Below are positions 1 to 64,000 of a DNA stretch of 64,000 nt, in pieces. The stretch is from the NCBI GenBank assembly GCA_903876795.1, contig CAIRBK010000097.1, positions 81,012 through 145,011 of the forward strand, read 5' to 3'. A model generated the notes under the pieces. It was not told the origin of the DNA. It saw nothing but the letters and a program-made list of their open reading frames with translations, and searched no databases. Position 1 is the stretch's first letter. Every line of letters begins with the position of its first letter. Position numbers and translations under genes: made by a program. The DNA comes from an uncultured Verrucomicrobiota bacterium (GTDB lineage: Bacteria; Verrucomicrobiota; Verrucomicrobiia; Opitutales; Opitutaceae).

Positions 1-201
1 TTCATCGCCTTCTCCAGCGGCATCCTCTACCCCACCTACGAATACGCGCCGCGACTCTTCCCTGGCTTTGGACCCGCCGAGGACCAGTTGCTCGGCTCGG
101 TCATCATGAAAACCGGCGGCATGGGCGTCACGTTCATCGTTTTCATCGTCGCGTTTTACCGCTGGTACCAGGCCTCGGAAAAACCGAGCGGCAAGATATA
201 G
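1..201 (+). CDS. CtaG-like cytochrome c oxidase assembly protein, C-terminal fragment
   Basis: This is the last 66 codons of a gene that begins before the window; frame 1 is open from base 1 to a TAG at 199-201. The fragment has two hydrophobic stretches. Between them lie an aromatic, proline-containing segment (YPTYEYAPRLFPG) and the sequence DQLLGSVIMKTGG, and it ends in a short charged tail. The D-Q-x-L-G-x-x-I-M pattern followed by a final membrane helix matches the end of the caa3-type CtaG family of integral membrane copper/oxidase assembly factors. That match is from family knowledge; most of the protein is not visible. It lies 58 bp upstream of pyrR on the same strand with no obvious functional link. 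A different multi-spanning membrane family is possible. Confidence 0.6.
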   Translation, partial: FIAFSSGILYPTYEYAPRLFPGFGPAEDQLLGSVIMKTGGMGVTFIVFIVAFYRWYQASEKPSGKI

Positions 202-208
202 CGCAGCT

Positions 209-222
209 GCGGGATTTCCCGC
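209..222 (+). terminator. Short GC-rich palindrome between ctaG-like gene and pyrR
   Basis: GCGGGA, two T, TCCCGC forms a perfect 6-bp palindrome 8 bp after the upstream stop. It has no uridine tract, so it is at best a weak terminator or mRNA-end hairpin. A PyrR attenuator would need a longer set of competing hairpins, and the 58-bp gap does not show one. Confidence 0.2.
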
Positions 223-259
223 TTGTCCGTCCTGTTGGCCGGCGACACAAACAACCCTC

Positions 260-790
260 GTGCCCGCACCGAAAAGCCTTCCCGCCGCCGAGATCCATGC
301 CGCCATCGACCGGCTGGCCCGAGCCATCGGCGAACGTCACACCAAGAACCCGCGCCTGATCCTGCTCGGCGTCGCCAACGGCGGTATCGTCCTCGCCGAA
401 CGCCTCGCGCGGAAACTCGGGGTGAAATCCGGCGTGCTCGACATCTCCTTCCACCGCGACGACATCGACCGCCACCCCATCCCCAAGGAATACGTGCCCA
501 CCCGCATTCCCGTCGATGTGACCGGCGCCACCGTGATCCTCATCGATGACGTCCTGTTTTCCGGCCGCACCATCAAAGCCGCCCTCGACGAGCTCTTCGA
601 TCACGGCCGTCCGGCCAAGGTCGAGCTCGCCATCCTCATCGACCGCGCCGGACGCAAACTCCCGGTAGCCGCCGACTACCTGGGCGTAAACCTGGAGGCG
701 GCCCCCACCTCCAAAATCGTCGTGACGCTCGACCCGGCCAAACCAGCCCGCGACTCCGTGACCATCCTCCCGTCGAGATCATCCGCCTGA
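260..790 (+). CDS. pyrR: PyrR-like uracil phosphoribosyltransferase / pyrimidine operon regulator
   Basis: The 176-residue protein is a type I phosphoribosyltransferase. The PRPP-binding loop VILIDDVLFSGRT lies at residues 92-104, and the N-terminal part contains an LLGVANGGIVLAERLA segment (35-50), as in PyrR. In Firmicutes PyrR binds pyr mRNA and causes attenuation, and it also has weak uracil phosphoribosyltransferase activity. Here it starts with GTG at 260 and is the first gene of a pyrR-pyrB-pyrC run, 23 bp before pyrB, which supports a pyrimidine role. I see no anti-terminator or terminator pair in the short leader, so RNA-based regulation is unproven. The C-terminal tail (ILPSRSSA) is a little unusual. 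The length is normal for the family. Confidence 0.9.
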   Translation: MPAPKSLPAAEIHAAIDRLARAIGERHTKNPRLILLGVANGGIVLAERLARKLGVKSGVLDISFHRDDIDRHPIPKEYVPTRIPVDVTGATVILIDDVLFSGRTIKAALDELFDHGRPAKVELAILIDRAGRKLPVAADYLGVNLEAAPTSKIVVTLDPAKPARDSVTILPSRSSA

Positions 791-813
791 TTTGCCGACC
801 GCCGTTTTCCATC

Positions 814-1758
<945 letters not shown>

Positions 1759-1769
1759 TCCCAAGCGCC

Positions 1770-3059
1770 ATGTCCTCCCTCTGGATTTCCAACGCCCGTG
1801 TCATCGATCCCGCAGCCAAGCGTGACGCCGTCGGCGACCTCTTCATCAAGGACGGCAAGATCGTCGCCTCACTTTCCGCCGCCGAAAAGAAAAAGGCCAA
1901 AAAGATCGACGCCTCCGGCCTCGTCGCCTGCCCCGGCCTCGTCGATATCCACGTCCATTTCCGCGAACCCGGCCAGACGCACAAGGAAACCATCGAGACC
2001 GGATCCCGCGCCGCCGCCGCCGGCGGATTCACCTCGGTCGTCTGCATGCCCAACACCGCCCCGGTCGCCGACACCGCCGGCACCATCCAGCAGATCAAGG
2101 ACTCCATCGCCCGCACCGCCTGCGTAAAGGTTTACCCCACCGGCTGCATCACCGTGGGCATGAAGGGCCAGGCCCTGGCACCCATCGGCTCGCTCAAACG
2201 CGCCGGCGTCATCGCCATCACCGACGACGGCGACTGCGTCCAGTCCAACGAGCTCATGCGCCGTGCCTGCGAGTACGCCAAGATGTTCGATCTCCCGATC
2301 ATGGACCACTGCCAGGACCACTCCATGACGGTCGGCGCCGTGATGAACGAGGGAGTCGTCTCCACCCGACTGGGCCTCAAGGGCTGGCCCAACGCCGCCG
2401 AGGATCTCATCGTAGCCCGCAACGCCATCCTCTCCGAATACACCGGCGCCCACATCCACCTCCAGCACATCTCTTCCAAGTTCTCCGTCGAGATCATCCG
2501 CCGGGCCAAAAAACGCGGCGTCAACATCACCGCCGAGGCCACTCCCCACCACATCGCCCTCACCGACGAGGCCTGCGCCACCTACGACACGCACTTCAAG
2601 ATGAACCCCCCGCTGCGCACCGAGGAAGACCGCCTCTCCCTCGTCGAGGGCCTGCGCGACGGCACCCTCGATATTCTCGCAACGGACCACGCCCCGCACA
2701 CCGACTACGAGAAGGACAAGGAGTTCGACTTCGCGCCCAACGGCATCCTCGGCCTTGAAACCGCCCTCCCCGTCTCCCTCGAAATCCTCGTCCGTCAAAA
2801 CAAGTTCAAGCTGCCGTTCGTCATCGACCTGCTCACCCGCAAGCCTGCCTCGCTCCTTAAACTCGAGGCGGGCACCCTGGCCTTGGGCGCGCCCGCCGAT
2901 GTCTGCCTCTTCGATCCCGACGAGAAATGGGTTTACGATGCCAAGGCCGGCTTCAGCAAATCGAGCAACAGTCCCTGGCACGGCCAAACCCTCCAGGGCC
3001 GCGTAAAAATGACCCTCGTCAACGGCAAGGTCGCCTTTGGTCACGGCAAGGTCGGCTGA
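1770..3059 (+). CDS. pyrC: Dihydroorotase, class I
   Basis: The 429-residue amidohydrolase cyclises carbamoyl aspartate to dihydroorotate, the step after pyrB. The metal ligands HVH (61-63) lie in HVHFREPG, and the catalytic aspartate D306 is in ATDHAPH. MPNT (around 92-95) is another family hallmark. The length and motifs fit the class I enzymes found with PyrB in Aquifex and Bacillus, not the shorter E. coli class II type. A co-transcribed class I pair often forms a PyrB-PyrC complex; that is inference here. It starts 11 bp after pyrB, and a membrane-protease gene follows after 17 bp. Confidence 0.96.
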
Positions 3060-3076
3060 CGGCCCCACCTCCCTCC

Positions 3077-3916
3077 GTGCTCACGCTCATTATCATCCTG
3101 GAGGTCGCGGTCTGGCTTGCCGGTCTCGCCCTGCTGGGGGCGATTTTCACCGGCAGGTTGAAAGTCGGAGCGGCTTCACTCGCGGCATGGAATGTGTCGG
3201 TGGAGGACTTCGCGCTTTGTCTGCTGCTGGTTGTCGGCGGGGGCTTGGTTATGCCGCATGTCGTCACCCACCTGGGCAAGGAGGTGCTCGGCCCTGCGGC
3301 CAGCGATGGCGACTGGTGGTTCGTGGTCCAGGGTGCCGCGTTCCAGCTCGGCCTGCTCGGCGGCGCGTCCCTCGCGGCGCTCTACCTGTTGATCAGACGC
3401 AAACCCGCGCCCGCCGCCGCGCTTTCCGACGACCTCGCGCCGCCCCCCGCTCCCGTCCGCAATCCCCTCTTCGCAGGCATCGCCACCTTCGTCATCGCCA
3501 TCCCGGTGATAACCGCCATCGGCCTCATGTGGAAAACCATCATCAACACGCTGGGCCTTTCCATCGACGAGCAGGACATGGTCGGCATGTTCCGCGACGT
3601 CGCCGATCCCGCGCGTTGGGCTTTTATGATGGTGCTGGCGGTGGTCATCGCACCGGTCACCGAGGAGCTCGTCTTCCGCGCCGGACTGTTCCGCTACCTC
3701 CACAAGCGCGTCCCGCACACCTTCGCGCTCACGCTGCCCGCACTGGCTTTCGCCCTGCTCCACGGGAACCTCGCCGCGTTCCTGCCGCTCTTCGCCCTCG
3801 GGGTGTTCTTCGCGGTCGCTTACGAGCAGACCGGCCGCATCGCCGTCCCCATGATCGCACACGCCCTTTTCAACTTGCACACCATCCTGCTGGTGATGGC
3901 CGGCGTGTCGGCCTGA
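3077..3916 (+). CDS. CPBP-family intramembrane metalloprotease
   Basis: The 279-residue membrane protein has about seven or eight hydrophobic segments. It carries the three CPBP (Abi/Rce1-like) motifs in order: EE-x3-R in [12 protein letters not shown], the F-x3-H form in FALLHGN, and HALFN near the C-terminus. The glutamates and histidines form the intramembrane active site in this family, whose members cleave prenylated proteins or act in bacteriocin immunity and stress. The substrate here is unknown. I chose the GTG at 3077 because the hydrophobic N-terminus begins there. The frame stays open upstream into pyrC, but that extension is polar and its start would lie inside pyrC. It follows pyrC by 17 bp and may ride on the pyr transcript without a metabolic link. 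Confidence 0.85.
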
Positions 3917-3928
3917 GGTTCGAAAGGT

Positions 3929-4002
3929 ATGAGCCTGCTTGCAGGCGATTCCCCCGCACGCCAACGCTCATCCCCCGCATCGCCCGCCAGCAGGCTCCTG
4001 CA
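3929..4002. repeat. REP-like inverted pair (REPIN-like unit)
   Basis: Two imperfect copies of a short palindromic sequence face each other between the CPBP gene and thiL. The left copy (3929-3949) contains AGCCTGCTTGCAGGCGAT. The right copy (3979-4002) is the reverse complement of TGCAGGAGCCTGCTGGCGG plus GCGAT. About 29 bp separate them. The same unit in the same arrangement occurs at 30164-30239. Paired REP sequences like this are called REPINs in gammaproteobacteria and are mobilised there by RAYT transposases; none is in this window. Confidence 0.7.
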
Positions 4003-4020
4003 CTTGATCACGCCGCATTC

Positions 4021-4968
4021 GTGTCTCCTTTCACCGCCAACGCCACCGACGCCGTCACCTCTCTCGGTGAACTGCGATTGATCGCCGCCATCCGGCGCTG
4101 GCTTGGCCGCGCCTCGCCGCCCTCGCCCGCCGGCATCGGCGACGACTGCGCCCTGCTGCCGCCGTCGCGGCACCCACAGCTCGTTACGGTCGATCCCGTC
4201 GTCCACGGTGAACACTTCGACGACTCCATCCCTCCGCGCGCCGTCGCCGCCAAGCTCCTCAAGCGCAACCTCAGCGACATCGCCGCGATGGGCGGTCATC
4301 CCCGGGCCGCCGTCATCGCCCTTGCGCTCGCACCCGACGTCAGCCTGCGTTGGCTGGAGCAATTTTATCGAGGGCTCGCCGCCACCGCCCGCGCCTACAA
4401 CACACCCGTCGTCGGTGGCGACATCACCCGCCAGCGCGACGGGTTCGCCGCCACACTTACCCTCATCGGCGAGGCGCACGGTCCGCGCGCCCTCACCCGC
4501 CGAGGCGCCCGCACCGGCGACCGGATCTATGTCACCGGCTCACTCGGGGGCAGCATCCTCGGTCATCACCATCGCTTCACGCCCCGCCTCGCCGAGGGCG
4601 CGTGGCTCGCCGGCCGCCCCGAAGTGCGCTCGCTCATGGACCTCAGTGACGGCCTAGCCAAAGACCTCCACGCACTCACACCCGACGGAGCGACTCCGTC
4701 CTTGTCCGCTGCGGCCATTCCCGTCGCCGCCGCCGCCCGGAAACTGGCCGCACGCGACGGCCGCCCCGCGCTCGAGCACGCCCTTGGCGACGGCGAGGAC
4801 TTCGAATTGTTGTTCACGGTGGCGGCCCGCGCCGATCACACCGCCTTCGAGTCGGCGTGGCGCCGCCGTTTCCGCACGCGGCTCACCTGCATCGGCCGCT
4901 TTACCCGCACCCTCGGGCCCGGTGCCCTGCCCCTCGACGCGTTTCACGGCTATGAGCATCTTCGCTAA
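4021..4968 (+). CDS. thiL: Thiamine-monophosphate kinase
   Basis: The 315-residue protein phosphorylates thiamine monophosphate to thiamine diphosphate, the last step of cofactor synthesis. The N-terminal GIGDDCALL contains the metal-binding aspartates. [10 protein letters not shown] (the conserved D-x-A-A-M-G-x motif), [25 protein letters not shown] and the C-terminal [10 protein letters not shown] are all ThiL or PurM-superfamily hallmarks in the expected order. The frame is open far upstream, but the GTG at 4021 gives the usual ThiL length and directly precedes the ELRLIAAI helix. The REP-like repeat at 3929-4002 ends just before this start. The 3' end overlaps tsaE by 17 bp, so the two are probably translated from one message. 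Confidence 0.93.
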
Positions 4969-5386
4969 ACTACGCGCGGGCGTGGCCACGTCCTCCGCCG
5001 CCGAGACCCACATGCTCGCGCAAGAGTTGGCTGCCGCCCTGCCGGCGGACACCACGCTCGCTCTGCACGGCGATCTCGGCGTGGGCAAGACCACGTTTGT
5101 GCAAGGTCTGGCGCGCGGGCTCGGCGTGAGCGATCCGGTGACCAGCCCGACCTTCAACATCTTCACGCTCTACAAAGGCGGAGCCCGCACGCTGGTGCAC
5201 ATGGACGCCTACCGCCTCGAAAACGACCGCCAGCTCGACGCTCTGATGCTTGAGGATTTTCTGGTGAGCCCGTGGTGCCTGGCCGTCGAGTGGCCCGAAA
5301 AAATCGCCGCCTGGATACCGGCGAACGCCCTCCACCTCGACCTCGGCATCACGCCCGATCAACGCCACACGGTGAGATTGCGCTAA
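4952..5386 (+). CDS. tsaE: tRNA threonylcarbamoyladenosine biosynthesis ATPase TsaE
   Basis: The 144-residue P-loop protein has Walker [10 protein letters not shown] (around residues 33-41), followed by VTSPTFN and HMDAYRL, and a C-terminal VEWPEKI. These match TsaE (YjeE), the small ATPase that drives release of the t6A product from the TsaB-TsaD complex. The modified tRNAs read ANN codons. It starts with ATG inside the 3' end of thiL. tsaB and tsaD are not in this window. The downstream aminotransferase gene converges on it. Confidence 0.93.
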
Positions 5387-5408
5387 ACGCGCCCCATGCC
5401 GCCACAGG

Positions 5409-5426
5409 GGGGCCACGCGCGGCCCC
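5409..5426. terminator. GC hairpin between convergent tsaE and aminotransferase gene
   Basis: GGGGCC (5409-5414) and GGCCCC (5421-5426) flank a 6-nt loop in the 49-bp gap between two convergent genes. There is no T tract on either side, so a role in ending transcription is only suggested by its position. Confidence 0.25.
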
Positions 5427-5435
5427 GGCTCCTGT

Positions 5436-6698
5436 TTACCCAAAGCGTCCCGCGACGGCGCCAAAGCGACGTCCCGCCTCCGCGAGGTCGGCCTCGCCCA
5501 GCACCCCGAAACTCAGCCGGATACGGTTCTTGGGCGCGTCGTCGCCGAAACAGAGATCACCGGGCACATACAGCACGCCCGCCTCTACACAGGCCCGGCA
5601 GAAGGCCGATTCCAGTCCCGTGTCGAGCGTGGCCGGAGCCTCCAGCCACAGATAAAGTCCCCCGGCGGGCACAACCCAGCTCCAGCCCAGCCCGGGCAAT
5701 CCGGCGGTGATCAACGCCTCGTGCAGCACGAGCATCTTCCGCCGATAAGCGGGGCGGATGATCTCAAGCTGCGCGTCCATCCCGCCGCCGGCGATGACTT
5801 CTTCAAGCAGGGCCTGGTTGTAGTTGGCCGTGCCAAAATCATGGTGCCCCTTCACATGAAGCATCTTCGCGAGCAACCCGGGGTCGGAGCAGGTGCCGTA
5901 GCCGATCTTCAACCCCGTGGCGAAGGGCTTCGTGAGCGTTGAGAGATACAACTTGGGAAACGCATCCCAGGCGGGCAGGCTCAACACACTGCGGGCGAGG
6001 TGAGGTGTCTCAAAAAACAAATCCCGATAAGCCGCATCCTCGACAACCGGCACGACCGCGCCGGCCCCGGCAAGCGCCTCGGCGACCGCGCTTTTCTCCA
6101 CCTCGTCCAAGCTGCGCGCCGAGGGATTGGAGAAATAGCTCACAACGTAAACCGCCTTGAGTCTCTTGAGTTCGTCGCGCTCGCGCAAACCCTCCAGCAA
6201 CGCCCGCAAGGCTCCGGCGTCGATACGTCCGGCCGAGTCCACCGGCAGCGAGACAGCCCTTACCCCGAGACCGACGAGCATTTCCAGAAAAACGAAATAA
6301 CTCGGCCGATCCACGAGCACGATGTCACCCGGATCACAGAGCACCTGCATGGCCAGATAGAGGGCTTGCTGTGAGCCGTTGGTGATGAAGAAATTCTTCC
6401 TTACGTTCTCGATATTGGAGGGCGTTTCCTGGGCGAGCAGGCGCCCGGCCAGCAAGGAGCGAAGACCGGGGCGACCCTGATTGGTGCCATATTGCAGGTA
6501 TTCGGGTTCAGTCGGGCGCGCGGCCAGCGACTCGCCCGCCCGCCGCACGGCCGCCACGGGCAACGTGCGATTGTCGGTGAAACCGGCGGCGAGTGAAAGC
6601 AGGCCCGGATTTTCCAGCATCAGAGACATCAATCTTGCGATGGTCGGTGGCTGCGCTCGCCGACCGAGTGCGGAATATGCGATGGGGGCCTTGGTCAT
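5436..6698 (-). CDS. PLP-dependent class I/II aminotransferase (2-aminoadipate/MocR-type fold)
   Basis: The 420-residue fold-type I enzyme resembles 2-aminoadipate transaminase (LysN) and the catalytic half of MocR regulators. YLQYGTNQGRPGLRSLLA near residue 67, the ITNGSQQALYL cofactor-phosphate segment (105-115), the D221-A-A-Y PLP-ring aspartate and the Schiff-base lysine K257 in STLTKPFATGLKIGYG are all visible. It has no N-terminal DNA-binding domain. The usual S-x-x-K is written S-T-L-T-K, so catalysis should be intact. The substrate cannot be fixed from sequence; branched-chain, aromatic or aminoadipate donors are possible. It is divergent from the malic enzyme gene and convergent with tsaE, with no clear operon partner. 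Confidence 0.88.
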   Translation of the reverse strand: MTKAPIAYSALGRRAQPPTIARLMSLMLENPGLLSLAAGFTDNRTLPVAAVRRAGESLAARPTEPEYLQYGTNQGRPGLRSLLAGRLLAQETPSNIENVRKNFFITNGSQQALYLAMQVLCDPGDIVLVDRPSYFVFLEMLVGLGVRAVSLPVDSAGRIDAGALRALLEGLRERDELKRLKAVYVVSYFSNPSARSLDEVEKSAVAEALAGAGAVVPVVEDAAYRDLFFETPHLARSVLSLPAWDAFPKLYLSTLTKPFATGLKIGYGTCSDPGLLAKMLHVKGHHDFGTANYNQALLEEVIAGGGMDAQLEIIRPAYRRKMLVLHEALITAGLPGLGWSWVVPAGGLYLWLEAPATLDTGLESAFCRACVEAGVLYVPGDLCFGDDAPKNRIRLSFGVLGEADLAEAGRRFGAVAGRFG

Positions 6699-6833
6699 GA
6701 ACTTGAAACGCCGGAGGCTTGGGGTTGGCCGTCAGGGGTCAAGAGCCGGGCCGCCGCAAGCGCCAATGACGCGCTGTTTTTGACAAGCGCCGCGCAGGCC
6801 TCGGGCGACTGGAGTGCTAAACTGCGCGCGCAT

Positions 6834-8510
6834 ATGGCCTCCTCACCGATTGAATCCGGACTCTCCTCCGTCGGCGGCGCCCTCTGGCCGCGCGGCTCCG
6901 CCCTGCTCACCAATTCCTTGCTCAACAAGGGCACCGCGTTCAGCGAGCGCGAGCGCGACGCGCTCGGGTTGCGCGGCCTGCTGCCGCCCCGCGTCTTCAC
7001 CTTGGAGGAACAGGTCGTGCGCGCACTCGGCAACCTGCGACGAAAACCCGATTCGTTGGAGAAATACATTTTCCTCACCACCCTTCAAAACCGCAACGAG
7101 ACGCTCTTTTACCGACTCGTGCAGGATCATGCCGAGGAGATGATTCCTCTCATCTATACGCCGACGGTCGGGCGGGCCTGCCTCGAATACGGGGCGATTT
7201 TCCGCCGTCCGCGCGGGCTCTTTATCAGTATCCGTGAGCGTGGCCGCGTCGCCGAGATCCTGCGTCACTGGCCCATGTCCGACGTGCGCATGATCGTGGT
7301 GACCGACGGCGAACGCATTCTCGGTCTCGGCGATCTGGGAGCACTCGGCATGGGCATACCCGTGGGCAAACTTGCGCTCTACACCGCCTGCGCAGGACTG
7401 CATCCCGGCTACGGACTGCCGATCACGCTCGACGTGGGCACCGACAACGCGGCTCTTCGCGAAGATTCCTCCTACCTCGGGCTGGCGCACCCCCGTGTGC
7501 GGGGAGCCGACTACGACGCGTTCATCGCCGAGTTCGTCGCCGCAGTGCGCGAGGTTTTCCCCCGGGCCTTGCTGCAATGGGAGGACTTCGGCAACACCAA
7601 CGCCTTCCGTCTCCTCAACGAAAATCGCGCCTCGGTGTGCAGCTTCAACGACGACATCCAGGGCACCGCCGCCGTGGCGGTCGCCGGCCTGCTCGGCGCG
7701 TTGCGCGAAACCGGCGGGAGGCTGGCGGACCAGCGGCTGCTGTTCCTCGGCGCGGGCGAAGCCGGCACGGGCATCGCCGATCTATTCGTGGCCGCGGCCA
7801 TATCCGAGGGTCTGTCCGCCGCGGATGCTCGCCGCCGCTGCTGGTTTGTCGATTCGGAGGGGTTGGTCGTGCGTTATCGTCCTGGACTCAAGCTCGCCCA
7901 TCACAAACTGCCCTACGCCCATGAGCACGCGCCCTTGCGCACCCTGGCCGAGGCGGTCGATGCCGTGCGTCCCACCGCGTTGATCGGCGTATCCGGCCAG
8001 CCTGCTACGTTTACGCCCGCCATCCTGCGTCGCATGGCCGAACTCAACCCCCGCCCGGTGGTCTTCGCGCTCTCCAATCCCACCAGCCAAGCCGAATGCA
8101 CCGCCGAGGAAGCCTATAGAGAAACCCAAGGTCGGGTGCTGTTCGCCAGCGGCAGCCCGTTCGCGCCGGTCACGCTCGACGGTCGCACGTTTACTCCGGG
8201 ACAAGGCAACAACGTTTACATCTTCCCGGGCGTCGGCTTCGGCGCCCTGGCCTGCGGCGCCCGCGAGATCACCAACGAGATGTTCCTGGCCGCCGCGCGC
8301 AGGCTGGCCGAGTTGGTCACCACGGATGATCTGGCTTTGGGCAGGATTTATCCGGCGCTCACCCGCATCCGGGAGGTTTCGCTGGAGCTGGCCGTGTCGG
8401 TGGTCGAAGAGGCCCGCCGCGCCCGTCTGGCAACCCTGCCGCTTGGCGATGACCTGAGATCGGAACTCGCCGCCCGACGCTTCGAGGCCGTCTATCGGGA
8501 TTATGTCTGA
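6834..8510 (+). CDS. maeA: NAD-dependent malic enzyme (oxaloacetate-decarboxylating)
   Basis: The 558-residue enzyme converts malate to pyruvate and CO2. It aligns by eye over its length with E. coli MaeA: LLNKG-AFS near the start, NETLFYRL, IYTPTVG, VVTDGERILGLGDLGALGMGIPVGKL, FNDDIQGTAAV, the Rossmann glycine motif LGAGEAGTGIA and ALSNPTSQAE. The lysine of the PVGKL segment and the FNDD aspartates are catalytic or metal-binding residues in this family. I use the ATG at 6834. An in-frame TTG at 6780 would add 18 residues and cannot be excluded. It ends 20 bp before the converging GH39 gene and appears to be a single-gene unit. Confidence 0.93.
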   Translation: MASSPIESGLSSVGGALWPRGSALLTNSLLNKGTAFSERERDALGLRGLLPPRVFTLEEQVVRALGNLRRKPDSLEKYIFLTTLQNRNETLFYRLVQDHAEEMIPLIYTPTVGRACLEYGAIFRRPRGLFISIRERGRVAEILRHWPMSDVRMIVVTDGERILGLGDLGALGMGIPVGKLALYTACAGLHPGYGLPITLDVGTDNAALREDSSYLGLAHPRVRGADYDAFIAEFVAAVREVFPRALLQWEDFGNTNAFRLLNENRASVCSFNDDIQGTAAVAVAGLLGALRETGGRLADQRLLFLGAGEAGTGIADLFVAAAISEGLSAADARRRCWFVDSEGLVVRYRPGLKLAHHKLPYAHEHAPLRTLAEAVDAVRPTALIGVSGQPATFTPAILRRMAELNPRPVVFALSNPTSQAECTAEEAYRETQGRVLFASGSPFAPVTLDGRTFTPGQGNNVYIFPGVGFGALACGAREITNEMFLAAARRLAELVTTDDLALGRIYPALTRIREVSLELAVSVVEEARRARLATLPLGDDLRSELAARRFEAVYRDYV

Positions 8511-8530
8511 CGGACTCCACGATCCCGGGC

Positions 8531-10012
8531 TCATACCCGGTCGAGTTCCCAATACGACACCGAGCACGGGGCCAGTTCCAGCGTCAGCACCAATTCGCCT
8601 TCGCAAGCGACGACCTCGTCGCGGAGGCAGACCGGTTCGGCCCCCGATCGCATGGCCGCCAGTTCGGCGGCCTTGGGGTAATCAGGAGACCCCAGCGCGC
8701 GCCACGCCTGGAGCGCGTTGCCACGTTGATCGTCAACCACCCAGCAACGCACGCGGTAGCGACCGTGCAGCCCCTTGAGGGCAAACACATCGGTCCGCCC
8801 GGCTCCGCGCGTCTGCCAATCACCGCCGCCCAGATCGGTCTCGATGACTTCAGGCAGATTCCAAGCCAGCACCCTAGCGTCTCCTTGGGGCGACCGGGTA
8901 GCTCGCGCGGAAGCGTGGTCCAAGGGAATTTCGGCGTCGAACTGCCGCGCCAGCCAGCGAAAGGCATGAAAGACCGGCTTCTTGAGGCCGTGCTGGTTGA
9001 CGAGGCCGTATTTGCCCGTGAACGGGCGCAGACTCAGCCCGCTCTCCTCGAAAATATCGCTCACCGTCCACCACATGTAGGAATCCACCTTCCCGGAAAC
9101 CTCCTTGATGGTCTGGAGCGCAAACGCGGCGGTGAACGCCGTGTCTTTCCCATAAACGTCCTCGTGGGCCGGACTCGAGTTCCACTCGGTGAAATGCAGC
9201 TCCGCCTTGGGAAATGCCGAGGCGGCGATTTGGCCGCGCACCCTTTCCACGTCGCCGACCATGCCCTTCATGCCGCGGTAATACATCGGTCCCTCCGGCA
9301 CGCCCCGCACCAGATCGGCGTCCACGCAGTAGTGGTGCGTGGAGATGAAATCGAGCGGCACGCGCTCCTCCGCACAAAACTTGAGCAGATCCGGCACCCA
9401 CATGGTCTTCGACGTGGCCGGTCCGCCGACACGCAGGCGCTCGTCCACCGACTTCACGGCGCGCGCAGTCTCGGCGTAGAGCTTAAAATAATCCATCATC
9501 GATCCGGTCCAAAACGTATTGTGAAGGTCAGGCTCGTTCCAGACCTCGAAGTGCCAAGTGAGCACCTCGGCGATGCCGAAATGATTCACCAGATGAGTCA
9601 CGAACCGGCTGATCAACCGCGACCACTGCGCCCAATCCTTCGGCGGAGTGATGTTGCCCCGGTAGTCGAAGATCGTCTGCGGACCGCTCGCCAGCCGCAC
9701 CGGCATGAAGCCGAGTTCGACAAAAGGCTTCATCCCCTGCGCCACGAAAAATTCGTAGATCTTGGTCGCGTTCTGGAAGTTGAGCCTCGGACCGTCGGCA
9801 TCTTCGGCGTTGTGCACGACTCCGACGTATTCGGTGAAAATACCGTGGAAGCGGATGCCGCCGAAGCCGATTTCCTTTTGCGCGAGCCTCACGTGCTCGC
9901 GCAGGTCCTCGCGAAGGGTCAGGTAGGCGTGGCAGGAGCCGACACCGCGTTGAAAAAAGCGATTAAAGGGGATGGTCGGAGCGTTGAAATCTACCCGTGT
10001 GGCGTTCGTCAT
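8531..10012 (-). CDS. Glycoside hydrolase family 39 protein, probable beta-xylosidase
   Basis: The 493-residue protein is a GH39 TIM barrel. It has the acid/base WNEPD (E160) and the nucleophile FTEWNSS (E276), separated by about 116 residues as in Thermoanaerobacterium XynB. FHGIF and the aromatic STHHY stretch are also typical. A C-terminal beta-sandwich follows from about residue 370. No signal peptide is visible, so it should be cytoplasmic and act on imported xylo-oligosaccharides. GH39 also includes alpha-L-iduronidases, so the substrate is less certain than the family. It is the last gene of a minus-strand run, downstream of an orphan methyltransferase. No sugar transporter or regulator is adjacent. 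Confidence 0.88.
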   Translation of the reverse strand: MTNATRVDFNAPTIPFNRFFQRGVGSCHAYLTLREDLREHVRLAQKEIGFGGIRFHGIFTEYVGVVHNAEDADGPRLNFQNATKIYEFFVAQGMKPFVELGFMPVRLASGPQTIFDYRGNITPPKDWAQWSRLISRFVTHLVNHFGIAEVLTWHFEVWNEPDLHNTFWTGSMMDYFKLYAETARAVKSVDERLRVGGPATSKTMWVPDLLKFCAEERVPLDFISTHHYCVDADLVRGVPEGPMYYRGMKGMVGDVERVRGQIAASAFPKAELHFTEWNSSPAHEDVYGKDTAFTAAFALQTIKEVSGKVDSYMWWTVSDIFEESGLSLRPFTGKYGLVNQHGLKKPVFHAFRWLARQFDAEIPLDHASARATRSPQGDARVLAWNLPEVIETDLGGGDWQTRGAGRTDVFALKGLHGRYRVRCWVVDDQRGNALQAWRALGSPDYPKAAELAAMRSGAEPVCLRDEVVACEGELVLTLELAPCSVSYWELDRV

Positions 10013-10082
10013 GAGGTGTTAACGATCTATCGGTGCAAACTGACATTTCTGATGCGCGAGCCAAGGGGTGGCCTGCATAAAC

Positions 10083-10730
10083 TCACAGTTCCGACACCGG
10101 TACGACGAGCTGCCTGGATTGCTCGGCGCGCTTGCGAGCCAGTTCCACCCCGATCGCATCCAGCCCGAGGGCGTTGGCGACGGCCAGCACGGTGCCAATC
10201 CCGCAGAAAGGATCGAAAATCGTCTTCGCCCCGGCTTGGTCGCGCGCAAAACGCACCGCATGCGCCGCCGCCCGCACCCCCATCGCGCGAACCCACGGCT
10301 GCCGCCCGGCGTCGGTGATGACATCGGGGATCGGCAGCACGTCCGGGCACTTCAACGCACGCGAAACCGCGATCAGATGCGTAAACCCGGGACGCCCGTA
10401 AGTGAGCGCGCCAGGCGTACGCCGACAGACGATTTTGTGAAACAGAATGCTCGCACCGGCATCCTCGGCCGCCCGGATGACCAACGCCCCCTTGTCAACC
10501 CAGGTGCCGTCGCGCTTGATGTCCGACTGGAAAAAAAGCGCGGCGCTCTCATCCGGCACCGACCCTACAACCAGCCGGGCGGCCTCCAAAAACCAGGCCC
10601 GCCAAACCGGCAAGGTCATGCCCACTTCCGACACGTCGGGCAACGACGTGACCGCACAAGCCCCGTCGATGCGGCCGTGCGCCCGCATCCAGGGGAGCGC
10701 GTCGGCGCAGTGAACGTCACGCGAAGCCAT
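10083..10730 (-). CDS. SAM-dependent methyltransferase, DNA/RNA amino-methylase type
   Basis: The 215-residue protein has a circularly permuted order of methylase motifs. The putative catalytic motif TSLPD (around 28-32) comes first, in place of the SPPY or DPPY of N4/N6 methylases. The SAM-binding motif DPFCGIGTVLAVANALGLDA with following GVEL comes near the C-terminus (around 172-195). This order is seen in beta-class DNA amino-methyltransferases and in some RNA methylases. No target-recognition domain of normal size is present and no restriction enzyme is adjacent, so it would be an orphan enzyme. The substrate is unknown. It starts with ATG at 10730 and is spaced 29 bp from the small gene upstream of it. 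Confidence 0.65.
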   Translation of the reverse strand: MASRDVHCADALPWMRAHGRIDGACAVTSLPDVSEVGMTLPVWRAWFLEAARLVVGSVPDESAALFFQSDIKRDGTWVDKGALVIRAAEDAGASILFHKIVCRRTPGALTYGRPGFTHLIAVSRALKCPDVLPIPDVITDAGRQPWVRAMGVRAAAHAVRFARDQAGAKTIFDPFCGIGTVLAVANALGLDAIGVELARKRAEQSRQLVVPVSEL

Positions 10731-10759
10731 CGAAATTTCAGGAGAAGCGCCCGCCGCGC

Positions 10760-11011
10760 TCAGGCCTGCTTCCCGCCGGGAGTCTTGGGTGCGTAATGGG
10801 GGACCAGTTGCTTCAGGTGCCCCTGAATGACGGCCGCTATGGTGGCCGCAGGGACCGTATCCTTGTGCAGCTCGAACACCGCGACCAACAGCGCCAGCTC
10901 GATGTCCACCTTGGTGGTGCCGGCGCCCTTCATCGCGGCGACAATCTCAAGGGCTTTTTTCTCGGCCTGCTTGTAGTTTAGAAAATGTTTATCCGGCGTG
11001 GTGTCACTCAT
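10760..11011 (-). CDS. Small hypothetical protein, 83 residues
   Basis: I do not recognise this family. The protein begins MSDTTPDKHFLNYKQAEKK and is predicted mostly helical. It has an amphipathic N-terminal half rich in Lys and Glu and a more hydrophobic middle (VDIELALLVAVFELHKD), and ends in a short basic tail (PKTPGGKQA). It has no signal peptide or membrane segment. Codon use matches its neighbours, it has a clear ATG, and it sits in the minus-strand run between menF (70 bp upstream) and the methyltransferase (29 bp downstream). Those points support a real gene rather than a chance frame. Confidence 0.6.
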   Translation of the reverse strand: MSDTTPDKHFLNYKQAEKKALEIVAAMKGAGTTKVDIELALLVAVFELHKDTVPAATIAAVIQGHLKQLVPHYAPKTPGGKQA

Positions 11012-11081
11012 AACTCAAGGGCTTTCGCCAACACGGTCCGGCGTCAAGCACGGGAGAAGCCCGGTGGATTTAAAACCGGCC

Positions 11082-12512
11082 TCACGTAACGCCAGCCAGC
11101 AAGGCATCCCGCATGGCCCGGAATTTGAGTTCGGTCTCGGCGTGCTCCCGGTCGGGATCCGACCCCGCCACGATGCCCGCACCGGCATAGATTCGCGCGG
11201 TGCCGCCCGAGACCAGCGCCGAGCGGATGCCGACCAAAAACTCGCCGCCGCCGCGGGCGTTCATCCAGCCGATGGCGCCGCCGTAAAGACCGCGGGGGAA
11301 GCCCTCGAGTTCACGGATGCGCGGCACCGCCGCCTCGCGTGGGGTGCCCCCGACCGCCGGCGTCGGGTGCAGTTGCGCCAACGCATCCAACAGGTGAACA
11401 CCCTGCGGCATGACCGCAGTCACCGGCGTGTGCAGGTGCTGCACGTTCGCCAGCTTGCACAAGCCAGGCACGCCCGCGAACTGCGGATTCAATCCCAGCG
11501 GCTCCAGACGGCGCACGATCGAGTCGAGCACGTGCCGGTGCTCGCGCAGGTCCTTCTCGCTGGAGAGCAGCGCCGCTCCGAGTGCCGCGTCCTCGCTCGC
11601 GCCGGCTCCCCGCCGCGCCGACCCGGCCAACGCCTCGGACTCTAGCACGCCCTTGCTCACGCGCACGAGACGCTCCGGGCTCGCGCCGATGAAGCTGTGC
11701 CCGAGGCCGTTGGCCACCGAAAAACTGTAGCACTCGGGGAAGCGCTCGCGCAGCCCGTTGAGCAGGCGCAACGGATGCAGCGGCGCATCGGCGTGCATGT
11801 CCTGGGCCCGGGCGAGCACTATTTTTTTGACCGCTCCCGTGGCGATGGCCGCGAGGCCGCCTTTGACCGCCGCCCGGTAGTCGCCCACCTCCGTCGTGCG
11901 GAAAGCCGTATGCGCAGACGTCTCGGAGCCGGCCGGCGCGGCGCAGTCAAAGTGCCTGAACTTCACATGCGCCCGCCAGACCCGCTCGGCGAGTTGGACC
12001 AGGTCCGACTCGGGCGACACCGGCAGGTTGGCCACCGCCGTGGTCATGTCGCCGGCGCGCGCCACCTGCCAGCGGGGGACAAACACCCGGGCTGCGGGAA
12101 ACGCTTCGCCAGCCTCGACATTGTCCAGAAACGCGAAGGCGTTGAAAAAATGCGGACCGCCAAACGGCGCATCCACATCGCCCACGGCGATGGTGCGCGC
12201 GAGCGTGTCGTCCATGAACCGGCGCACCGACGCGAACCGGCCGGGGCCGAACGCCTCGTGGACCAGCACGGCCTCGGCTCCGGCAATGGCCGTGTTGATA
12301 GACGGACGCTCGGCGTAGAAATGGAGTTCGCCCGGCTCGAAAATCGCTTCGAGCACCGCGAGCGGGTCCAAGGCACCGACCTTCAGGGAAATACTGACCA
12401 GCCTCTCCCGCCCGTCGGACCGAGCCGCCTCACGGCACTGGCGCAAAAACGCGACCAGCGCCTCGGGGGAGGCGTTTTCGGCGGGATGGATTGGCAGGAT
12501 GGTCATGCCCAC
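11082..12512 (-). CDS. menF: Isochorismate synthase
   Basis: The 476-residue chorismate-binding enzyme converts chorismate to isochorismate, entering menaquinone or, less often, siderophore synthesis. The C-terminal chorismate-binding half shows the expected string: KKIVLARAQ, FIGASPERLV, ALAGSARRG, HRHVLDSIV, HTPVTA, LHPTPAVGGTPR, GLYGGAIGW and the glycine-rich IYAGAGIVAGSDPD. The N-terminal third is divergent, as in MenF. The ATG at 12512 is followed two codons later by another ATG. An AAGAGAAAG stretch upstream may be a weak ribosome site. No other men or ent gene is in the window, so the pathway assignment rests on the family alone. Confidence 0.88.
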   Translation of the reverse strand: MGMTILPIHPAENASPEALVAFLRQCREAARSDGRERLVSISLKVGALDPLAVLEAIFEPGELHFYAERPSINTAIAGAEAVLVHEAFGPGRFASVRRFMDDTLARTIAVGDVDAPFGGPHFFNAFAFLDNVEAGEAFPAARVFVPRWQVARAGDMTTAVANLPVSPESDLVQLAERVWRAHVKFRHFDCAAPAGSETSAHTAFRTTEVGDYRAAVKGGLAAIATGAVKKIVLARAQDMHADAPLHPLRLLNGLRERFPECYSFSVANGLGHSFIGASPERLVRVSKGVLESEALAGSARRGAGASEDAALGAALLSSEKDLREHRHVLDSIVRRLEPLGLNPQFAGVPGLCKLANVQHLHTPVTAVMPQGVHLLDALAQLHPTPAVGGTPREAAVPRIRELEGFPRGLYGGAIGWMNARGGGEFLVGIRSALVSGGTARIYAGAGIVAGSDPDREHAETELKFRAMRDALLAGVT

Positions 12513-12614
12513 GCTTTCTCTTCATTCGCCTTTCTCCCGATCTTTTCAAATACAGCGCCCGGCGGTGTAACGCCGACGAAACAGAAAGATCGGAATGAGC
12601 GAGAATGTTTCGGA

Positions 12615-14150
12615 TCAGCCCGCTTTCGTTTCCACCTGCGGTCGCGGGAAGAGGATGGCGGTCGCGGCGACCTTCGAACCGGTGAGGCGCGAGCCCCAGA
12701 CCAGTTCGTCGCTCCACGGTAAGCCGGCGGTGTAGCCGAGCACGCCGTGGATCTTGGCGGTGGTCTCCGGCATGACGGCCGGCAACAGCGACACGCCCAG
12801 ACGCAGCGCCTCTGACATGGTGGCAAGCGAGGTCTTGAGCAGCGCCTGATCCTTCGGCTCGGACGATTTGCCGAGTTTCCACGGCGCGCGGGTTTCGATG
12901 TAGGCGTTGGTCGCGGTGATGAACGCAAAGGCGCGCTCCAGCGCGATGTGGAACTGGAAACCTTCGTGCAACGCGATCCCCTCGTCGCGGGTCTTGACCC
13001 AAAGCGCCTGCAAGTCCTGCTCGGGCTGCTCGGAGACCTCGGCGGCGGGCACGACGCCGTCGGCGAACCGGTTGGTCATGTTGAGCGTGCGGTTGACGAG
13101 GTTGCCCAGGTTGTTGGCGAGTTCGGCGTTGTAGCGGGCGAGAAACTGGTTGAGCGAAAAATCGCTGTCCTGGCCCACGCTCATCTCGCGGATCAGGAAG
13201 TAGCGCAGAGCGTCCACCCCGTATTTGTCGGCAAACTCGGCGGCATTGACGAAGTTGCCCGTGCTCTTGGACATCTTGCTGCCGTTGATCGACCACCAGC
13301 CGTGGGCGAGGAGCGATTTCGGCGTCTGGATGCCGGCAGCCTTGAGCATGATGGGCCAGTAAACGGCGTGCGGTGGCACGAGGATGTCCTTGCCGATGAC
13401 GTGGAAATCGGCGGGCCAGAACTCGGGTTTATCCACCACGGCGGTGTAGTAGTTCACCAGCGCGTCGAACCACACGTAGGTCACAAAGTTTTCGTCGAAA
13501 GGCAGCGTGATGCCCCACTCGAGACGATCCTTCGGACGCGAGATGCACAGGTCGTTGAGCGGCTCGGAGAGGAACTCGAGGACCTGTTTTTGGCGGTAGC
13601 GAGGGAAGACGAAATTCTCGTTGGTTTTGAGGAAATCGACCAGCCAGTCCTGATACTGGCGCAGTTTGAAGAAGTAGTTCGACTCGGTGATCTCGGTGAC
13701 CTCGCCAAAGATCTCGGGCCAGGATCCGTCGGGGTTGCGGTCCTTGTCTTGGAGGAACTGCTCCTGGCGGGTGGAGTAGAAACCCTTGTATTCAGCCTTG
13801 TAGATTTCACCTTTGTCGAACAGCTGCTGAAGGATCTGGCGGACGACCTTTTTGTGGCGCTCCTCGGTGGTGCGGATGAAGTCGTTGTTGGAGATGTTGA
13901 GCTTTGTACAGAGCGCGCGGAACTCCGCCGACACCTCGTCGCAAAACTGCTGGGGAGGGATGCCGCGTTTTTTGGCGCTTTGCTGGACCTTTTGTCCGTG
14001 CTCGTCCACGCCGGTGAGGAAGTAAACGTTGTCACCCATCAGACGGCGGAATCGGGCGATAACGTCCGTCAGCACCTTTTCATAGGCATGGCCCAGGTGC
14101 GGAGAACCGTTCACGTAGTCGATGGCGGTCGTGATGTAGAAGTTCTTCAT
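12615..14150 (-). CDS. metG: Methionyl-tRNA synthetase
   Basis: The 511-residue class I synthetase has the HIGH-type motif HLGH at residues 18-21 and KMSKS at 292-296. TGVDEHGQKV and the anticodon-binding helical domain after about residue 340 are also present. The connective region lacks the paired CxxC zinc ligands of the E. coli type. It also ends without the Trbp111-like C-terminal dimerisation domain, so it belongs to the short, zinc-poor class. I start it at the ATG at 14150. The frame is open for 36 more codons, but those are low-complexity and the catalytic N-terminus MKNFYITTAIDY fits as the true start. The long upstream region is rich in inverted repeats and may carry its control. 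Confidence 0.96.
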   Translation of the reverse strand: MKNFYITTAIDYVNGSPHLGHAYEKVLTDVIARFRRLMGDNVYFLTGVDEHGQKVQQSAKKRGIPPQQFCDEVSAEFRALCTKLNISNNDFIRTTEERHKKVVRQILQQLFDKGEIYKAEYKGFYSTRQEQFLQDKDRNPDGSWPEIFGEVTEITESNYFFKLRQYQDWLVDFLKTNENFVFPRYRQKQVLEFLSEPLNDLCISRPKDRLEWGITLPFDENFVTYVWFDALVNYYTAVVDKPEFWPADFHVIGKDILVPPHAVYWPIMLKAAGIQTPKSLLAHGWWSINGSKMSKSTGNFVNAAEFADKYGVDALRYFLIREMSVGQDSDFSLNQFLARYNAELANNLGNLVNRTLNMTNRFADGVVPAAEVSEQPEQDLQALWVKTRDEGIALHEGFQFHIALERAFAFITATNAYIETRAPWKLGKSSEPKDQALLKTSLATMSEALRLGVSLLPAVMPETTAKIHGVLGYTAGLPWSDELVWGSRLTGSKVAATAILFPRPQVETKAG

Positions 14151-14480
14151 GTGTGGAGGGTGAAACAGAACTCGCCCCCCGCCAAATGTCGAAGACATTG
14201 CGGGGTCTTCCCGCCCGCACTTTCCCCACCCGGTCAAACCGCCCTCCCCTGCCCTCATGCCGGCAGCAGCGAGCCGGCAACAACTAACACAATGGGTTAG
14301 TTGTTGCCCGGGGAGGCGCGCGGCAGATTGCTCGGCTCAATGCCGAAGAGCGCAACCCGGCCCAGTGGAGCGGTAGACAGGGCTCCGCCGATAGGATCAA
14401 GAGCGCGGGCAACGACAAAGAGGAGCCAACCGCAGTTCACCCTTGCGAGCAATCTCGGGGCACCGGCACACTAGGCGGCG
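14151..14480. promoter_or_regulatory. Divergent intergenic region with overlapping hairpins
   Basis: This 330-bp gap between divergent metG and the ABC permease holds several strong inverted repeats. A 12-bp hairpin with a 2-nt bulge lies at 14177-14205. A 7-bp stem at 14258-14264/14273-14279 shares bases with a perfect 13-bp stem at 14276-14288/14296-14308, so those two cannot form together. A 10-bp inverted repeat bounds 14325-14455. None is followed by a T tract. Both promoters must lie here, but I could not assign -35 and -10 boxes. I found no match to a riboswitch class I know. Confidence 0.55.
14325..14455. repeat. 131-bp segment bounded by a perfect 10-bp inverted repeat
   Basis: AGATTGCTCG (14325-14334) and CGAGCAATCT (14446-14455) enclose about 110 bp with smaller internal stems, such as GGAGC/GCTCC near 14370-14390. 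It sits 26 bp before the permease start. It could be a structured leader RNA for that gene or a small non-coding mobile or repeat element; the sequence alone does not decide. Confidence 0.45.
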
Positions 14481-16175
14481 ATGTCGCGTTCGCTTGCCCG
14501 CATCGTCTTCGCTTGCACGGCGCTGTTTTTCGCGGCGTTTTTTGTCTGGCCTATTCTCCAGATACTGAAGGGCGGGCTTGTCGATGCCGACGGCCGTCCA
14601 ACCCTCGCCTACATAGGAGCATTACTCGCGGATCCGATCTATCTGGCGGGGATCGGCAACGCCTTCCTTCTTGCGTGCGCGACTACCCTGCTCGCGTTTG
14701 CCATCGCGCTGCCCCTCGCGTTCATCGGCGACCGGTATCTTTTCCCGGGCAAAACGCTGCTAGGCTCGCTGGTGCTGATTCCGATGATCCTGCCGCCGTT
14801 CGTCGGAGCCATCGGCATCAAACAGATATTCGGCCAATACGGCGCGCTCAACGCACTGTTTATCGAGCTCGGCCTGCGCCCGGCCGGCTGGACCCATGAC
14901 TGGTTCGCCGCCAGCCCGTTTTGGGGCATCGCCTGCGTGAACGCCTTTTCCCTATACCCGATCATCTACCTCAACGCGACCGCCGCCCTGGCCAACGTCG
15001 ATCCCGCCCTGGAGGAGGCCGCGGAAAACCTGGGTTGCACCGGTCTGCGGCGGTTTACCCGGATCACTCTGCCGCTCATCAAAAGCGGCCTTTTCGCGGG
15101 CGGCACCATCGTGTTCATTTGGTCGTTTACCGAACTCGGCGTGCCGCTCGTCTTCGATTATCCGCGAGTAATCGCCGTGCAGATTTTTCACGGCCTCAAG
15201 GACATGGGCGGCAGTCCGGCGCCGTATGCACTGGTCGCCATCATGCTGGCGAGCACAACGCTCCTCTACGCGATCGGGAAGGGACTCTTTGGCCGCCAGA
15301 CGTACGCCATGATGGCCAAGGCCACCAGCTCGGGCGGGGCGCGCCCCCTACCCCGCACGCGGGCGTGGCTGTGTACGGCGGCGTTTGGCGGCGTGACGTT
15401 TCTGGCCGTGCTGCCGCACCTGGGCGTCGTGCTGGTGGCGTTTGCCGGCGACTGGTATGGCAGCGTGTTCCCGCAAAGCCTGACATTGACCAATTTCGAA
15501 CTCGCACTGGGCCACAGCCTGACGGTGCCGGCCATCTCCAACTCCCTCAAATTCGCCAGCCTGTCCACGATCATCGATGTGGTGCTGGGCGTCGCCATCG
15601 CCTATGTGGTCGTGCGGTCAAAGGTCGCCGGACGCCAGGTGCTCGATTTTCTGGCGATGCTTCCGCTGGCGGTTCCAGGCCTGGTGCTGGCCTTCGGTTA
15701 TCTCGCGATGAGTCGTGAGGGGAAATTCTTCGCATTCCTCGATCCGGTCGAAAACCCGGCCGCGCTGCTGGTGATCGCCTACTCGGTGCGTCGCCTCCCT
15801 TATGTGGTGCGCTCTGCCGTGGCCGGCTTTCAGCAGACAAGCGAGACCCTGGAGGAAGCCGCGCAGAACCTCGGTTGCCCGCCGCTCAAATCGGTCATCC
15901 GCGTGACGCTGCCGCTGATCACCGCCAACCTGATCGCGGGCGGACTGATGGCGTTTGCCTTTGCGATGCTCGAGGTCAGCGACTCGTTGATCCTCGCCCA
16001 GAAAATGGCCTTCTATCCGATCACCAAGGCCATTTTGGAACTCTTCCAACTGCTCGGCGACGGCAAGTTCATCGCGAGCGCACTCGGCGTGTGGGCTATG
16101 GTGTTCCTGGGAATCACCATCGTGGGCATGAGCCTGATTCTCGGGAAAAAACTCGGGGCGATCTTCAGGGTTTAA
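14481..16175 (+). CDS. Iron(III)-type ABC transporter permease, two fused domains
   Basis: The 564-residue membrane protein has about twelve hydrophobic segments and two BPD_transp_1 domains. Each carries an EAA loop that contacts the ATPase: [15 protein letters not shown] (around 178-192) and [15 protein letters not shown] (around 455-470). This duplicated layout and the EEAA-NLG signature are typical of FbpB/AfuB/ThiP-type permeases for ferric iron, thiamine or phosphonates. No substrate-binding protein or ATPase gene is next to it, as purH converges from downstream, so its partners are elsewhere. It starts with ATG at 14481. The inverted-repeat region upstream may control it. Confidence 0.88.
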
Positions 16176-16203
16176 GGACGATTTGCCGCCCTCCACCGGA
16201 CCG

Positions 16204-16247
16204 ACGCGGGAGGCGCAAGCCCGTTTGACAGGCCGCACCTCCCGCGT
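16204..16247. terminator. Inverted repeat between convergent permease and purH genes
   Basis: ACGCGGGAGG (16204-16213) and CCTCCCGCGT (16238-16247) form a perfect 10-bp stem around a 24-nt loop in the 99-bp gap between two convergent stops. It has no T run. Its position suits a bidirectional transcript end, but the structure alone does not show termination. Confidence 0.4.
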
Positions 16248-16274
16248 GATCAACGCCGCCGTGTCGGGCGGGGC

Positions 16275-17822
16275 TCAGTGTTTGAAGTGGCGGATGCCGG
16301 TGAAGACCATCGCCATGCCGCGTTCATCGGCGGCTTTGATGACCTCCTCGTCGCGCACGCTGCCGCCGGGTTGAATCGCGGCGGTGGCGCCGGCGTCGGC
16401 GGCGGCGATCAAACCGTCGGCAAACGGGAACAACGCCTCGGACACCACGACGGAGCCCTTCAAGTCCAGCTTGGCCTCGCCGGCTTTCCACACCGCGATG
16501 CGGGAACTGTCCACGCGGGCCATCTGACCGGCGCCGACGCCGAGGGTCTGCTCGTTCTTCACATAGACGATGGCGTTGGATTTGACGTGTTTGCACACGC
16601 GCCAGCCAAACATCATGGTGTCCCACTCGTCCGGCGTGGGTTGGCGCTTGGTCACGACCTTGAAGTCGCGCGGGTTGCCGAGGAGCTTGTTGCGATCTTG
16701 CACAAGGAGGCCGCCGACGACCGAGCGCACATCCATAAGCGAATCGGCGCCCAACCCGCCCTTGGCGATCATCAGCCGCAGGTTTTTCTTTTTGGCAAAA
16801 ATCGCCAGCGCCTCTTCGCTGAAACGCGGGGCGATGATGACCTCGGTGAAGATGTCCGCAATCTTGGAGGCCAGTGACGCTTCAAGCGTGCGATTGACGA
16901 CGATGATGCCGCCGAAGGGAGCCTGGCGGTCGGTCGAGTAGGCCTTGTCCCAAGCGGTGTCCAAATCATCGGCGCTGGCGACGCCGCACGGGTTGGTGTG
17001 CTTGAGGATGGCCAGGGTTGGTTTCTCGAACTCGCCGATGAGGTAGGTGGCGGACGTGATGTCGAGGATGTTGTTATAGGAAAGCTCCTTGCCCTGAAGC
17101 TGCTGGAAGTGGTCGTGGAACGTGCCGTAGAGGGCGGCCTGCTGGTGCGGATTTTCCCCGTAGCGGAGGGACTGTGCCTTCTTGTAAGTGAGCGTGAGCG
17201 TCTCGGGCAGGCCGCCAAGGGCTTCCAGGTTGGGTTCGTCTGCCTGGGCCTCGAGATATTTGGCGATGGCGGTGTCGTAGGCGCCGGTGCGCTGAAACAC
17301 CTTGAGCGCGAGCTTGCGGCGAAGCGCCCCGAGCGTGGCGGGGGCGTCAAAGGCGGCGAGGACCGCGCCGTAGTCGTGGTGATCGACCACGACGGTGACG
17401 CTCTCGTGGTTTTTGGCGGCGCTGCGCAGCATGGAGGGACCGCCGATGTCGATGTTTTCGATGGCCTCCTCGAAATGGACGCCCGGTTTGGCGACGGTCT
17501 GCTCGAAAGGATATAGATTCACAACGACCAGATCGATGAGGTCGATGTTGTGGTCGCGCGCGGCGTCGAGGTGGTCCTGCTTGTCGCGACGGCAGAGGAG
17601 GCCGCCGTGGATCTTGGGGTGAAGGGTTTTGACACGCCCTTCCATCATCTCGGGGAAGCCGGTGTGCTGGCTCACCTCGGTGACGGGCAGGCCTTTTTCG
17701 GAGAGGAGCCGGGCGGTCCCGCCGGTCGAGAGCAGCTTGTAGCCATGCCGCTTCACGAGGGCGGTCGCGAAGTCGACCAAGCCGGTTTTGTCACTCACTG
17801 AAAGTAGGGCCAGTTTTTCCAT
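16275..17822 (-). CDS. purH: Bifunctional AICAR formyltransferase / IMP cyclohydrolase
   Basis: The 515-residue enzyme carries out the last two steps of IMP synthesis. The N-terminal IMP cyclohydrolase (MGS-like) domain shows [14 protein letters not shown], the phosphate loop STGGTA and [17 protein letters not shown]. The C-terminal transformylase domain shows LRYGENPHQ (the substrate-binding segment), KHTNPCGVA with the catalytic Lys-His, and [11 protein letters not shown]-type sequence written as [21 protein letters not shown]. The length is normal. It is a single-gene unit divergent from apaG. Confidence 0.97.
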
Positions 17823-17947
17823 AAAAGGTGGTTTGTGCGGGCCGGCAAAACCGGAGGCAAGCCCACAGTGGTCGGTATCCGCAGCCGTTTAGTGGCGCGC
17901 GGACCAAAGCGGTTGCAAAGACCCGTGCGGTGGGTTGGCTATGGTCC

Positions 17948-18355
17948 GTGCCCGCATCGATCGCACTCCCCGGCCTTACCGCCCACCTCGACAAACTCGT
18001 GTATCATCACGGGGGCAAAAGCCTGCCGCCGGACAAGCCCCACGCCTTTGTCTATTTCATCACCATTCACAACGGCTCCGAGCATACGGTGACGCTTCTC
18101 GGTCGCAAATGGGTCGTGGCCCACGCCGACGGCAGCCACCTGGTTGTCGAGGGCGACAAGATCGTCGGCGAGACCCCGAGGCTGGCCCCCGGCGAGCAGT
18201 TTTCCTATAACAGCTACCATGTGACCGCAGGTTCGGCGCGCTCCCAGGGCAGCTTTCATGGTGTCGATGAACTGGGCCGTTTTGTTCATGTGGTTCTGCC
18301 CGCCTTTGACATGGTGGTGCCTCCACGCGAAGACGCGGGTCCCTGCGAAATCTGA
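17948..18355 (+). CDS. apaG: ApaG-domain protein (Co2+/Mg2+ efflux-associated)
   Basis: The 135-residue immunoglobulin-like protein matches ApaG (DUF525): YFITIHNGSEHTVTLLGRKWVV, then VVEGDKIVGETPRLAPGEQFSYNS, and a C-terminal VVLPAFDMVVP. The usual glycine signature G-x-G-V-V-G reads G-D-K-I-V-G here, and the T-x-x-G-x-M-x-G region is also altered (GSARSQGSF), so it is a divergent member. ApaG is linked to divalent-cation resistance in Salmonella, but its molecular role is poorly known. I chose the GTG at 17948, which gives the family length; the open frame upstream is basic and unlike ApaG. It is divergent from purH. Confidence 0.82.
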   Translation: MPASIALPGLTAHLDKLVYHHGGKSLPPDKPHAFVYFITIHNGSEHTVTLLGRKWVVAHADGSHLVVEGDKIVGETPRLAPGEQFSYNSYHVTAGSARSQGSFHGVDELGRFVHVVLPAFDMVVPPREDAGPCEI

Positions 18356-18476
18356 AACCGGCCACCGAGGGACGGCGCACCTCCACGCTCGCGTCGGAGA
18401 TGGCCATCATGCCAATGCGGGCAAACTTGCGCCTTGCGCCCCCCGCCCGCGTGCGTCTCGCTCTACTGTTTATTAA

Positions 18477-19835
18477 ATGAAGTTAATCGATTTGAATCCT
18501 GAGGGTGGCATCGGTGCCAACTCCATGTTCGTGCAGATCGGGGATATGAACATCCTCATCGACTGCGGGCTTAATCCGAAACTGGCCGGCCGCACCGCGA
18601 CTCCCAAGCTCGACCTCATCCGTGATGTCCAGCTCGACCTGATCATCATCACCCACTGCCACTTGGATCACATCGGCAGCCTGCCCGTGGTGATGATGCA
18701 GCATCCAAACACCCCGGTCATCATGACCCAGTCCAGCCGCATGTTGATCGAGCGCATGCTGCACAATTCCGCCAACGTGATGATGCGCCAAAAGGAAGAT
18801 GCCAACATCCCCGATTACCCGCTCTTCACGCATAACGACATCGATCGCTGCGCTGGCCGCATCATCGGCCTGCCCTTCGGCCATGTGAAAAAGTTCCGGG
18901 GCAAGACCGACGAGATCGAGCTTCTCTTTCACCGCGCCGGCCACGTCGCGGGCGCGGCCGCCGTCGAGATCCACCATAAGCACAAACACTTTTTCTTCAG
19001 CGGCGACGTGCTCTTTGAGAACCAGCGCACGCTCCAGGGTGCCCAGTTTCCGGCCGGGCACTTCGAGACCATCGTGATCGAAACCACCCGCGGCACCACC
19101 GAGCGCACCGCCGGCAAGGAACGCCTCAACGAGGTCAACCGCCTGGTCGCCTCCATCAACGACACGATCAATCGCGGCGGCTCCTTCCTCATTCCCGTAT
19201 TCGCACTGGGCCGCATGCAGGAGGTTCTCTCGATCATCCACGATGCGCGCAAGTTCGGCCGCTTGGTGAAGTGCCCGATTTTCGCCGCCGGCCTCGGCAT
19301 GGACCTCGCCGACTATTTCGACGAGATCTCGCGCAAGACCAAGGACGTCCAATTCAGCCGCTCCGTCATCAAAGAGCTGAATGTGCAGCCCGCCCCGCGC
19401 AAACTGTCGCCCGGCGAGGACCCGCAGCAAAATGCGCTCTACATCATCAGCTCGGGCATGTTGGTCGAGCGCACCCCGAGCTACACCCTGGCTTCCGGCC
19501 TCATTGCCCATGCTCGCAATACCATCGGCTTCGTCGGCTATTGCGATCCCGACACCCCCGGCGGCAAGTTGCTCCAGACCAAGACCGGCGAGGAGTTTGT
19601 CTTCGCGACCGCCAACGTCACCGCCAAGCTCAATGCCCGCGTCGAGCGCTACGAGCTGAGCGGCCACGCCGATCGCGAGGAGCTTCTGGAGTTCGCGGTC
19701 CAGACCGGCGCACGCAGCGTGATCCTCACCCACGGCGATCCGGCTGCCCGCGCCTGGTTTGTCGAACAACTCTCGGCCAAGATGCCCGGCAGCCGGATCA
19801 TTGATCCCGTGCCGCTTCAGACCTACGACGTTTAA
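18477..19835 (+). CDS. Metallo-beta-lactamase/beta-CASP ribonuclease-like hydrolase
   Basis: The 452-residue protein has the two-zinc HxHxDH motif at H60-C-H62-L-D64-H65. It then has a beta-CASP insertion (around 200-330) containing GTTERTAG and RGGSFLIPVFALGRMQEVL, and a C-terminal ELSGHADREELLEF motif followed by ILTHGDPAA. This is the layout of CPSF73-like and bacterial beta-CASP RNA nucleases that mature or degrade RNA. RNase J has an extra C-terminal domain that is absent here. Substrate and endo- or exo- mode are not evident. It starts with ATG after an AT-rich leader and is followed by a strong intrinsic terminator. Confidence 0.88.
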   Translation: MKLIDLNPEGGIGANSMFVQIGDMNILIDCGLNPKLAGRTATPKLDLIRDVQLDLIIITHCHLDHIGSLPVVMMQHPNTPVIMTQSSRMLIERMLHNSANVMMRQKEDANIPDYPLFTHNDIDRCAGRIIGLPFGHVKKFRGKTDEIELLFHRAGHVAGAAAVEIHHKHKHFFFSGDVLFENQRTLQGAQFPAGHFETIVIETTRGTTERTAGKERLNEVNRLVASINDTINRGGSFLIPVFALGRMQEVLSIIHDARKFGRLVKCPIFAAGLGMDLADYFDEISRKTKDVQFSRSVIKELNVQPAPRKLSPGEDPQQNALYIISSGMLVERTPSYTLASGLIAHARNTIGFVGYCDPDTPGGKLLQTKTGEEFVFATANVTAKLNARVERYELSGHADREELLEFAVQTGARSVILTHGDPAARAWFVEQLSAKMPGSRIIDPVPLQTYDV

Positions 19836-19864
19836 CCGGCTCACCCCATCGCCGTCTCGATCTC

Positions 19865-19893
19865 AAGCGCTCCCCGGAAAGGAGCGCTTTTTT
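19865..19893 (+). terminator. Rho-independent terminator after the beta-CASP hydrolase gene
   Basis: AAGCGCTCC (19865-19873) and GGAGCGCTT (19881-19889) form a 9-bp stem with a 7-nt loop, and six T (19888-19893) follow on the plus strand. It lies 30 bp after the stop. The minus-strand reading has no T run, so it serves the plus-strand gene and not recJ. This is the clearest intrinsic terminator in the window. Confidence 0.9.
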
Positions 19894-19943
19894 CGCGCAC
19901 ACCGGCGCCGCGCACCAATAAGACGGAGTTGCGCTTTTCCGGG

Positions 19944-21659
19944 TTATTCGCTGAGCCGCCAGTCCACCAACTCCAACTGGAGCAGACGGCGGTCGTTGAA
20001 ATGGTTCCATGCCAGCTCCACCGCCAGATCCAGCGGGACGCCGACCGGCGGGAGCCGGTGCGCCATTTTCCAGGCGACGCCGAACAGGCGCCGGCCGCGT
20101 GAATCATCGAAGCTGAAGCGAAAATGCGTCTGCTTAAAGACCTCCGGGCGGGAGCGCAACACCACCCCGCGCACCCCGAAGACAGGTTCGGGATTACCTT
20201 GGCCGAAAGGCTGCATCGCCTCCAACTCGTCCATGAACGAGTCGCGAATATCCTCGGGGGAAAGCCAGGCCGAGAGACCGAGGATGGGCTCCACCAGGTC
20301 TGCGCCGGCGGCGATCCTCACCGCCTCGGCGAAACGGGCGCGGAAGGTTTCCAGATGGATCTTGGCGAGCGAGACTCCGACGGCCATCGGATGCCCGCCC
20401 CAGCTGTTGAGGTTTTCGCAGCAAGATCCAAGCACCTCGACCAGGTTGACGCCGTTGACGCTTCGCCCCGAGCCCTTGGCCAACTCGCCCTCGTTGCCCA
20501 GCACGACGCAGGGGCGGTTGTATTTGCGGCTCACGCGGCCGGCCACGATGCCGACCACGCCCGGGTGCCAGTTTTCACCAAAGAGCACGATGCCGGGCCA
20601 GTCGGCGAACTTGTCCTCGATCATCCGCTCGGCCTCCTCGGTGATGTGGCGCTCGATCTCCTGGCGTTCGCGATTGAACACGTCGAGCTGCTGGGCGGTC
20701 TCGTCGCAAAACTGCTGGTCTTCGCTGAGCATCAGCTCCACCGACAAAGCGGCGTCGGCCAGACGACCGCTGGCGTTGATGCGCGGCCCGAGACGGAATG
20801 AAATATCGACGGGGTTGATACCGTGGTCGGGCCTGACCCCGGCGATCTGCATGAGCGCGCGTATGCCCGGCCGTTCACACGCCTGGAGGATGCGCAGGCC
20901 GAAGCGCGCAAGTATCCGGTTCTCGCCCGTGAGCGGCACCAGGTCGGCCACCGTGCCCATGGCGGCGAGATCGAGATAGTCGCGCAGTTTGACCTGGTGG
21001 GCCACCGTGTGGTTTTCGGCGCGCAACAGCTTGAGCAGGCCGTGGGCGACCTTGAAGACCAGGCCCACGGTGCAGAGGTGGTGCCACGCGTCGTCGCCCA
21101 CCGAGCCATGCACGTGGGGATTGACGAGCAGGCCCTGGTCAAGCGGCTTCTCCTTGGACCGGTGATGGTCGATGACCATGACCTCGATGCCTTGGGAAAC
21201 GAGGTAGGCGACCTCTTCGTGGGAGTTGGTGCCGCAATCAAGCGCGATGAAAAGCTGCGGCTTACCCAACTCCAGGGCGCGGTCGATCGCACTGCGGGAG
21301 AGTCCGTAGCCGTCCTCCATGCGGCGCGGCACGACAAAGCGCGGCCGCGCCCCGAAACGGCGCAGGACGCTGACAAGCAGCGTGGTGCTGCTCACGCCAT
21401 CGACGTCATAGTCCCCGAGCACCACGATGTCCTCGCCCGATTCGACCGCCCTTCGCAGGCGCACGGCGGCGGCCTCGACGTTAGGCAGGAGGAAGGGATC
21501 GTTGAGCGCGGCCAGGGTGGGCCGGAGGAAACGCGCGGCGTCAGCCGGCTCGCCGATGCCGTTGCGAAGCAACAGCTCGGCGATCACCGGGCTTACGCCC
21601 GCGTGTCGGCTAAGGTTCCCGACCTCGTCGGCCGGGAACGGCTTATAGGTCCAGCGCAT
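19944..21659 (-). CDS. recJ: Single-stranded-DNA-specific exonuclease RecJ
   Basis: The 571-residue 5'-3' exonuclease acts in recombination and mismatch repair. DHH-family motifs are clear: DYDVDG at 83-88 (motif I), ALDCGTN around 139-145 and DHH at 164-166. The C-terminal DHHA1 segment has the glycine-rich GHPMAVG near residue 423 and the RINASGRLADA segment. The length matches RecJ. It follows secDF by 21 bp on the minus strand and is the last gene of a yajC-secDF-recJ run, an arrangement known from several bacteria. No recombination partner is adjacent. Confidence 0.95.
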   Translation of the reverse strand: MRWTYKPFPADEVGNLSRHAGVSPVIAELLLRNGIGEPADAARFLRPTLAALNDPFLLPNVEAAAVRLRRAVESGEDIVVLGDYDVDGVSSTTLLVSVLRRFGARPRFVVPRRMEDGYGLSRSAIDRALELGKPQLFIALDCGTNSHEEVAYLVSQGIEVMVIDHHRSKEKPLDQGLLVNPHVHGSVGDDAWHHLCTVGLVFKVAHGLLKLLRAENHTVAHQVKLRDYLDLAAMGTVADLVPLTGENRILARFGLRILQACERPGIRALMQIAGVRPDHGINPVDISFRLGPRINASGRLADAALSVELMLSEDQQFCDETAQQLDVFNRERQEIERHITEEAERMIEDKFADWPGIVLFGENWHPGVVGIVAGRVSRKYNRPCVVLGNEGELAKGSGRSVNGVNLVEVLGSCCENLNSWGGHPMAVGVSLAKIHLETFRARFAEAVRIAAGADLVEPILGLSAWLSPEDIRDSFMDELEAMQPFGQGNPEPVFGVRGVVLRSRPEVFKQTHFRFSFDDSRGRRLFGVAWKMAHRLPPVGVPLDLAVELAWNHFNDRRLLQLELVDWRLSE

Positions 21660-21680
21660 CTGGGGGACGGAGCCGCAGGG

Positions 21681-24251
21681 TCACTGCGAAGCCTTGCTGC
21701 CCGCATCCCAATCGTAAGTCGGCTTGACGTCCTGATGCGCCTCGACCTTGGCCCGGTCGCCCTTGTGCCACCAGAAGAAAACCGGGGCCGCGATGTAGAT
21801 GGACGAGAAGGTGCCCGTGACGATGCCCACGATGAAAGTAAAGGCCAGGTCCTTCATGACGCCGGTGCCGAAGACGAAGAGCGCCAGCGCGGCGAGGAGC
21901 GTGGTGATGCTGGTCATCAGCGTGCGTGCGAATACACGATTGATGGAGAGGTTGATCACGTTGCGCAGGCTGGTCGTCGGGTTGAGCTTCAACTCCTCGC
22001 GAATGCGGTCGAAAACCACGATCGTGTCGTTGATGGAATAGCCGACGATGGAGAGCAAGGCGGCCACCATGGGCGCGGAGAACTGGTTGCCGACGAGCAC
22101 AAACACGCCGATGGTCATCAAGATGTCGTGGACCGAGGCCACGACTGCCCCGATGGCGAATCCGAACTCGAAACGAAACGCGACGTAGGCGAGGATGATC
22201 AACATCGAGAACAGGAAGGCTCGCAGGGCGTTCCACTGGATCTCGGCGCCGATCGAAGGACCGATGCTGGTGGTGCCGACCGTGGTCAGCCCGGCTTGGG
22301 GATAGGTTTGCTGCAGGGCTGCGATGAGGGCGGCCGATTGGTTGTAGGCCGTCTCCAGCTTCAGCATCTCGCCGGTTCCGCCGATGGCGCTTACATAGAT
22401 GGGCGTGACCTCGTCGATGCCGGCCGAGCCGGCGACCTTGCGGATCTCGTCGAGACCCAGCTTTTGGGTGAACGATACGGTGGTGACGTCGCCACCCGAA
22501 AAATCGATGCCGTAGATGCGCTCGCCCTTGGTGAAGACCACGGCGACGCCGACGAGCACGATGGCCCAGGAGGCCATGAATGCGGGTTTGCCCCACTTCA
22601 GGAAGTCGGCGTTGAGCGCCTTGATCAGCTGCGGCATGGAGAGCTTCTTGATGATCTCGGACTCGACCAACCAGTCCATCAACAGGTGGCTGGCGACGAG
22701 TACGGAGAACAACGTGGAGAACACGCCGATCGCCAAGGTGACGCCGAAGCCCTTGATCGGGCCGGTGCCGAGCGCGATCATGACGGCGCATACGCCGAGC
22801 TGCGTGAGATGCGCGTCGATGATGGTGGTAAACGCCTTTTCGTAGCCCGCGTGCAGCGCGTTTTTGAGCGACTTGCCGATGGCGAGTTCCTCGCGCATGC
22901 GCTCGAAGATAAGGATGTTCGCATCCACCGCCATACCGACGGTAAGCACGATACCCGCGAGGCCAGGCAGCGTGATGGTGGCGCCGATGCTGGCCATGAC
23001 GCCGAAAATCACGAGTACGTTGACCAGCAGGGAGAGCACCGCGACGACACCGCCGACGGTGTAAAACATGATCATGAAGGCGGAGACCAACACCGCGCCG
23101 ATGACCGAGGCGCTCACACCGCTGTCGATCGCGTCCTGCGCGAGCGAAGGACCGACTTCATACTGCTCCTTGATCTGCAAAGGCAGATCGAGGGGGTTGT
23201 TGAGCACGTTGGAGAGTTCAAAGGCCTCGCGCTGGGTGAAGCTGCCGGAGATCTCGGCGGAACCGCCGGCGATCTCCTTCTCGACGCCGGGGGCGGAGTA
23301 AAGCTTGCCATCGAGCACGATGGCGAGACGGGCGCGAGCGTTGGCGTTGCCCGTCTGCTGCTGCAGCTGACGGGAATACTCGGCGATCTCGCGGGTGACC
23401 TCGGCAAAGCGCTTGGATCCGGCGTCGTTGAAACGCAGGTTGATCTTGAATCGGCCGAACTCGTCCATCACCGGAAAAGCACCGGACACTCCGTCGCCGG
23501 TCATGGCCGGGAGGCGCTTCACATAAATGTCTTCCGAAACGGTCTGGCCGCGCACTTCTTGTTCAAGAATGAGAAGCTCGTAGCCGGCTGGGGGTTCGCC
23601 GAGGGTGCGTGGCGTGCCGAACGGATACACGAGGCGGAAATCGAGACGGGCCGGCTTTTGCACGCTCGAAACGATCTCAGGGTTGTCGTTGGTGTTGACG
23701 CCCGGCAACTGGACCTCGATGCGGTTGTCGCCGACGGCACGGATGAGCGGCTCGGCCACGCCCAGGCCATTGATACGTTCACCGATGATCTCGATGGCCT
23801 TGGAGAGCTTTTCCTTGCGCTCGGTTTCGCCGATGTCGGTATTTCCGGGAACATCCGCAGCTTCCAAGGTGAAGGCGACCCCGCCCTTAAGGTCCAGCCC
23901 CAGTTGCAGCCGTCCCTTTGAGGTAGCCAAGATGTGGTCGAGGAGGATGGCATTGCGCTTTTCGATATTGCCGAGCGAGGCTTCGATCGGGAACTGGGGA
24001 AAGAACTTCGTAAGATCGATCTTGCGCTCCTTGGCTATGGCCTTGAGCGCGACGAAAACGCTGGGGGCCTGCTTGGCGGTGACACGATCCGAAGATTCCT
24101 TTATCAGGGCGGCGAACTCGGTCGAGCGGGCACTGGCGTTTTCCTTTGCGAAGTCGGCAAAGGGGCGATCTTGGAGCGGTAGCAACACCGAAACGGCCCA
24201 CAGGACCACGGCGAAACTGAGTGTCAGCTTCCAGAAGTTACGTTTGAACAT
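21681..24251 (-). CDS. secDF: Protein translocase subunit SecDF (fused)
   Basis: The 856-residue protein joins SecD and SecF in one chain, as in Bacillus and many Verrucomicrobiota and Planctomycetota. The SecD half has one N-terminal membrane helix, the conserved LQLGLDLKGG (115-124), a periplasmic P1 region with IGERINGLGVAEPLI, and five helices containing VGMAVDANILIFERMREEL. The SecF half begins near residue 540, with YGIDFSGGDV as its signature, and has the second six-helix set with YSINDTIVVFDRIREEL. The protein uses proton motive force to pull secreted proteins through SecYEG. yajC lies 178 bp upstream on the same strand. Confidence 0.96.
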   Translation of the reverse strand: MFKRNFWKLTLSFAVVLWAVSVLLPLQDRPFADFAKENASARSTEFAALIKESSDRVTAKQAPSVFVALKAIAKERKIDLTKFFPQFPIEASLGNIEKRNAILLDHILATSKGRLQLGLDLKGGVAFTLEAADVPGNTDIGETERKEKLSKAIEIIGERINGLGVAEPLIRAVGDNRIEVQLPGVNTNDNPEIVSSVQKPARLDFRLVYPFGTPRTLGEPPAGYELLILEQEVRGQTVSEDIYVKRLPAMTGDGVSGAFPVMDEFGRFKINLRFNDAGSKRFAEVTREIAEYSRQLQQQTGNANARARLAIVLDGKLYSAPGVEKEIAGGSAEISGSFTQREAFELSNVLNNPLDLPLQIKEQYEVGPSLAQDAIDSGVSASVIGAVLVSAFMIMFYTVGGVVAVLSLLVNVLVIFGVMASIGATITLPGLAGIVLTVGMAVDANILIFERMREELAIGKSLKNALHAGYEKAFTTIIDAHLTQLGVCAVMIALGTGPIKGFGVTLAIGVFSTLFSVLVASHLLMDWLVESEIIKKLSMPQLIKALNADFLKWGKPAFMASWAIVLVGVAVVFTKGERIYGIDFSGGDVTTVSFTQKLGLDEIRKVAGSAGIDEVTPIYVSAIGGTGEMLKLETAYNQSAALIAALQQTYPQAGLTTVGTTSIGPSIGAEIQWNALRAFLFSMLIILAYVAFRFEFGFAIGAVVASVHDILMTIGVFVLVGNQFSAPMVAALLSIVGYSINDTIVVFDRIREELKLNPTTSLRNVINLSINRVFARTLMTSITTLLAALALFVFGTGVMKDLAFTFIVGIVTGTFSSIYIAAPVFFWWHKGDRAKVEAHQDVKPTYDWDAGSKASQ

Positions 24252-24429
24252 GTTGGTTTTGGTTTATAAAATAATCGGCGACCGATTTCGCAAAGGGATC
24301 CAAACCGGACCGGAATCAGGCCGAACCACCCGAGGCGCGCGCGCGCGACGGGCGGCAAAAGTTTTGGGAGCGGAGCCTTGCGCACGGACGGCAAAAAATC
24401 GCCCGCAAGGAAGGGCGGCACGACGGAAA

Positions 24430-24753
24430 TCAACCGGCTTTTTTCACCAAAGCATGAATGAAGGCCTTTCCCACTTCGATCTTGGTGCCCTCGGCGATGC
24501 GAATGACAAAACGATCATCCTTCTTATTGGTGATTTCCCCGTAGATGCCGCCGGCAGTGACCACTTCGTCGCCCGTGGAGAGGGCTTCAAGCATCTTGGC
24601 GTGTTCCTTCTGCTTTTTGCGCTGGGGCGCGATCATCAGAAAATACATCGCGGCAAACATCAGCACGAGGAAGATGATCTGCCCCATGCCTCCGGCGGGA
24701 GCGGCAGGCTGGGCTTGGGCAAGAACGGCGGATTCAACTGCAAGGAGTGACAT
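24430..24753 (-). CDS. yajC: Preprotein translocase subunit YajC
   Basis: The 107-residue protein has a short Ala-rich N-terminus and one membrane helix (IIFLVLMFAAMYFLMI, around 25-40). These are followed by APQRKKQKEHAKMLEAL and the conserved LSTGDEVVTAGGIYGEI. This is the standard YajC layout; YajC associates with SecDF. It is upstream of secDF, and the 178-bp gap between them contains only a GC-rich alternating CG run near 24338-24348. It is divergent from speA. Confidence 0.95.
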   Translation of the reverse strand: MSLLAVESAVLAQAQPAAPAGGMGQIIFLVLMFAAMYFLMIAPQRKKQKEHAKMLEALSTGDEVVTAGGIYGEITNKKDDRFVIRIAEGTKIEVGKAFIHALVKKAG

Positions 24754-24855
24754 GGCGTGATTTCGTGTTGTGGTTTTTGAAAAATGAAGCAGCTAGATAA
24801 CCGCCTCCATCTCCACGAACGCAAGCCATAACCCAGTCCGGTCCCCTTCCTCATT

Positions 24856-26805
24856 TTGAAAAGTAAAGCCCCCTCCTCCTGGTCTGTCGAACAGTCCGAA
24901 GAACTCTACGGTTTCAAACGCTGGGGATCCGGCCATTTCTGCGCCGGCAGCGACGGTTTCGTAAACGTCCAGCCTCTCGCCGATGGCCGCGAGATACGCA
25001 TCATGGATGTCGTCAATGAGGCACTCGGGATGGGCCTCAAGGCACCTCTCGTTATCCGTTTCCAGGACTTGCTTCGCCATCGCGTCACGCAGATCAACGA
25101 GTGCTTCCGCAAGGCCATCAAGGAAGAGGACTACAAGGGCGAATACCGCGGCGTGTTCCCGATCAAGGTCAACCAGCTCCGGGAGGTGGTCGATGAGATC
25201 GTCGCGGCAGGAAAGGACTTCGGCTACGGGCTCGAGGCCGGCTCCAAGCCCGAACTGATGATCGCTCTCGCCATGCATGAGGGCAACAATCGCCTCATCA
25301 TCTGCAACGGCTACAAGGACCATGATTACATCCGGCTCGCGCTCCTCGGGCGGAAAATCGGCAAGAAAATCATCATCGTGGTCGAGCAGCTCGCCGAAGT
25401 GGACGATATCATCGCCATCTCGCAGGAGGTCGGGGTCAAGCCGCTCATCGGTTTCCGAGCCAAACTGCAGACACGAGGCGAAGGCAAGTGGTCGTCTTCA
25501 ACCGGCGACAACGCCAAATTCGGCCTGAACACCGCCGAAATCCTTTTCGCCACCGAAAAGCTAAGGAAGGCCCGCCTTACCCAATGCGTTAAGCTCGTTC
25601 ACTTTCATATCGGCTCGCAGGTGCCGAATATCATCACCATCAAAAACGCCGTCATCGAGGCGACCCGTTTCTATTGCCAGCTCGTCAAGATGGGCTTTCC
25701 CATGGGCTATTTGGACTGCGGCGGTGGTCTCGGCATCGATTACGACGGCTCGCGCACCAACTTCGAGTCGTCGATGAACTACACGATGGCCGAATACGCC
25801 CGCGACGTCGTGGCCAACATTCGCGACATCTGCGTGGCCTCCAACGTGCCCGTGCCTGACATCGTCACCGAGTCCGGCCGCGCCGTGGTCGCCCCTCACT
25901 CCATGCTCGTCGTCGAGGTCTTCGAGCGCATCAATAAACGCGAGACCCTCGGCCAGCAGCACCTACCCAAGGAAAAACACAAGGTCGTCACCGACCTAGA
26001 ATTGCTCCTCAAAAACAAGGCCAAGCTCGGCAAGCTCGAGCGCTTCCACGACGCCATCCAGAAAAAGGAGGAGGCCTTCAACCTGTTCAACCTCGGCTAC
26101 CTCGATCTGGAAAACCGCGCGGCCGCCGAGTCGATTTACTGGCAGGTCTGCGAACAAATCGCCAAGGAAACCCGTGACGCGGGTTATGTGCCCGAGGAGC
26201 TGCACGACCTGAACGCGCTCCTGGCCGATCAATACGTCTGCAACTTTTCCGTCTTCCAGTCCCTCCTCGACCACTGGGCGCTCAAGCAGCTTTTCCCGAT
26301 CACCCCGCTGCACCGTCTGGCCGAAAAGCCCTCAGTCAACGCCATCCTCGTGGACATCACCTGCGACTCCGACGGCAAGATCAACACGTTCATCGATCTC
26401 CAGGACACCAAGGACCACCTCCCGCTTCATCCCCTCAACGGCAAACCCTATTACCTGGGGGTCTTCCTGACCGGCGCCTATCAGGACATTATGGGAGACC
26501 TCCACAACCTCTTCGGACGCGTCAACGAAGTGCATGTCTTCCTTGAACCCGACGAGCCCAACGGCTTCTACATCGAGGAGGCCCTCGCCGGCAGTCGTAT
26601 CCGCGACGTCATCGACGGCGTGCAATACCAATGGGAGGAACTGTGTCGCAAGATGAAGGCCCAAATCGACACCGCCACCAAGAAAGACTTGGTGAAACCC
26701 CGCGAGGGCGTGCGACTGGTTGAATTCTACGAGGAACAGATGCGCTCCAAAACCTATCTGAACATTGAGCGTCTCCCCAAGAAGAAGGCTGTCAAAAAAA
26801 CCTGA
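24856..26805 (+). CDS. speA: Biosynthetic arginine decarboxylase
   Basis: The 649-residue fold-type III PLP enzyme makes agmatine from arginine, the entry to putrescine and spermidine. The PLP lysine is K104 in FPIKVNQ. GLEAGSKPEL, FHIGSQ, LDCGGGLGIDYDG and VTESGRAVVAPHS follow as in E. coli SpeA, with the C-terminal helical domain and LVEFYEEQMRSKTYL at the end. The start is a TTG at 24856; no ATG or GTG gives a complete N-terminus and no ribosome site is clear. The length is close to the family norm. It is followed by the CAU tRNA gene. Confidence 0.95.
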   Translation: MKSKAPSSWSVEQSEELYGFKRWGSGHFCAGSDGFVNVQPLADGREIRIMDVVNEALGMGLKAPLVIRFQDLLRHRVTQINECFRKAIKEEDYKGEYRGVFPIKVNQLREVVDEIVAAGKDFGYGLEAGSKPELMIALAMHEGNNRLIICNGYKDHDYIRLALLGRKIGKKIIIVVEQLAEVDDIIAISQEVGVKPLIGFRAKLQTRGEGKWSSSTGDNAKFGLNTAEILFATEKLRKARLTQCVKLVHFHIGSQVPNIITIKNAVIEATRFYCQLVKMGFPMGYLDCGGGLGIDYDGSRTNFESSMNYTMAEYARDVVANIRDICVASNVPVPDIVTESGRAVVAPHSMLVVEVFERINKRETLGQQHLPKEKHKVVTDLELLLKNKAKLGKLERFHDAIQKKEEAFNLFNLGYLDLENRAAAESIYWQVCEQIAKETRDAGYVPEELHDLNALLADQYVCNFSVFQSLLDHWALKQLFPITPLHRLAEKPSVNAILVDITCDSDGKINTFIDLQDTKDHLPLHPLNGKPYYLGVFLTGAYQDIMGDLHNLFGRVNEVHVFLEPDEPNGFYIEEALAGSRIRDVIDGVQYQWEELCRKMKAQIDTATKKDLVKPREGVRLVEFYEEQMRSKTYLNIERLPKKKAVKKT

Positions 26806-26848
26806 TGCCAGCCGCACCGGAGCCGCGTTGCACAAGCCCCGGGGACTC

Positions 26849-26878
26849 TTGACAATTCCCGTCAGGGCATTTTCGTAT
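26849..26878 (+). promoter_or_regulatory. Probable sigma-70-type promoter for the CAU tRNA
   Basis: A perfect -35 box TTGACA lies at 26849-26854. With an 18-bp spacer, TCGTAT at 26873-26878 is a poor -10 box. Transcription would start a few bases before the tRNA at 26894. The -35 match is exact; the -10 is weak, so the start point is uncertain. Confidence 0.55.
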
Positions 26879-26893
26879 GTACCTTTTCAGTTT

Positions 26894-26968
<75 letters not shown>

Positions 26969-27032
26969 CTTTTTATCGATGACTTGCTGGGTTGCGGTGA
27001 GAATGAAAATTTCACCGCGCCCCTCAACTGGC

Positions 27033-29042
<2,010 letters not shown>

Positions 29043-29107
29043 TAGGTGTGTGACTAAGAGAGATAGTGGGTGTTCCACTCCATAAGTCAATTGACGCGCC
29101 GAAGGAA

Positions 29108-30151
29108 TCAGCGGCCACTTTTCGACTCGAACACGAGACATCCCTTGCGAATGACCGCAAAACCGTCTCGTCCCAGACTGAAGCGCGTGAACGCCCCTCG
29201 CTCGACGGCCGCCAATAGCGTCCCAAAGCCCTGGCGCGAGAGATCGCCCGCATCCTGCCGGGCGAGCAGCCAACGATGCAATGCCCTCCTCACCACCGCG
29301 CGAGGCTTGCCTTGAAGGCTCGTCAGGTCGAGCACGGCACCATCCGATGACAGCGAGCCCAACTCGTCCACCCAGGCCTCCAGGGCGGTGTCGTCTTCGG
29401 CGAGAAGCTCCCGCGACAACGCCGCTCCCGCCAACGCGTCGCGATCGGATGCACAGGCATCCCAGGCCGGCAACACCTCATGGCGGATACGATTGCGAAA
29501 AAACTCGGGGGTCCCGTTGGACGCGTCTTCACGCCACGGTGCTCCGACCGAAAGCAACGCCGCCGTGAGCTCCCTTTTCTTAAGGGCGAGCAGCGGTCGC
29601 ACATGCAGGCGCGCCGAAGCCATCGGCTGCAAGGGACGCGGTGCAGACAAGCCAGCCGTGCCGCTGCCTCGCGCCAGCCGCATGAGCAGCGTCTCCGCTA
29701 TGTCATCCTGCTGATGTCCGAGCCACAACGCATGGCTGCGCCGGCGCGACATCTCTCTCCGGAAAAACTCCATCCTTGCCGCCCGGGCCGCCGCCTCGCC
29801 GGCACCCTTGCGGACTGCCTGCCATGCTCCGGAAACCAGCCGAACGTCGAGCGCCGCGCAGACTCGCGCGCAGAATTGTGCGTCGGCCGTCGAGGCGCGT
29901 CCGCGGAGGCGATGGTCGAAATGAAACGCCAGAAGTTTCGCACGGCGGCCGGGCCAGTGCGCCCAGAGCAACAACAACAACGCCAGCGAATCGGCCCCGC
30001 CGGAGAACGCGACCGCCCACGGCCCGGGGACCGCCGCACCGTCGCCCTCGGCCCAAGCCAAGACCTCGGGGTGCAAGGCGGAACGGGGAATCCGCGTCGC
30101 CAGCGCCTCGGCCCGGGCCGGCCAGTCAAGGTGCTTGGGTGTGCGCGGCAT
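29108..30151 (-). CDS. tilS: tRNA(Ile)-lysidine synthase
   Basis: The 347-residue PP-loop enzyme has [12 protein letters not shown], with the ATP pyrophosphatase signature SGGADS at 50-55. It then has [29 protein letters not shown] and RPLL, the usual TilS series. It adds lysine to C34 of the CAU tRNA-Ile so that it reads AUA. The C-terminal part is short compared with E. coli TilS. The start at ATG 30151 is chosen because the extension beyond it shadows serS in another frame. The REP-like pair at 30164-30239 lies immediately upstream. A CAU tRNA gene lies 2.1 kb away. Confidence 0.93.
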
Positions 30152-30163
30152 GGTTCGCAAGGG

Positions 30164-30239
30164 TGGCAGCCTGCTTGCTGGTGAGGTTAAAAAATCGAGA
30201 CGTCGAAAAACAGTCATCGCCTGCAAGCAGGCTCCTGCC
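30164..30239. repeat. REP-like inverted pair, second copy
   Basis: The left arm (30164-30186) carries GGCAGCCTGCTTGCTGGTGAGG. The right arm (30215-30239) is the reverse complement of GGCAGGAGCCTGCTTGCAGG plus CGAT. They flank about 28 bp between tilS and serS. The unit and the head-to-head arrangement match 3929-4002, where the spacer has a different sequence but nearly the same length. Confidence 0.7.
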
Positions 30240-30249
30240 TTCCAAGCCC

Positions 30250-31518
30250 TCAGGCGAACGTCAGATACTCTTTGCCGAAATACGGCACGAGGGCGGCCGG
30301 GATCTTCACGCGTCCGTCGGACTGGAGGTTGTTTTCCAGCAGGGCCGCGAGCACGCGCGGCACGGGCAGGCCGGAACCGTTGAGCGTGTGCACAAGCTCG
30401 GGTTTGCCGTCCTTGCCGCGGAAACGGATCTGCGCGCGGCGCGCCTGAAACGTCTCGAAATTGGAGCAGCTCGACACCTCCAGCCAGCGCTGCTGGCCGG
30501 CCGACCACACCTCGATGTCGTATTTCTTGGACTGCGCGAAACCGAGGTCGCCGCCACACATCAGCAGCACGCGATAGGGCAGCTCCAGCTTGCGTAGGAG
30601 GTTTTCGGCGTCGTTGCGGAGCGCATCGAGCTCGTCGTAGCTCGTGGACGGGTGCACCCATTTGAGCAGCTCGACCTTGTCGAATTGGTGGAGGCGGTTG
30701 AGCCCGCGCACATCCTTGCCGTAGCTGCCCGCCTCGCGGCGGAAGCAGGGCGTGTAAGCGCAGCGCTTCACCGGCAGGGACGCTTCGTCGAGGATCTCGT
30801 CGCGGAAAAAATTGGTGAGCGGCACCTCGGCGGTGGGCACGGCGTAGAACCCGTCGGCGACGGCCTCATACATCTGGCCTTCCTTGTCGGGCAACTGACC
30901 GGTGGCGGTGGCGCTGGCGGCGTTGACGAAGATCGGCGGATTGACCTCCACGTAGCCCGCCTTGGCATCCTCATCGAGGAAGAACTGGAGCAACGCCCGC
31001 ACGATGCGCGCGCCGTCGCCGACATAGAACGGGAAGCCCGCGCCGGTGACCTTCGCGCCGCGGGCGAAGTCGAAGAGTTTGTCGAAACCGGCGATCTCCC
31101 AGTGCGGCTTGGCGGCGGGCGAGAGCCCCTCGCACGCGCCCCAGGTGGCGTAAACGACGTTTTCCTCGGGCGTGCGCCCCTCGGGCACGGAGGCGTGCGG
31201 GAGGTTGGGCAGCGTCATGAGGGCCTGCTTGAGGCGGTCCTCGGTGTCCTTAAGGACGACTTCGCCCTCCTTCACCTGGGCGGAGACGGCCTTCATCTCG
31301 GCTACTTTGGCGACAAACTCAGGGGAGCCCTTGGGGAGCTTGGCCATATCGGTGTTGGCGGCCTTCTGCTGGGCGCGCAACGCCTCGACTTTTTGGAGCT
31401 GGTTGCGCCAGTCGGTGTCGAGGGCGAGAATGGCGTCGAGATCGACGGAGAGATGTTTTTTGGCAATCGCCGCGCGGACAAGGTCGGGCGACTCGCGGAG
31501 GAGTTTGGGATCGAGCAT
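30250..31518 (-). CDS. serS: Seryl-tRNA synthetase
   Basis: The 422-residue class II synthetase starts with a long antiparallel coiled coil (about residues 25-105, rich in K, E and Q) that binds the long variable arm of tRNA-Ser. The catalytic core follows with TAEVPLTNFF, motif 2 CFRREAGSYGKDVRGLNRLHQFDKVE, and motif 3 near the end in LNGSGLPVPRVLAALLEN. These are standard SerRS features and the length is normal. It is the first gene of serS-tilS-ftsH and is divergent from the LPS transporter gene, with 128 bp between them. Confidence 0.97.
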   Translation of the reverse strand: MLDPKLLRESPDLVRAAIAKKHLSVDLDAILALDTDWRNQLQKVEALRAQQKAANTDMAKLPKGSPEFVAKVAEMKAVSAQVKEGEVVLKDTEDRLKQALMTLPNLPHASVPEGRTPEENVVYATWGACEGLSPAAKPHWEIAGFDKLFDFARGAKVTGAGFPFYVGDGARIVRALLQFFLDEDAKAGYVEVNPPIFVNAASATATGQLPDKEGQMYEAVADGFYAVPTAEVPLTNFFRDEILDEASLPVKRCAYTPCFRREAGSYGKDVRGLNRLHQFDKVELLKWVHPSTSYDELDALRNDAENLLRKLELPYRVLLMCGGDLGFAQSKKYDIEVWSAGQQRWLEVSSCSNFETFQARRAQIRFRGKDGKPELVHTLNGSGLPVPRVLAALLENNLQSDGRVKIPAALVPYFGKEYLTFA

Positions 31519-31646
31519 GTAGAGAGGCCATTGATGCCGTGTGCGGACGGATTCCGCAAGAGAAAAGAAACCCGGTTTCGAGCCGCCCGGGCGGTTAAAA
31601 TTTAGGTGGCATTGCCTCTGTAAATGCGCCCATCTCTACCGGTTCA

Positions 31647-33398
31647 ATGCGTCGCTTTCTCCCCTACTTTAAATACCTCAGGCCCGTGCGCGGCGCGGTC
31701 GTCGGGGCCATCCTCGCGGGGTTGATTTACGGTGCGGCCAACGGCGCGGGACTGCCCCTGATGATCAAGTGGGTGTTTCCGAAGATTTTCTCGGAGACAG
31801 CCCAGACGCTCACCACGCTCCAACTCGTGCTGGTCGCGCTGTGGCTGCCTGCGGTTTTCGCCGTTCGCGGAGCCGCCGGTTTTCTCAACAGCTACCTGAT
31901 CCAATGGGCCGGCCTGCGCGTGTTGGAGGCCATCCGCCTCGACTTTTTTCGTAAACTGCAGTCCTTGCCGCTCGCCTTCATTCACCGCCACAGCAGCGGC
32001 GATCTGATCTCGCGCGGTCTCAACGACGCCAGCCAGCTCCAGGTAACCCTCACCAACATTTCCAACGACGGCCTGAAACAGCCCGCCACCCTCATCGGCG
32101 CGTTCAGCGTGTTAGTCTGGCTCGCGTTCAACGAGAGCGGCGTCGTCCTGGTGTTGGTCACGCTGGCCATCGTGCCGCTCAGCGTATTCCCGATCCGTTT
32201 CGTCGGGAAACGCCTCATCAAGCGCGCCCACCGCGTGCAACACCAGCTTGGCTCGGTCTCGGATCGTTTCGTGGAAAACCTCTCGGCGGCCCGCGAGGTC
32301 CGCGCCTTCGGCCTGGAGTCCAAGGAGGTCGAGCGCCTTTCGGCCGAGACCCGCCAGCTCGTGAAATTCCAGATGAAGACGGTCAAGTACGACCAGTCCC
32401 TGAGCCCCTCCATCGAACTCATCTCCGCCATCGGCATCTCGGTCACCCTGATCTACGCCTATCGCTCGCAGATTTCCCTCACCGCCTTCATCTCGGTGAT
32501 CACCGCGCTCTACACCTGCTACGAGCCCATCAAGAAGCTCGGCGCCCTCAACAGCACGATCAAGCGAGGCACCACTTCGCTCGAACGCATCGAGGTGGTC
32601 CTGAACGCGCCCCCGGAAATCGCCGATCCCGCGAACCCCGTTCCCGTGGACCGCCTGGCGGGCTCCATCGCGTTCAACGACGTCTCCTTCGCCTACCAAC
32701 CCGGCCAGCCGGTGCTCCACGACGTCTCGATCACCATCCCCGCCGGCACGGTTTGCGCGCTGGTCGGCCCGAGCGGCGCCGGGAAATCCACCTTCGCCAA
32801 CCTCGTTCCGCGGTTTTACGAGGTCGCCGCGGGCTCCGTGGCCATCGACGGCATCGACGTGCGTTCCATGAAACTGGCCGACCTGCGCCGCAACCAGGCG
32901 CTCGTCTCGCAGGACACCGTGTTGTTCAACGATACGATCTACAACAACCTCCTGCTCGGCCGCCCCGACGCCACCCGCGCCGAGGTCGAACAGGCCGCGC
33001 GCGACGCCTTTGCCCACGACTTCATCACCGCGTTTCCCGAAGGCTACGAGACGATCGTCGGCGAACGCGGCGCCCGGCTCTCCGGCGGACAAAAACAGCG
33101 CATCGCCCTCGCCCGCGCCTTCCTGCGCAACGCCCCGCTTTTGATCCTCGACGAGGCCACGTCCGCCCTCGATTCCGAGAGCGAGGAGAAGATTCAACGC
33201 GCGCTCAAGAAACTCATCGTGGGCAAAACCGTCCTGACCATCGCCCACCGTTTCAGCACGATCCGCGACGCGACCCTGATCCTTGTCTTCCACCAAGGCC
33301 GCATCGTCGCCTCCGGTTCGCACGCCGAACTCTACGCCGGCAACGACCTCTACCGCAGCCTCTACGACCAACAGGCCGCCAAATCATCGGCCTCTTAA
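31647..33398 (+). CDS. MsbA-like lipid/LPS ABC exporter (permease-ATPase)
   Basis: The 583-residue half-transporter has a six-helix exporter domain (about 1-320) and a nucleotide-binding domain. Walker A GPSGAGKST is at 374-382, the signature LSGGQ at about 478-482, and ILDEATSALDSESE is the Walker B and D-loop. A homodimer of this type flips lipid A-core or other lipids across the inner membrane. It is the first gene of a 9.5-kb plus-strand glycosyltransferase run, which supports an MsbA role, although a multidrug exporter would look similar. The start ATG at 31647 fits the first hydrophobic helix. Confidence 0.9.
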   Translation: MRRFLPYFKYLRPVRGAVVGAILAGLIYGAANGAGLPLMIKWVFPKIFSETAQTLTTLQLVLVALWLPAVFAVRGAAGFLNSYLIQWAGLRVLEAIRLDFFRKLQSLPLAFIHRHSSGDLISRGLNDASQLQVTLTNISNDGLKQPATLIGAFSVLVWLAFNESGVVLVLVTLAIVPLSVFPIRFVGKRLIKRAHRVQHQLGSVSDRFVENLSAAREVRAFGLESKEVERLSAETRQLVKFQMKTVKYDQSLSPSIELISAIGISVTLIYAYRSQISLTAFISVITALYTCYEPIKKLGALNSTIKRGTTSLERIEVVLNAPPEIADPANPVPVDRLAGSIAFNDVSFAYQPGQPVLHDVSITIPAGTVCALVGPSGAGKSTFANLVPRFYEVAAGSVAIDGIDVRSMKLADLRRNQALVSQDTVLFNDTIYNNLLLGRPDATRAEVEQAARDAFAHDFITAFPEGYETIVGERGARLSGGQKQRIALARAFLRNAPLLILDEATSALDSESEEKIQRALKKLIVGKTVLTIAHRFSTIRDATLILVFHQGRIVASGSHAELYAGNDLYRSLYDQQAAKSSAS

Positions 33399-33449
33399 AT
33401 AGGCATGATCGGTTGCGCCTGCCAGCTTACCAACCGCCAAAAGACCCAC

Positions 33450-34475
33450 GTGCGCATCTTGCTCATCAAACTCAAGCACATCGGCGACGCCCTCATCATG
33501 ACGCCGACGATCGCGGCGATCCGGACGGCGCATCCCGGCGCCCGCGTCTCCGTCCTGGTGAGAGCCGGCACCGAGGGCATCCTCGCCGGGTGCCCGTTCA
33601 TCGGGAAAATCCACCTCACCGAGGCCCCTGAAAAAAAGAAACGCGGCAAAAACACCTTCCGTCGCACCCTAGCCCTCTGGCGGGACCTGCGCCGGGAAAA
33701 CTTCGACCATGTCTTCGAGCTGGGCGGCAGCCACCGCGGCTTGTTTCTGGCGCTGATCTCCGGCGCCAACCGCGTCTGGTTCAACAATCACCGCAACACC
33801 GCCCCCGCCTGGTGGCGTCTGGCGGGCGGCCGTCAGGCCAACGTCGATACAGCGGGCAGGCACGCCGTCGAAAGTGACTGGCTGGCGGTTTCACGGGTGC
33901 TGTCCCTGCCTCCGCCCGGCCAGCTCGTTTATCGTGACGACACCGCCGCCTCGTTTGAAGTCCCGCGCCGGTTCATCGTCCTCCATCCGGGCACGCGCTG
34001 GCGCCGCAAACAATGGTCCGAGGACAACTGGCGCCGCCTGCTCGACTCGCTGGCGACCGAGGATGTGGATGTGCTGGTGTCCGTCGGTCCAGACCCCGAG
34101 GAGATCGCGCTCGGGGACAGGCTGTGCGAGCATTGTCCGGAGCGCGTCCGCTCGACCCGGGGAACATGGAACTTTGGACGGCTCGCCTCGGCGCTGCACC
34201 GCGCGGAGTTTTACCTGGGCGTGGACACGGCCGCCATGCACCTCGCGGCCGCGTGCGGTCGCCCCGTGATCACGCTTTTCGGGGAATCCGACCCGGCCAT
34301 CTGGGCGCCGTGGCGCACTCCGTTCGTGCTCTTTAGGGCGCCTTTGCTGGTGCCCGCGCCCCCTCCTCCGGCACCGAAACGCCGGCTGGATGACATCCCC
34401 GTGGAGGCGGTGGCCGCCGCCTGCCGGCGGTTCCTTCGCGAAACGCCCTGCAGCCAAGAGGTGATCGATGTCTGA
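33450..34475 (+). CDS. Glycosyltransferase family 9 protein (heptosyltransferase-like)
   Basis: The 341-residue GT9 protein starts with VRILLIKLKHIGDALIMTPTI, the nucleotide-heptose transferase N-terminal pattern with its catalytic-region aspartate. It later has FIVLHPGTRWRRKQWSEDNW and the C-terminal YLGVDTAAMHLAAACGRPVITLFG, which binds the ADP-heptose donor. It should act on the LPS inner core on the cytoplasmic side of the membrane. I use the GTG at 33450, where the family alignment begins; an ATG at 33405 would add 15 residues. Its end overlaps the next glycosyltransferase by 8 bp, indicating one transcript. Confidence 0.88.
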   Translation: MRILLIKLKHIGDALIMTPTIAAIRTAHPGARVSVLVRAGTEGILAGCPFIGKIHLTEAPEKKKRGKNTFRRTLALWRDLRRENFDHVFELGGSHRGLFLALISGANRVWFNNHRNTAPAWWRLAGGRQANVDTAGRHAVESDWLAVSRVLSLPPPGQLVYRDDTAASFEVPRRFIVLHPGTRWRRKQWSEDNWRRLLDSLATEDVDVLVSVGPDPEEIALGDRLCEHCPERVRSTRGTWNFGRLASALHRAEFYLGVDTAAMHLAAACGRPVITLFGESDPAIWAPWRTPFVLFRAPLLVPAPPPPAPKRRLDDIPVEAVAAACRRFLRETPCSQEVIDV

Positions 34476-35583
34476 AGTGGCCCCATCCTCCTCACCCATA
34501 CTCTACCTCGTCAGGCGCAACCAGGGCGGCATCGGCGGGGCGGAGAAGGCCGCCGCCCGCATGAACCTCATGCTTGGCCGGTCCTGGCGCATTGTTCCCG
34601 TGGGCGCGGGCCTCCCGCCCTTGCGGCTGCCCGGAGCCAAGGGGCCGAGTTGGTGGCGCTCCCTCCGCTTCGCCCAGGCCGCGTCGGCCTGGCTGCGCAC
34701 CGCGCCCCGCGGCCTGGTGCTGAGTCTGGAGCGAGGGGTGGACTGCGACATCTACCGGGCGGGTGACGGGGTTCATGCCCGCTGGGTCCAACTCTCCGGC
34801 CACAGTTCTCGCGCCTGGCTTAATCCCCTCCACTGGATCACCCCGCCCCTGGAAGTTGCCAGCGTGCGCACGGCTCGCGTCGTCGTCGCCAACTCCCGCA
34901 TGGTCGCGGACGACCTGCGCGCCGCGTATCCGTGGGCCGCAGAAAAAATCCGCGTGATCCACAACGGAGTCGACCGTGCCCGGTATTTCCCGCCCGCAGA
35001 GGCGTCCGTGGAAGTCCCCGGCGTTCCCCGCACCGGCGGCAACGCCCCGGGCTTCCATCTGCTGCTCGCCGGCAGCGGCTGGGAGCGCAAGGGCCTCGCG
35101 ACCGCGCTGCAATGGCTTCATCACATCCGCACCCTGCCCGCGCCGCGGCTCGCCTGCGCCCGCCTGACCGTGATCGGCAAGGGCAAGCCCGCCCGCTACG
35201 CCGCGCTTATCAAGCGACTGGGGCTGGAAAACGCGGTGGTCTTTGCCGGGGCCGTGGACAATCCGCTTGAGTTTTACCAGCTGGCCGACGCCATGCTCCT
35301 GCCCACGCTCTACGATCCGTTTGCCAACACCTGCCTGGAGGCCCTGGCCTGCGGCTGCCCGGTCATCACCACGCCCACCAACGGTGCAGCCGAGGCCATC
35401 CGCGACGCCGCCACCGGACTTGTAGTGAGCACCGGCGAGGAGCCCGCGCATGTCGCCCTTCGCATCGGAGATTTTTTGGTCAACAACCGCATGACAAAGG
35501 CCGCCATCTCGGCAACCATCGAACATTTCACCATCGAACACGAGACCGCCGCCTACCAACGTCTTTTCCATGACCTCCTCTGA
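34468..35583 (+). CDS. Glycosyltransferase family 4 protein, WaaG-like
   Basis: The 371-residue GT-B enzyme has VYLVRR-type opening sequence (ILYLVRRNQGGIGGAEKAA), VVVANSRMVADDLR and IRVIHNGVDRARYFP in the middle. The C-terminal donor site is LLPTLYDPFANTCLEALACGCPVITT. The E-x7-E region and the IHNGVD string are shared with WaaG, the LPS glucosyltransferase I. The exact sugar and acceptor cannot be read from sequence. It overlaps its upstream neighbour by 8 bp and its downstream neighbour by 14 bp, so translation is probably coupled along the core-sugar operon. Confidence 0.86.
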   Translation: MSEVAPSSSPILYLVRRNQGGIGGAEKAAARMNLMLGRSWRIVPVGAGLPPLRLPGAKGPSWWRSLRFAQAASAWLRTAPRGLVLSLERGVDCDIYRAGDGVHARWVQLSGHSSRAWLNPLHWITPPLEVASVRTARVVVANSRMVADDLRAAYPWAAEKIRVIHNGVDRARYFPPAEASVEVPGVPRTGGNAPGFHLLLAGSGWERKGLATALQWLHHIRTLPAPRLACARLTVIGKGKPARYAALIKRLGLENAVVFAGAVDNPLEFYQLADAMLLPTLYDPFANTCLEALACGCPVITTPTNGAAEAIRDAATGLVVSTGEEPAHVALRIGDFLVNNRMTKAAISATIEHFTIEHETAAYQRLFHDLL

Positions 35584-36682
35584 TCGGAAATACAAAATCC
35601 TGCACACCGAGGCATCCTGCGGCTGGGGCGGCCAGGACATCCGCGTCTTCCAGGAGTTGCTCGCCATGCGAGCCCGAGGCCATCAGGTCGCCCTGTGCGC
35701 TCCGGTCGAGGCGCAGGTTTATAAACATGCCCAGGCCGCCGGCATCCCCGTCCACCCACTTTCCGTCAGCAAACCCGGATACCCCCTCGCCATCTGGCGG
35801 CTGCGCAACCTGCTGAAGCGGGAAAAATTCGACGTCATCAACACCCACAGTTCCCGCGACGGGTGGATCGGCGGAGTCGCCAGCCGCCTGGCGGGCACCC
35901 CCTTGAGCATTCGCTCCCGGCACATCGAGGTGGATTACAAGACACCGGCCATCAATCGCATCGCCTTCGCCCAACTCTGCGACTACGTGATCACCACCAG
36001 CGACCGCATCAGCGAACGCCTGGTCGCGGAACTGGGGCTGGCTCCCAACCGGGTGGGCTGCATCGCCACCGGCATCGACCTTGCGCAGTTTAATCCCGCC
36101 GCCGCCGGTACCCTGCACGCGGAACTCAATCTCGATCCCGCAATCCCCTTGGTCGGCATGGTCGCCGTACTGCGCAGCTGGAAAGGCCACCCATTCATGC
36201 TCGAGGCGGCCGCCAAAATCCGCCGCCACCATCCCGACGCACGCTTCGTATTCGCCGGCGGCACCACTCCGTCGCCCGAATTACAGGCCCAGGTGAAACG
36301 ACTGTCGCTGGAGGATCGTGTTCACTGGCTTGGACACCGCACCGACATACCCGCCGTGCTCGGCTCCCTGACTGTCCAGGTGCTCAGCTCCACCGGACAC
36401 GAGGGCGTGCCCCAGGCAATCCTGCAGGGCCAGGCCTGCGGCAAAGCCATCGTCGCCACGCGGGTCGGCGGAATCCCGCAGGTCATCACCCACGACCGGG
36501 ACGGCCTGCTGGTGGATCCCCGCGACGCCGACGCGCTCGCCGAATCCATCCTCTCGTTGCTGCAAGATGCCGGACGCCGCGAACGCCTCAGCCGTGCGGC
36601 CGTCGCCCGCGCCCATCCGGCCTACGGGCTGGACCACATGTGCGCCTCGCTCGAATCCCTTTATCAAAAACTCCTTGGCTGA
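35570..36682 (+). CDS. Glycosyltransferase family 4 protein
   Basis: The 370-residue GT-B enzyme has an N-terminal ILHTEASCGWGGQDIRV, which resembles the opening of sugar transferases that recognise lipid-linked acceptors. VINTHSSRDGWIGG follows, and then the donor-binding half with SSTGHEGVPQAILQGQACGKAIVAT and VGGIPQVI. The E-x7-E motif is replaced by E-G-V-P-Q-A-I-L-Q, so one of the two glutamates is Gln, as in several GT4 branches. Acceptor and sugar are unknown. It sits between another GT4 gene and an unusual glycosyltransferase-like gene, with a 7-bp gap downstream. Confidence 0.86.
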   Translation: MTSSDRKYKILHTEASCGWGGQDIRVFQELLAMRARGHQVALCAPVEAQVYKHAQAAGIPVHPLSVSKPGYPLAIWRLRNLLKREKFDVINTHSSRDGWIGGVASRLAGTPLSIRSRHIEVDYKTPAINRIAFAQLCDYVITTSDRISERLVAELGLAPNRVGCIATGIDLAQFNPAAAGTLHAELNLDPAIPLVGMVAVLRSWKGHPFMLEAAAKIRRHHPDARFVFAGGTTPSPELQAQVKRLSLEDRVHWLGHRTDIPAVLGSLTVQVLSSTGHEGVPQAILQGQACGKAIVATRVGGIPQVITHDRDGLLVDPRDADALAESILSLLQDAGRRERLSRAAVARAHPAYGLDHMCASLESLYQKLLG

Positions 36683-36689
36683 CGTCTCC

Positions 36690-37493
36690 ATGAAAGTCCT
36701 CGTCTCCTCCTGTGATCGCTACTCGGACCTGTGGCCGGCGTTTTTCCACCTGTTGTTCAAGCACTGGCCCGACTGCCCCACCCCCGTGTATCTGATCGGC
36801 AACCGCAAAACCTACCAAGATCCCCGCGTCGTCACGCTCTCCTTCCCGAACGACGGCGGTTGGGCGGCCAACCTGCGCGAAAGCCTGCTCAAGATCGATG
36901 GCGACTATTTGGTGTACCTGCAGGACGACTATTTCTTCGGCGCGCCCGTCCAGCACGACCGCCTGGTCGCCCTGCATGACTTTGTCCGCGACGCCGGCGG
37001 GTCGATGCTTCAGCTCAAGTCCCGGGATGCGGCCAACAGCCACGAGCAAACCGATTCGACCGCACTGGCGGCCCATTTCGCCACGAGCTGCAAGTGGATG
37101 ACCACGCTTCAGGCCGCCATCTGGAACCGTCGGCATTTGCATGACATCGTGGCTCCCGAGTGGAGTCCCTGGCAGGCCGAGAGCGGCATCAATGTTCACG
37201 CGAAAAAAACCGGACGCGGCTTTTACGGCATCCGCCCCGGCCAGGACGCGGTGTTTCCCTACACCGAGGGCGTGAAAGGCGGCTACTGGATGCCCGCCGG
37301 GGTCGCCCTCTGCCGCAGCCAAGGCATCGAGCCCGACCTGCGCACCCGCCCGGTCTTGCCGCAAGGAAAGTCCCTTTTGAAAAAACTCGTGCGCAGTGTG
37401 CTCAAACGCAAAACAGAGTATCTGAAAAAACTTCGTCCATCAGCCACTACTTACACCGTGCTGCCTTTTGATTCGAAACAAATCCAGTCATGA
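36690..37493 (+). CDS. Putative glycosyltransferase-like protein (unassigned family)
   Basis: I do not recognise a named family. The 267-residue protein begins MKVLVSSCDRYSDLWPAFF. It contains VYLIGNRKTY, VVTLSFPNDGGWAANLRESL and YLVYLQDDYFFGAP near residue 75. An aspartate pair after a hydrophobic beta strand, at this position, suggests a GT-A nucleotide-sugar fold with a DxD-like site. Its place among LPS sugar transferases agrees. The last 40 residues are basic (KKLVRSVLKRKTEYLKK) and could lie on the membrane. Start: ATG at 36690, 7 bp after the previous gene. Its stop overlaps the start of the AT-rich gene downstream (ATGA). Confidence 0.6.
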   Translation: MKVLVSSCDRYSDLWPAFFHLLFKHWPDCPTPVYLIGNRKTYQDPRVVTLSFPNDGGWAANLRESLLKIDGDYLVYLQDDYFFGAPVQHDRLVALHDFVRDAGGSMLQLKSRDAANSHEQTDSTALAAHFATSCKWMTTLQAAIWNRRHLHDIVAPEWSPWQAESGINVHAKKTGRGFYGIRPGQDAVFPYTEGVKGGYWMPAGVALCRSQGIEPDLRTRPVLPQGKSLLKKLVRSVLKRKTEYLKKLRPSATTYTVLPFDSKQIQS

Positions 37494-38698
37494 ATTTATT
37501 CTATATAATAAATCAGGATCTTTATGCAGGAAACGCACATGCTCTATATTCACTCCGTAATTGTGCAAGCCTTGCCAAAACCAACCCTGGCGCAATCATA
37601 TGGCTATTACACGCCGGGAAAGTTACCCCCTCCGAGGGAGGGCTAAGTGAATTCGACCTCCAACAACAGCCAAACCTGTGGATAAAAAAACTACCGAGCA
37701 TAAGAAAAACCAAGGGAAGCAGAGGACTAACTCTAAATATAGTATTCTATGCCTCTGTAGTGGTTTTCCTATCCATAAAGGCCCGAAAAGGTGACGTCAT
37801 CATAACAGCCAGTTTTATTAAAGTACTTAATTTGCTTACAAAGACAAGATGGCTACGCCATCAATCATTTATAGGTTACGAAGTGCATGAATTAGTCGGC
37901 TTGAATATAAATGATGATATATCGACCCCAAATAAAAAATCCCGCAAAGAGCGTGTTATTCTTAATCAAGCCGACTTCTGGACTGCGACCACAAATCCAT
38001 TACTTAAAATTCTTGATTCGATTTGTCCAAACAAGCCAAAATTAAACCTCGGATTAGCCAGCACCCAATCTTCTGCCAAGGATATCAACTTGGTTGAAAA
38101 GAACAACAAGGCTGGAGAACATGAGATTGCATATATCGGCTCACTTTACTACGAGCAGGGGGTCGAATGGCTTATACAGTCATGGTCGGAAATAATCAAT
38201 AAGGTTGGGGAAAGCCTTAGATTGCGTATTATTGGTGGTGAGCCCCACTCCGTCGAAAATATTCGGAAACTAATTCCCAAGCAAATAGCCCACCTCGTAT
38301 ATTTAGAGGGCCACGTTAAACCATCAGACATTAGCAATCACCTAAGTAACTCAAAAATGCTGATTATACCCTCCCTTAGCAAAGGGAGAATGCCATTTGT
38401 CGCAATAACAAAGTCCTATGACTACCCCGCATATCGAATCCCGATCATTGCAGCCGACATACCCACAATAAGCTCAATTTTAAAAAACAACGAAAGTGCT
38501 TTTTTGTTCAAACCCGAGAACGTTGATAGCTTGGTGGATTGTATCAAAAAATGCATGACGATGCGCAAAGAGGATCTGTGCTTGCTTACATACAATGCAA
38601 CAAAGAAATCCGAAGAATTATCATGGGAAAACAGAGCTTCAAGATATTGGGGATTTATCAAGACGGCAAAAATGGCCACGCCCAATAATGAAAGATGA
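37490..38698 (+). CDS. Glycosyltransferase family 4-like protein in AT-rich insert
   Basis: The 402-residue protein has the outline of a GT4 enzyme: an N-terminal acceptor half, HEIAYIGSLYYEQGVEWLIQSW and LRIIGGEP at the start of the donor half, LVYLEGHVKPSDISNHLSNSKMLIIPS, then a PAYRIPIIAADIPT segment. Motif conservation is weaker than in its neighbours. Base composition changes abruptly at this gene: codons ending in A or T dominate, while genes on both sides favour G or C. This points to recent acquisition. The start overlaps the previous stop (ATGA), so the new gene has been joined to the operon without a gap. Confidence 0.72.
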   Translation: MNLFYIINQDLYAGNAHALYSLRNCASLAKTNPGAIIWLLHAGKVTPSEGGLSEFDLQQQPNLWIKKLPSIRKTKGSRGLTLNIVFYASVVVFLSIKARKGDVIITASFIKVLNLLTKTRWLRHQSFIGYEVHELVGLNINDDISTPNKKSRKERVILNQADFWTATTNPLLKILDSICPNKPKLNLGLASTQSSAKDINLVEKNNKAGEHEIAYIGSLYYEQGVEWLIQSWSEIINKVGESLRLRIIGGEPHSVENIRKLIPKQIAHLVYLEGHVKPSDISNHLSNSKMLIIPSLSKGRMPFVAITKSYDYPAYRIPIIAADIPTISSILKNNESAFLFKPENVDSLVDCIKKCMTMRKEDLCLLTYNATKKSEELSWENRASRYWGFIKTAKMATPNNER

Positions 38699-39560
38699 TA
38701 AAAATAAAATGATTAAAAAATTACTGATAAATTGGGCAAACAGCAGGTTGCCCGGCCGCTCATCCGCCTTCAGGAAATACTGCCGACGAAACAACGAAAT
38801 CCCGCACACCATAGTAACCAGGCATGGCTTCACCATGGCTTTAAAGCCCCGGGACTCGGTTGAAAATCAACTAATAGTATATCGCGAATTTGAACCCAAT
38901 CTAAGCGCACTGATTAAATCTTTGGCGCATGAGGCAAGATTTTTTATAGATGTCGGATGCAAAGTCGGCTACTTCTCATGTCTATTTGCTAAATACGCCC
39001 CCAGCGGTAATCGAGTTTTGAGCATAGACGCGAATCCGGCCATGGTAGATCGATGCCGTACCAACTTGGGTTTAAACAAATTCAACGGTGAGGTCCTGAA
39101 TTATGCAATAGCGGAAGCAGTAGGCGAGATGACACTTTCTTGGCCAGAAAACGCTCCAAGTCACGCTTCGTTAGGTGAGCCAAAGGGGAAAAACCTCAAA
39201 AAAATAAAGGTCCCCACAATTCCGTTTCCTCATTTGCTTGATCGATTATCATGGACACATGAATCGATACTTAAAGTTGACATAGAAGGCTTTGAAATAG
39301 CGCTTTTCAGGACATTAACCCCTGAAAAAGCCAGCCAGTTTAAACATATATTTTTTGAGTATTCAGAAGAAACCTATACTAATTGTGGATTTACCCCACG
39401 CGAATTATGGTCTCTACCACTATGGGATAACTACGAGATCTACGGGATTTTTTCTGCAAACGCCAATCGAGACTTACTGCCTATTTCTATCCCAAAAAAC
39501 AGTACAATCCCAATCGGCGTTGAAATTATATGGGCAAAACGCCGTTCAACCTCGTCTTGA
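38688..39560 (+). CDS. FkbM-family methyltransferase in AT-rich insert
   Basis: The 290-residue SAM-dependent methyltransferase has the motif I string FFIDVGCKVGYFSCLFA (around 85-101), SIDANPAMVDRCRTNL for the ribose-binding acidic residue, and the FkbM hallmark ILKVDIEGFEIALF. FkbM enzymes methylate sugar hydroxyls, here probably an LPS or glycan residue. In motif I, G-C-K-V-G is a slight variant of G-x-N-x-G. Start: ATG at 38688, overlapping the previous gene by 11 bp; a second ATG at 38709 is possible. It is AT-rich like the gene before it and is the second gene of the acquired-looking insert. Confidence 0.82.
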   Translation: MKDDKNKMIKKLLINWANSRLPGRSSAFRKYCRRNNEIPHTIVTRHGFTMALKPRDSVENQLIVYREFEPNLSALIKSLAHEARFFIDVGCKVGYFSCLFAKYAPSGNRVLSIDANPAMVDRCRTNLGLNKFNGEVLNYAIAEAVGEMTLSWPENAPSHASLGEPKGKNLKKIKVPTIPFPHLLDRLSWTHESILKVDIEGFEIALFRTLTPEKASQFKHIFFEYSEETYTNCGFTPRELWSLPLWDNYEIYGIFSANANRDLLPISIPKNSTIPIGVEIIWAKRRSTSS

Positions 39561-39630
39561 TTCATATGGGTTCAAACCCAATACTGAACTTTGATAAAAC
39601 GGCGGTCTGCAGTCTAAATGCCATAGCTCG

Positions 39631-40326
39631 ATGATTTTATTACTCCCACAAAATGCCAAGATCGACGGCCTTGAGTTCCCCCTGTCCGGCCTGCCGATTC
39701 CTCACCGCAAAAAACGCCACTTGGTCCGCGGCGATTACGAGACCCCCGAGCGCACCCTCATCAAGGGCTTCGTCAAACCCGGCATGAAGGTCCTCGAGTT
39801 CGGGGCTTCCCTCGGGATCGTTTCCACCTTCATCGCCCGCCAGATCGGCCCGGCCGGCGCCTTGCTCAGCGTCGAGGCCGACCCCACCCTGCTGCCGTTT
39901 TGGGAACGCAACCTGTCCCACAACGGCCTCAAGGCAAAATGCATCCAGGCCTTGGCCTGCCCGACCTGGACTTCCCGGATACCGGCACGCCTGCTGGGAA
40001 CGGCGTTCAATCCTTGCGACGACAAACTTTCCGGACGCATCCAGGCCACAAGCGCCGGCTCGTCCGACGGGCAGTGGAAGACCGCCTACACGGTCTGCAC
40101 CCAGGAACACTTCACCCCCGACGCCCTCGTGATCGATATTGAGGGCACCGAGACGGTGTGGCTCGACGAGGCCGTGCGCATGCCGGCGCACGTCAAGCTG
40201 GCCATCGTCGAGTTCCATCCCCAATACACGGGCCCGGACAAGGCCGCCCAATGCGTCCAAGCCCTCGTGGACGACGGCTTCAAGATCGCCGGTTACCAAA
40301 ACCACGTCATGGCCTTCACCCGCTGA
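39631..40326 (+). CDS. FkbM-family methyltransferase
   Basis: The 231-residue protein shows VLEFGASLGIVSTFIARQIGPAG as its SAM-binding motif I. SVEADPTLLPFWERNL supplies the acidic loop, and LVIDIEGTETVWLDEAV matches the FkbM V-D-I-E-G motif. It is probably a sugar O-methyltransferase for the LPS outer core or O-antigen. Composition is GC-rich again, so it marks the right edge of the AT-rich insert. It resembles the preceding FkbM gene in fold only; identity by eye is low, so it is not a recent duplicate. The GT2 gene starts 3 bp after it. Confidence 0.82.
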   Translation: MILLLPQNAKIDGLEFPLSGLPIPHRKKRHLVRGDYETPERTLIKGFVKPGMKVLEFGASLGIVSTFIARQIGPAGALLSVEADPTLLPFWERNLSHNGLKAKCIQALACPTWTSRIPARLLGTAFNPCDDKLSGRIQATSAGSSDGQWKTAYTVCTQEHFTPDALVIDIEGTETVWLDEAVRMPAHVKLAIVEFHPQYTGPDKAAQCVQALVDDGFKIAGYQNHVMAFTR

Positions 40327-40329
40327 TCC

Positions 40330-41121
40330 ATGGTTATGCCCGCCCCCCTTCCCCTGTCCGTCGTCGTGGTCGCCTGCAACGAGGAGCACAACCTGCCCCG
40401 TTGCCTGCGCGGCCTGCGCGACTGGACGGCTGAGGTGATCGTGGCGCTCAACAACTGCACCGACGGCAGCGCCCGCGTGGCCGCCGACTTCGGGGCCGCC
40501 GTCCACCACCTGCCCTGGCGGGGCTATCGCGACACCAAGAACGACGCGCTCCGCCTGGCCTCCCAGCCGTGGGTCCTCTTCCTCGATGCCGACGAGATGG
40601 TGTCCCCCGAGTTGCGCGACGCTCTCGCGGCGTTTCTGGCGCGGCCCGATGCCGAAACGCACGCGGCGGCGAGGTTCCCTCGCAAAGTCTGGTTCATCGA
40701 CCGCTGGATCACCCACGGCGACTGGTATCCCGACTACGGCACGCGACTGATCCGCGCCGGTCGCGCCCGCTGGGGAGGCGACGAGATCGTGCATGAAAAA
40801 ATGATCGCCGACGGCCCCGTGGCCACGCTGCGCGGCGACCTGTATCATTTTTCATTTCCTTCGCTGCTCACCCAGGTCTCCAAAATCCCGCACTTTTCCC
40901 AGCTCTTCCTGCGTCAGCATCGCCAACGTCCGCTGCGGGGCTTTTCGGCGGTAGCGGCCGTGCTGCGTTCGTTTTGGCGTTTTTTTCGCGGTTATGTCCT
41001 GCGGCGCGGGTTTCTCGACGGTTTCCCCGGCTTGTTTATCGCGGTCGGCAACGCTTACGGAACCTGGGTGAAATACAGCCTGGTTTACGAGGATCAACAC
41101 GCCAAAACGCCCCCGGTCTGA
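40330..41121 (+). CDS. Glycosyltransferase family 2 protein, WaaE/KdtX-like
   Basis: The 263-residue GT-A enzyme opens with LSVVVVACNEEHNLPRCL. It has the nucleotide-binding VIVALNNCTDGS and the DxD motif in VLFLDADEMVS (around 88-98). HYF-type core follows, with WITHGDWYPDYGTRLIRAG and VHEKM, as in WaaE/KdtX beta-1,4-glucosyltransferases that modify heptose I of the LPS core. The C-terminus has a basic, hydrophobic membrane-association region. It ends the plus-strand run and converges on rfaE1 with only 10 bp between stops. The WaaE-like function fits the adjacent heptose pathway but is inferred. Confidence 0.86.
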   Translation: MVMPAPLPLSVVVVACNEEHNLPRCLRGLRDWTAEVIVALNNCTDGSARVAADFGAAVHHLPWRGYRDTKNDALRLASQPWVLFLDADEMVSPELRDALAAFLARPDAETHAAARFPRKVWFIDRWITHGDWYPDYGTRLIRAGRARWGGDEIVHEKMIADGPVATLRGDLYHFSFPSLLTQVSKIPHFSQLFLRQHRQRPLRGFSAVAAVLRSFWRFFRGYVLRRGFLDGFPGLFIAVGNAYGTWVKYSLVYEDQHAKTPPV

Positions 41122-41131
41122 GGCGTTCGTC

Positions 41132-42109
41132 TCAACGCCCCATCGCCAACAGGTCCGCCGGGCTGGCGGTGGCGGTGCCCATCTTGGCGACAACCACGCC
41201 GGCGGCCTTGTTGGCCAGACGGGCCGCGTCGATCGGGGAGCAACCCGCCGCCAGGGCGGCCGTGAGCGTCGCGATGACCGTGTCGCCCGCACCGGACACG
41301 TCGAAGACTTCGCGCGCCTCGGTCGGCATGACGTGCTCGACCTCGCCGCCGCGACACACCGCCATGCCGTCGGCCCCGAGCGTGATCACCAGCAACCGCG
41401 GGGAAAACTTTTCGTGGATGCGGCGGCAGGCCTCTTCGAGCGGGTAACGCTCCCCCACCCCGGGCTCGGGCAGGCCGGCGAGTTCCAGCGCTTCGTGGCG
41501 GTTGGGCGTGATCAGGCCCACGCCGTCAAACGCCAGGTGGCGCGAGGGCTTCGGGTCCACCGCCACCAACGTCTCGTGGCGGCGGGCGGAGACGAGCACG
41601 CGATCCACCAGCGACTGGGTGATCGCGCCCTTGGCGTAGTCGGACACGATCACGGCATCGGCCGCGGCGACGGCGGCATCGAGGTGGTCGTCGGGCACGC
41701 GCCCGTTTTCCAGCGTGTAGCTGTCGCGCGCGCCTTCGTGGTCGATGCGGCAGAGCTGCTGGGTGCGGGCGATCACGCGGGTTTTGACGATGGTCGAGGC
41801 GCCCGCGACGGTCGCGCAGCGCGAAGAGTCGATCTTGGCGGTTTCGAGGAGCGTGCGCAGGCGGCGGCCGGCTTCGTCCGCGCCAAGCGAGCCGATCAGC
41901 TCGGAAGCGACGCCGAGCGAGGCCAGGTTGAGCGCGACGTTGGCGGCGCCGCCGGCGGTGTGGCTCTCGCGGGCGACATGCACGACCGGCACGGGCGCCT
42001 CGGGCGAGATGCGGTTCACCTCGCCCCAGATGTAGTGGTCAACCATGAGGTCCCCGATAACGAGGACACGGAGCTGGCGGAAGGTTTCGAGGACGGCGGG
42101 GATGTTCAT
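41132..42109 (-). CDS. rfaE1: D-glycero-beta-D-manno-heptose-7-phosphate kinase
   Basis: The 325-residue PfkB/ribokinase-fold enzyme makes heptose 1,7-bisphosphate. VLVIGDLMVDHYIWGEVNRISPEAPVPVV is the N-terminal substrate-binding signature of RfaE/HldE. GGAANVALNLASLG follows, and the catalytic GAGD motif sits in DVSGAGDTVIATL near residue 265. The adenylyltransferase half of E. coli HldE is absent and is encoded separately at 44464-44949, so the enzyme is split in two. It is the last gene of the heptose run, separated from gmhA by the VapBC-type pair. Confidence 0.95.
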   Translation of the reverse strand: MNIPAVLETFRQLRVLVIGDLMVDHYIWGEVNRISPEAPVPVVHVARESHTAGGAANVALNLASLGVASELIGSLGADEAGRRLRTLLETAKIDSSRCATVAGASTIVKTRVIARTQQLCRIDHEGARDSYTLENGRVPDDHLDAAVAAADAVIVSDYAKGAITQSLVDRVLVSARRHETLVAVDPKPSRHLAFDGVGLITPNRHEALELAGLPEPGVGERYPLEEACRRIHEKFSPRLLVITLGADGMAVCRGGEVEHVMPTEAREVFDVSGAGDTVIATLTAALAAGCSPIDAARLANKAAGVVVAKMGTATASPADLLAMGR

Positions 42110-42114
42110 GGGCT

Positions 42115-42516
42115 CTATGGAAGAGTCTGCTGGGAAAGCTCACTTGCCGGAATGGCGCTCAAATGTGCATCTCGATGCACCAAAGTCGCCGCCGCCTGTG
42201 TGGCGGTGGCGGCGATCAGCGCATCCACCAGCGGCAAGCGGGTCGGCGTGGCCCGAATCAGCCGATAGGCCGCCCGGGCGGTTTCGGCATCCACGGGCAA
42301 GACCGCATTGCACGCCGCCTCGTAAGACGAAAGGCCGACGAACAACGCGTCGGCAGGCACGCCGAGGTCGTGAAGACGTCGCGACAACTCCGCCAAAGTG
42401 ACCGCCGAAATAAAGATTTCGGCGGTCTCATCTTCAAAAATAGCCTGCACCCCCTGCGCGCCCGTCTCGCCGCGGTAATGCGCCAGCAACGCCGAGGTAT
42501 CCAAAAGATAACGCAT
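42115..42516 (-). CDS. VapC-type PIN-domain toxin
   Basis: The 133-residue PIN protein begins MRYLLDTSALLAH. Its four acidic residues are in the usual places: D6, E43 (in TLAELSRR), D98 (in LPLVDALIAA) and D116 (in VHRDAHLS). Such proteins are Mg2+-dependent ribonucleases that cut tRNA or rRNA when freed from their antitoxin. I use ATG 42516, preceded by GGAGG about 12 bp upstream; an in-frame TTG at 42528 would overlap the antitoxin stop. It is 5 bp before rfaE1 and 8 bp after the AbrB-like antitoxin gene, inside the heptose gene run. Confidence 0.86.
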   Translation of the reverse strand: MRYLLDTSALLAHYRGETGAQGVQAIFEDETAEIFISAVTLAELSRRLHDLGVPADALFVGLSSYEAACNAVLPVDAETARAAYRLIRATPTRLPLVDALIAATATQAAATLVHRDAHLSAIPASELSQQTLP

Positions 42517-42524
42517 GGACCGGC

Positions 42525-42767
42525 TCAACCCTCCGCCGATCTTTCGACTGCCAATTCGGCAACCGCATCGCGTGCAGGCTCATACCGTTGCCCTGCACCC
42601 AGAAGCCTGCGCGCCAGCGTAGCTCTCGAGGGCAATATGCGCACACGCAATTCGTCCGGGGTAGCCCCCACTTGCCAGTCCAGTTGATAGCCCGGAACAA
42701 TCCCCAGTTGCCTGCTCAACGCCGCCGGTATGGTGACCATGTTTTTCTGGGTGACGGTCGTAATCAT
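42525..42767 (-). CDS. AbrB/VapB-type antitoxin
   Basis: The 80-residue protein has an N-terminal swapped-hairpin AbrB/MazE domain: TTVTQKNMVTIPAALSRQLG at about residues 3-22, followed by IVPGYQLDWQ. The rest is a charged tail that would wrap around the toxin. These antitoxins bind DNA as dimers and repress their own operon. Start: ATG at 42767; a TTG at 42776 adds three residues. The toxin gene follows after 8 bp. A 100-bp gap separates it from gmhA upstream, enough for its own promoter and operator. Confidence 0.84.
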   Translation of the reverse strand: MITTVTQKNMVTIPAALSRQLGIVPGYQLDWQVGATPDELRVRILPSRATLARRLLGAGQRYEPARDAVAELAVERSAEG

Positions 42768-42867
42768 GGAAATCAATCAAGTCATGGAATCATTTTGATC
42801 AAGGAGGTTTAATAAAACCCGGCTCGACGTATTCAAGCATTCGGTGAGCCCCACCGCTCTTGCCGGC

Positions 42868-43443
42868 TCACACGTCGGACCAATCGGCGGAGTCGATGGC
42901 TTCGAGCCACTGGTGCAGGACGAGCGTGTGGACCTCCTGAATGCGGGCGGTGGTCGCGCTGGGGACGACCAAGGCGTGGTCGCACTGGGTGCGGGCCTGG
43001 CCGCCGTCTTTGCCGGAGAGCAGGATGGTGATTACGCCGCGCGCGCGGGCGGCGGCGAAGGCGGCGAGCACATTGGGGCTGTTGCCACTGGTGGAGAATC
43101 CCACGAGCACGTCGCCGCTGCGGCCGAGCGCCTCGACCTGACGGGAGAAAATCGCGTTGTAACCGTAATCGTTGGCGATGCAGGTGAGCGCGGTGACGTC
43201 GGCGTTCAGGCAGATCGCGGGGAGCGCGCGTCGGTCGATGCGGTAACGGCCGACCAGCTCTTCAGCGAGGTGCAGGGCGTCGGCGGCGCTGCCGCCGTTG
43301 CCACAGGTGAGGAGTTTGCCGCCGCTGCGCAGGCTGGCGAGGATGGCCTCGCCGGCGGCGTCCACGGCCGGCGCCAGCGCGGCGCTGGCGGCGAGCACGG
43401 CGCGAAGTTCCTCAAGGGACTCGGTGAAGCGTGGGGGAGACAT
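42868..43443 (-). CDS. gmhA: Sedoheptulose 7-phosphate isomerase
   Basis: The 191-residue SIS-domain protein makes D-glycero-D-manno-heptose 7-phosphate, the first step to ADP-heptose. CGNGGSAADALHLAEELVGRYR contains the substrate phosphate loop and the glutamate of the AEEL motif. FSTSGNSPNVLAA is the second SIS loop, and IQEVHTLVLH near the end holds the catalytic histidine. The length is that of GmhA. It is spaced 3 bp from hldD upstream and 100 bp from the toxin-antitoxin pair downstream. Confidence 0.95.
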   Translation of the reverse strand: MSPPRFTESLEELRAVLAASAALAPAVDAAGEAILASLRSGGKLLTCGNGGSAADALHLAEELVGRYRIDRRALPAICLNADVTALTCIANDYGYNAIFSRQVEALGRSGDVLVGFSTSGNSPNVLAAFAAARARGVITILLSGKDGGQARTQCDHALVVPSATTARIQEVHTLVLHQWLEAIDSADWSDV

Positions 43444-43446
43444 GGA

Positions 43447-44454
43447 TCAGTGGCCGTTCACGTGACCAAGGCGCTGGTCGGTGAGCAGGTAATGAGTGAC
43501 GTAATCCTTAACGGCTTCGGCAAGCGTATGATTATTCCCGGCCCAGCCGGTGGCGGCTAGGCGGCGGGTGTCGGCGCAGGTGTAGTATTGGTATTTGCCG
43601 CGCAGCACCTCGGGCATGTCGATGAATTCGATCTGCGGCGGCAGGCCGAGCGCCTCGAAGATCGGAGTGACCAGCTCGATCCAGGTCGAGGCACGGCCGG
43701 TGCCGACATTGAAGAGACCGCCCGCGGTCGCCGTGCGGGCGAGGTGAAGCGTCATGGCGACGGCGTCTTTCACATAGACGAAGTCGCGCTTCTGCTCGCC
43801 GTCCTTGTAATCGGGATGGTGGCTGCGGAAGAGGCGGACTTTCTGCTCGTCGCGGATCTGGGCGTAGGCCTTGTGAACCACGCTGCGCATGTCGCCCTTA
43901 TGGTCCTCGTTGGGGCCGAAAACGTTGAAATACTTCAGGCCCACGAGGGGATTGGCGCCGTCGAACCAGCCCTGGCGCTCGGCGTATTGGTCAAAGAGGT
44001 GCTTCGAATAGCCATACATGTTGAGCGGACGCAGGTCATTGAGACGCTCCTGGCCGTCGAGCATTCCGACCGCGCCGTCGCCGTAGGTCGCGGCCGACGA
44101 GGCGTAAACAAAACGACGTCCGCCCGCGCGCGCCCACTCGGCGAGGCGGCGGGTGTAGTCGAAATTGTTTTCCATCAGATAACGCGCGTTTTTCTCGGTC
44201 GTGGCCGAGCAGGCTCCCAGGTGGAAAACCCAGCGCACGTCACGGAAGGCGGGCGTCTCGAGCCTGGCCCAAAGCTGGTCGGCCTCGACGTAGTCGGCGT
44301 AACGCAGGGGGACGAGGTTGCGCCACTTTTCGTCGGAACCGAGGAAGTCGGCCAGGACGATGTTCTCATAACCCTGGCGGTTGAGCGCCCAGACCAAGGC
44401 GCTGCCGATGAAGCCGGCCGCGCCGGTGACGAGGATTTTATCGGTGACGTGCAT
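43447..44454 (-). CDS. hldD: ADP-L-glycero-D-manno-heptose 6-epimerase
   Basis: The 335-residue extended SDR has the NADP-binding TGAAGFIGSALVWALN near the start (10-25). HLGACSATTEKN follows, and the catalytic YGYSK is in NMYGYSKHLFDQYAER. KYFNVFGPNEDHKGDMRSVVHK is highly characteristic of HldD (RfaD). It inverts C6 of ADP-heptose, the final step before transfer to LPS. It lies between rfaE2 (9 bp) and gmhA (3 bp), on the same transcript. Confidence 0.96.
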   Translation of the reverse strand: MHVTDKILVTGAAGFIGSALVWALNRQGYENIVLADFLGSDEKWRNLVPLRYADYVEADQLWARLETPAFRDVRWVFHLGACSATTEKNARYLMENNFDYTRRLAEWARAGGRRFVYASSAATYGDGAVGMLDGQERLNDLRPLNMYGYSKHLFDQYAERQGWFDGANPLVGLKYFNVFGPNEDHKGDMRSVVHKAYAQIRDEQKVRLFRSHHPDYKDGEQKRDFVYVKDAVAMTLHLARTATAGGLFNVGTGRASTWIELVTPIFEALGLPPQIEFIDMPEVLRGKYQYYTCADTRRLAATGWAGNNHTLAEAVKDYVTHYLLTDQRLGHVNGH

Positions 44455-44463
44455 GTCGGAAAA

Positions 44464-44949
44464 TCAGCAGGGGCCGCGCATCCGCTCGACCAGCTTGGTC
44501 GTGGAGCGGCCGGCGACAAACGGCAGGAAGCGGATCTCGGTGCCGGCGGCGAGCAGCGCGTCACGTTCACCGGCGTCGAGGGTGTCGAGCGTGTAGTCGC
44601 CGGCCTTGGTGTAGAGATCGGGCTTGAGCCGGCGTATTTCTGCATCGAGGCGCGGACCGGGAAACACAAAGGTCGCGGTGACGCAACGCAGGCTGGCCAG
44701 GGCGTAGGCACGGTCGTCCTCGGAGTTGAGCGGGCGATCCGGGCCCTTGAGCTGGCGCACGGAAGCGTCGCTGTTGACCGCCACGACGAGCACATCGCCG
44801 AGCGCGGCGGACTGGTGCAGGTATTCGATATGGCCCCGGTGGAGCAGGTCGAAACAGCCGTTGGTCAGCACAAACCGGCGCCTCTCGGCGGCGGCCTGCT
44901 GGCGGAACCGGAGCATCTCGTCGAAAGTGAGGACACGGGGCGTGTTCAT
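44464..44949 (-). CDS. rfaE2: D-glycero-beta-D-manno-heptose 1-phosphate adenylyltransferase
   Basis: The 161-residue nucleotidyltransferase has the cytidylyltransferase-like motif GCFDLLHRGHIEYL (31-44), with the HxGH signature. LVVAVNSDASVRQLKGPDRPLN is the usual RfaE2 sequence, followed by KAGDYTLDTL. It activates heptose 1-phosphate with ATP. It corresponds to the C-terminal half of E. coli HldE, which is fused there but separate here. It overlaps gmhB by 4 bp and is 9 bp before hldD. Confidence 0.94.
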   Translation of the reverse strand: MNTPRVLTFDEMLRFRQQAAAERRRFVLTNGCFDLLHRGHIEYLHQSAALGDVLVVAVNSDASVRQLKGPDRPLNSEDDRAYALASLRCVTATFVFPGPRLDAEIRRLKPDLYTKAGDYTLDTLDAGERDALLAAGTEIRFLPFVAGRSTTKLVERMRGPC

Positions 44950-45533
44950 GGCGTGGTGTTCAAAAAATGCCCCACCGCCTCGGTGAGCGATGCAAAAACC
45001 GGGAACTCCTCTCCCAAACCGAGCTCGGCAAGCTCCGCCCGCAGATCGTCCAGCCCCGTCGCCACGCCGAGTCCGCGGATGCCCGCGCGGGCCGCCGTCT
45101 CCACGTCGGAACCGCGGTCGCCGATATAGGCGAGATTCTGCGGAGCGTATCCGTAGTCCCTCAACAACTCCTGCGCGAAACGCGGGGAGGGTTTGCGATA
45201 CACCGCCGGAGCGTCGGGCGCCTCGGGGGCCACGCAGATGCGCAGGAACGGAGCATCGCCGAGGTCGAGCAGCTCAATCATGCGGCGGTTGCAGGCGTCC
45301 ACCGCGTCGAGGCCGAACATCCCGCGCCCCACGCCCGACTGGTTGCTGTGCACAAAGAGATCCACGCCCGCCGCGCGAGCCGCCCGCAGCGCCTCGCGCG
45401 CACCGGGGAGCAGCACCACGCCCGCCGGATCGCTCAGGTAGGGCACATGTTCGATGATGGTGCCGTCGCGGTCGAGCACCAGTCCGCGGCGTGGACGTGG
45501 CTGGGCGGCGGAAGTTACAGCAGGGTTCGGCAT
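44946..45533 (-). CDS. gmhB: D,D-heptose 1,7-bisphosphate phosphatase-like HAD protein
   Basis: The 195-residue HAD-IIIA phosphatase has the nucleophile motif LVLDRDGTIIEHVPYL (18-33), HSNQSGVGRG and IGDRGSDVETAARAG. It removes the C7 phosphate in the heptose pathway, and its position in the run supports this. E. coli GmhB has a Cys/His zinc loop between strand 3 and the RKP motif. Here that region is RICVAPEAPDAPAVYRKPSP, with one Cys and no His, so the zinc site appears lost. Start at ATG 45533; TTG or GTG alternatives are not better. It overlaps rfaE2 by 4 bp. Confidence 0.88.
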   Translation of the reverse strand: MPNPAVTSAAQPRPRRGLVLDRDGTIIEHVPYLSDPAGVVLLPGAREALRAARAAGVDLFVHSNQSGVGRGMFGLDAVDACNRRMIELLDLGDAPFLRICVAPEAPDAPAVYRKPSPRFAQELLRDYGYAPQNLAYIGDRGSDVETAARAGIRGLGVATGLDDLRAELAELGLGEEFPVFASLTEAVGHFLNTTP

Positions 45534-45557
45534 CGGTTCGTAAACGCTTATACCCGC

Positions 45558-46502
45558 CTATCCGCGCGGGGTCTGCCAAGCTCTTAAAACCTCCGCCGCC
45601 GTCAGCCGCGCCAGATCGCCCTCCGGCGCACGCACGACCTGATGGCGCGGACAACCCAGCGGATACGGGCCGAACAGCTCCGGCGCGGTCGGGCCGAAGA
45701 TCGCCAGCGTGCGTTTGCCAAGCGCGGCGGCGACGTGCATGGGCCCGCTGTCGTTGGCCACCACCGCCCCGGCGAGCGTGATGATCGCCGGCATCGCGGA
45801 GAGGGGCGTGCGGGAGGTGAGGTTGAGAAAACGTTCCGCCGGAAACACGCCGCGGTCGTCCATGCGTTCGCTGCCGCTCCAGACGATGCGCAACGCGGGA
45901 TCGGCCGCGAGCATCAGCCCCGTCAGTTCGGCGAAGCCCGGCCAGCGTTTCTCCGCACGACGGCTCTCGGGAAACATCACCACGGGGGCAGGACCGGACG
46001 CAAAAAACGCCTCTCCTGCAAACACCCCCGAAGGCCGGAATACCAGCGGCGCACCCAATTCGGCGCGGGCGCCGAGCAGCGGGGCGAATTGCAGCAAAAT
46101 CTCCAACGCATGACTCTCTTTGTCCTGTGCCGGCAACGGGGCGGTGGCGTCGTAGAAAAACCGCGAGCCTTCGCGGGCGTCACTCCGCCCGAGTTTGCGC
46201 GGGGCCAGTGCCCACCGTGTCATCAGCCCGCTGCGCAGGAGCCCCTGCAAATCCATCACGACGTCAAACTGCCGTGCCCGGAGTTCGCGGCGCATCGCCC
46301 AAAGCCCGCGCAGGCCGTCGCTGCGCCGGAAAACGAGCGTCTCGTCCACCGTCGGGCAGGCGCTCACCAGAGGGGCGAAGAGTTCGCGCACCACCCAGGT
46401 CACGTGCAGCCCGGCGATTTGCTCCTTGAGCGAGGACACCACCTGCAATCCGTGCACGATGTCTCCGAGGGAGGAGGGCTTGATGACAAGAAGACGGGGC
46501 AT
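45558..46502 (-). CDS. Glycosyltransferase family 9 heptosyltransferase
   Basis: The 314-residue GT9 protein begins MPRLLVIKPSSLGDIVHGLQVVSSL, the WaaC/WaaF-type N-terminus with the catalytic-region aspartate. VMDLQGLLRSGLMTRW, FPESRRAEKRWP and VANDSGPMHVAAALGKRTLAIFGPT follow; the last is the ADP-heptose binding site. It resembles WaaC (heptosyltransferase I) slightly more than WaaF by its SSLGDIVH start. It is the first gene of the minus-strand heptose run and is divergent from the acyltransferase-heptosyltransferase fusion gene 98 bp away. Confidence 0.9.
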   Translation of the reverse strand: MPRLLVIKPSSLGDIVHGLQVVSSLKEQIAGLHVTWVVRELFAPLVSACPTVDETLVFRRSDGLRGLWAMRRELRARQFDVVMDLQGLLRSGLMTRWALAPRKLGRSDAREGSRFFYDATAPLPAQDKESHALEILLQFAPLLGARAELGAPLVFRPSGVFAGEAFFASGPAPVVMFPESRRAEKRWPGFAELTGLMLAADPALRIVWSGSERMDDRGVFPAERFLNLTSRTPLSAMPAIITLAGAVVANDSGPMHVAAALGKRTLAIFGPTAPELFGPYPLGCPRHQVVRAPEGDLARLTAAEVLRAWQTPRG

Positions 46503-46600
46503 GCGGCGGCGCTTTGGAAAAATCGGCTTTAAACTGGAAACTTACGCCCATCTGATGAACCGGCTCGTCTTGAAATCAAACCCTAATCAGGCCGCTCATC

Positions 46601-48544
46601 GTGCTCATCTTCCTCATCACCGCCCTAGGCAGGACCGTCGCGCTCACCCCTGAGCCGGTCCTTCGTTTGATCAGCGTGGTGCTGGGGGCACTGCTCCCGG
46701 TGGTGGTGCCGTCACGGGGCCGCTTGGTGGCCGACAACCTCCGCATCGCTTTCCCCGGCCGCCCGGCGGCGTGGCGCGCCCGCATCGCCCGCCAAAGCAA
46801 CCGCAACCTTATCGAGACCGCCCTGCTCGCGCTCGCCTCGCCCTACCTGTCTTCCGCGCGCATCAAGCGCATGGCGGTGGTTTCGCCCGAGCTTTTGACT
46901 CTGCTGAACTCCCACCGCGAGCGCCCGCGTCCGCTGGTGATGACGGACGGCCACTTCACCTATTGGGAGACGCTCGCCTGGCTGGGGCTGCTCAGCCCGG
47001 TGCCCGTGCCGGAGTCCGGCGTGATCTACCGGGCGTTGAAGTCCCCCGTGCTCGACGCATATTTGCGACGCACCCGCGAGCGCTTCGGTCTGCGGATGCT
47101 CTCGCGCAAGGGCGGACTGCAAACCGCCCGAAACATTCTTGGTCGCAACGGCATCATCACCTTGATGTTCGACCAAAACGCCGGCCACCCTGGAGCGCTC
47201 ACCACGGTGTTCGGCCGCATCTGCTCCAGCACCGAACTGCCGGGCCTGTTTCTCCAAAAAGACGGTGCCGAACTCAACGCGCTCTACCCGCTGCGCACCG
47301 GTTTCTGGCGCATGGAATTCCACTCCGAGCCGATCACCCACGATGGCACGGTGGCCGGCGCGACCGTCGCCCTCAACCGCTGGTTTGAAAACGCGCTCTC
47401 TTCCAACGAGCGCCTGTGCGCGGCCTGGCTGTGGACACATGCCCGCTGGAAGACCCAGGACACATCCGACCGCAGTCTGAATCTCAACACTCACCGCAGC
47501 TTCATCACCGAGGAACTCGCCTATCGGGGCTGGACGAGGCTGCCGCGCACCAAGCGCTACTGGGTTCGCCTGCCCAACTGGCTCGGCGACGTCGTCATGC
47601 TGCTGCCGGTGCTCCGCGCCATGCGCGCCGGCCGTCCCGACGCCGAGTTCACCTTGATCGGCAAAGCCGCCTTCGAGCCGCTGGTGCGCGCCGCCGGCGT
47701 GGCCGACCGCTTCGAGCCCCTCCCGCCGCGCGGTCTCGGCTACTTCTTTCATTTCTGGAAACGACGCGTCCTCCGCCCCGAGGTGTTTTTCGTCTTCACC
47801 CACTCGTTGCGCGGCGACCTCGAGGCCTGGCTCACCGGCGCGCCTCAGCGCTTCGGCATCGTACGCCCCGGCCGTCGCCGTCCGCTGCTCACCCACGCGC
47901 ACCGCCTGCCGGTCGGTTTCGACCAGGCCGCCAACCACCAGATCGGCCAATGGGAGGCTTTTGCCCGCACCTTCGGCCTCACCGAGCCGGTCGATCGCTC
48001 GCCGCTGGATTTTCCCCGGACCGAAACCACCGGCCCCGCGCCCGTCGGACTCATCGCCGGCTCGGAAAACACGCCCGCAAAACGCTGGCCCGTGTCCCAC
48101 TGGCGCGCGTTGATCGAGGCGTGCCCCGACCGGGTGTTCACGTTGTTCGGCACCGCCCGTGACCGTGAGATCACCGACCAGGTCGCCCTCGGTTTCCCGC
48201 CCGAGCGCGTGCGCAACCTCGCCGGCGCCACCGACCTCGAAGCCTACCTGCGCGAACTCCGCGCCTGCGCCCTCGTCGTCACCAACGACACCGGAGGCAT
48301 GCACCTGGCCAACGCGCTCGGCACGCCCGTGATCGCCCTCTTCGGCCCGACCAATCCCGTGCGCACCGGCCCGATCTTCGCCGCGCCGGCGACCGTTCTC
48401 CAGCCGCCCGGTTGCCCGCCCACGGGCGGCGGCAGCCTCCACGACCTCGCACCCGAAGTCGTGGCCGCCGAACTGCGCAGGCTCACCGCTCCGGCTTGCG
48501 CCGGCGGCTCCTGCGGCCAACCTCCCGCCAACCTCAGCGCCTGA
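46601..48544 (+). CDS. Lipid A acyltransferase-heptosyltransferase fusion protein
   Basis: The 647-residue protein joins two LPS enzymes. Residues 1-300 are an LpxL/LpxM (HtrB) acyltransferase. They have an N-terminal membrane anchor, the catalytic HX4E motif H118-FTYW-E123 and the later sequence IITLMFDQNAGHPGALTTVFGR. Residues about 318-640 are a GT9 heptosyltransferase starting YWVRLPNWLGDVVMLLPVLRA. They include LIAGSENTPAKRWP and VVTNDTGGMHLANALGTPVIALFGPTNP, the WaaF-type donor site. The frame is continuous with no stop between domains. It starts with GTG 46601. LpxL and heptosyltransferase acting in one chain would couple lipid A acylation to core extension; that is inference. Confidence 0.88.
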   Translation: MLIFLITALGRTVALTPEPVLRLISVVLGALLPVVVPSRGRLVADNLRIAFPGRPAAWRARIARQSNRNLIETALLALASPYLSSARIKRMAVVSPELLTLLNSHRERPRPLVMTDGHFTYWETLAWLGLLSPVPVPESGVIYRALKSPVLDAYLRRTRERFGLRMLSRKGGLQTARNILGRNGIITLMFDQNAGHPGALTTVFGRICSSTELPGLFLQKDGAELNALYPLRTGFWRMEFHSEPITHDGTVAGATVALNRWFENALSSNERLCAAWLWTHARWKTQDTSDRSLNLNTHRSFITEELAYRGWTRLPRTKRYWVRLPNWLGDVVMLLPVLRAMRAGRPDAEFTLIGKAAFEPLVRAAGVADRFEPLPPRGLGYFFHFWKRRVLRPEVFFVFTHSLRGDLEAWLTGAPQRFGIVRPGRRRPLLTHAHRLPVGFDQAANHQIGQWEAFARTFGLTEPVDRSPLDFPRTETTGPAPVGLIAGSENTPAKRWPVSHWRALIEACPDRVFTLFGTARDREITDQVALGFPPERVRNLAGATDLEAYLRELRACALVVTNDTGGMHLANALGTPVIALFGPTNPVRTGPIFAAPATVLQPPGCPPTGGGSLHDLAPEVVAAELRRLTAPACAGGSCGQPPANLSA

Positions 48545-48554
48545 CACCTCCGCC

Positions 48555-50249
48555 ATGCCGCTCCTCGAAGTCCAAAACCTGCGCACCTACTTCCACACCC
48601 GCCGGGGTGTTTACCGTGCGGTCGACGGCGTCAGTTTCCACCTCGAACGCGGCGAGGTCCTCGGCATCGTCGGCGAATCCGGCTCCGGCAAATCCGTCAC
48701 CTGCTACTCGCTGATGGGACTGGTCCCCCAGCCTCCCGGTCGCATCGAGAGCGGCACGGCGATGTTCGCCGGCGTGGACCTGTTGCATTGTTCGCCGAAG
48801 GAGGCGCGTGCCATCCGCGGCAAACGCATCTCGATGATTTTCCAAGACCCGATGACGTCGCTCAACCCCTACATGCGCGTCTCCGAGCAGATCATCGAGC
48901 CCCTGCTCATCCACGAGAAAATCTCGCGTAAAGACGCCCTCGACCGCGCCCTCGCCATGCTGGAAGCCGTCGGCATCACCGACGCCGCCAAGCGCATGCA
49001 CAGTTACCCGCACGAGTTCTCCGGAGGCATGCGCCAGCGGGTGATGATCGCCATGGCGCTGATCACCAAACCCGACATCCTCATCGCCGACGAGCCGACC
49101 ACCGCCCTCGACGTGACCGTGCAGGCGCAGATCCTCGCGCTCATCAAAAAACTCCGGCACGAGTTCGGCATGGCCGTGATCTTCGTGACCCACGACCTCG
49201 GCGTCGTCTCCGGGCTCTGCGACCGCGTGCAGGTCATGTATGCCGGCCGCATCATGGAGACGGCCGACACCCGCACGCTCTTCCGCAATCCCCAGCATCC
49301 CTACACCAAGGCCCTCCAGCGCTGCGTGCCCGCGCTCCAGGAAAAAGGCCGCCGGCTCTTCACCATCCCCGGATTGCCCCCCGATCTCTCCAAACCCATC
49401 GACGAGGCCGCCCTGCTCGCCCGTTTCACCTTTGCCGAGGCCGCCCCCGACGAAGCCCCGCCGCCGCCCGCAGCCCCCGGACCGGCGATCTTGGAGGCTC
49501 GGGACGTGGAAACCCACTTCCACACCCGCTCCGGCATCGTGCGCGCCGTTGACGGCATCTCCTTCGAGGTCCGGCGCGGCGAGGTCGTCGGCCTGGTCGG
49601 CGAATCCGGCTCCGGTAAATCCACCCTCGGCCGCACACTCATGCAACTGATCCCGCCGACGAGCGGCGCCGTCATTCTTGAGGGCCAAAACCTGACCGCA
49701 GGCTCGGCCGCCGACATCGCGGCCGTGCGCCGGGACCTGCAGATGGTTTTTCAAGATCCGTTCGCCTCGCTCAACCCCCGCATGACCATCTTCGCCACCC
49801 TGGCCGAGCCGCTCCAGGTCCACCGGGTCTGCCCGCCCGAGGCCATCCCCGCGCGCGTCGCCGAGTTGATGCGGCAGGTTGGCCTGCCCGTGCGCGACAT
49901 GCAAAAATACCCCCATGAGTTCTCCGGCGGGCAACGCCAGCGCATCGCCATCGCCCGCGCCCTCGCCCTCAACCCCAAGATCATCATCGCCGACGAACCC
50001 GTCTCCGCCCTCGATGTTTCGATCCAGGCGCAGATTCTCAACCTGCTCGCCGATCTCGTCCGCCGGCTCAACCTCACGCTCATCTTCATCTCCCACGACC
50101 TCTCCGTCGTGAAACACCTCTCCGACCGCATCGCCGTCATGTATCGCGGCAAAATCGTCGAAATGGGCCCTGCGCTCGACGTCATGGAGCGCCCGCGGCA
50201 CGACTATACTCGCACCCTGCTTTCCGCGATTCCGAGGATTGAAAAGTAA
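48555..50249 (+). CDS. Fused oligopeptide/dipeptide ABC transporter ATPase (DppD-DppF type)
   Basis: The 564-residue protein contains two complete ABC ATPase domains. The first has GESGSGKS around residue 39-46 and [15 protein letters not shown] around 155-170, then an oligopeptide C-terminal segment with [10 protein letters not shown]. The second begins about residue 315 and has GESGSGKST and [15 protein letters not shown]. The order and the LNP-rich Q-loops match DppD-DppF or GsiA/YejF proteins. It should power import of peptides or similar solutes. No permease or peptide-binding gene is adjacent. It starts 10 bp after the LPS fusion gene, so it may share that transcript. Confidence 0.92.
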
Positions 50250-50635
50250 CCCTACGTCATCGCCCCGAATAACCCGGCATATGCAACTCGGCCACGGGAT
50301 CTCCGCCCGGACCACGCCGACCTCTCGGGGGCTGCCGGTAAATCGGAGTTCAGCGCAGTCCAAAACATGACGCGGCCGCGGGCGTGGGCGAGTGGACCAA
50401 ACCGCTCGCCCAAGCTCGCAGCCACGAAACAAGGCGGCGGCAGCTCCTTTTCAGATGCCCAGGAACGGGAGAGTGTCTTCAATAAACAGCCCGTTATCAA
50501 ATCACCGCGGGCGACGAAGAAAAGCCGCTCAATCGGTTTATCTTCAAGATGACCCCTAAATAAATTCAACCGGGTGACGATGCTAACAATCATTTTAAAC
50601 AAAACGACCTCAGCGCGAAAACCCCGCCCAACAAA
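50250..50635. other. Intergenic region with one strong hairpin
   Basis: This 386-bp gap has no open frame I would support. GGGCGAG (50386-50392) and CTCGCCC (50405-50411) form a 7-bp stem that extends by three inner pairs, one of them a wobble. It has no T run. The last 100 bases are AT-richer and probably hold the promoter of the downstream lipoprotein gene, but I could not assign boxes with confidence. Confidence 0.5.
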
Positions 50636-51607
50636 ATGCTGCACAAACTCGCCTTAACCAAGGCCCTCGTCGTCCTTGCCCTGCTCATGTTTTTAGCGGG
50701 GTGTGAACGCCGCAACCCGCTGCGCATCGGTCTCAATATCTGGCCGGGTTACGAGTTCCTCTACCTCGCGCAGGAATTGGGTTACTACAAGGAGGAGGGA
50801 GTCGACGTGCAACTCGTCGATTTCTCCTCGCTGGCCGATGCACGGCGGTCGTTTGAGCGCGGTCAGATCGACGGTCTGGGCACGACGATCGTCGAGGTGG
50901 TCCTGGCCGGTGAAAACTCCGCCGACCCTCTGAAAATCGTGAGCGTTGTCGATTACTCCAACGGAGCCGACGTCATCATCGCCAAGCCGGGCCTGTCCGA
51001 CCTGAAAGCCCTCAAGGGGAGCAAGGTCGGCGTGGAGCTCGGCTCGATCTGCGTCTACGTCCTCGCCCGCGCCCTGGAGTCCGCCGGCATGACCATGGCC
51101 GACATCGTGCCCGTGTCCAAGGACCAGGCCAGCATGGGAGCCGATTTGCGCGCCGGCCTGCTCGACGCCGTTGTAACCTACCCGCCCACCTCGACCGAAT
51201 TGCTGCGTGAGCGCACCGGTGAAGTCATCTTCAGCACCGCCCAAATACCCCGCGAGGTGGTGGATGTGATCGCCGTTGGCGAAACCGCCATCAAGTCCCG
51301 CCCCAAGGATGTCGCCGCCCTCCTGCGCGCCTTCTACCGGGCGCAGGATTACCTCGCCAAACACCCCGCCGAGGCTTTGCGCATCATGAGCGCGCGCGAG
51401 GGCGTGACGCCGGAGGAGTTCAGCATATCACTCACCGATGGTATGAGAATGCTCTCGGCCAGCGACCAGGCGCTCTACCTCAGGGAGGGCCGCATCAAAC
51501 CCATCGTTGCCGGGACCATCGATGTGCTCCGGCAGAATCGTCTGATCATCCAACCGAAGCCCGAGCATACTTATTACACCGATTTCTTCACCACCGAGGC
51601 TAGATGA
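50636..51607 (+). CDS. NMT1/TauA-like substrate-binding lipoprotein
   Basis: The 323-residue protein has a lipoprotein signal: a basic start, a hydrophobic stretch and the lipobox LAGC with acceptor C23. The mature part is a type II periplasmic binding protein of the NMT1/SsuA family. It begins LRIGLNIWPGYEFLYLAQELGYYKEEGVDV and includes a GTTIVEV loop and SKVGVELGS. Ligands in this family include sulfonates, nitrate, cyanate and thiamine precursors. No permease or ATPase follows. Instead its stop overlaps the start of a large hybrid histidine kinase (ATGA at 51604), so it is probably the sensory subunit of that kinase. Confidence 0.88.
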   Translation: MLHKLALTKALVVLALLMFLAGCERRNPLRIGLNIWPGYEFLYLAQELGYYKEEGVDVQLVDFSSLADARRSFERGQIDGLGTTIVEVVLAGENSADPLKIVSVVDYSNGADVIIAKPGLSDLKALKGSKVGVELGSICVYVLARALESAGMTMADIVPVSKDQASMGADLRAGLLDAVVTYPPTSTELLRERTGEVIFSTAQIPREVVDVIAVGETAIKSRPKDVAALLRAFYRAQDYLAKHPAEALRIMSAREGVTPEEFSISLTDGMRMLSASDQALYLREGRIKPIVAGTIDVLRQNRLIIQPKPEHTYYTDFFTTEAR

Positions 51608-54600
51608 CCGCACCGCACACCCAGGCTGTATCGCTCTCCCGCAAAGTTACCCTGCCCTTGTTGGCGGTCGGTGTTGCGATGATCGCCATCGGCACGGTCG
51701 TCATCTACCTTCTGGTTAACAGCCAGTTCATGGAACGCCAAGGCGTGCGGGCCAAGACGGTCGCCCAAGCCGTCGGCTACGCGGCCGAGACCATCGACCA
51801 CTCCGGCGCGCTGCAACGCATCGTGAGCGCGACCGGCGCCGACCGGGAAGTCCCCCTCATCATCGTGGCCGGTGGCGGCCACCATCGCATCATCGCCAGC
51901 ACCAACCCCACCTGGAACGGCCGGTCCCTCCCCGCCTTGAACGGACCGGCAACCGTCACCAGTCTCTCCGAGGACGCCCTGCGCACCGCTGGATTCAAGC
52001 CCGGCCAGACTCCCGCCCACTGGCTGCTCTACAGCCTGCGCCTGCAGTTACAGGACCACGAAAAACACACCATCGACCTACACCCCGCAGTCGTCGTGGT
52101 TGCTCTGGACAACACCCTCGTCCGCCAGAAAGTGCTGCGCATCACCACAATCTCGGCCACGGGTTTTGCCCTCAGCCTGCTCACGCTCGCCGCGATCTGT
52201 TATCATTATCTCCGCCGCCATGTGCTCGCGCCTTTGGATGAAATTGAGCGCCGCCATCTGGGCAAAGCGGGCGCGTTGCCGACCGTTTCCAGCGTAGATG
52301 CCGCCGACGAAATCGGCCGGCTGGAAAACACCCTCGCGCGCACCTTGACCGAGATAAAGGGCGCGCGCCGTGAACGCGACCAGCTCCAGTTCACCTTCGA
52401 CCAGCACGCCATCGTCGTGTCCACAGACATCCGCGGGCGCATCACCTACGCCAACGACCGCTTCTGCCGGATCTCCGGCTACACCCGCGAGGAACTCCTC
52501 GGCCAGGATCACCGCATGATCAATTCAGGGCAGCACCCCCGTGAGTTTTTCACCGATCTTTACACGACCATCAGGCAGGGCCGCGTCTGGCATGGGGAAA
52601 TCTGCAACCGCGCCAAGGACGGCTCCCTTTACTGGGTCGAAACAACCATCGTGCCGGTGCCGGACGAGGACGGGAAACCCGCCCGCTACATCGCCCTGCG
52701 CAGCCTGATCACAGAGCGCAAAAACGCCGAGCTCGCCCTCTCGGTGCTCAACGAACGCTTCGCCCTGGCCGCACGCGCCTTCGGCTTCGGCGTGTGGGAC
52801 TGGGACATCCCCCTCAACACGCTCGTGTGGGACGACGCCATGTTTGTACTCTATGGCATAGCCCGCGATTCCACGTCCCGTCCCTACGACACCTGGATGA
52901 ATCAGGTCAGCCCCGCCGACCGCGCCAGGGTGCAAGACGACATCGACGCCGCTCTCCGGGGCGACCGCGGTTATAACCCCGAGTTCACCGTACACCTTCC
53001 CAACGGAGAATCCCGCATTCTCCAAGCCGCCGGCCTTGTGCTGCGCGACTCCGCCGGCGCCCCCGTGCGCATGGTGGGCATCAATTTCGACATCACCTCG
53101 GCGCGCCTCGCCGACCAGGCCCTGCGCGCCAACGAATCCAAATTGCGCACCCTCTTCGAACTCTCGCCGGTCGGCATCTCGCTCAACGATTTCGCCACCG
53201 GCGCCTTCCTCGAGGTCAACCCCGCGCTCTACGCGCCGACCGGCTACACCCGCGAGGAATTCGTCAACCTGAGCTACTGGGACCTCACGCCCCGCGAGTA
53301 TGCGGATCAGGAAAAGCTCCAGATCGACAGCCTCTCCACCACGGGCCGCTACGGACCCTACGAAAAGGAATACATCCGAAAGGACGGCACCCGCTACCCC
53401 GTCGTCCTCAACGGCGTAAAAACCGTCATGCCCGACGGTCGCGAGGCCATCTGGTCCATCATCCAGGACATCACCGAACGCAAGGCGGCCGAAAACGAGA
53501 TTCTCCGCACCAACGACCAGCTCGCCGTGGCCATCGCCAACGCCAACCAACTCGCGCTCCGCGCCGAACTGGCCAGCATCGCCAAATCGGAGTTCCTCGC
53601 CAACATGTCGCACGAGATCCGCACGCCCATGAACGGCGTGATCGGCATGCTCGGCCTCCTGCGCCAATCCAGCCTCGACGACGAGCAGCGCCGCTTCACC
53701 GACATCGCCGTATCCAGCGGCGAAGCCCTCCTGACCCTGATCAACGACATCCTCGATTTCTCCAAAATCGAAGCCGGCCGCCTGGAGCTTGAAACCATCG
53801 ACCTGGACCTCGAAAAACTTCTCCAAGAAGCCACCGCTCCCCTCGCGCTGCGCGCCCACCAAAAAGACCTGGAGTTCATCTGCGAAATTGCCCCCGGGGT
53901 CCCGCTGCGCCTACAGGGCGATCCGGTCCGCCTGCGCCAAATCATCACCAATCTCGCCGGCAACGCCCTTAAGTTCACCGAACGGGGAGAAATATCCCTG
54001 CTGGCCTCGCTCGTAACACTCGAGCCCGAGCACGCCGTCCTGCGTTTCTCGGTCACCGACACCGGCCTGGGCATCCCGGAGGAGAAGCTGTCCGTTCTGT
54101 TCACGAAGTTCACCCAGGTGGATTCCTCCACCACCCGCAAATACGGCGGCACCGGTCTGGGCCTAGCCATTGCGAAACAACTGGCCGAGCTCATGGGCGG
54201 CACCGTGGGCGTCAGCAGCCGCATGGGCCGGGGCTCGGAGTTTTGGTTCACCGCCCGCCTGCCGCTTCGCGACCCCGCCCCCGAGGCGGTTCCGGTGATC
54301 CCGCCCTCGCTGCGCGCCGCCCGCGTCCTCGTTGTCGAGCCCAACGCCTCCAGTTGCACCGCCCTCGGCAACATCCTCGCACGCCTCAACATTGAATGCA
54401 CCTGCGTCGGCAACGGTGCCGCCGCCTTCGCCGCGCTGGAGGCCGCCCGCAGCCGGCCTTACGACTTGGCCCTTATCAACCCGCTCCTGCCCGAATCCGC
54501 CGGCCTGGCACACGGCCGCCTTGTCGTCTCGTACCCGGAGCACTCAAAGCTCCGACGCATTCTGCTCGTCCCGCTCGGCCACATCCCCGCCCAAAACGAC

Positions 54601-55524
54601 CTGCAGGCGCCCGAGTCCTCAGCCATCCTCACAAAACCGGTTTTTGCCCAAGGTCTGACCAAATCTCTGGGGGACGCGCTCCTGGCGAATCCCTCACTGC
54701 CCACACTTGAACAGCCTCCAGCGGTGCCGGCGTCTGCGGCGCGCGCACCCCGCAGCCAGGCGCGCATCCTCGTCGTCGACGACAACGCCACCAACCAACT
54801 CGTCGCCCGCAGCATCCTTGGGAAACTCGGTTATTCCTGCGAAACCACCGACAGCGGCGAGGACGCGCTGCGACTTATCGGGGGCCAATCTTTCGACCTG
54901 GTCTTGATGGACGTCCAAATGCCCGGCATGGACGGCTACGAAACCACCCGGGCGATCCGCAACGGGAGCGCCGGCGACGTCAAACGCAAGACCGTCGTGA
55001 TCGCCGTGACCGCCCACGCGCTTGCCGGGGACCGGGACCGCTGCCTCCAGGCCGGCATGGACGACTACCTGACCAAGCCCATCGACCCAAGAGACCTGCA
55101 GGCCATACTCGAAAAATGGCTCGACCGCTCCACACCGGTGCCCCCACCTCCCATCGCTCCCTCCGCCTCGCCAGCCGAGGACGCGGAGCCCGTGCTTGAT
55201 TACGCGGATGCCCGTGCCCGACTGATGGAAGACGAGGACATCCTCCGCACCTTGCTCGTCGCAGTGTGGCCGTCCATCACCGAAAGCCACGACCTACTCT
55301 TGGCGGCGATACGCTCCGGGAACCATGCCGAAACCAAACGCATCGCCCACTCCCTCCGCGGGGCGGTCACCAACGCCGGCGCGCGCCGGCTGGCCAAGCT
55401 GCTCCAGGCACTTGAAATATCCCCGCCCCCGCCCGATGATCGCCTCGTCGCCCGAATCACGGCGGCCTGCGATGAGCTCAAAACCGACATAGCCTCCTAC
55501 CTCAGGAATTCCACCCCGGTTTAA
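51604..55524 (+). CDS. Membrane hybrid histidine kinase with three PAS domains, two receivers and Hpt
   Basis: The 1306-residue protein has a membrane helix at about 15-38, an extracytoplasmic region, a second helix at 179-203, and a HAMP-like linker. Three PAS domains follow (about 262-374, 383-500, 505-629). The dimerisation domain has H670 in [13 protein letters not shown] and is followed by an HATPase with [11 protein letters not shown] and [14 protein letters not shown]. Receiver 1 (about 905-1030) lacks the acidic pair (E912-P913) and has N959 where the phospho-aspartate should be. Receiver 2 is intact, with D1059, D1060 and phospho-acceptor D1103. An Hpt domain ends the protein (H1249 in IAHSLRGAV). 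The overlap with the upstream binding-protein gene suggests periplasmic ligand sensing. Confidence 0.93.
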
Positions 55525-55540
55525 GGCACCACTTTTCCAC

Positions 55541-57655
55541 ATGCCCTCATTACCGCTGCCCCTCGATGACCCCGGCCGCCTAGCCGCCCTGGCGAAACTT
55601 CGTCTGCTCGACAGCGAGGCGGACGTGAATTTCGACCGTGTCTCCCGACTCGCCGCGCGACTGCTCAACGTCCCCGTGGCCCTGCTTTCGCTCGTGGATG
55701 ACCACCGCCAGTTTTTCAAATCAGCCATCGGCCTCACCGGCCCCGCCGCTGCGGCCCGCCAGACGCCGCTGAGTCATTCATTTTGCCAGCATGTCGTCAC
55801 CTCGGGGACCAATCTCGTGGTCTCCGACGCCCGGAACCATCCGGTCGTCCACGACAACCTCGCGATTCCCGATCTAGGGGTGGCCGCCTACCTGGGTATC
55901 CCTGTGCGCGACTCCGAAGGCCACGTGCTCGGCTCTTTCTGCGTGATCGACGGCCAATGCCGCGCTTGGAGCGAAGCCGACATCGCCCTCCTGGAAGATC
56001 TTGCCGCCTTGGTGATGACTGAAATCGCCCTGCGCGAGGAAAACCTCCGCTTGCAGAAGGCCCGGGAAGTTCTTGATGAAACCAATCTTGTCCTCGCGGC
56101 CGCCAAGGACTCGGCCGAGGCCGCCACGCGCGCCAAGGCGGACTTCCTGGCCAACATGAGCCACGAAATCCGCACGCCGATGAACGCGGTCATCGGCATG
56201 GCCGAGCTCCTGAACGAGTCCCCGCTGGCACCCGAACAAAAACGCTACGCCACGGTCATACAACAAAGCGGCCGCTCGCTGCTTACCTTGATCAACGACA
56301 TCCTGGATTTTTCCAAAATCGAATCCGGCCGCCTGGAACTGGAGCGCGAACCCGTGGATTTGGCGGGGTGTGTCGAGGCTGTTTTCGATATTCAAGCCCG
56401 ATCTGCGGCTGAACGGCACCTCGAACTCGTTTACACCATGGATGAGGGGGTGCCCGCGCGTATCCTCGGCGACGTGATCCGGCTTCGTCAGGTCTTGGTC
56501 AACCTCGTGGCCAACGCGATCAAGTTCACCGGACAGGGCGACGTGGTCGTTTCCCTCTCGATCCGCGCCGGGCTTCTTCATGTTTCCGTGCGCGACACCG
56601 GAATCGGCATACCGGCGGACCGGCTTGACCGACTTTTCAAGGCCTTTTCCCAGGCCGATTCATCCACCACCCGCAAATACGGCGGCACCGGCCTGGGCCT
56701 GGCGATCTGCCAACGCATCGTCTCCCTCATGGTGGGGCGCATCTGGGTGGAGTCGGAAGTGGGCCGAGGCTCCAATTTTCAATTCGAGATCCCCCTTGCC
56801 GCGGCACCTGCTCCCGAGAACGCCTCCGCTCCGGCCCGCCCCCGCCTCGCGGGCCGACGTCTGCTCATTGTGGACGGTCATGCGGTGCGGCGGGAATACC
56901 TGGCCCGGCTGGTCCGTCGCAGCGGCTTGACCGCAACCGTGGCGGACTCCGCCGCCGAGGCTCTGGCCTTGCTCGCGCGCGGCGATACGTTCGACGCCGC
57001 TGTCCTGGACATCCCGTGCGGATCCCCGCCGGCCGCCGACCGGCAAGCCCGCTTGGTCGAACAAGGCGCCTCCAGTGGCATGCCCCTGATCGCGATGGTC
57101 CCCTTCGGTGACAACACCCAAAACCCGCTCCCGAGCGGTAGTCGCACCGTCCTGACGAAACCGGTGCAGACCTCCACCTTGATGCACGTTCTGGACACCG
57201 CCCTGTCGCCCGCCGCCGTCGATGTCCTCAAGCCGCCCCTCACGGTCTCCACCGAATCCTTTGCCCAAAGGCATCCGCTAAAGATTCTCCTGGCCGAGGA
57301 TCACCCCACCAATCAGCTCGTCGCGCAACTGCTGCTTTCGCGCCTCGGCTACCACTGCACAACCGTGGCCAACGGCCTGGAAGCGCTCGCGACCGTGGCC
57401 CGGGAGCACGTCGACGTCATCCTCCTCGACGTGCAGATGCCCGAACTGGACGGCATGGAAACCGCCCGCCGATTGTGCGCCGAATACGTTCCGGGAAAAC
57501 GCCCCTGGATAATCGCCATGACCGCCAACGCCCTCGAGGGCGACCGCGAAGCCTGCCTGGCGGCAGGGATGGACGACTACTTGGTCAAGCCGATCCGATC
57601 CGCCGACCTGGCGGCGGGCTTGGCCAATGCCCACTCGGTACTGAGTCAACGGTAG
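55541..57655 (+). CDS. GAF-domain hybrid histidine kinase with two receivers
   Basis: The 704-residue protein is cytoplasmic by sequence. A GAF domain (about 25-165, with [22 protein letters not shown]) precedes a coiled coil and the histidine domain, with H208 in [17 protein letters not shown]. The HATPase has [15 protein letters not shown] and [14 protein letters not shown]. Receiver 1 (about 445-560) keeps a candidate acceptor D490, but its acidic pocket reads V-D-G-H. Receiver 2 has E-D at the start, acceptor D630 in [12 protein letters not shown], and the lysine in LVKPI. It lies 16 bp after the larger hybrid kinase and may exchange phosphate with it. No Hpt domain is attached. Confidence 0.92.
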
Positions 57656-57683
57656 GCCCATGTCATGCCCATCACCCACTCCC

Positions 57684-57875
57684 CCAAGGCTCCGGGTGTG
57701 TTTCTGAAATAAATCGGGTCCGCGTGAGAGGAGAAGCGGGCTCGGCCAAGACGACCGAGACGGAGGCGACCCGGCGGGTCGTGCCGTTCAGGTCGATGCC
57801 GGCCCGGCCTGCTTATCCTCCCACTCGCAGTGTTCGAGGACCTGTGTTCTTTCAGAAACACACCCCAGGCCTTGG
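57684..57875. mobile_element. 192-bp MITE-like element with 26-bp terminal inverted repeats
   Basis: The left end (57684-57709) and right end (57850-57875) are inverted repeats of 26 bp with three mismatches clustered at positions 8-10. The innermost 16 bp, GGGTGTGTTTCTGAAA, match perfectly. The 140-bp centre holds a small GACCC/GGGTC hairpin and no gene. No target-site duplication is clear. The element lies between the GAF kinase stop and a receiver-domain remnant whose homology begins just after its right end. Confidence 0.6.
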
Positions 57876-57888
57876 CCGCCTCACCTAG

Positions 57889-58287
57889 GTTTACGTTGCG
57901 ATAGGTCTCCTGTTCAGCGCATTTCTGGAGCGCCTGGGCTACCATGCCGAAGTCGTGTCCAACGGTCTTGAAGTGCTCGACACCTTCGCCACACGTCGAT
58001 TCGATGTTGCCACCCTCGATGTGCAAATGCTTGATATGAATGATTTATCATGCGCTCGCCGCCTTTGCGCCAAATGCGCCGAGTCATTGAGACCTTGGCT
58101 GATCGCCATGACCTCCAAAGCACTTGAAGGTGATCAAGAGATTTGCCGTGCCGACGACATGGACGATTACATCGGCAAGCCGGTCGGCGGCCCGACGATA
58201 GCGGCGACCCTCACAAGAGCGGCCGAAAGATTGGCCTGCGCCGTTCAATTTAACACCTCCCCCATTGAAGGCTATGCCCACACCTGA
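57889..58287 (+). pseudogene. Receiver-domain remnant (N-terminally truncated)
   Basis: After an in-frame TAG at 57886, the frame reads GLLFSAFLERLGYHAEVVSNGLEVL and then LDVQMLDMNDL, PWLIAMTSKALEGD and MDDYIGKPVGG. It parallels the second receiver of the GAF kinase just upstream ([53 protein letters not shown]). The phospho-acceptor Asp, Thr and Lys are kept. The first beta strand and acidic pair are missing, and no start codon gives a full domain. It looks like the tail of a duplicated hybrid kinase or response regulator cut by the adjacent inverted-repeat element. Its end overlaps the TonB receptor start. Confidence 0.7.
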
Positions 58288-60325
58288 TTCCCGATCGCCC
58301 CGAGCTCCTACCTTCGCGGCTTCCTCCCGTAAGACAGGTTGGTCTTTGTTGCTTTTTACCGCTTGCATCGGGCCGGCTGGGGCAACTGAACGCGGCAAAG
58401 AGGACCTCGCCAGCCTCGAACTCGAACAACTCGTGGAGCTGCCCGTCGAATTCGTGTCCGGTGTCTCCAAATACGAACAGTCAATCCGCCAGGCCCCCGC
58501 CAGCGTCACCGTCCTCACCGCCGCCGACATCCGCAATTACGGCTGGCGCACCCTGGGCGACGCCCTCCGCAGCGCCCCGGGCTTCCACATCCGCACCGAC
58601 CGGTTTTACGACTACATCGGCAACCGGGGCTTCACCCGCGCCTACGACTACAACTCCCGCACTCTTGTCCTCGTCAACGGGCAGAGGATCAACGACCCCA
58701 TCTACCAACAGGGATCCGTCGGCACCGACTTCCTTCTCGACCCCGACCTCATCGACCGCATCGAGATCATCCAAGGCCCCGGCTCGTCGGTCTACGGCAG
58801 CAGCGCCTTCTACGGCGCCATCAACGTCATCCCCAAAAAAGGCCGCGACCTCTCCGGTGGCCAGATCTCCGCAACCTTCGACTCCTCTGCGGGCACGAAG
58901 GGCCGCCTGACCTACGGGGACCGCACCGCCGACGGGGTTGAATATCTGCTTTCCGCCACCGAGTCCCATACCCCCGGGCAAACCAATTTTCCCCTCCCCG
59001 ACGACTGGCGCGCATCCACCGGTCGTCCCGACGAACGCATCTCGACCGAGGACGGCACCCGCCAGCGGCAACTCTACGCCCGGGCCTCGTGGCGCGGACT
59101 CGAAACCGAAGCCGCCTACGGCCGCCGCGAAAAAGACGTCCCCCCGCCGGTCTACCACACCCTCCCTGGCGCCCATGCGGCCGACACCCGCGCCTACTGG
59201 CTCGCCCGGGCCTCCGGTTCGCCCTTCGCAGACGCCACCCTCTCCCTTAAAACGTCCGTCGATTATTATGCCTACGATGGTACCTTCCGCCCGGCCAACG
59301 ACTACGACGGCGACTTGATCAACGAATTCCACGAACGCCGCCCCAAGACCCGCTCCGTCTCCCTGAACAACGAGGTCCGCTGGCACCAGACCTCCGCCGC
59401 CGGACACAGCCTGCTCCTCGGCACCGAAGTGCAAAACAACCTCCGCCTCCACAGCAGCAACCCCAACCTGGAACAGCCGGCCTACTCCGCTGCCGAAATC
59501 AACACGTCCTCCCGCTACTACAGCCCCTTCGCCCAGATTGACTACCAGGCACTCCCCGGCCTGCGCCTCTCCACCGGAGCGCGGTACGACGACTACAGCA
59601 CGGGCGAAAGCCGTCTCACGCCCCGCGTCGGCCTGATTTGGGACTACACCCGCGTCACCACGGTGAAACTCCTCTACGGCGAGTCCTTCCGCGTCCCGAA
59701 CCTCGAGGAGCGCAACCCGTCAGAACCTCGCGGTGTCGCCAACCCCGATCTGGGCCCCGAAACCGCCCGCAGCTGGGAACTGGCCTGCGAACACGATTTC
59801 TCCAAGTACTGGGCCTTCGATGTCCGCCTTTACCATACCCGCTCCGACGGGTTGATCTCGTTCCATGAACCCGCGCCCGGCAGCTTCAGCTACCAAAACG
59901 CAGCCAATTACGAGACCAGGGGCGGCGAAATAGGCACGACCACCCGCTTTGCCTCCGGCATCACCACCCGCGCCTCCGTCACGCTCCAAAAAACCACCGA
60001 CGAGTCCTCCGGCGCCGACGTCGCCGACGCCCCGCATTTGCTTGGAAAACTGAACCTCTCCGTGCCTCTCCGCGCCGACTGGTTGCGAGCCTCCGCCGAA
60101 ATCCAATATGTCGGCGACCGGCGTGATTTCACCGCCCCCGCCCGGGACACCGGCGACTACCTGGTCGCCAACCTCACCGTGCGCGCGGCCCCCGTCTGGC
60201 GCCACTGGGACCTCTCGGCCAGCATCTACAACCTGGCCAACGCGCGCTGGTACGATTCCATGAACGACGGCCAGATCGTCGCGCCGGCCCGCACCGTTGT
60301 CCTTCGCGTTAGCCGCGACTTTTGA
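58274..60325 (+). CDS. TonB-dependent receptor
   Basis: The 683-residue outer-membrane protein has a signal-like N-terminus (basic residues, then WSLLLFTACIGPAGA). A plug domain follows (about 65-185) with SVTVLTAADIRNYGWRTLGDALRSAPG, VLVNGQRINDPIY, and IEIIQGPGSSVYGSSAFYGAINVIPKK. A 22-strand barrel ends in aromatic Phe (VVLRVSRDF). The start is ATG 58274; a TTG at 58265 adds three residues. It resembles receptors for siderophores or vitamins, but the ligand is not readable. Its stop overlaps the start of the YfiR-like gene, so receptor and signalling genes form one operon. Confidence 0.92.
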   Translation: MPTPDSRSPRAPTFAASSRKTGWSLLLFTACIGPAGATERGKEDLASLELEQLVELPVEFVSGVSKYEQSIRQAPASVTVLTAADIRNYGWRTLGDALRSAPGFHIRTDRFYDYIGNRGFTRAYDYNSRTLVLVNGQRINDPIYQQGSVGTDFLLDPDLIDRIEIIQGPGSSVYGSSAFYGAINVIPKKGRDLSGGQISATFDSSAGTKGRLTYGDRTADGVEYLLSATESHTPGQTNFPLPDDWRASTGRPDERISTEDGTRQRQLYARASWRGLETEAAYGRREKDVPPPVYHTLPGAHAADTRAYWLARASGSPFADATLSLKTSVDYYAYDGTFRPANDYDGDLINEFHERRPKTRSVSLNNEVRWHQTSAAGHSLLLGTEVQNNLRLHSSNPNLEQPAYSAAEINTSSRYYSPFAQIDYQALPGLRLSTGARYDDYSTGESRLTPRVGLIWDYTRVTTVKLLYGESFRVPNLEERNPSEPRGVANPDLGPETARSWELACEHDFSKYWAFDVRLYHTRSDGLISFHEPAPGSFSYQNAANYETRGGEIGTTTRFASGITTRASVTLQKTTDESSGADVADAPHLLGKLNLSVPLRADWLRASAEIQYVGDRRDFTAPARDTGDYLVANLTVRAAPVWRHWDLSASIYNLANARWYDSMNDGQIVAPARTVVLRVSRDF

Positions 60326-60930
60326 TGCCGCACCCGCTCCACGCTTTAGCCCGTCGGAGCCGCCGCCTGCTCGCAGTGGCGGCGATCTTCTGCCTGGGTC
60401 TTTCCGAAAGCGGGCTGGCCCAGGTCGCCGCGTCTGCGACCGCCGTCGACTCTTCCACGGCCACCGCGGCCTACCTGCTCAATTTCCTCCGTTTCACCGA
60501 GTGGCCCCCCGAACCCGGCGCGTCGGATATCGCCGCCCCCTACGTCATCGGCGTGGCCGGCAACCGAGACCTGCTCGACTCCCTGATAACCTTGGTGGAA
60601 GGCCGCACGGTCCGCGGCCACCCTTTGCGCGTAACCCGCATCAAGGACGCACGGAACGCCCTGGGCTGCCACGTCGTCTACCTTGAAGGCGAAAAAATCG
60701 GTGACGACTACCTTCTGAGCCCGGATGAAGTCGTGCCCCTGTTGCAAGGTCGGCCCGTACTCACCGTATCCAACGCGCCCGGTTTCGTAGCCCGGGGTGG
60801 CCTCGTGCAGCTTTTCCGCGAGGGCACCCAACTTCGGTTCGCCATCAACACCGACGCGTTGCCGGCGACCGGCCTCGCTTTAAACTCGCGCCTCCTCGCA
60901 CTTTCCCGCAAGCCCCCCGCCGCCCCATGA
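60325..60930 (+). CDS. YfiR-like (DUF4154) periplasmic protein
   Basis: The 201-residue protein has a signal peptide (basic start, LLAVAAIFCLGLSESGLA) and a DUF4154 domain. This shows YLLNFLRFTEWP near the start of the mature chain, VIGVAGNRDLLDSL, GHPLRVTRI, CHVVYLE, LTVSNAPGFVARGGLVQLF and LRFAINTDALPATGLALNSRLLALS. YfiR in Pseudomonas is a periplasmic repressor of the CHASE8 diguanylate cyclase YfiN and senses redox state through disulfides. Here only one cysteine is left after signal cleavage, so that redox switch is absent. Its start overlaps the TonB stop by one base and its stop overlaps the kinase start (ATGA). Confidence 0.88.
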   Translation: MPHPLHALARRSRRLLAVAAIFCLGLSESGLAQVAASATAVDSSTATAAYLLNFLRFTEWPPEPGASDIAAPYVIGVAGNRDLLDSLITLVEGRTVRGHPLRVTRIKDARNALGCHVVYLEGEKIGDDYLLSPDEVVPLLQGRPVLTVSNAPGFVARGGLVQLFREGTQLRFAINTDALPATGLALNSRLLALSRKPPAAP

Positions 60931-62519
60931 AGCCGAAAGGCCAGTCAATCCGGCGCCAGATACTGGTGTTCAGTCTGCTGCTTTGCGCAGGCGTCATGCT
61001 CCCGGTCGGCTGCGGCCTTTTTTTCCACAACTACCGCCAGACCCGGGCCCGCTTGCACGACTCGCTCCAGGCGAGCGCGGGCATCACCGCCGCCAATGTC
61101 TCTGCCGCCCTCGCCTTCGGTGATCAGGACTCGGCCCGGGAAATCCTCTCCGCCCTCCGCAATGACCCGCTGATCACCTCTGCGGTCATTCGCGATTCCC
61201 GCGGCGGATCCTTCGCCTCCTTCGACTCGGCAAAAACCGGCGACACGGCCTCTTCTCCCCACTTGGTCTCGGTGCAAATCACCCACTCCGGTGAAACCTA
61301 CGGCGAACTGGTCGTCACCGGCGACACGGCCCGGGAACTCAGGTCCACCGCGTTCACATGGGTCGCCATCTATCTGGCCGCGTTCGGCTTGTCCGTGGTT
61401 TCCGCTCTGCTGATCGCCCGTCGTTTCCAGCGCACCGTCTCCACCCCGCTCGTCAATCTCGCCGCCACCGCCGTGCGCGTCGCCCACGAGCGCGACTACC
61501 AGACCCGCGCCACCGTCGCCGGCTGCGCCGAGGCCATCGACCTGGCCGTCGCTCTTAACGTCATGTTGGCCGAGATCGGCCGGCGCGACCAGCGCCTTGC
61601 CCTCCAAGTCGAGTCCCTCAACCGAGAAATCCGCGAACGCGAAAACGCCGAGAGTGCCTTGCGCGATAACCAGCACGACATGGTCCGACTCTCACGCGAA
61701 GCCGGCATGGCCGAGGTCGCCGCCGGTGTCCTCCACAACATCGGCAACGTCCTCACCAGCATCAACGTCTCCAGCGACCTCATCGCCGCCAGGGTCACCG
61801 GCGCGCAGCACCGCCCCGTCGCCACCCTTCGTAAACTGCTCGGCGCCACTGCACCGAAGACAGCCGTGGTTTTCTCCGTCCATCCCGACGGCACCGAGCT
61901 CCGCGCCCTGCTCTCCTCCCTAGCCGAGAACACAGCCACCGACCTCGACGAGGTTTCCAGGCTGCTGGAAATGATGCGCAAGGGTATATCCCACCTCAAA
62001 CGCATCGTCTCCAGCCAGCAATCCCTCGCTCGTACCTCCAGCATCACCGAATCCATCCAATTACGCGACGTCCTTCAAGACTCCCTCGTCCTCGCTCGCA
62101 CCATCGCCCGCCAGTTCTCCCCTTTGACCGACAATCTCGACGAAGGCGCCACCATACACGCCGACCGCAGCCTGGCCGTGCAAATCCTGCTCAACCTGCT
62201 GCTCAACGCACACGAGTCCATCGTCGCACGCGCCCCCGCCTCGCCCATGATCTCGATCAGCTTCTCTCCCGCCACCGACGGCTTCACTGCGGTTTCCGTC
62301 CAGGACAACGGGGTCGGCATCCCGCCCGACAAACTCGTCACCATCTTCACCTACGGCTACACCACCAAGCTCGCCGGGCACGGCTTCGGCCTGCACAACT
62401 CCGCCAACGCCGCCCGTCTTATGGGCGGCAGCCTTGCGGTGATCAGCCCCGGCTCCGGCCTCGGTGCCACTTTCACCCTCACTCTTCCCTCCCGTCCACC
62501 CTCCGGTCAAAACACATGA
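60927..62519 (+). CDS. CHASE8-HAMP sensor histidine kinase (GVLHN-type)
   Basis: The 530-residue membrane kinase has a helix at about 12-34, a CHASE8-like periplasmic domain (SAALAFGDQDSAREILSALRNDPLITSAVI) and a second helix at 143-164. A HAMP domain (165-220) and coiled coil lead to the histidine box AAGVLHNIGNVLTSINV with H270. The residue after the histidine is Asn rather than Glu, as in the GVLHNxGN kinase branch. HATPase motifs are NLLLNAHESI, DNGVGIPPDKL and GHGFGLHNSAN. The N-terminal half matches YfiN, but the output is a kinase instead of GGDEF. It overlaps the YfiR-like gene and the downstream receiver-kinase gene by 4 bp each. Confidence 0.92.
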   Translation: MKPKGQSIRRQILVFSLLLCAGVMLPVGCGLFFHNYRQTRARLHDSLQASAGITAANVSAALAFGDQDSAREILSALRNDPLITSAVIRDSRGGSFASFDSAKTGDTASSPHLVSVQITHSGETYGELVVTGDTARELRSTAFTWVAIYLAAFGLSVVSALLIARRFQRTVSTPLVNLAATAVRVAHERDYQTRATVAGCAEAIDLAVALNVMLAEIGRRDQRLALQVESLNREIRERENAESALRDNQHDMVRLSREAGMAEVAAGVLHNIGNVLTSINVSSDLIAARVTGAQHRPVATLRKLLGATAPKTAVVFSVHPDGTELRALLSSLAENTATDLDEVSRLLEMMRKGISHLKRIVSSQQSLARTSSITESIQLRDVLQDSLVLARTIARQFSPLTDNLDEGATIHADRSLAVQILLNLLLNAHESIVARAPASPMISISFSPATDGFTAVSVQDNGVGIPPDKLVTIFTYGYTTKLAGHGFGLHNSANAARLMGGSLAVISPGSGLGATFTLTLPSRPPSGQNT

Positions 62520-63796
62520 GCTCCGAACGTTACCGAATCCTGATTGCGGACGACACGCCCGCGCTTCATGATGCCTACAGCAGCATCTTCAACCCAGTCG
62601 GCGTAGACAGAGCCCCGATCCCCGGAGCCGATAAATTCGCCCCCGAACTGGCCCGCCCCGAAACCACCGGCCCGGTCTATGACATCACCTATGTCAACCA
62701 GGGCGAGGAGGCCCTCGCCGCCGTCAACGCCGCCAGTCTCTCCGGCGCCCCTTTCGCCCTTGCCATCCTCGACGTGCGGATGCCCCCGGGTATCGACGGC
62801 GTCCAGACTGCGCGCCACCTGCGCAGTCAGCACTCCGACCTCCAGATCGTACTCTGCACCGCGTATGCCGACTACTCCTGGTCCGATCTGCTCGCCACTT
62901 TCGCCGCCGACGACGGTGTAATGATGCTGAAAAAACCCTTCGACGCGATCGAGGTCCAACAACTCGCCATCACCCTTTGCCGCAAGTGGCGCCTGGGCGC
63001 CGAAAACCGGGCACTGGTGCGCGATCTCGAGAACCGCGTCGCCGCCCGCACCGAGCAACTCGCCATCACCCTGAAGCAACTTGAGGTCGCGTTGACAGCC
63101 GCCAAAAGCGCCGACCGGGCCAAACACAACTTCCTCCGCTGCGTCAGCCACGAGCTCAACACCCCTCTCAATGGCGTCCACGGCCCCGCCAGCGTGCTCG
63201 CGCTCTCCAAAGAACCCGAAGTCCGTGAGATGAGCCGGCTGATCCTAGAATCCAGCGCCCGCCTTAATCGACTCTTCGCCCGCATCCTTCTCTATCTCCA
63301 ACTGGAGGCACCGGCGACCACTCTCCTGACGTCAGCGTCACCTGCGGACCTCGTCGCCAGAGCCGTCGAGCCCCATCGGGCGACCGCAGTTGGGAAAGGC
63401 CTGACGCTGAACTGCACGGTTAACTCGCCCCCGCTCCTCCGCATCATCGGCAAATTCGAGCTCTTGATCGCGGCCGTGGACAACCTGGTCGAAAACGCCG
63501 TCAAGTTCACCGACAAAGGTGGAATCCAAGTTCGCCTCCGCTACGACGAGAGCGCACGGTTTCTCGTCATGGACGTGACCGATACCGGCCCGGGCATCGC
63601 CCAGCCCAAACTGGACGAAATCACCGCCCTGTTTTCGCCCGGTGACGACAGCCTCACCCGCAAGCAAGACGGCCTCGGAATCGGGCTCGCCCTGGTTTCA
63701 CGGATCGCCCGTCACCTCGGAGGCTCCATCACGGCGGGCCCCGGGCTCACCCAAGGCACCCAATTCAGCTTGGCGATTCCCGCCCAACTCCCCTGA
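62516..63796 (+). CDS. Receiver-histidine kinase protein
   Basis: The 426-residue cytoplasmic protein starts with a receiver domain: acidic D12-D13 in IADDTPALHD, phospho-acceptor D86 in LAILDVRMPPGIDG, and a C-terminal lysine in KKPFDAIEVQQL. An insertion of about 20 residues (around 32-54) follows the first helix. A coiled coil and a histidine domain with H212 in CVSHELNTPLNG lead to the HATPase with DTGPGIAQPKL and GLGIGLALVSRIA. There is no DNA-binding output. It probably receives phosphate from the overlapping CHASE8 kinase and relays it, so the final target lies elsewhere. ATGA overlap with the upstream gene. Confidence 0.92.
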   Translation: MSSERYRILIADDTPALHDAYSSIFNPVGVDRAPIPGADKFAPELARPETTGPVYDITYVNQGEEALAAVNAASLSGAPFALAILDVRMPPGIDGVQTARHLRSQHSDLQIVLCTAYADYSWSDLLATFAADDGVMMLKKPFDAIEVQQLAITLCRKWRLGAENRALVRDLENRVAARTEQLAITLKQLEVALTAAKSADRAKHNFLRCVSHELNTPLNGVHGPASVLALSKEPEVREMSRLILESSARLNRLFARILLYLQLEAPATTLLTSASPADLVARAVEPHRATAVGKGLTLNCTVNSPPLLRIIGKFELLIAAVDNLVENAVKFTDKGGIQVRLRYDESARFLVMDVTDTGPGIAQPKLDEITALFSPGDDSLTRKQDGLGIGLALVSRIARHLGGSITAGPGLTQGTQFSLAIPAQLP

Positions 63797-63885
63797 TAAC
63801 GCGGCGTCGCTCCGAGGAGTTATATCAATGGCTGGATGCCCAAACCGAAATCGCTCCACGATTCCGGTACGCTGGGAATCCGTAG

Positions 63886-63906
63886 CGGAACGGCGTAGCC
63901 GTTTCG
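63886..63906. terminator. Hairpin downstream of the receiver-kinase gene
   Basis: CGGAACGGC (63886-63894) and GCCGTTTCG (63898-63906) pair with one G-T wobble around a 3-nt loop, between two convergent genes. There is no T tract, so termination is suggested only by position. Confidence 0.3.
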
Positions 63907-63939
63907 TCCGGATGGACTTGGTTCACGCAACAATAGGAA

Positions 63940-64000
63940 TTACTTGCCTTTCATAAAGCGTTCCATTTCCGCCTTTTCGGCGGCTTTTTCGACGCTTTCG
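63940..64000 (-). CDS. C-terminal fragment of an unidentified protein
   Basis: Reading in from the right edge on the minus strand, 19 codons remain before a TAA at 63940-63942. They encode a Lys/Glu/Ala-rich helix ending in ERFMKGK. That is too short to assign a family. Codon use looks coding and the charged tail is typical of many small soluble proteins. It converges with the receiver-kinase gene. Confidence 0.35.
   Translation of the reverse strand, partial: ESVEKAAEKAEMERFMKGK

Follow-up and report, generated by a model that had tools for sequence, protein, structure and literature searches.

A hairpin between metG and an orphan permease gene is probably a copy of a REP-like palindrome dispersed in Opitutus-group genomes

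The 330-bp spacer that separates metG from a permease gene (14151-14480 of the window, the whole 64,000-nucleotide stretch of Opitutaceae DNA analysed here) is dense in inverted repeats, raising the question of whether these repeats constitute a regulatory RNA or have another origin. The initial annotation counted at least four strong stems and considered a leader RNA for metG, a leader for the permease or a small repeat element. The features of the locus are listed below; the borders between the upstream stretches and the unalignable segment are approximate.

12615-14150, minus strand: metG, methionyl-tRNA synthetase (Pfam PF09334, E 2e-103), with a start (MKNFYITT) kept in relatives
14151-14206, minus strand: metG-proximal upstream stretch that aligns with relatives, probably the native metG 5' region
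14207-14412, no strand assigned: segment that cannot be aligned with the compared relatives, in place of metal-transport genes
14258-14279, no strand assigned: 7-bp stem overlapping the hairpin, absent from the other palindrome copies listed and with no sign of belonging to the repeat
14276-14308, plus strand: dispersed palindrome with a 13-bp stem, a 7-nt loop ACAATGG (14289-14295) and the 27-nt family core at 14279-14305
14325-14455, no strand assigned: 131-bp segment with 10-bp inverted repeat ends that chance explains, the right arm lying in permease upstream DNA and being unconserved there
14413-14480, plus strand: permease-proximal upstream stretch, partly conserved in relatives, probably the native permease 5' region
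14481-16175, plus strand: ABC transporter inner-membrane permease (Pfam PF00528), by synteny the end of a metal-transport cluster in relatives

All the repeats named in the initial annotation are present in the sequence. The 7-bp stem (14258-14264/14273-14279) and the 13-bp stem (14276-14288/14296-14308, given as 16 nt with 94% complementarity in the repeat listing) share bases 14276-14279 as described, and the 10-bp repeat (14325-14334/14446-14455) does bound 131 bp, although its distance to the permease ATG at 14481 is 25 bases and not 26. As to their strength, the 13-bp stem alone exceeds chance expectation: a perfect inverted repeat of at least 13 bp arose in none of 300 dinucleotide shuffles of the spacer region, whereas a 10-bp inverted repeat arose in 18 of 300 whole-region shuffles (14 of 300 once the hairpin was taken out). 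Of 37 other intergenic regions 230-430 bp long, sampled from the same genome, nine have a perfect repeat of at least 10 bp. A further stem near metG, AATGTC-gaa-GACATT, is unpaired in six aligned relatives, which carry AAAATC or AAAGTC there. The predicted RNA fold of the 330 nt is unremarkable on the plus strand (z -1.34, 12 of 100 shuffles as good) and moderate on the minus strand (z -2.12, 1 of 100), and we found it unconvincing as evidence for a structured RNA. The 91 nt around the 13-bp hairpin fold unusually well (z -3.57, 0 of 200 shuffles as good).

A search with the 330-base spacer against the genome containing the window (hereafter G000; 3.57 Mb, 103 contigs) gave 50 matches, almost all of which fall within query positions 120-173, corresponding to the hairpin. 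A covariance model (R1) built on 50 palindrome copies yielded 75 matches over both strands of G000; tallied by hand, these represent 44 places at E<=0.05. For 42 of the 44, E is below 1e-8, and two of the places (C30 and C32, both close to contig ends) are identical in sequence. With some 44 near-identical, mostly intergenic copies, the hairpin looks like a small spreading repeat rather than a switch for either neighbouring gene, and we put at roughly 0.75 the probability that the hairpin at 14276-14308 belongs to a family of REP-like palindromes, about 33-45 bp long, with separate amplification in several species of the Opitutus group. The guess of a small repeat element was correct, with the 13-bp hairpin and not the 131-bp segment as the element.

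That the 131-bp segment itself is a MITE bounded by the perfect 10-bp arms at 14325 and 14455 has next to no likelihood: used as a query, it found only short weak matches and no second copy in G000, its arms are of a length attainable by chance, and its right arm is DNA belonging to the permease upstream region. We rejected it as a mobile unit. MITEs typically carry terminal inverted repeats in common with an autonomous element and generate a target-site duplication. The palindrome has no terminal repeats around an internal segment, no parent insertion sequence came up in non-systematic searching, and no target duplication was seen in the diverged flanks of its empty sites, although it resembles bacterial MITEs (PMC10969869) in being short, dispersed and non-autonomous.

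The same dispersal bears on the proposal that the spacer encodes an RNA leader, attenuator or riboswitch controlling metG or the permease. The good fold of the 91-nt stretch and the mutual exclusivity of the two stems are compatible with such a device, but many scattered copies, the outcome said beforehand to favour a repeat element, are what the palindrome proved to have, and they occur in both orientations beside unrelated genes. Rfam returned nothing relevant on either strand, with just two chance-level matches up to E 10 in window positions 13000-15500 and, at seven loci, only a tRNA elsewhere in L029. No T-run directly follows a stem in 14100-14520, as an intrinsic terminator would require, and the palindrome model detected no clear copy at 19 metG or permease loci of relatives (one weak match, L073, E 0.43). 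We consider this explanation extremely improbable.

The palindrome has a narrow distribution. Among 13 congeners, R1 located it at 22 places in G008, 8 in G012 and 5 in G002, and did not find it in nine. A sample of 150 genomes drawn from the family gave matches in five under strict filters, G002, G008 and G012 not being among the genomes shown. Of 252 family genomes, three contain the exact 15-nt apex, G000 at 29 sites and G012 and G047 at one site each; the reversed apex, serving as control, is absent from all 252. An exact 21-nt pattern was present in six stretches among genome contigs, five from one Opitutus MAG and one from Yersinia alsatica, the latter taken as chance; viral contigs contained no exact 21-nt match, and phage and plasmid collections no DNA match. 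Four other genera of the family contributed a single match each (G047, G137, G057 and G136), none of which was counted as a member. The G047 match (L139:2517-2563) is a lone hairpin with an ACAATGG loop and a different outer stem, inside a gene that by eye is rlmN-like; by eye, those in G137 and G057 look terminator-like, and that in G136 follows a tRNA-like sequence. Other dispersed-looking hairpins were noticed in the genus, of the type CCTTGAGC...GCTCAAGG at two G002 loci (L271, L277) and of the type GAGAACGAG in G004 (L261).

The palindrome is organised around a near-invariant 27-nt core, AACAACTAAC-ACAATGG-GTTAGTTGTT. Across 40 aligned G000 copies, five loop positions are invariant and the other two are conserved in 38-39 of 40. 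Outside the core, the columns show a stem of the CCCC-n-GG / CC-n-GGGG type, which differs among copies yet mostly remains paired. We quantified this pairing in 50 of the 63 palindrome hits, omitting nine in L049, two of L051, L056 and a duplicate in L043. Pairing holds in 81.1% of the cells of the 16-bp stem, compared to 76.2% in shuffled alignments and 24-47% in slid controls; double-changed cells number 56 versus 35.1, and the covariation score is 0.191 versus 0.115, with none of 500 shuffles as high for any of the three. Two of the five measures are not clearly above the shuffles: further pair types, and stem pairs with a double change (8 versus 7.6, no difference). The clearest covarying pair adjoins the core on its outside, with double changes in 20 of 50 copies. 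Covariation of the outer stem could also reflect a selected function.

Species differ in the form of their copies. The inner stem has C-G in G008 copies where G000 has T-A, and three G012 copies have in common a changed loop, CCAATAG, the remaining G012 copies being of other forms; on these sequence comparisons, the species-specific forms look like the products of separate copying bursts. G000 also contains four head-to-head pairs, 44-55 bp apart and mostly of a diverged subtype with GGTAG or GGTGG arms (L030:2951/3006, L033:2943/2998, L035:2953/3006 and L041:3007/3051), in which the copies have more mismatches than most single ones. One G008 locus, L049, holds nine copies, most of them in a tandem array (L049:2531-3104) in which a two-palindrome unit of roughly 160 bp recurs.

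The genomic setting of the copies was derived from a home-made codon-usage gene caller, so that distances and orientations are approximate. In G000, copies occupy 34 intergenic regions, after dropping one copy inside a called gene and two beside contig ends. These regions are divergent in 17 cases, tandem in 15 and convergent in 2, compared to 30, 84 and 22, respectively, among 136 copy-free control regions of 80-700 bp sampled from about 400 kb on four contigs. The divergent excess (17/34 versus 30/136) is significant (Fisher p 0.002) and unchanged at three score cut-offs; the convergent depletion is not (p 0.17; 0.11-0.20 over the three cut-offs). In tandem settings, the loop has the same orientation as the gene in 11 cases and the opposite in 6. 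The nearest start codon lies 40-145 bp from most copies.

This promoter-side position, together with the over-representation of divergent regions, would also be expected of a functional DNA element, such as the operator of a dimeric regulator or an insulator between promoters, whose use would account for its many copies. In all four positive species (G000, G008, G002 and G012) a copy precedes a deoxyhypusine synthase-like gene (Pfam PF01916), and in G000 and G008 a small HTH gene is closely flanked by the palindrome upstream and downstream; both observations argue in the same direction. Against such a role, the neighbouring genes are unrelated: 16 of 20 copy-adjacent proteins score above the curated cut-off of Pfam families with diverse functions, and the neighbours include fumarase, peroxiredoxin, methionine sulfoxide reductase, RecD2, RecQ, NIF3 and inositol monophosphatase. 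Protein binding would not require a complementary outer stem, nine of 13 congeners have no copy, and at the deoxyhypusine synthase-like locus itself the copy in G000 stands about 37 nt out of register with those of the other species. Given also the empty sites ahead of orthologous genes described below, we regard an operator or insulator as unlikely.

Two copies are absent from orthologous positions. The spacer containing the L034 copy measures 221 bp, compared to 155 bp in its G011 orthologue, with both flanks conserved, and that of the copy at L029:4181 measures 208 bp, compared to about 126-169 bp without the hairpin in all 10 relatives in which both flanking genes could be placed (G006 and G008 could not). 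The flanks of both empty sites are too diverged for any target duplication to be recognised. The first L027 copy is absent from three compared relatives, whose spacers are too diverged for alignment, and a scan for empty sites across 29% of G011 produced just one clean pair. Several copies are found at the same position in more than one species (two to four), a pattern that points to age or use more than to pure mobility. At the deoxyhypusine synthase-like locus, the hairpin is absent from five other aligned relatives, and its loop is reversed in G002 and G008. Empty sites and shared sites together imply that the palindrome seems to be mobile over evolutionary time, with some copies being old.

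Reversed loops at common loci are also what a tyrosine recombinase acting on crossover sites, and thereby generating invertible promoters, might leave behind. The palindrome has a suitable layout of 10-13-bp arms around a 7-bp asymmetric spacer, presumably akin to that of lox- or dif-like sites; the spacer scarcely varies within G000, three G012 copies share a changed one, and inverted pairs exist (for instance L027:4692/5075). Neither locus-specific complementary outer stems nor single isolated copies would be expected of such sites, and we hold this reading to be very improbable.

Under the preferred reading of a REP-like palindrome, the element would spread by copying and insertion through its hairpin form, either single-stranded or cruciform; a putative trans-acting enzyme would recognise the loop and inner stem, and the palindrome would be best tolerated in promoter-side spacers. 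The palindrome model found no copy in the flanks examined at 20 genus loci with Y1 transposase matches (of 26 such matches), and G012 has palindrome copies with no Y1 match. Spread into promoter-side spacers might proceed free of RAYTs, with a different sort of protein recognising the palindrome. One such protein could be the 137-aa HTH protein encoded beside dusB in G000 (L031:8740-9250) and G008 (L049:2056-3104), where the palindrome lies 13-16 nt upstream of the start codon and again just downstream of the stop; we rate this proposal as quite doubtful. The protein has weak HTH matches only, with no plasmid or viral relative and no convincing PDB relative. A distant relative of this protein (34% over 101 aa) is encoded at L018:787-1083 in G000, 1.9 kb from another palindrome copy.

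The closest known kind of element is found in the REP literature, as far as the relevant parts of PMC3733652, PMC8266576, PMC12306157 and PMC3116915 describe it. REPs in the broad sense outlined in PMC12306157 are extragenic, palindromic and short, with a common consensus and multiple copies, and the palindrome, a short stem-loop with a consensus, in 34 extragenic regions and at 44 places, conforms to that description. It resembles the GTAG/CGTC REPs, as PMC3733652 characterises them in part, in being short, palindromic, mostly intergenic and of high copy number, with some intragenic copies, subfamilies with compensated stem changes, head-to-head dimers, clusters and an uneven spread among species. 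Unlike them, it has no adjacent Y1 transposase that we could find and no GTAG/CGTC tag: no tetranucleotide is conserved within 30 nt on either side in 40 copies, where the information beside the core is largely confined to the outer-stem columns. Its stem of 10-16 bp exceeds the 6-9 bp of most GTAG families, and it is over-represented between divergent genes, whereas REPs are reported mostly between unidirectional and convergent genes (both in the same parts of PMC3733652). The comparison by description includes the families GTAG-17, -19 and -20 reported there for Opitutus terrae. With REPINs, going by portions of PMC3116915, it shares inverted pairs and spread within a genome. The inverted doublet is not its main and best-conserved unit, however: pairs are a minority (four in G000, for about 44 places), singles are better conserved, and no linked RAYT was found. 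The text passages covered in the literature searched contained no description of the palindrome sequence.

We compared gene calls at this locus in seven relatives (G011, G004, G001, G002, G009, G012 and G010), in all of which the upstream side of metG adjoins genes of a ZnuA/ABC-3 metal-transport cluster. In the three whose far end is in view (G011, G004 and G001), the "orphan" permease has its orthologue as the last gene of the cluster; the stretches from the other four stop short of this point. In G011, for which cluster members were checked against Pfam, the cluster comprises a ZnuA-type binding protein, a PF13557 protein, an ABC ATPase, two ABC-3 permeases and the permease orthologue; no ZnuA gene was called in the G001 cluster. 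The cluster stretches of relatives (L133, L134, L135 and L144) can be set against window positions 14150-14481; in G002, metG and the cluster are separated by a DruA-domain/DDE transposase-like gene (L136:2526-3863). In G000, the genes that separate metG and the permease in relatives are missing from this place, and they were not found in 692 kb of the genome, the permease itself and general ABC ATPase similarities aside. About 56 bp beside metG and 68 bp beside the permease can be aligned with relatives, and the hairpin-containing middle cannot. From this synteny, the permease is apparently the remnant of a lost metal-transport cluster, orphaned because the intervening genes were lost, and the palindrome would sit in the scar of that loss.

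An apparent riboswitch candidate thereby becomes a dispersed repeat, which calls for caution with structure-rich spacers in the Opitutus group, and the lost metal-transport cluster accounts for the "orphan" permease. If real as described, the palindrome would be REP-like but with no conserved tag, unusually biased to the promoter side and with no transposase found in linkage, which would make it well suited to studying what mobilises untagged REPs.

Follow-up and report, generated by a model that had tools for sequence, protein, structure and literature searches.

A conserved receptor–YfiR–CHASE8 cassette in an uncultured Verrucomicrobiota bacterium as a divergent variant of a modular signalling system

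The window analyzed here is a stretch of 64,000 nucleotides (contig C97, positions 81012-145011, of genome G000) and carries an operon that is real and conserved and represents a diverged form of a modular system already known. Its four genes overlap by 1-4 bp (Table 1). The first codes for a TonB-dependent receptor, the second for a YfiR-like protein (DUF4154), the third for a CHASE8-HAMP histidine kinase and the last for a receiver-kinase, as the first-pass annotation of this DNA had described; coordinates and Pfam matches bear this out. We propose, with a probability of roughly 60%, that the operon serves signalling across the envelope, in which the receptor would replace the lipoprotein YfiB and take the YfiR-like protein off the kinase. 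In this proposal we infer the contact, its direction, the ligand, the sign of the effect and the phosphotransfer. If it is true, TonB receptors would have a second route, besides the transducers of the FecA–FecR type, to report to the cytoplasm, into kinases or c-di-GMP enzymes, and the numerous YfiR–CHASE8 pairs without YfiB would have a suggested input.

Table 1. Genes and predicted functional sites of the operon (window coordinates).
Feature	Position	Strand	Remarks
TonB-dependent receptor gene	58274-60325	+	plug and beta-barrel, no STN (Pfam)
N-terminal pre-plug segment (LASLELEQLVELPVEFVSGVSKYEQ...)	58403-58519	+	G000:C97:139414-139530
YfiR-like periplasmic protein (DUF4154) gene	60322/60325-60930	+	signal peptide, one mature cysteine
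C116 codon	60667-60669	+	aligned with P. aeruginosa YfiR C110
CHASE8-HAMP sensor histidine kinase gene, GVLHN H-box	60927-62519	+	
AALAF, residues 60-64	61104-61118	+	equivalent of YfiN AAVVF
H270 codon CAC	61734-61736	+	predicted phospho-acceptor
Receiver-HisKA-HATPase gene, receiver with long insertion	62516-63796	+	
D86 codon GAC	62771-62773	+	receiver's predicted phospho-acceptor

The first three genes are kept together far beyond the genus; the receiver-kinase joins this synteny only with kinases of the GVLHN type. We searched 94 Opitutales genomes, that of the window among them, and found a CHASE8 domain within 1.5 kb and on the same strand at 40 of the 54 DUF4154 domains, and a DUF4154 domain in turn at 40 of the 49 CHASE8 domains. 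At the level of genomes, 27 had both domains, four had DUF4154 alone and two CHASE8 alone (p = 3e-17). The order receptor–YfiR–CHASE8 was found in most of the neighbourhoods compared (L031-L070). A second collection, of named loci, spans Verrucomicrobiota, Lentisphaerae, Planctomycetota, Acidobacteria, Desulfobacterota, Mariprofundus, Burkholderiales, marine gammaproteobacteria and Bacteroidota. In this sample, which is query-biased (it was fetched by YfiR similarity alone, with a query set closer than all 31 YfiR proteins), a CHASE8-type protein lies beside YfiR in 47 of 48 loci, and a TonB receptor lies beside the pair on the same strand in 42 of 48, as counted by eye. A stricter automatic tally, which used domain borders, arrived at 44 of 50 for CHASE8 and 33 of 50 for the receptor. 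The pair appears without a nearby receptor in loci L098 and L109, which counts against the proposal. In two Desulfobacterota loci (L102 and L111) the order is receptor, CHASE8 kinase, YfiR. That the genes are merely co-transcribed and share no pathway is hardly credible, given a cassette kept across phyla and the co-occurrence at the level of genomes.

In some loci the receptor and YfiR are repeated together. A Phycisphaerales locus (L113) has three receptor–YfiR pairs followed by one CHASE8 kinase, L067 has two before one kinase, and L047 also combines repeated pairs with a single kinase. Besides, the trees of the three proteins are correlated, with distance correlations of 0.46 for receptor–YfiR, 0.76 for YfiR–CHASE8 and 0.58 for receptor–CHASE8 (null maxima 0.16, 0.24 and 0.14, respectively), to which species descent contributes in part.

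The core of this system is not new. Malone et al. (2012) described YfiR–YfiN[PAS] as a module with kinase, HPT or GGDEF-EAL outputs in which YfiB is mostly missing, and Opitutus terrae was among the divergent homologues that they aligned (PMC3375315). The YfiR/CHASE8 front end on a histidine kinase that the annotation had pointed out is therefore seen here, but it was already published and is also contained in the names of NCBIfam families. Our operon has the same core with a swapped output as those divergent Yfi systems, and differs in the receiver-kinase partner, which does not figure in that paper; TonB receptors have no occurrence in its main text. In NCBIfam the triad is represented by NF053590, NF053591 and NF053592 (TOL_0244 receptor, TOL_0243 YfiR-like protein and YfiR-associated histidine kinase). 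These are the best NCBIfam matches of the window proteins, all of them below the cut-offs (131 bits against 645 for the receptor, 108 against 125 for the YfiR-like protein and 114 against 194 for the kinase). A Fulvivirga cassette (L095) passes all three, with 753/645, 162/125 and 254/194. The synteny is thus the same as in the NCBIfam triad, with the window proteins as divergent members, the kinase having a GVLHN core and a receiver-kinase as partner.

Compared with YfiBNR (TpbB) of P. aeruginosa, the operon shares a periplasmic protein of the YfiR fold and an inner-membrane CHASE8(PAS)-HAMP sensor with an AAVVF-like stretch. It differs in having a TonB receptor for the OmpA-like lipoprotein YfiB, a histidine kinase for the GGDEF domain, and in the absence of three of the four YfiR cysteines. 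YfiB, in the outer membrane of P. aeruginosa, has been proposed to take YfiR away (PMC4887326); Pfam detected no OmpA-like gene of the YfiB type among the four genes, and the receptor holds its place in the operon. As in the FecA-type transducers with FecR/FecI, a TonB receptor would signal across the envelope, which is here a proposal, but Pfam finds no STN domain, YfiR would be the periplasmic relay and a kinase the output. In the collection of papers searched, we found none that links YfiR and TonB receptors as partners. The pairing of YfiR with a kinase being published already, the outer-membrane receptor seems to be the partner that papers have not described. Four observations are new: the recurrence of receptor–YfiR–CHASE8 cassettes in many phyla, with histidine kinase or GGDEF-EAL outputs; the tandem receptor–YfiR pairs ahead of one CHASE8 kinase; an N-terminal segment of the linked receptors that tracks DUF4154; and the co-occurrence and adjacency of the GVLHN kinase and a long-loop receiver.

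The bacterium belongs to the Verrucomicrobiota and probably to the Opitutaceae, since relatives from its own genus correspond to contigs of named Opitutaceae. Its genome (3.57 Mb) contains a single DUF4154 domain, a single CHASE8 domain and 13 TonB plug domains; assuming some 3300 genes, the chance of finding a receptor immediately upstream is about 0.4%. The receptor gene has a second possible start, a TTG at 58265. For the YfiR-like gene the ATG at 60325, with 1 bp of overlap with the receptor stop, is a more likely start than the TTG at 60322 (4 bp). The genes for the kinase and the receiver-kinase each overlap the preceding one by 4 bp (ATGA).

The YfiR-like protein matches PF13689 (DUF4154, YfiR/HmsC-like) at 9e-35, and the best PDB matches of its AF2 model (pLDDT 88) were P. 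aeruginosa YfiR (Foldseek, E 1e-8, TMt 0.72). Against the YfiR equivalog model of NCBIfam (NF053586) it reached 31.7 bits, below the cut-off of 85. P. aeruginosa YfiR has the disulfides Cys71-Cys110 and Cys145-Cys152 (PMC4655355). Only the counterpart of C110 is kept in the mature protein as its single cysteine, and C71, C145 and C152 have no counterpart in the alignment; neither disulfide is therefore possible, and the earlier claim that one mature cysteine excludes the redox disulfides of YfiR was correct.

The receptor consists of a plug (PF07715, 5e-21) and a barrel (PF00593, 8.5e-35). NCBIfam models for haem, B12 and siderophore receptors matched it only far below their cut-offs and do not name its ligand, nor did Rfam give a riboswitch that would do so in the window and nine relatives. 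Between its N-terminus and the plug there is a segment common to the receptors linked to YfiR, with the consensus LxxLSLExLxxxxVxSVSKxxQ (short form LxxLSLEELxxxxVTSVSK). None of the other 12 plug receptors of the same genome matched it; among those whose starts were readable, most began in an ordinary way resembling a TonB box. The Opitutales set has at least 1771 plug domains; 47 receptors in it carry the segment, and DUF4154 is present in every one of the 28 genomes concerned. Extending the comparison to 289 Verrucomicrobiota genomes, DUF4154 was present in 30 of the 31 genomes that carry the segment and in 4 of the 258 that lack it (p = 3e-35; with the seed genomes left out, p = 1e-28). 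One genome (G291) has the segment and no DUF4154. In this larger set, 57 receptors have the segment, and for 16 of them no DUF4154 gene is adjacent, which speaks against an exclusive tie. Receptors with the segment and no DUF4154 neighbour lie at loci L132-L138, in genomes that have the YfiR system elsewhere. The segment could also be a TonB box in variant form, or simply mark one clade of receptors. Read from sequence comparison, what is new and open to test in the system is this segment and the way it tracks DUF4154, and together with the cassette it offers something precise and cheap to test.

How could such a receptor act on the kinase? With no ligand, the YfiR-like protein would sit on the CHASE8 domain and hold the kinase in one state. 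Occupation of the receptor, or the pull of TonB, would make the N-terminal periplasmic segment available, and the exposed segment would take YfiR away as YfiB does in Pseudomonas. The removal of YfiR would change the activity of the kinase, H270 would be phosphorylated and the phosphate would pass to D86 of the receiver-kinase, whose own HisKA module could send the signal on to partners outside the operon. That the state of the receptor reaches the kinase by way of YfiR had been suggested in the first-pass annotation; the synteny, the tandem pairs and the shared receptor segment speak for it, and the transfer of the signal itself is what we infer. A broader version, offered only tentatively, makes the segment a dedicated dock of one class of TonB receptors, which would bind YfiR-like proteins once the receptor is occupied. 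TonB receptors could then act directly as switches of CHASE8 kinases or cyclases across many phyla, and the tandem pairs would allow several receptors to be multiplexed on one kinase.

There are two other ways to read the presence of the receptor. YfiR could itself bind and sense a small periplasmic molecule, which the receptor might import; the receptor would then only supply this ligand and make no contact with YfiR. P. aeruginosa YfiR binds vitamin B6 or L-Trp in the YfiB site (PMC4887326), small periplasmic substrate-binding proteins are weak Foldseek matches of our model, and a receptor and a sensor in one operon would be equally expected; but this leaves unexplained why the linked receptors have a pre-plug segment almost confined to genomes with DUF4154, and why receptor and YfiR are repeated jointly in the tandem loci, so we consider it rather unlikely. 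It is still less probable that the receptor is an output and not an input, the pathway of the kinase regulating the receptor and uptake genes in a feedback, with YfiR as a reader of envelope stress. Being encoded by the first gene, the receptor could be autoregulated, and Pseudomonas YfiR has been tied to envelope and redox stress (PMC4655355, PMC4887326). Against this, none of the operon genes codes for a DNA-binding regulator, and receptors accompany YfiR under any output (HisKA, HisKA_2, GVLHN or GGDEF-EAL).

Signalling by the receptor through YfiR appears to us the best reading. The output of the front end is variable. The CHASE8 proteins of the cassettes end in a HisKA kinase, HisKA_2 (L059), a GVLHN kinase or GGDEF-EAL, the last in Acidovorax, Litchfieldella, Amphritea and Uliginosibacterium (six confirmed by Pfam and three more by motif only). 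Since GGDEF-EAL is found on the same receptor–YfiR–CHASE8 front end in other genomes, the output is swappable. The annotation had expected phosphorelay and not c-di-GMP, and this applies to the immediate output of the present copy, with HATPase_c, an H-box and no GGDEF, but not to the front end in general.

In the kinase, the profile search that could have discarded CHASE8 confirmed it (PF17152, 1.3e-16), together with HATPase_c (6e-18) and a HAMP domain just below the threshold (22.4 of 25 bits). Pfam gave no HisKA match. Conserved H and N/G1/G2 boxes are present. The histidine that the annotation had placed in the GVLHN box (H270) is indeed there and is invariant in 18 aligned kinases. It lies in a long helix, the first of a predicted DHp-like helical hairpin (AF2; the pTM of the full-length model was only 0.38). 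In the HisKA H-box the residue directly after the histidine is usually E or D; here this position has N, which does not vary among 17 GVLHN cores. This residue and the absent HisKA match weigh against the proposal. In the AALAF stretch A61 and F64 are invariant in 18 kinases. The AAVVF stretch of YfiN is the proposed binding site of YfiR (PMC3375315), and AALAF is predicted to be the docking stretch for the YfiR-like protein.

The fourth gene has matches to Response_reg (1.4e-9), HisKA (1.8e-10) and HATPase_c (7e-20), and D86, D12, D13, T115 and K140 are invariant in 19 receivers. The GVLHN kinase and the long-loop receiver were found in the same 13 of 37 genomes (13/13 together, p = 3e-10), and such a receiver adjoins the CHASE8 kinase in 18 of 19 GVLHN loci versus 0 of 58 others, the lone exception being located near a contig end. 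Co-occurrence and adjacency support a putative phosphotransfer from H270 to D86. The pair of GVLHN kinase and receiver was found also without CHASE8. Legionella Lpl0330/Lpl0329 is a lead to a possible precedent for it.

The surroundings of the operon gave some further observations. Directly downstream, on the opposite strand, there are genes for an M48 peptidase, TonB and ExbD (L152:8952-11606, at 63940 to 66594 on the scale of the window); TonB/ExbD genes were not found near the operon in the fetched flanks of relatives. Directly upstream there is an imperfect palindrome of about 190 bp (57684-57875), which looks like a MITE-type element because some 41 similar copies are present in the genome, with 83-90% identity over about 175 bp. 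Between it and the receptor gene lies a relic receiver domain (57955-58287), which shares 49% identity with one receiver in the hybrid kinase upstream and 56% with the receiver at the C-terminus of the fourth gene's product in loci L076 and L078. Further upstream (50636-57655), an NMT1/THI5-like binding protein gene overlaps by 4 bp that of a PAS hybrid kinase with two receivers and Hpt. Next comes a GAF hybrid kinase, and the group is a candidate for a further operon of binding protein and kinases.
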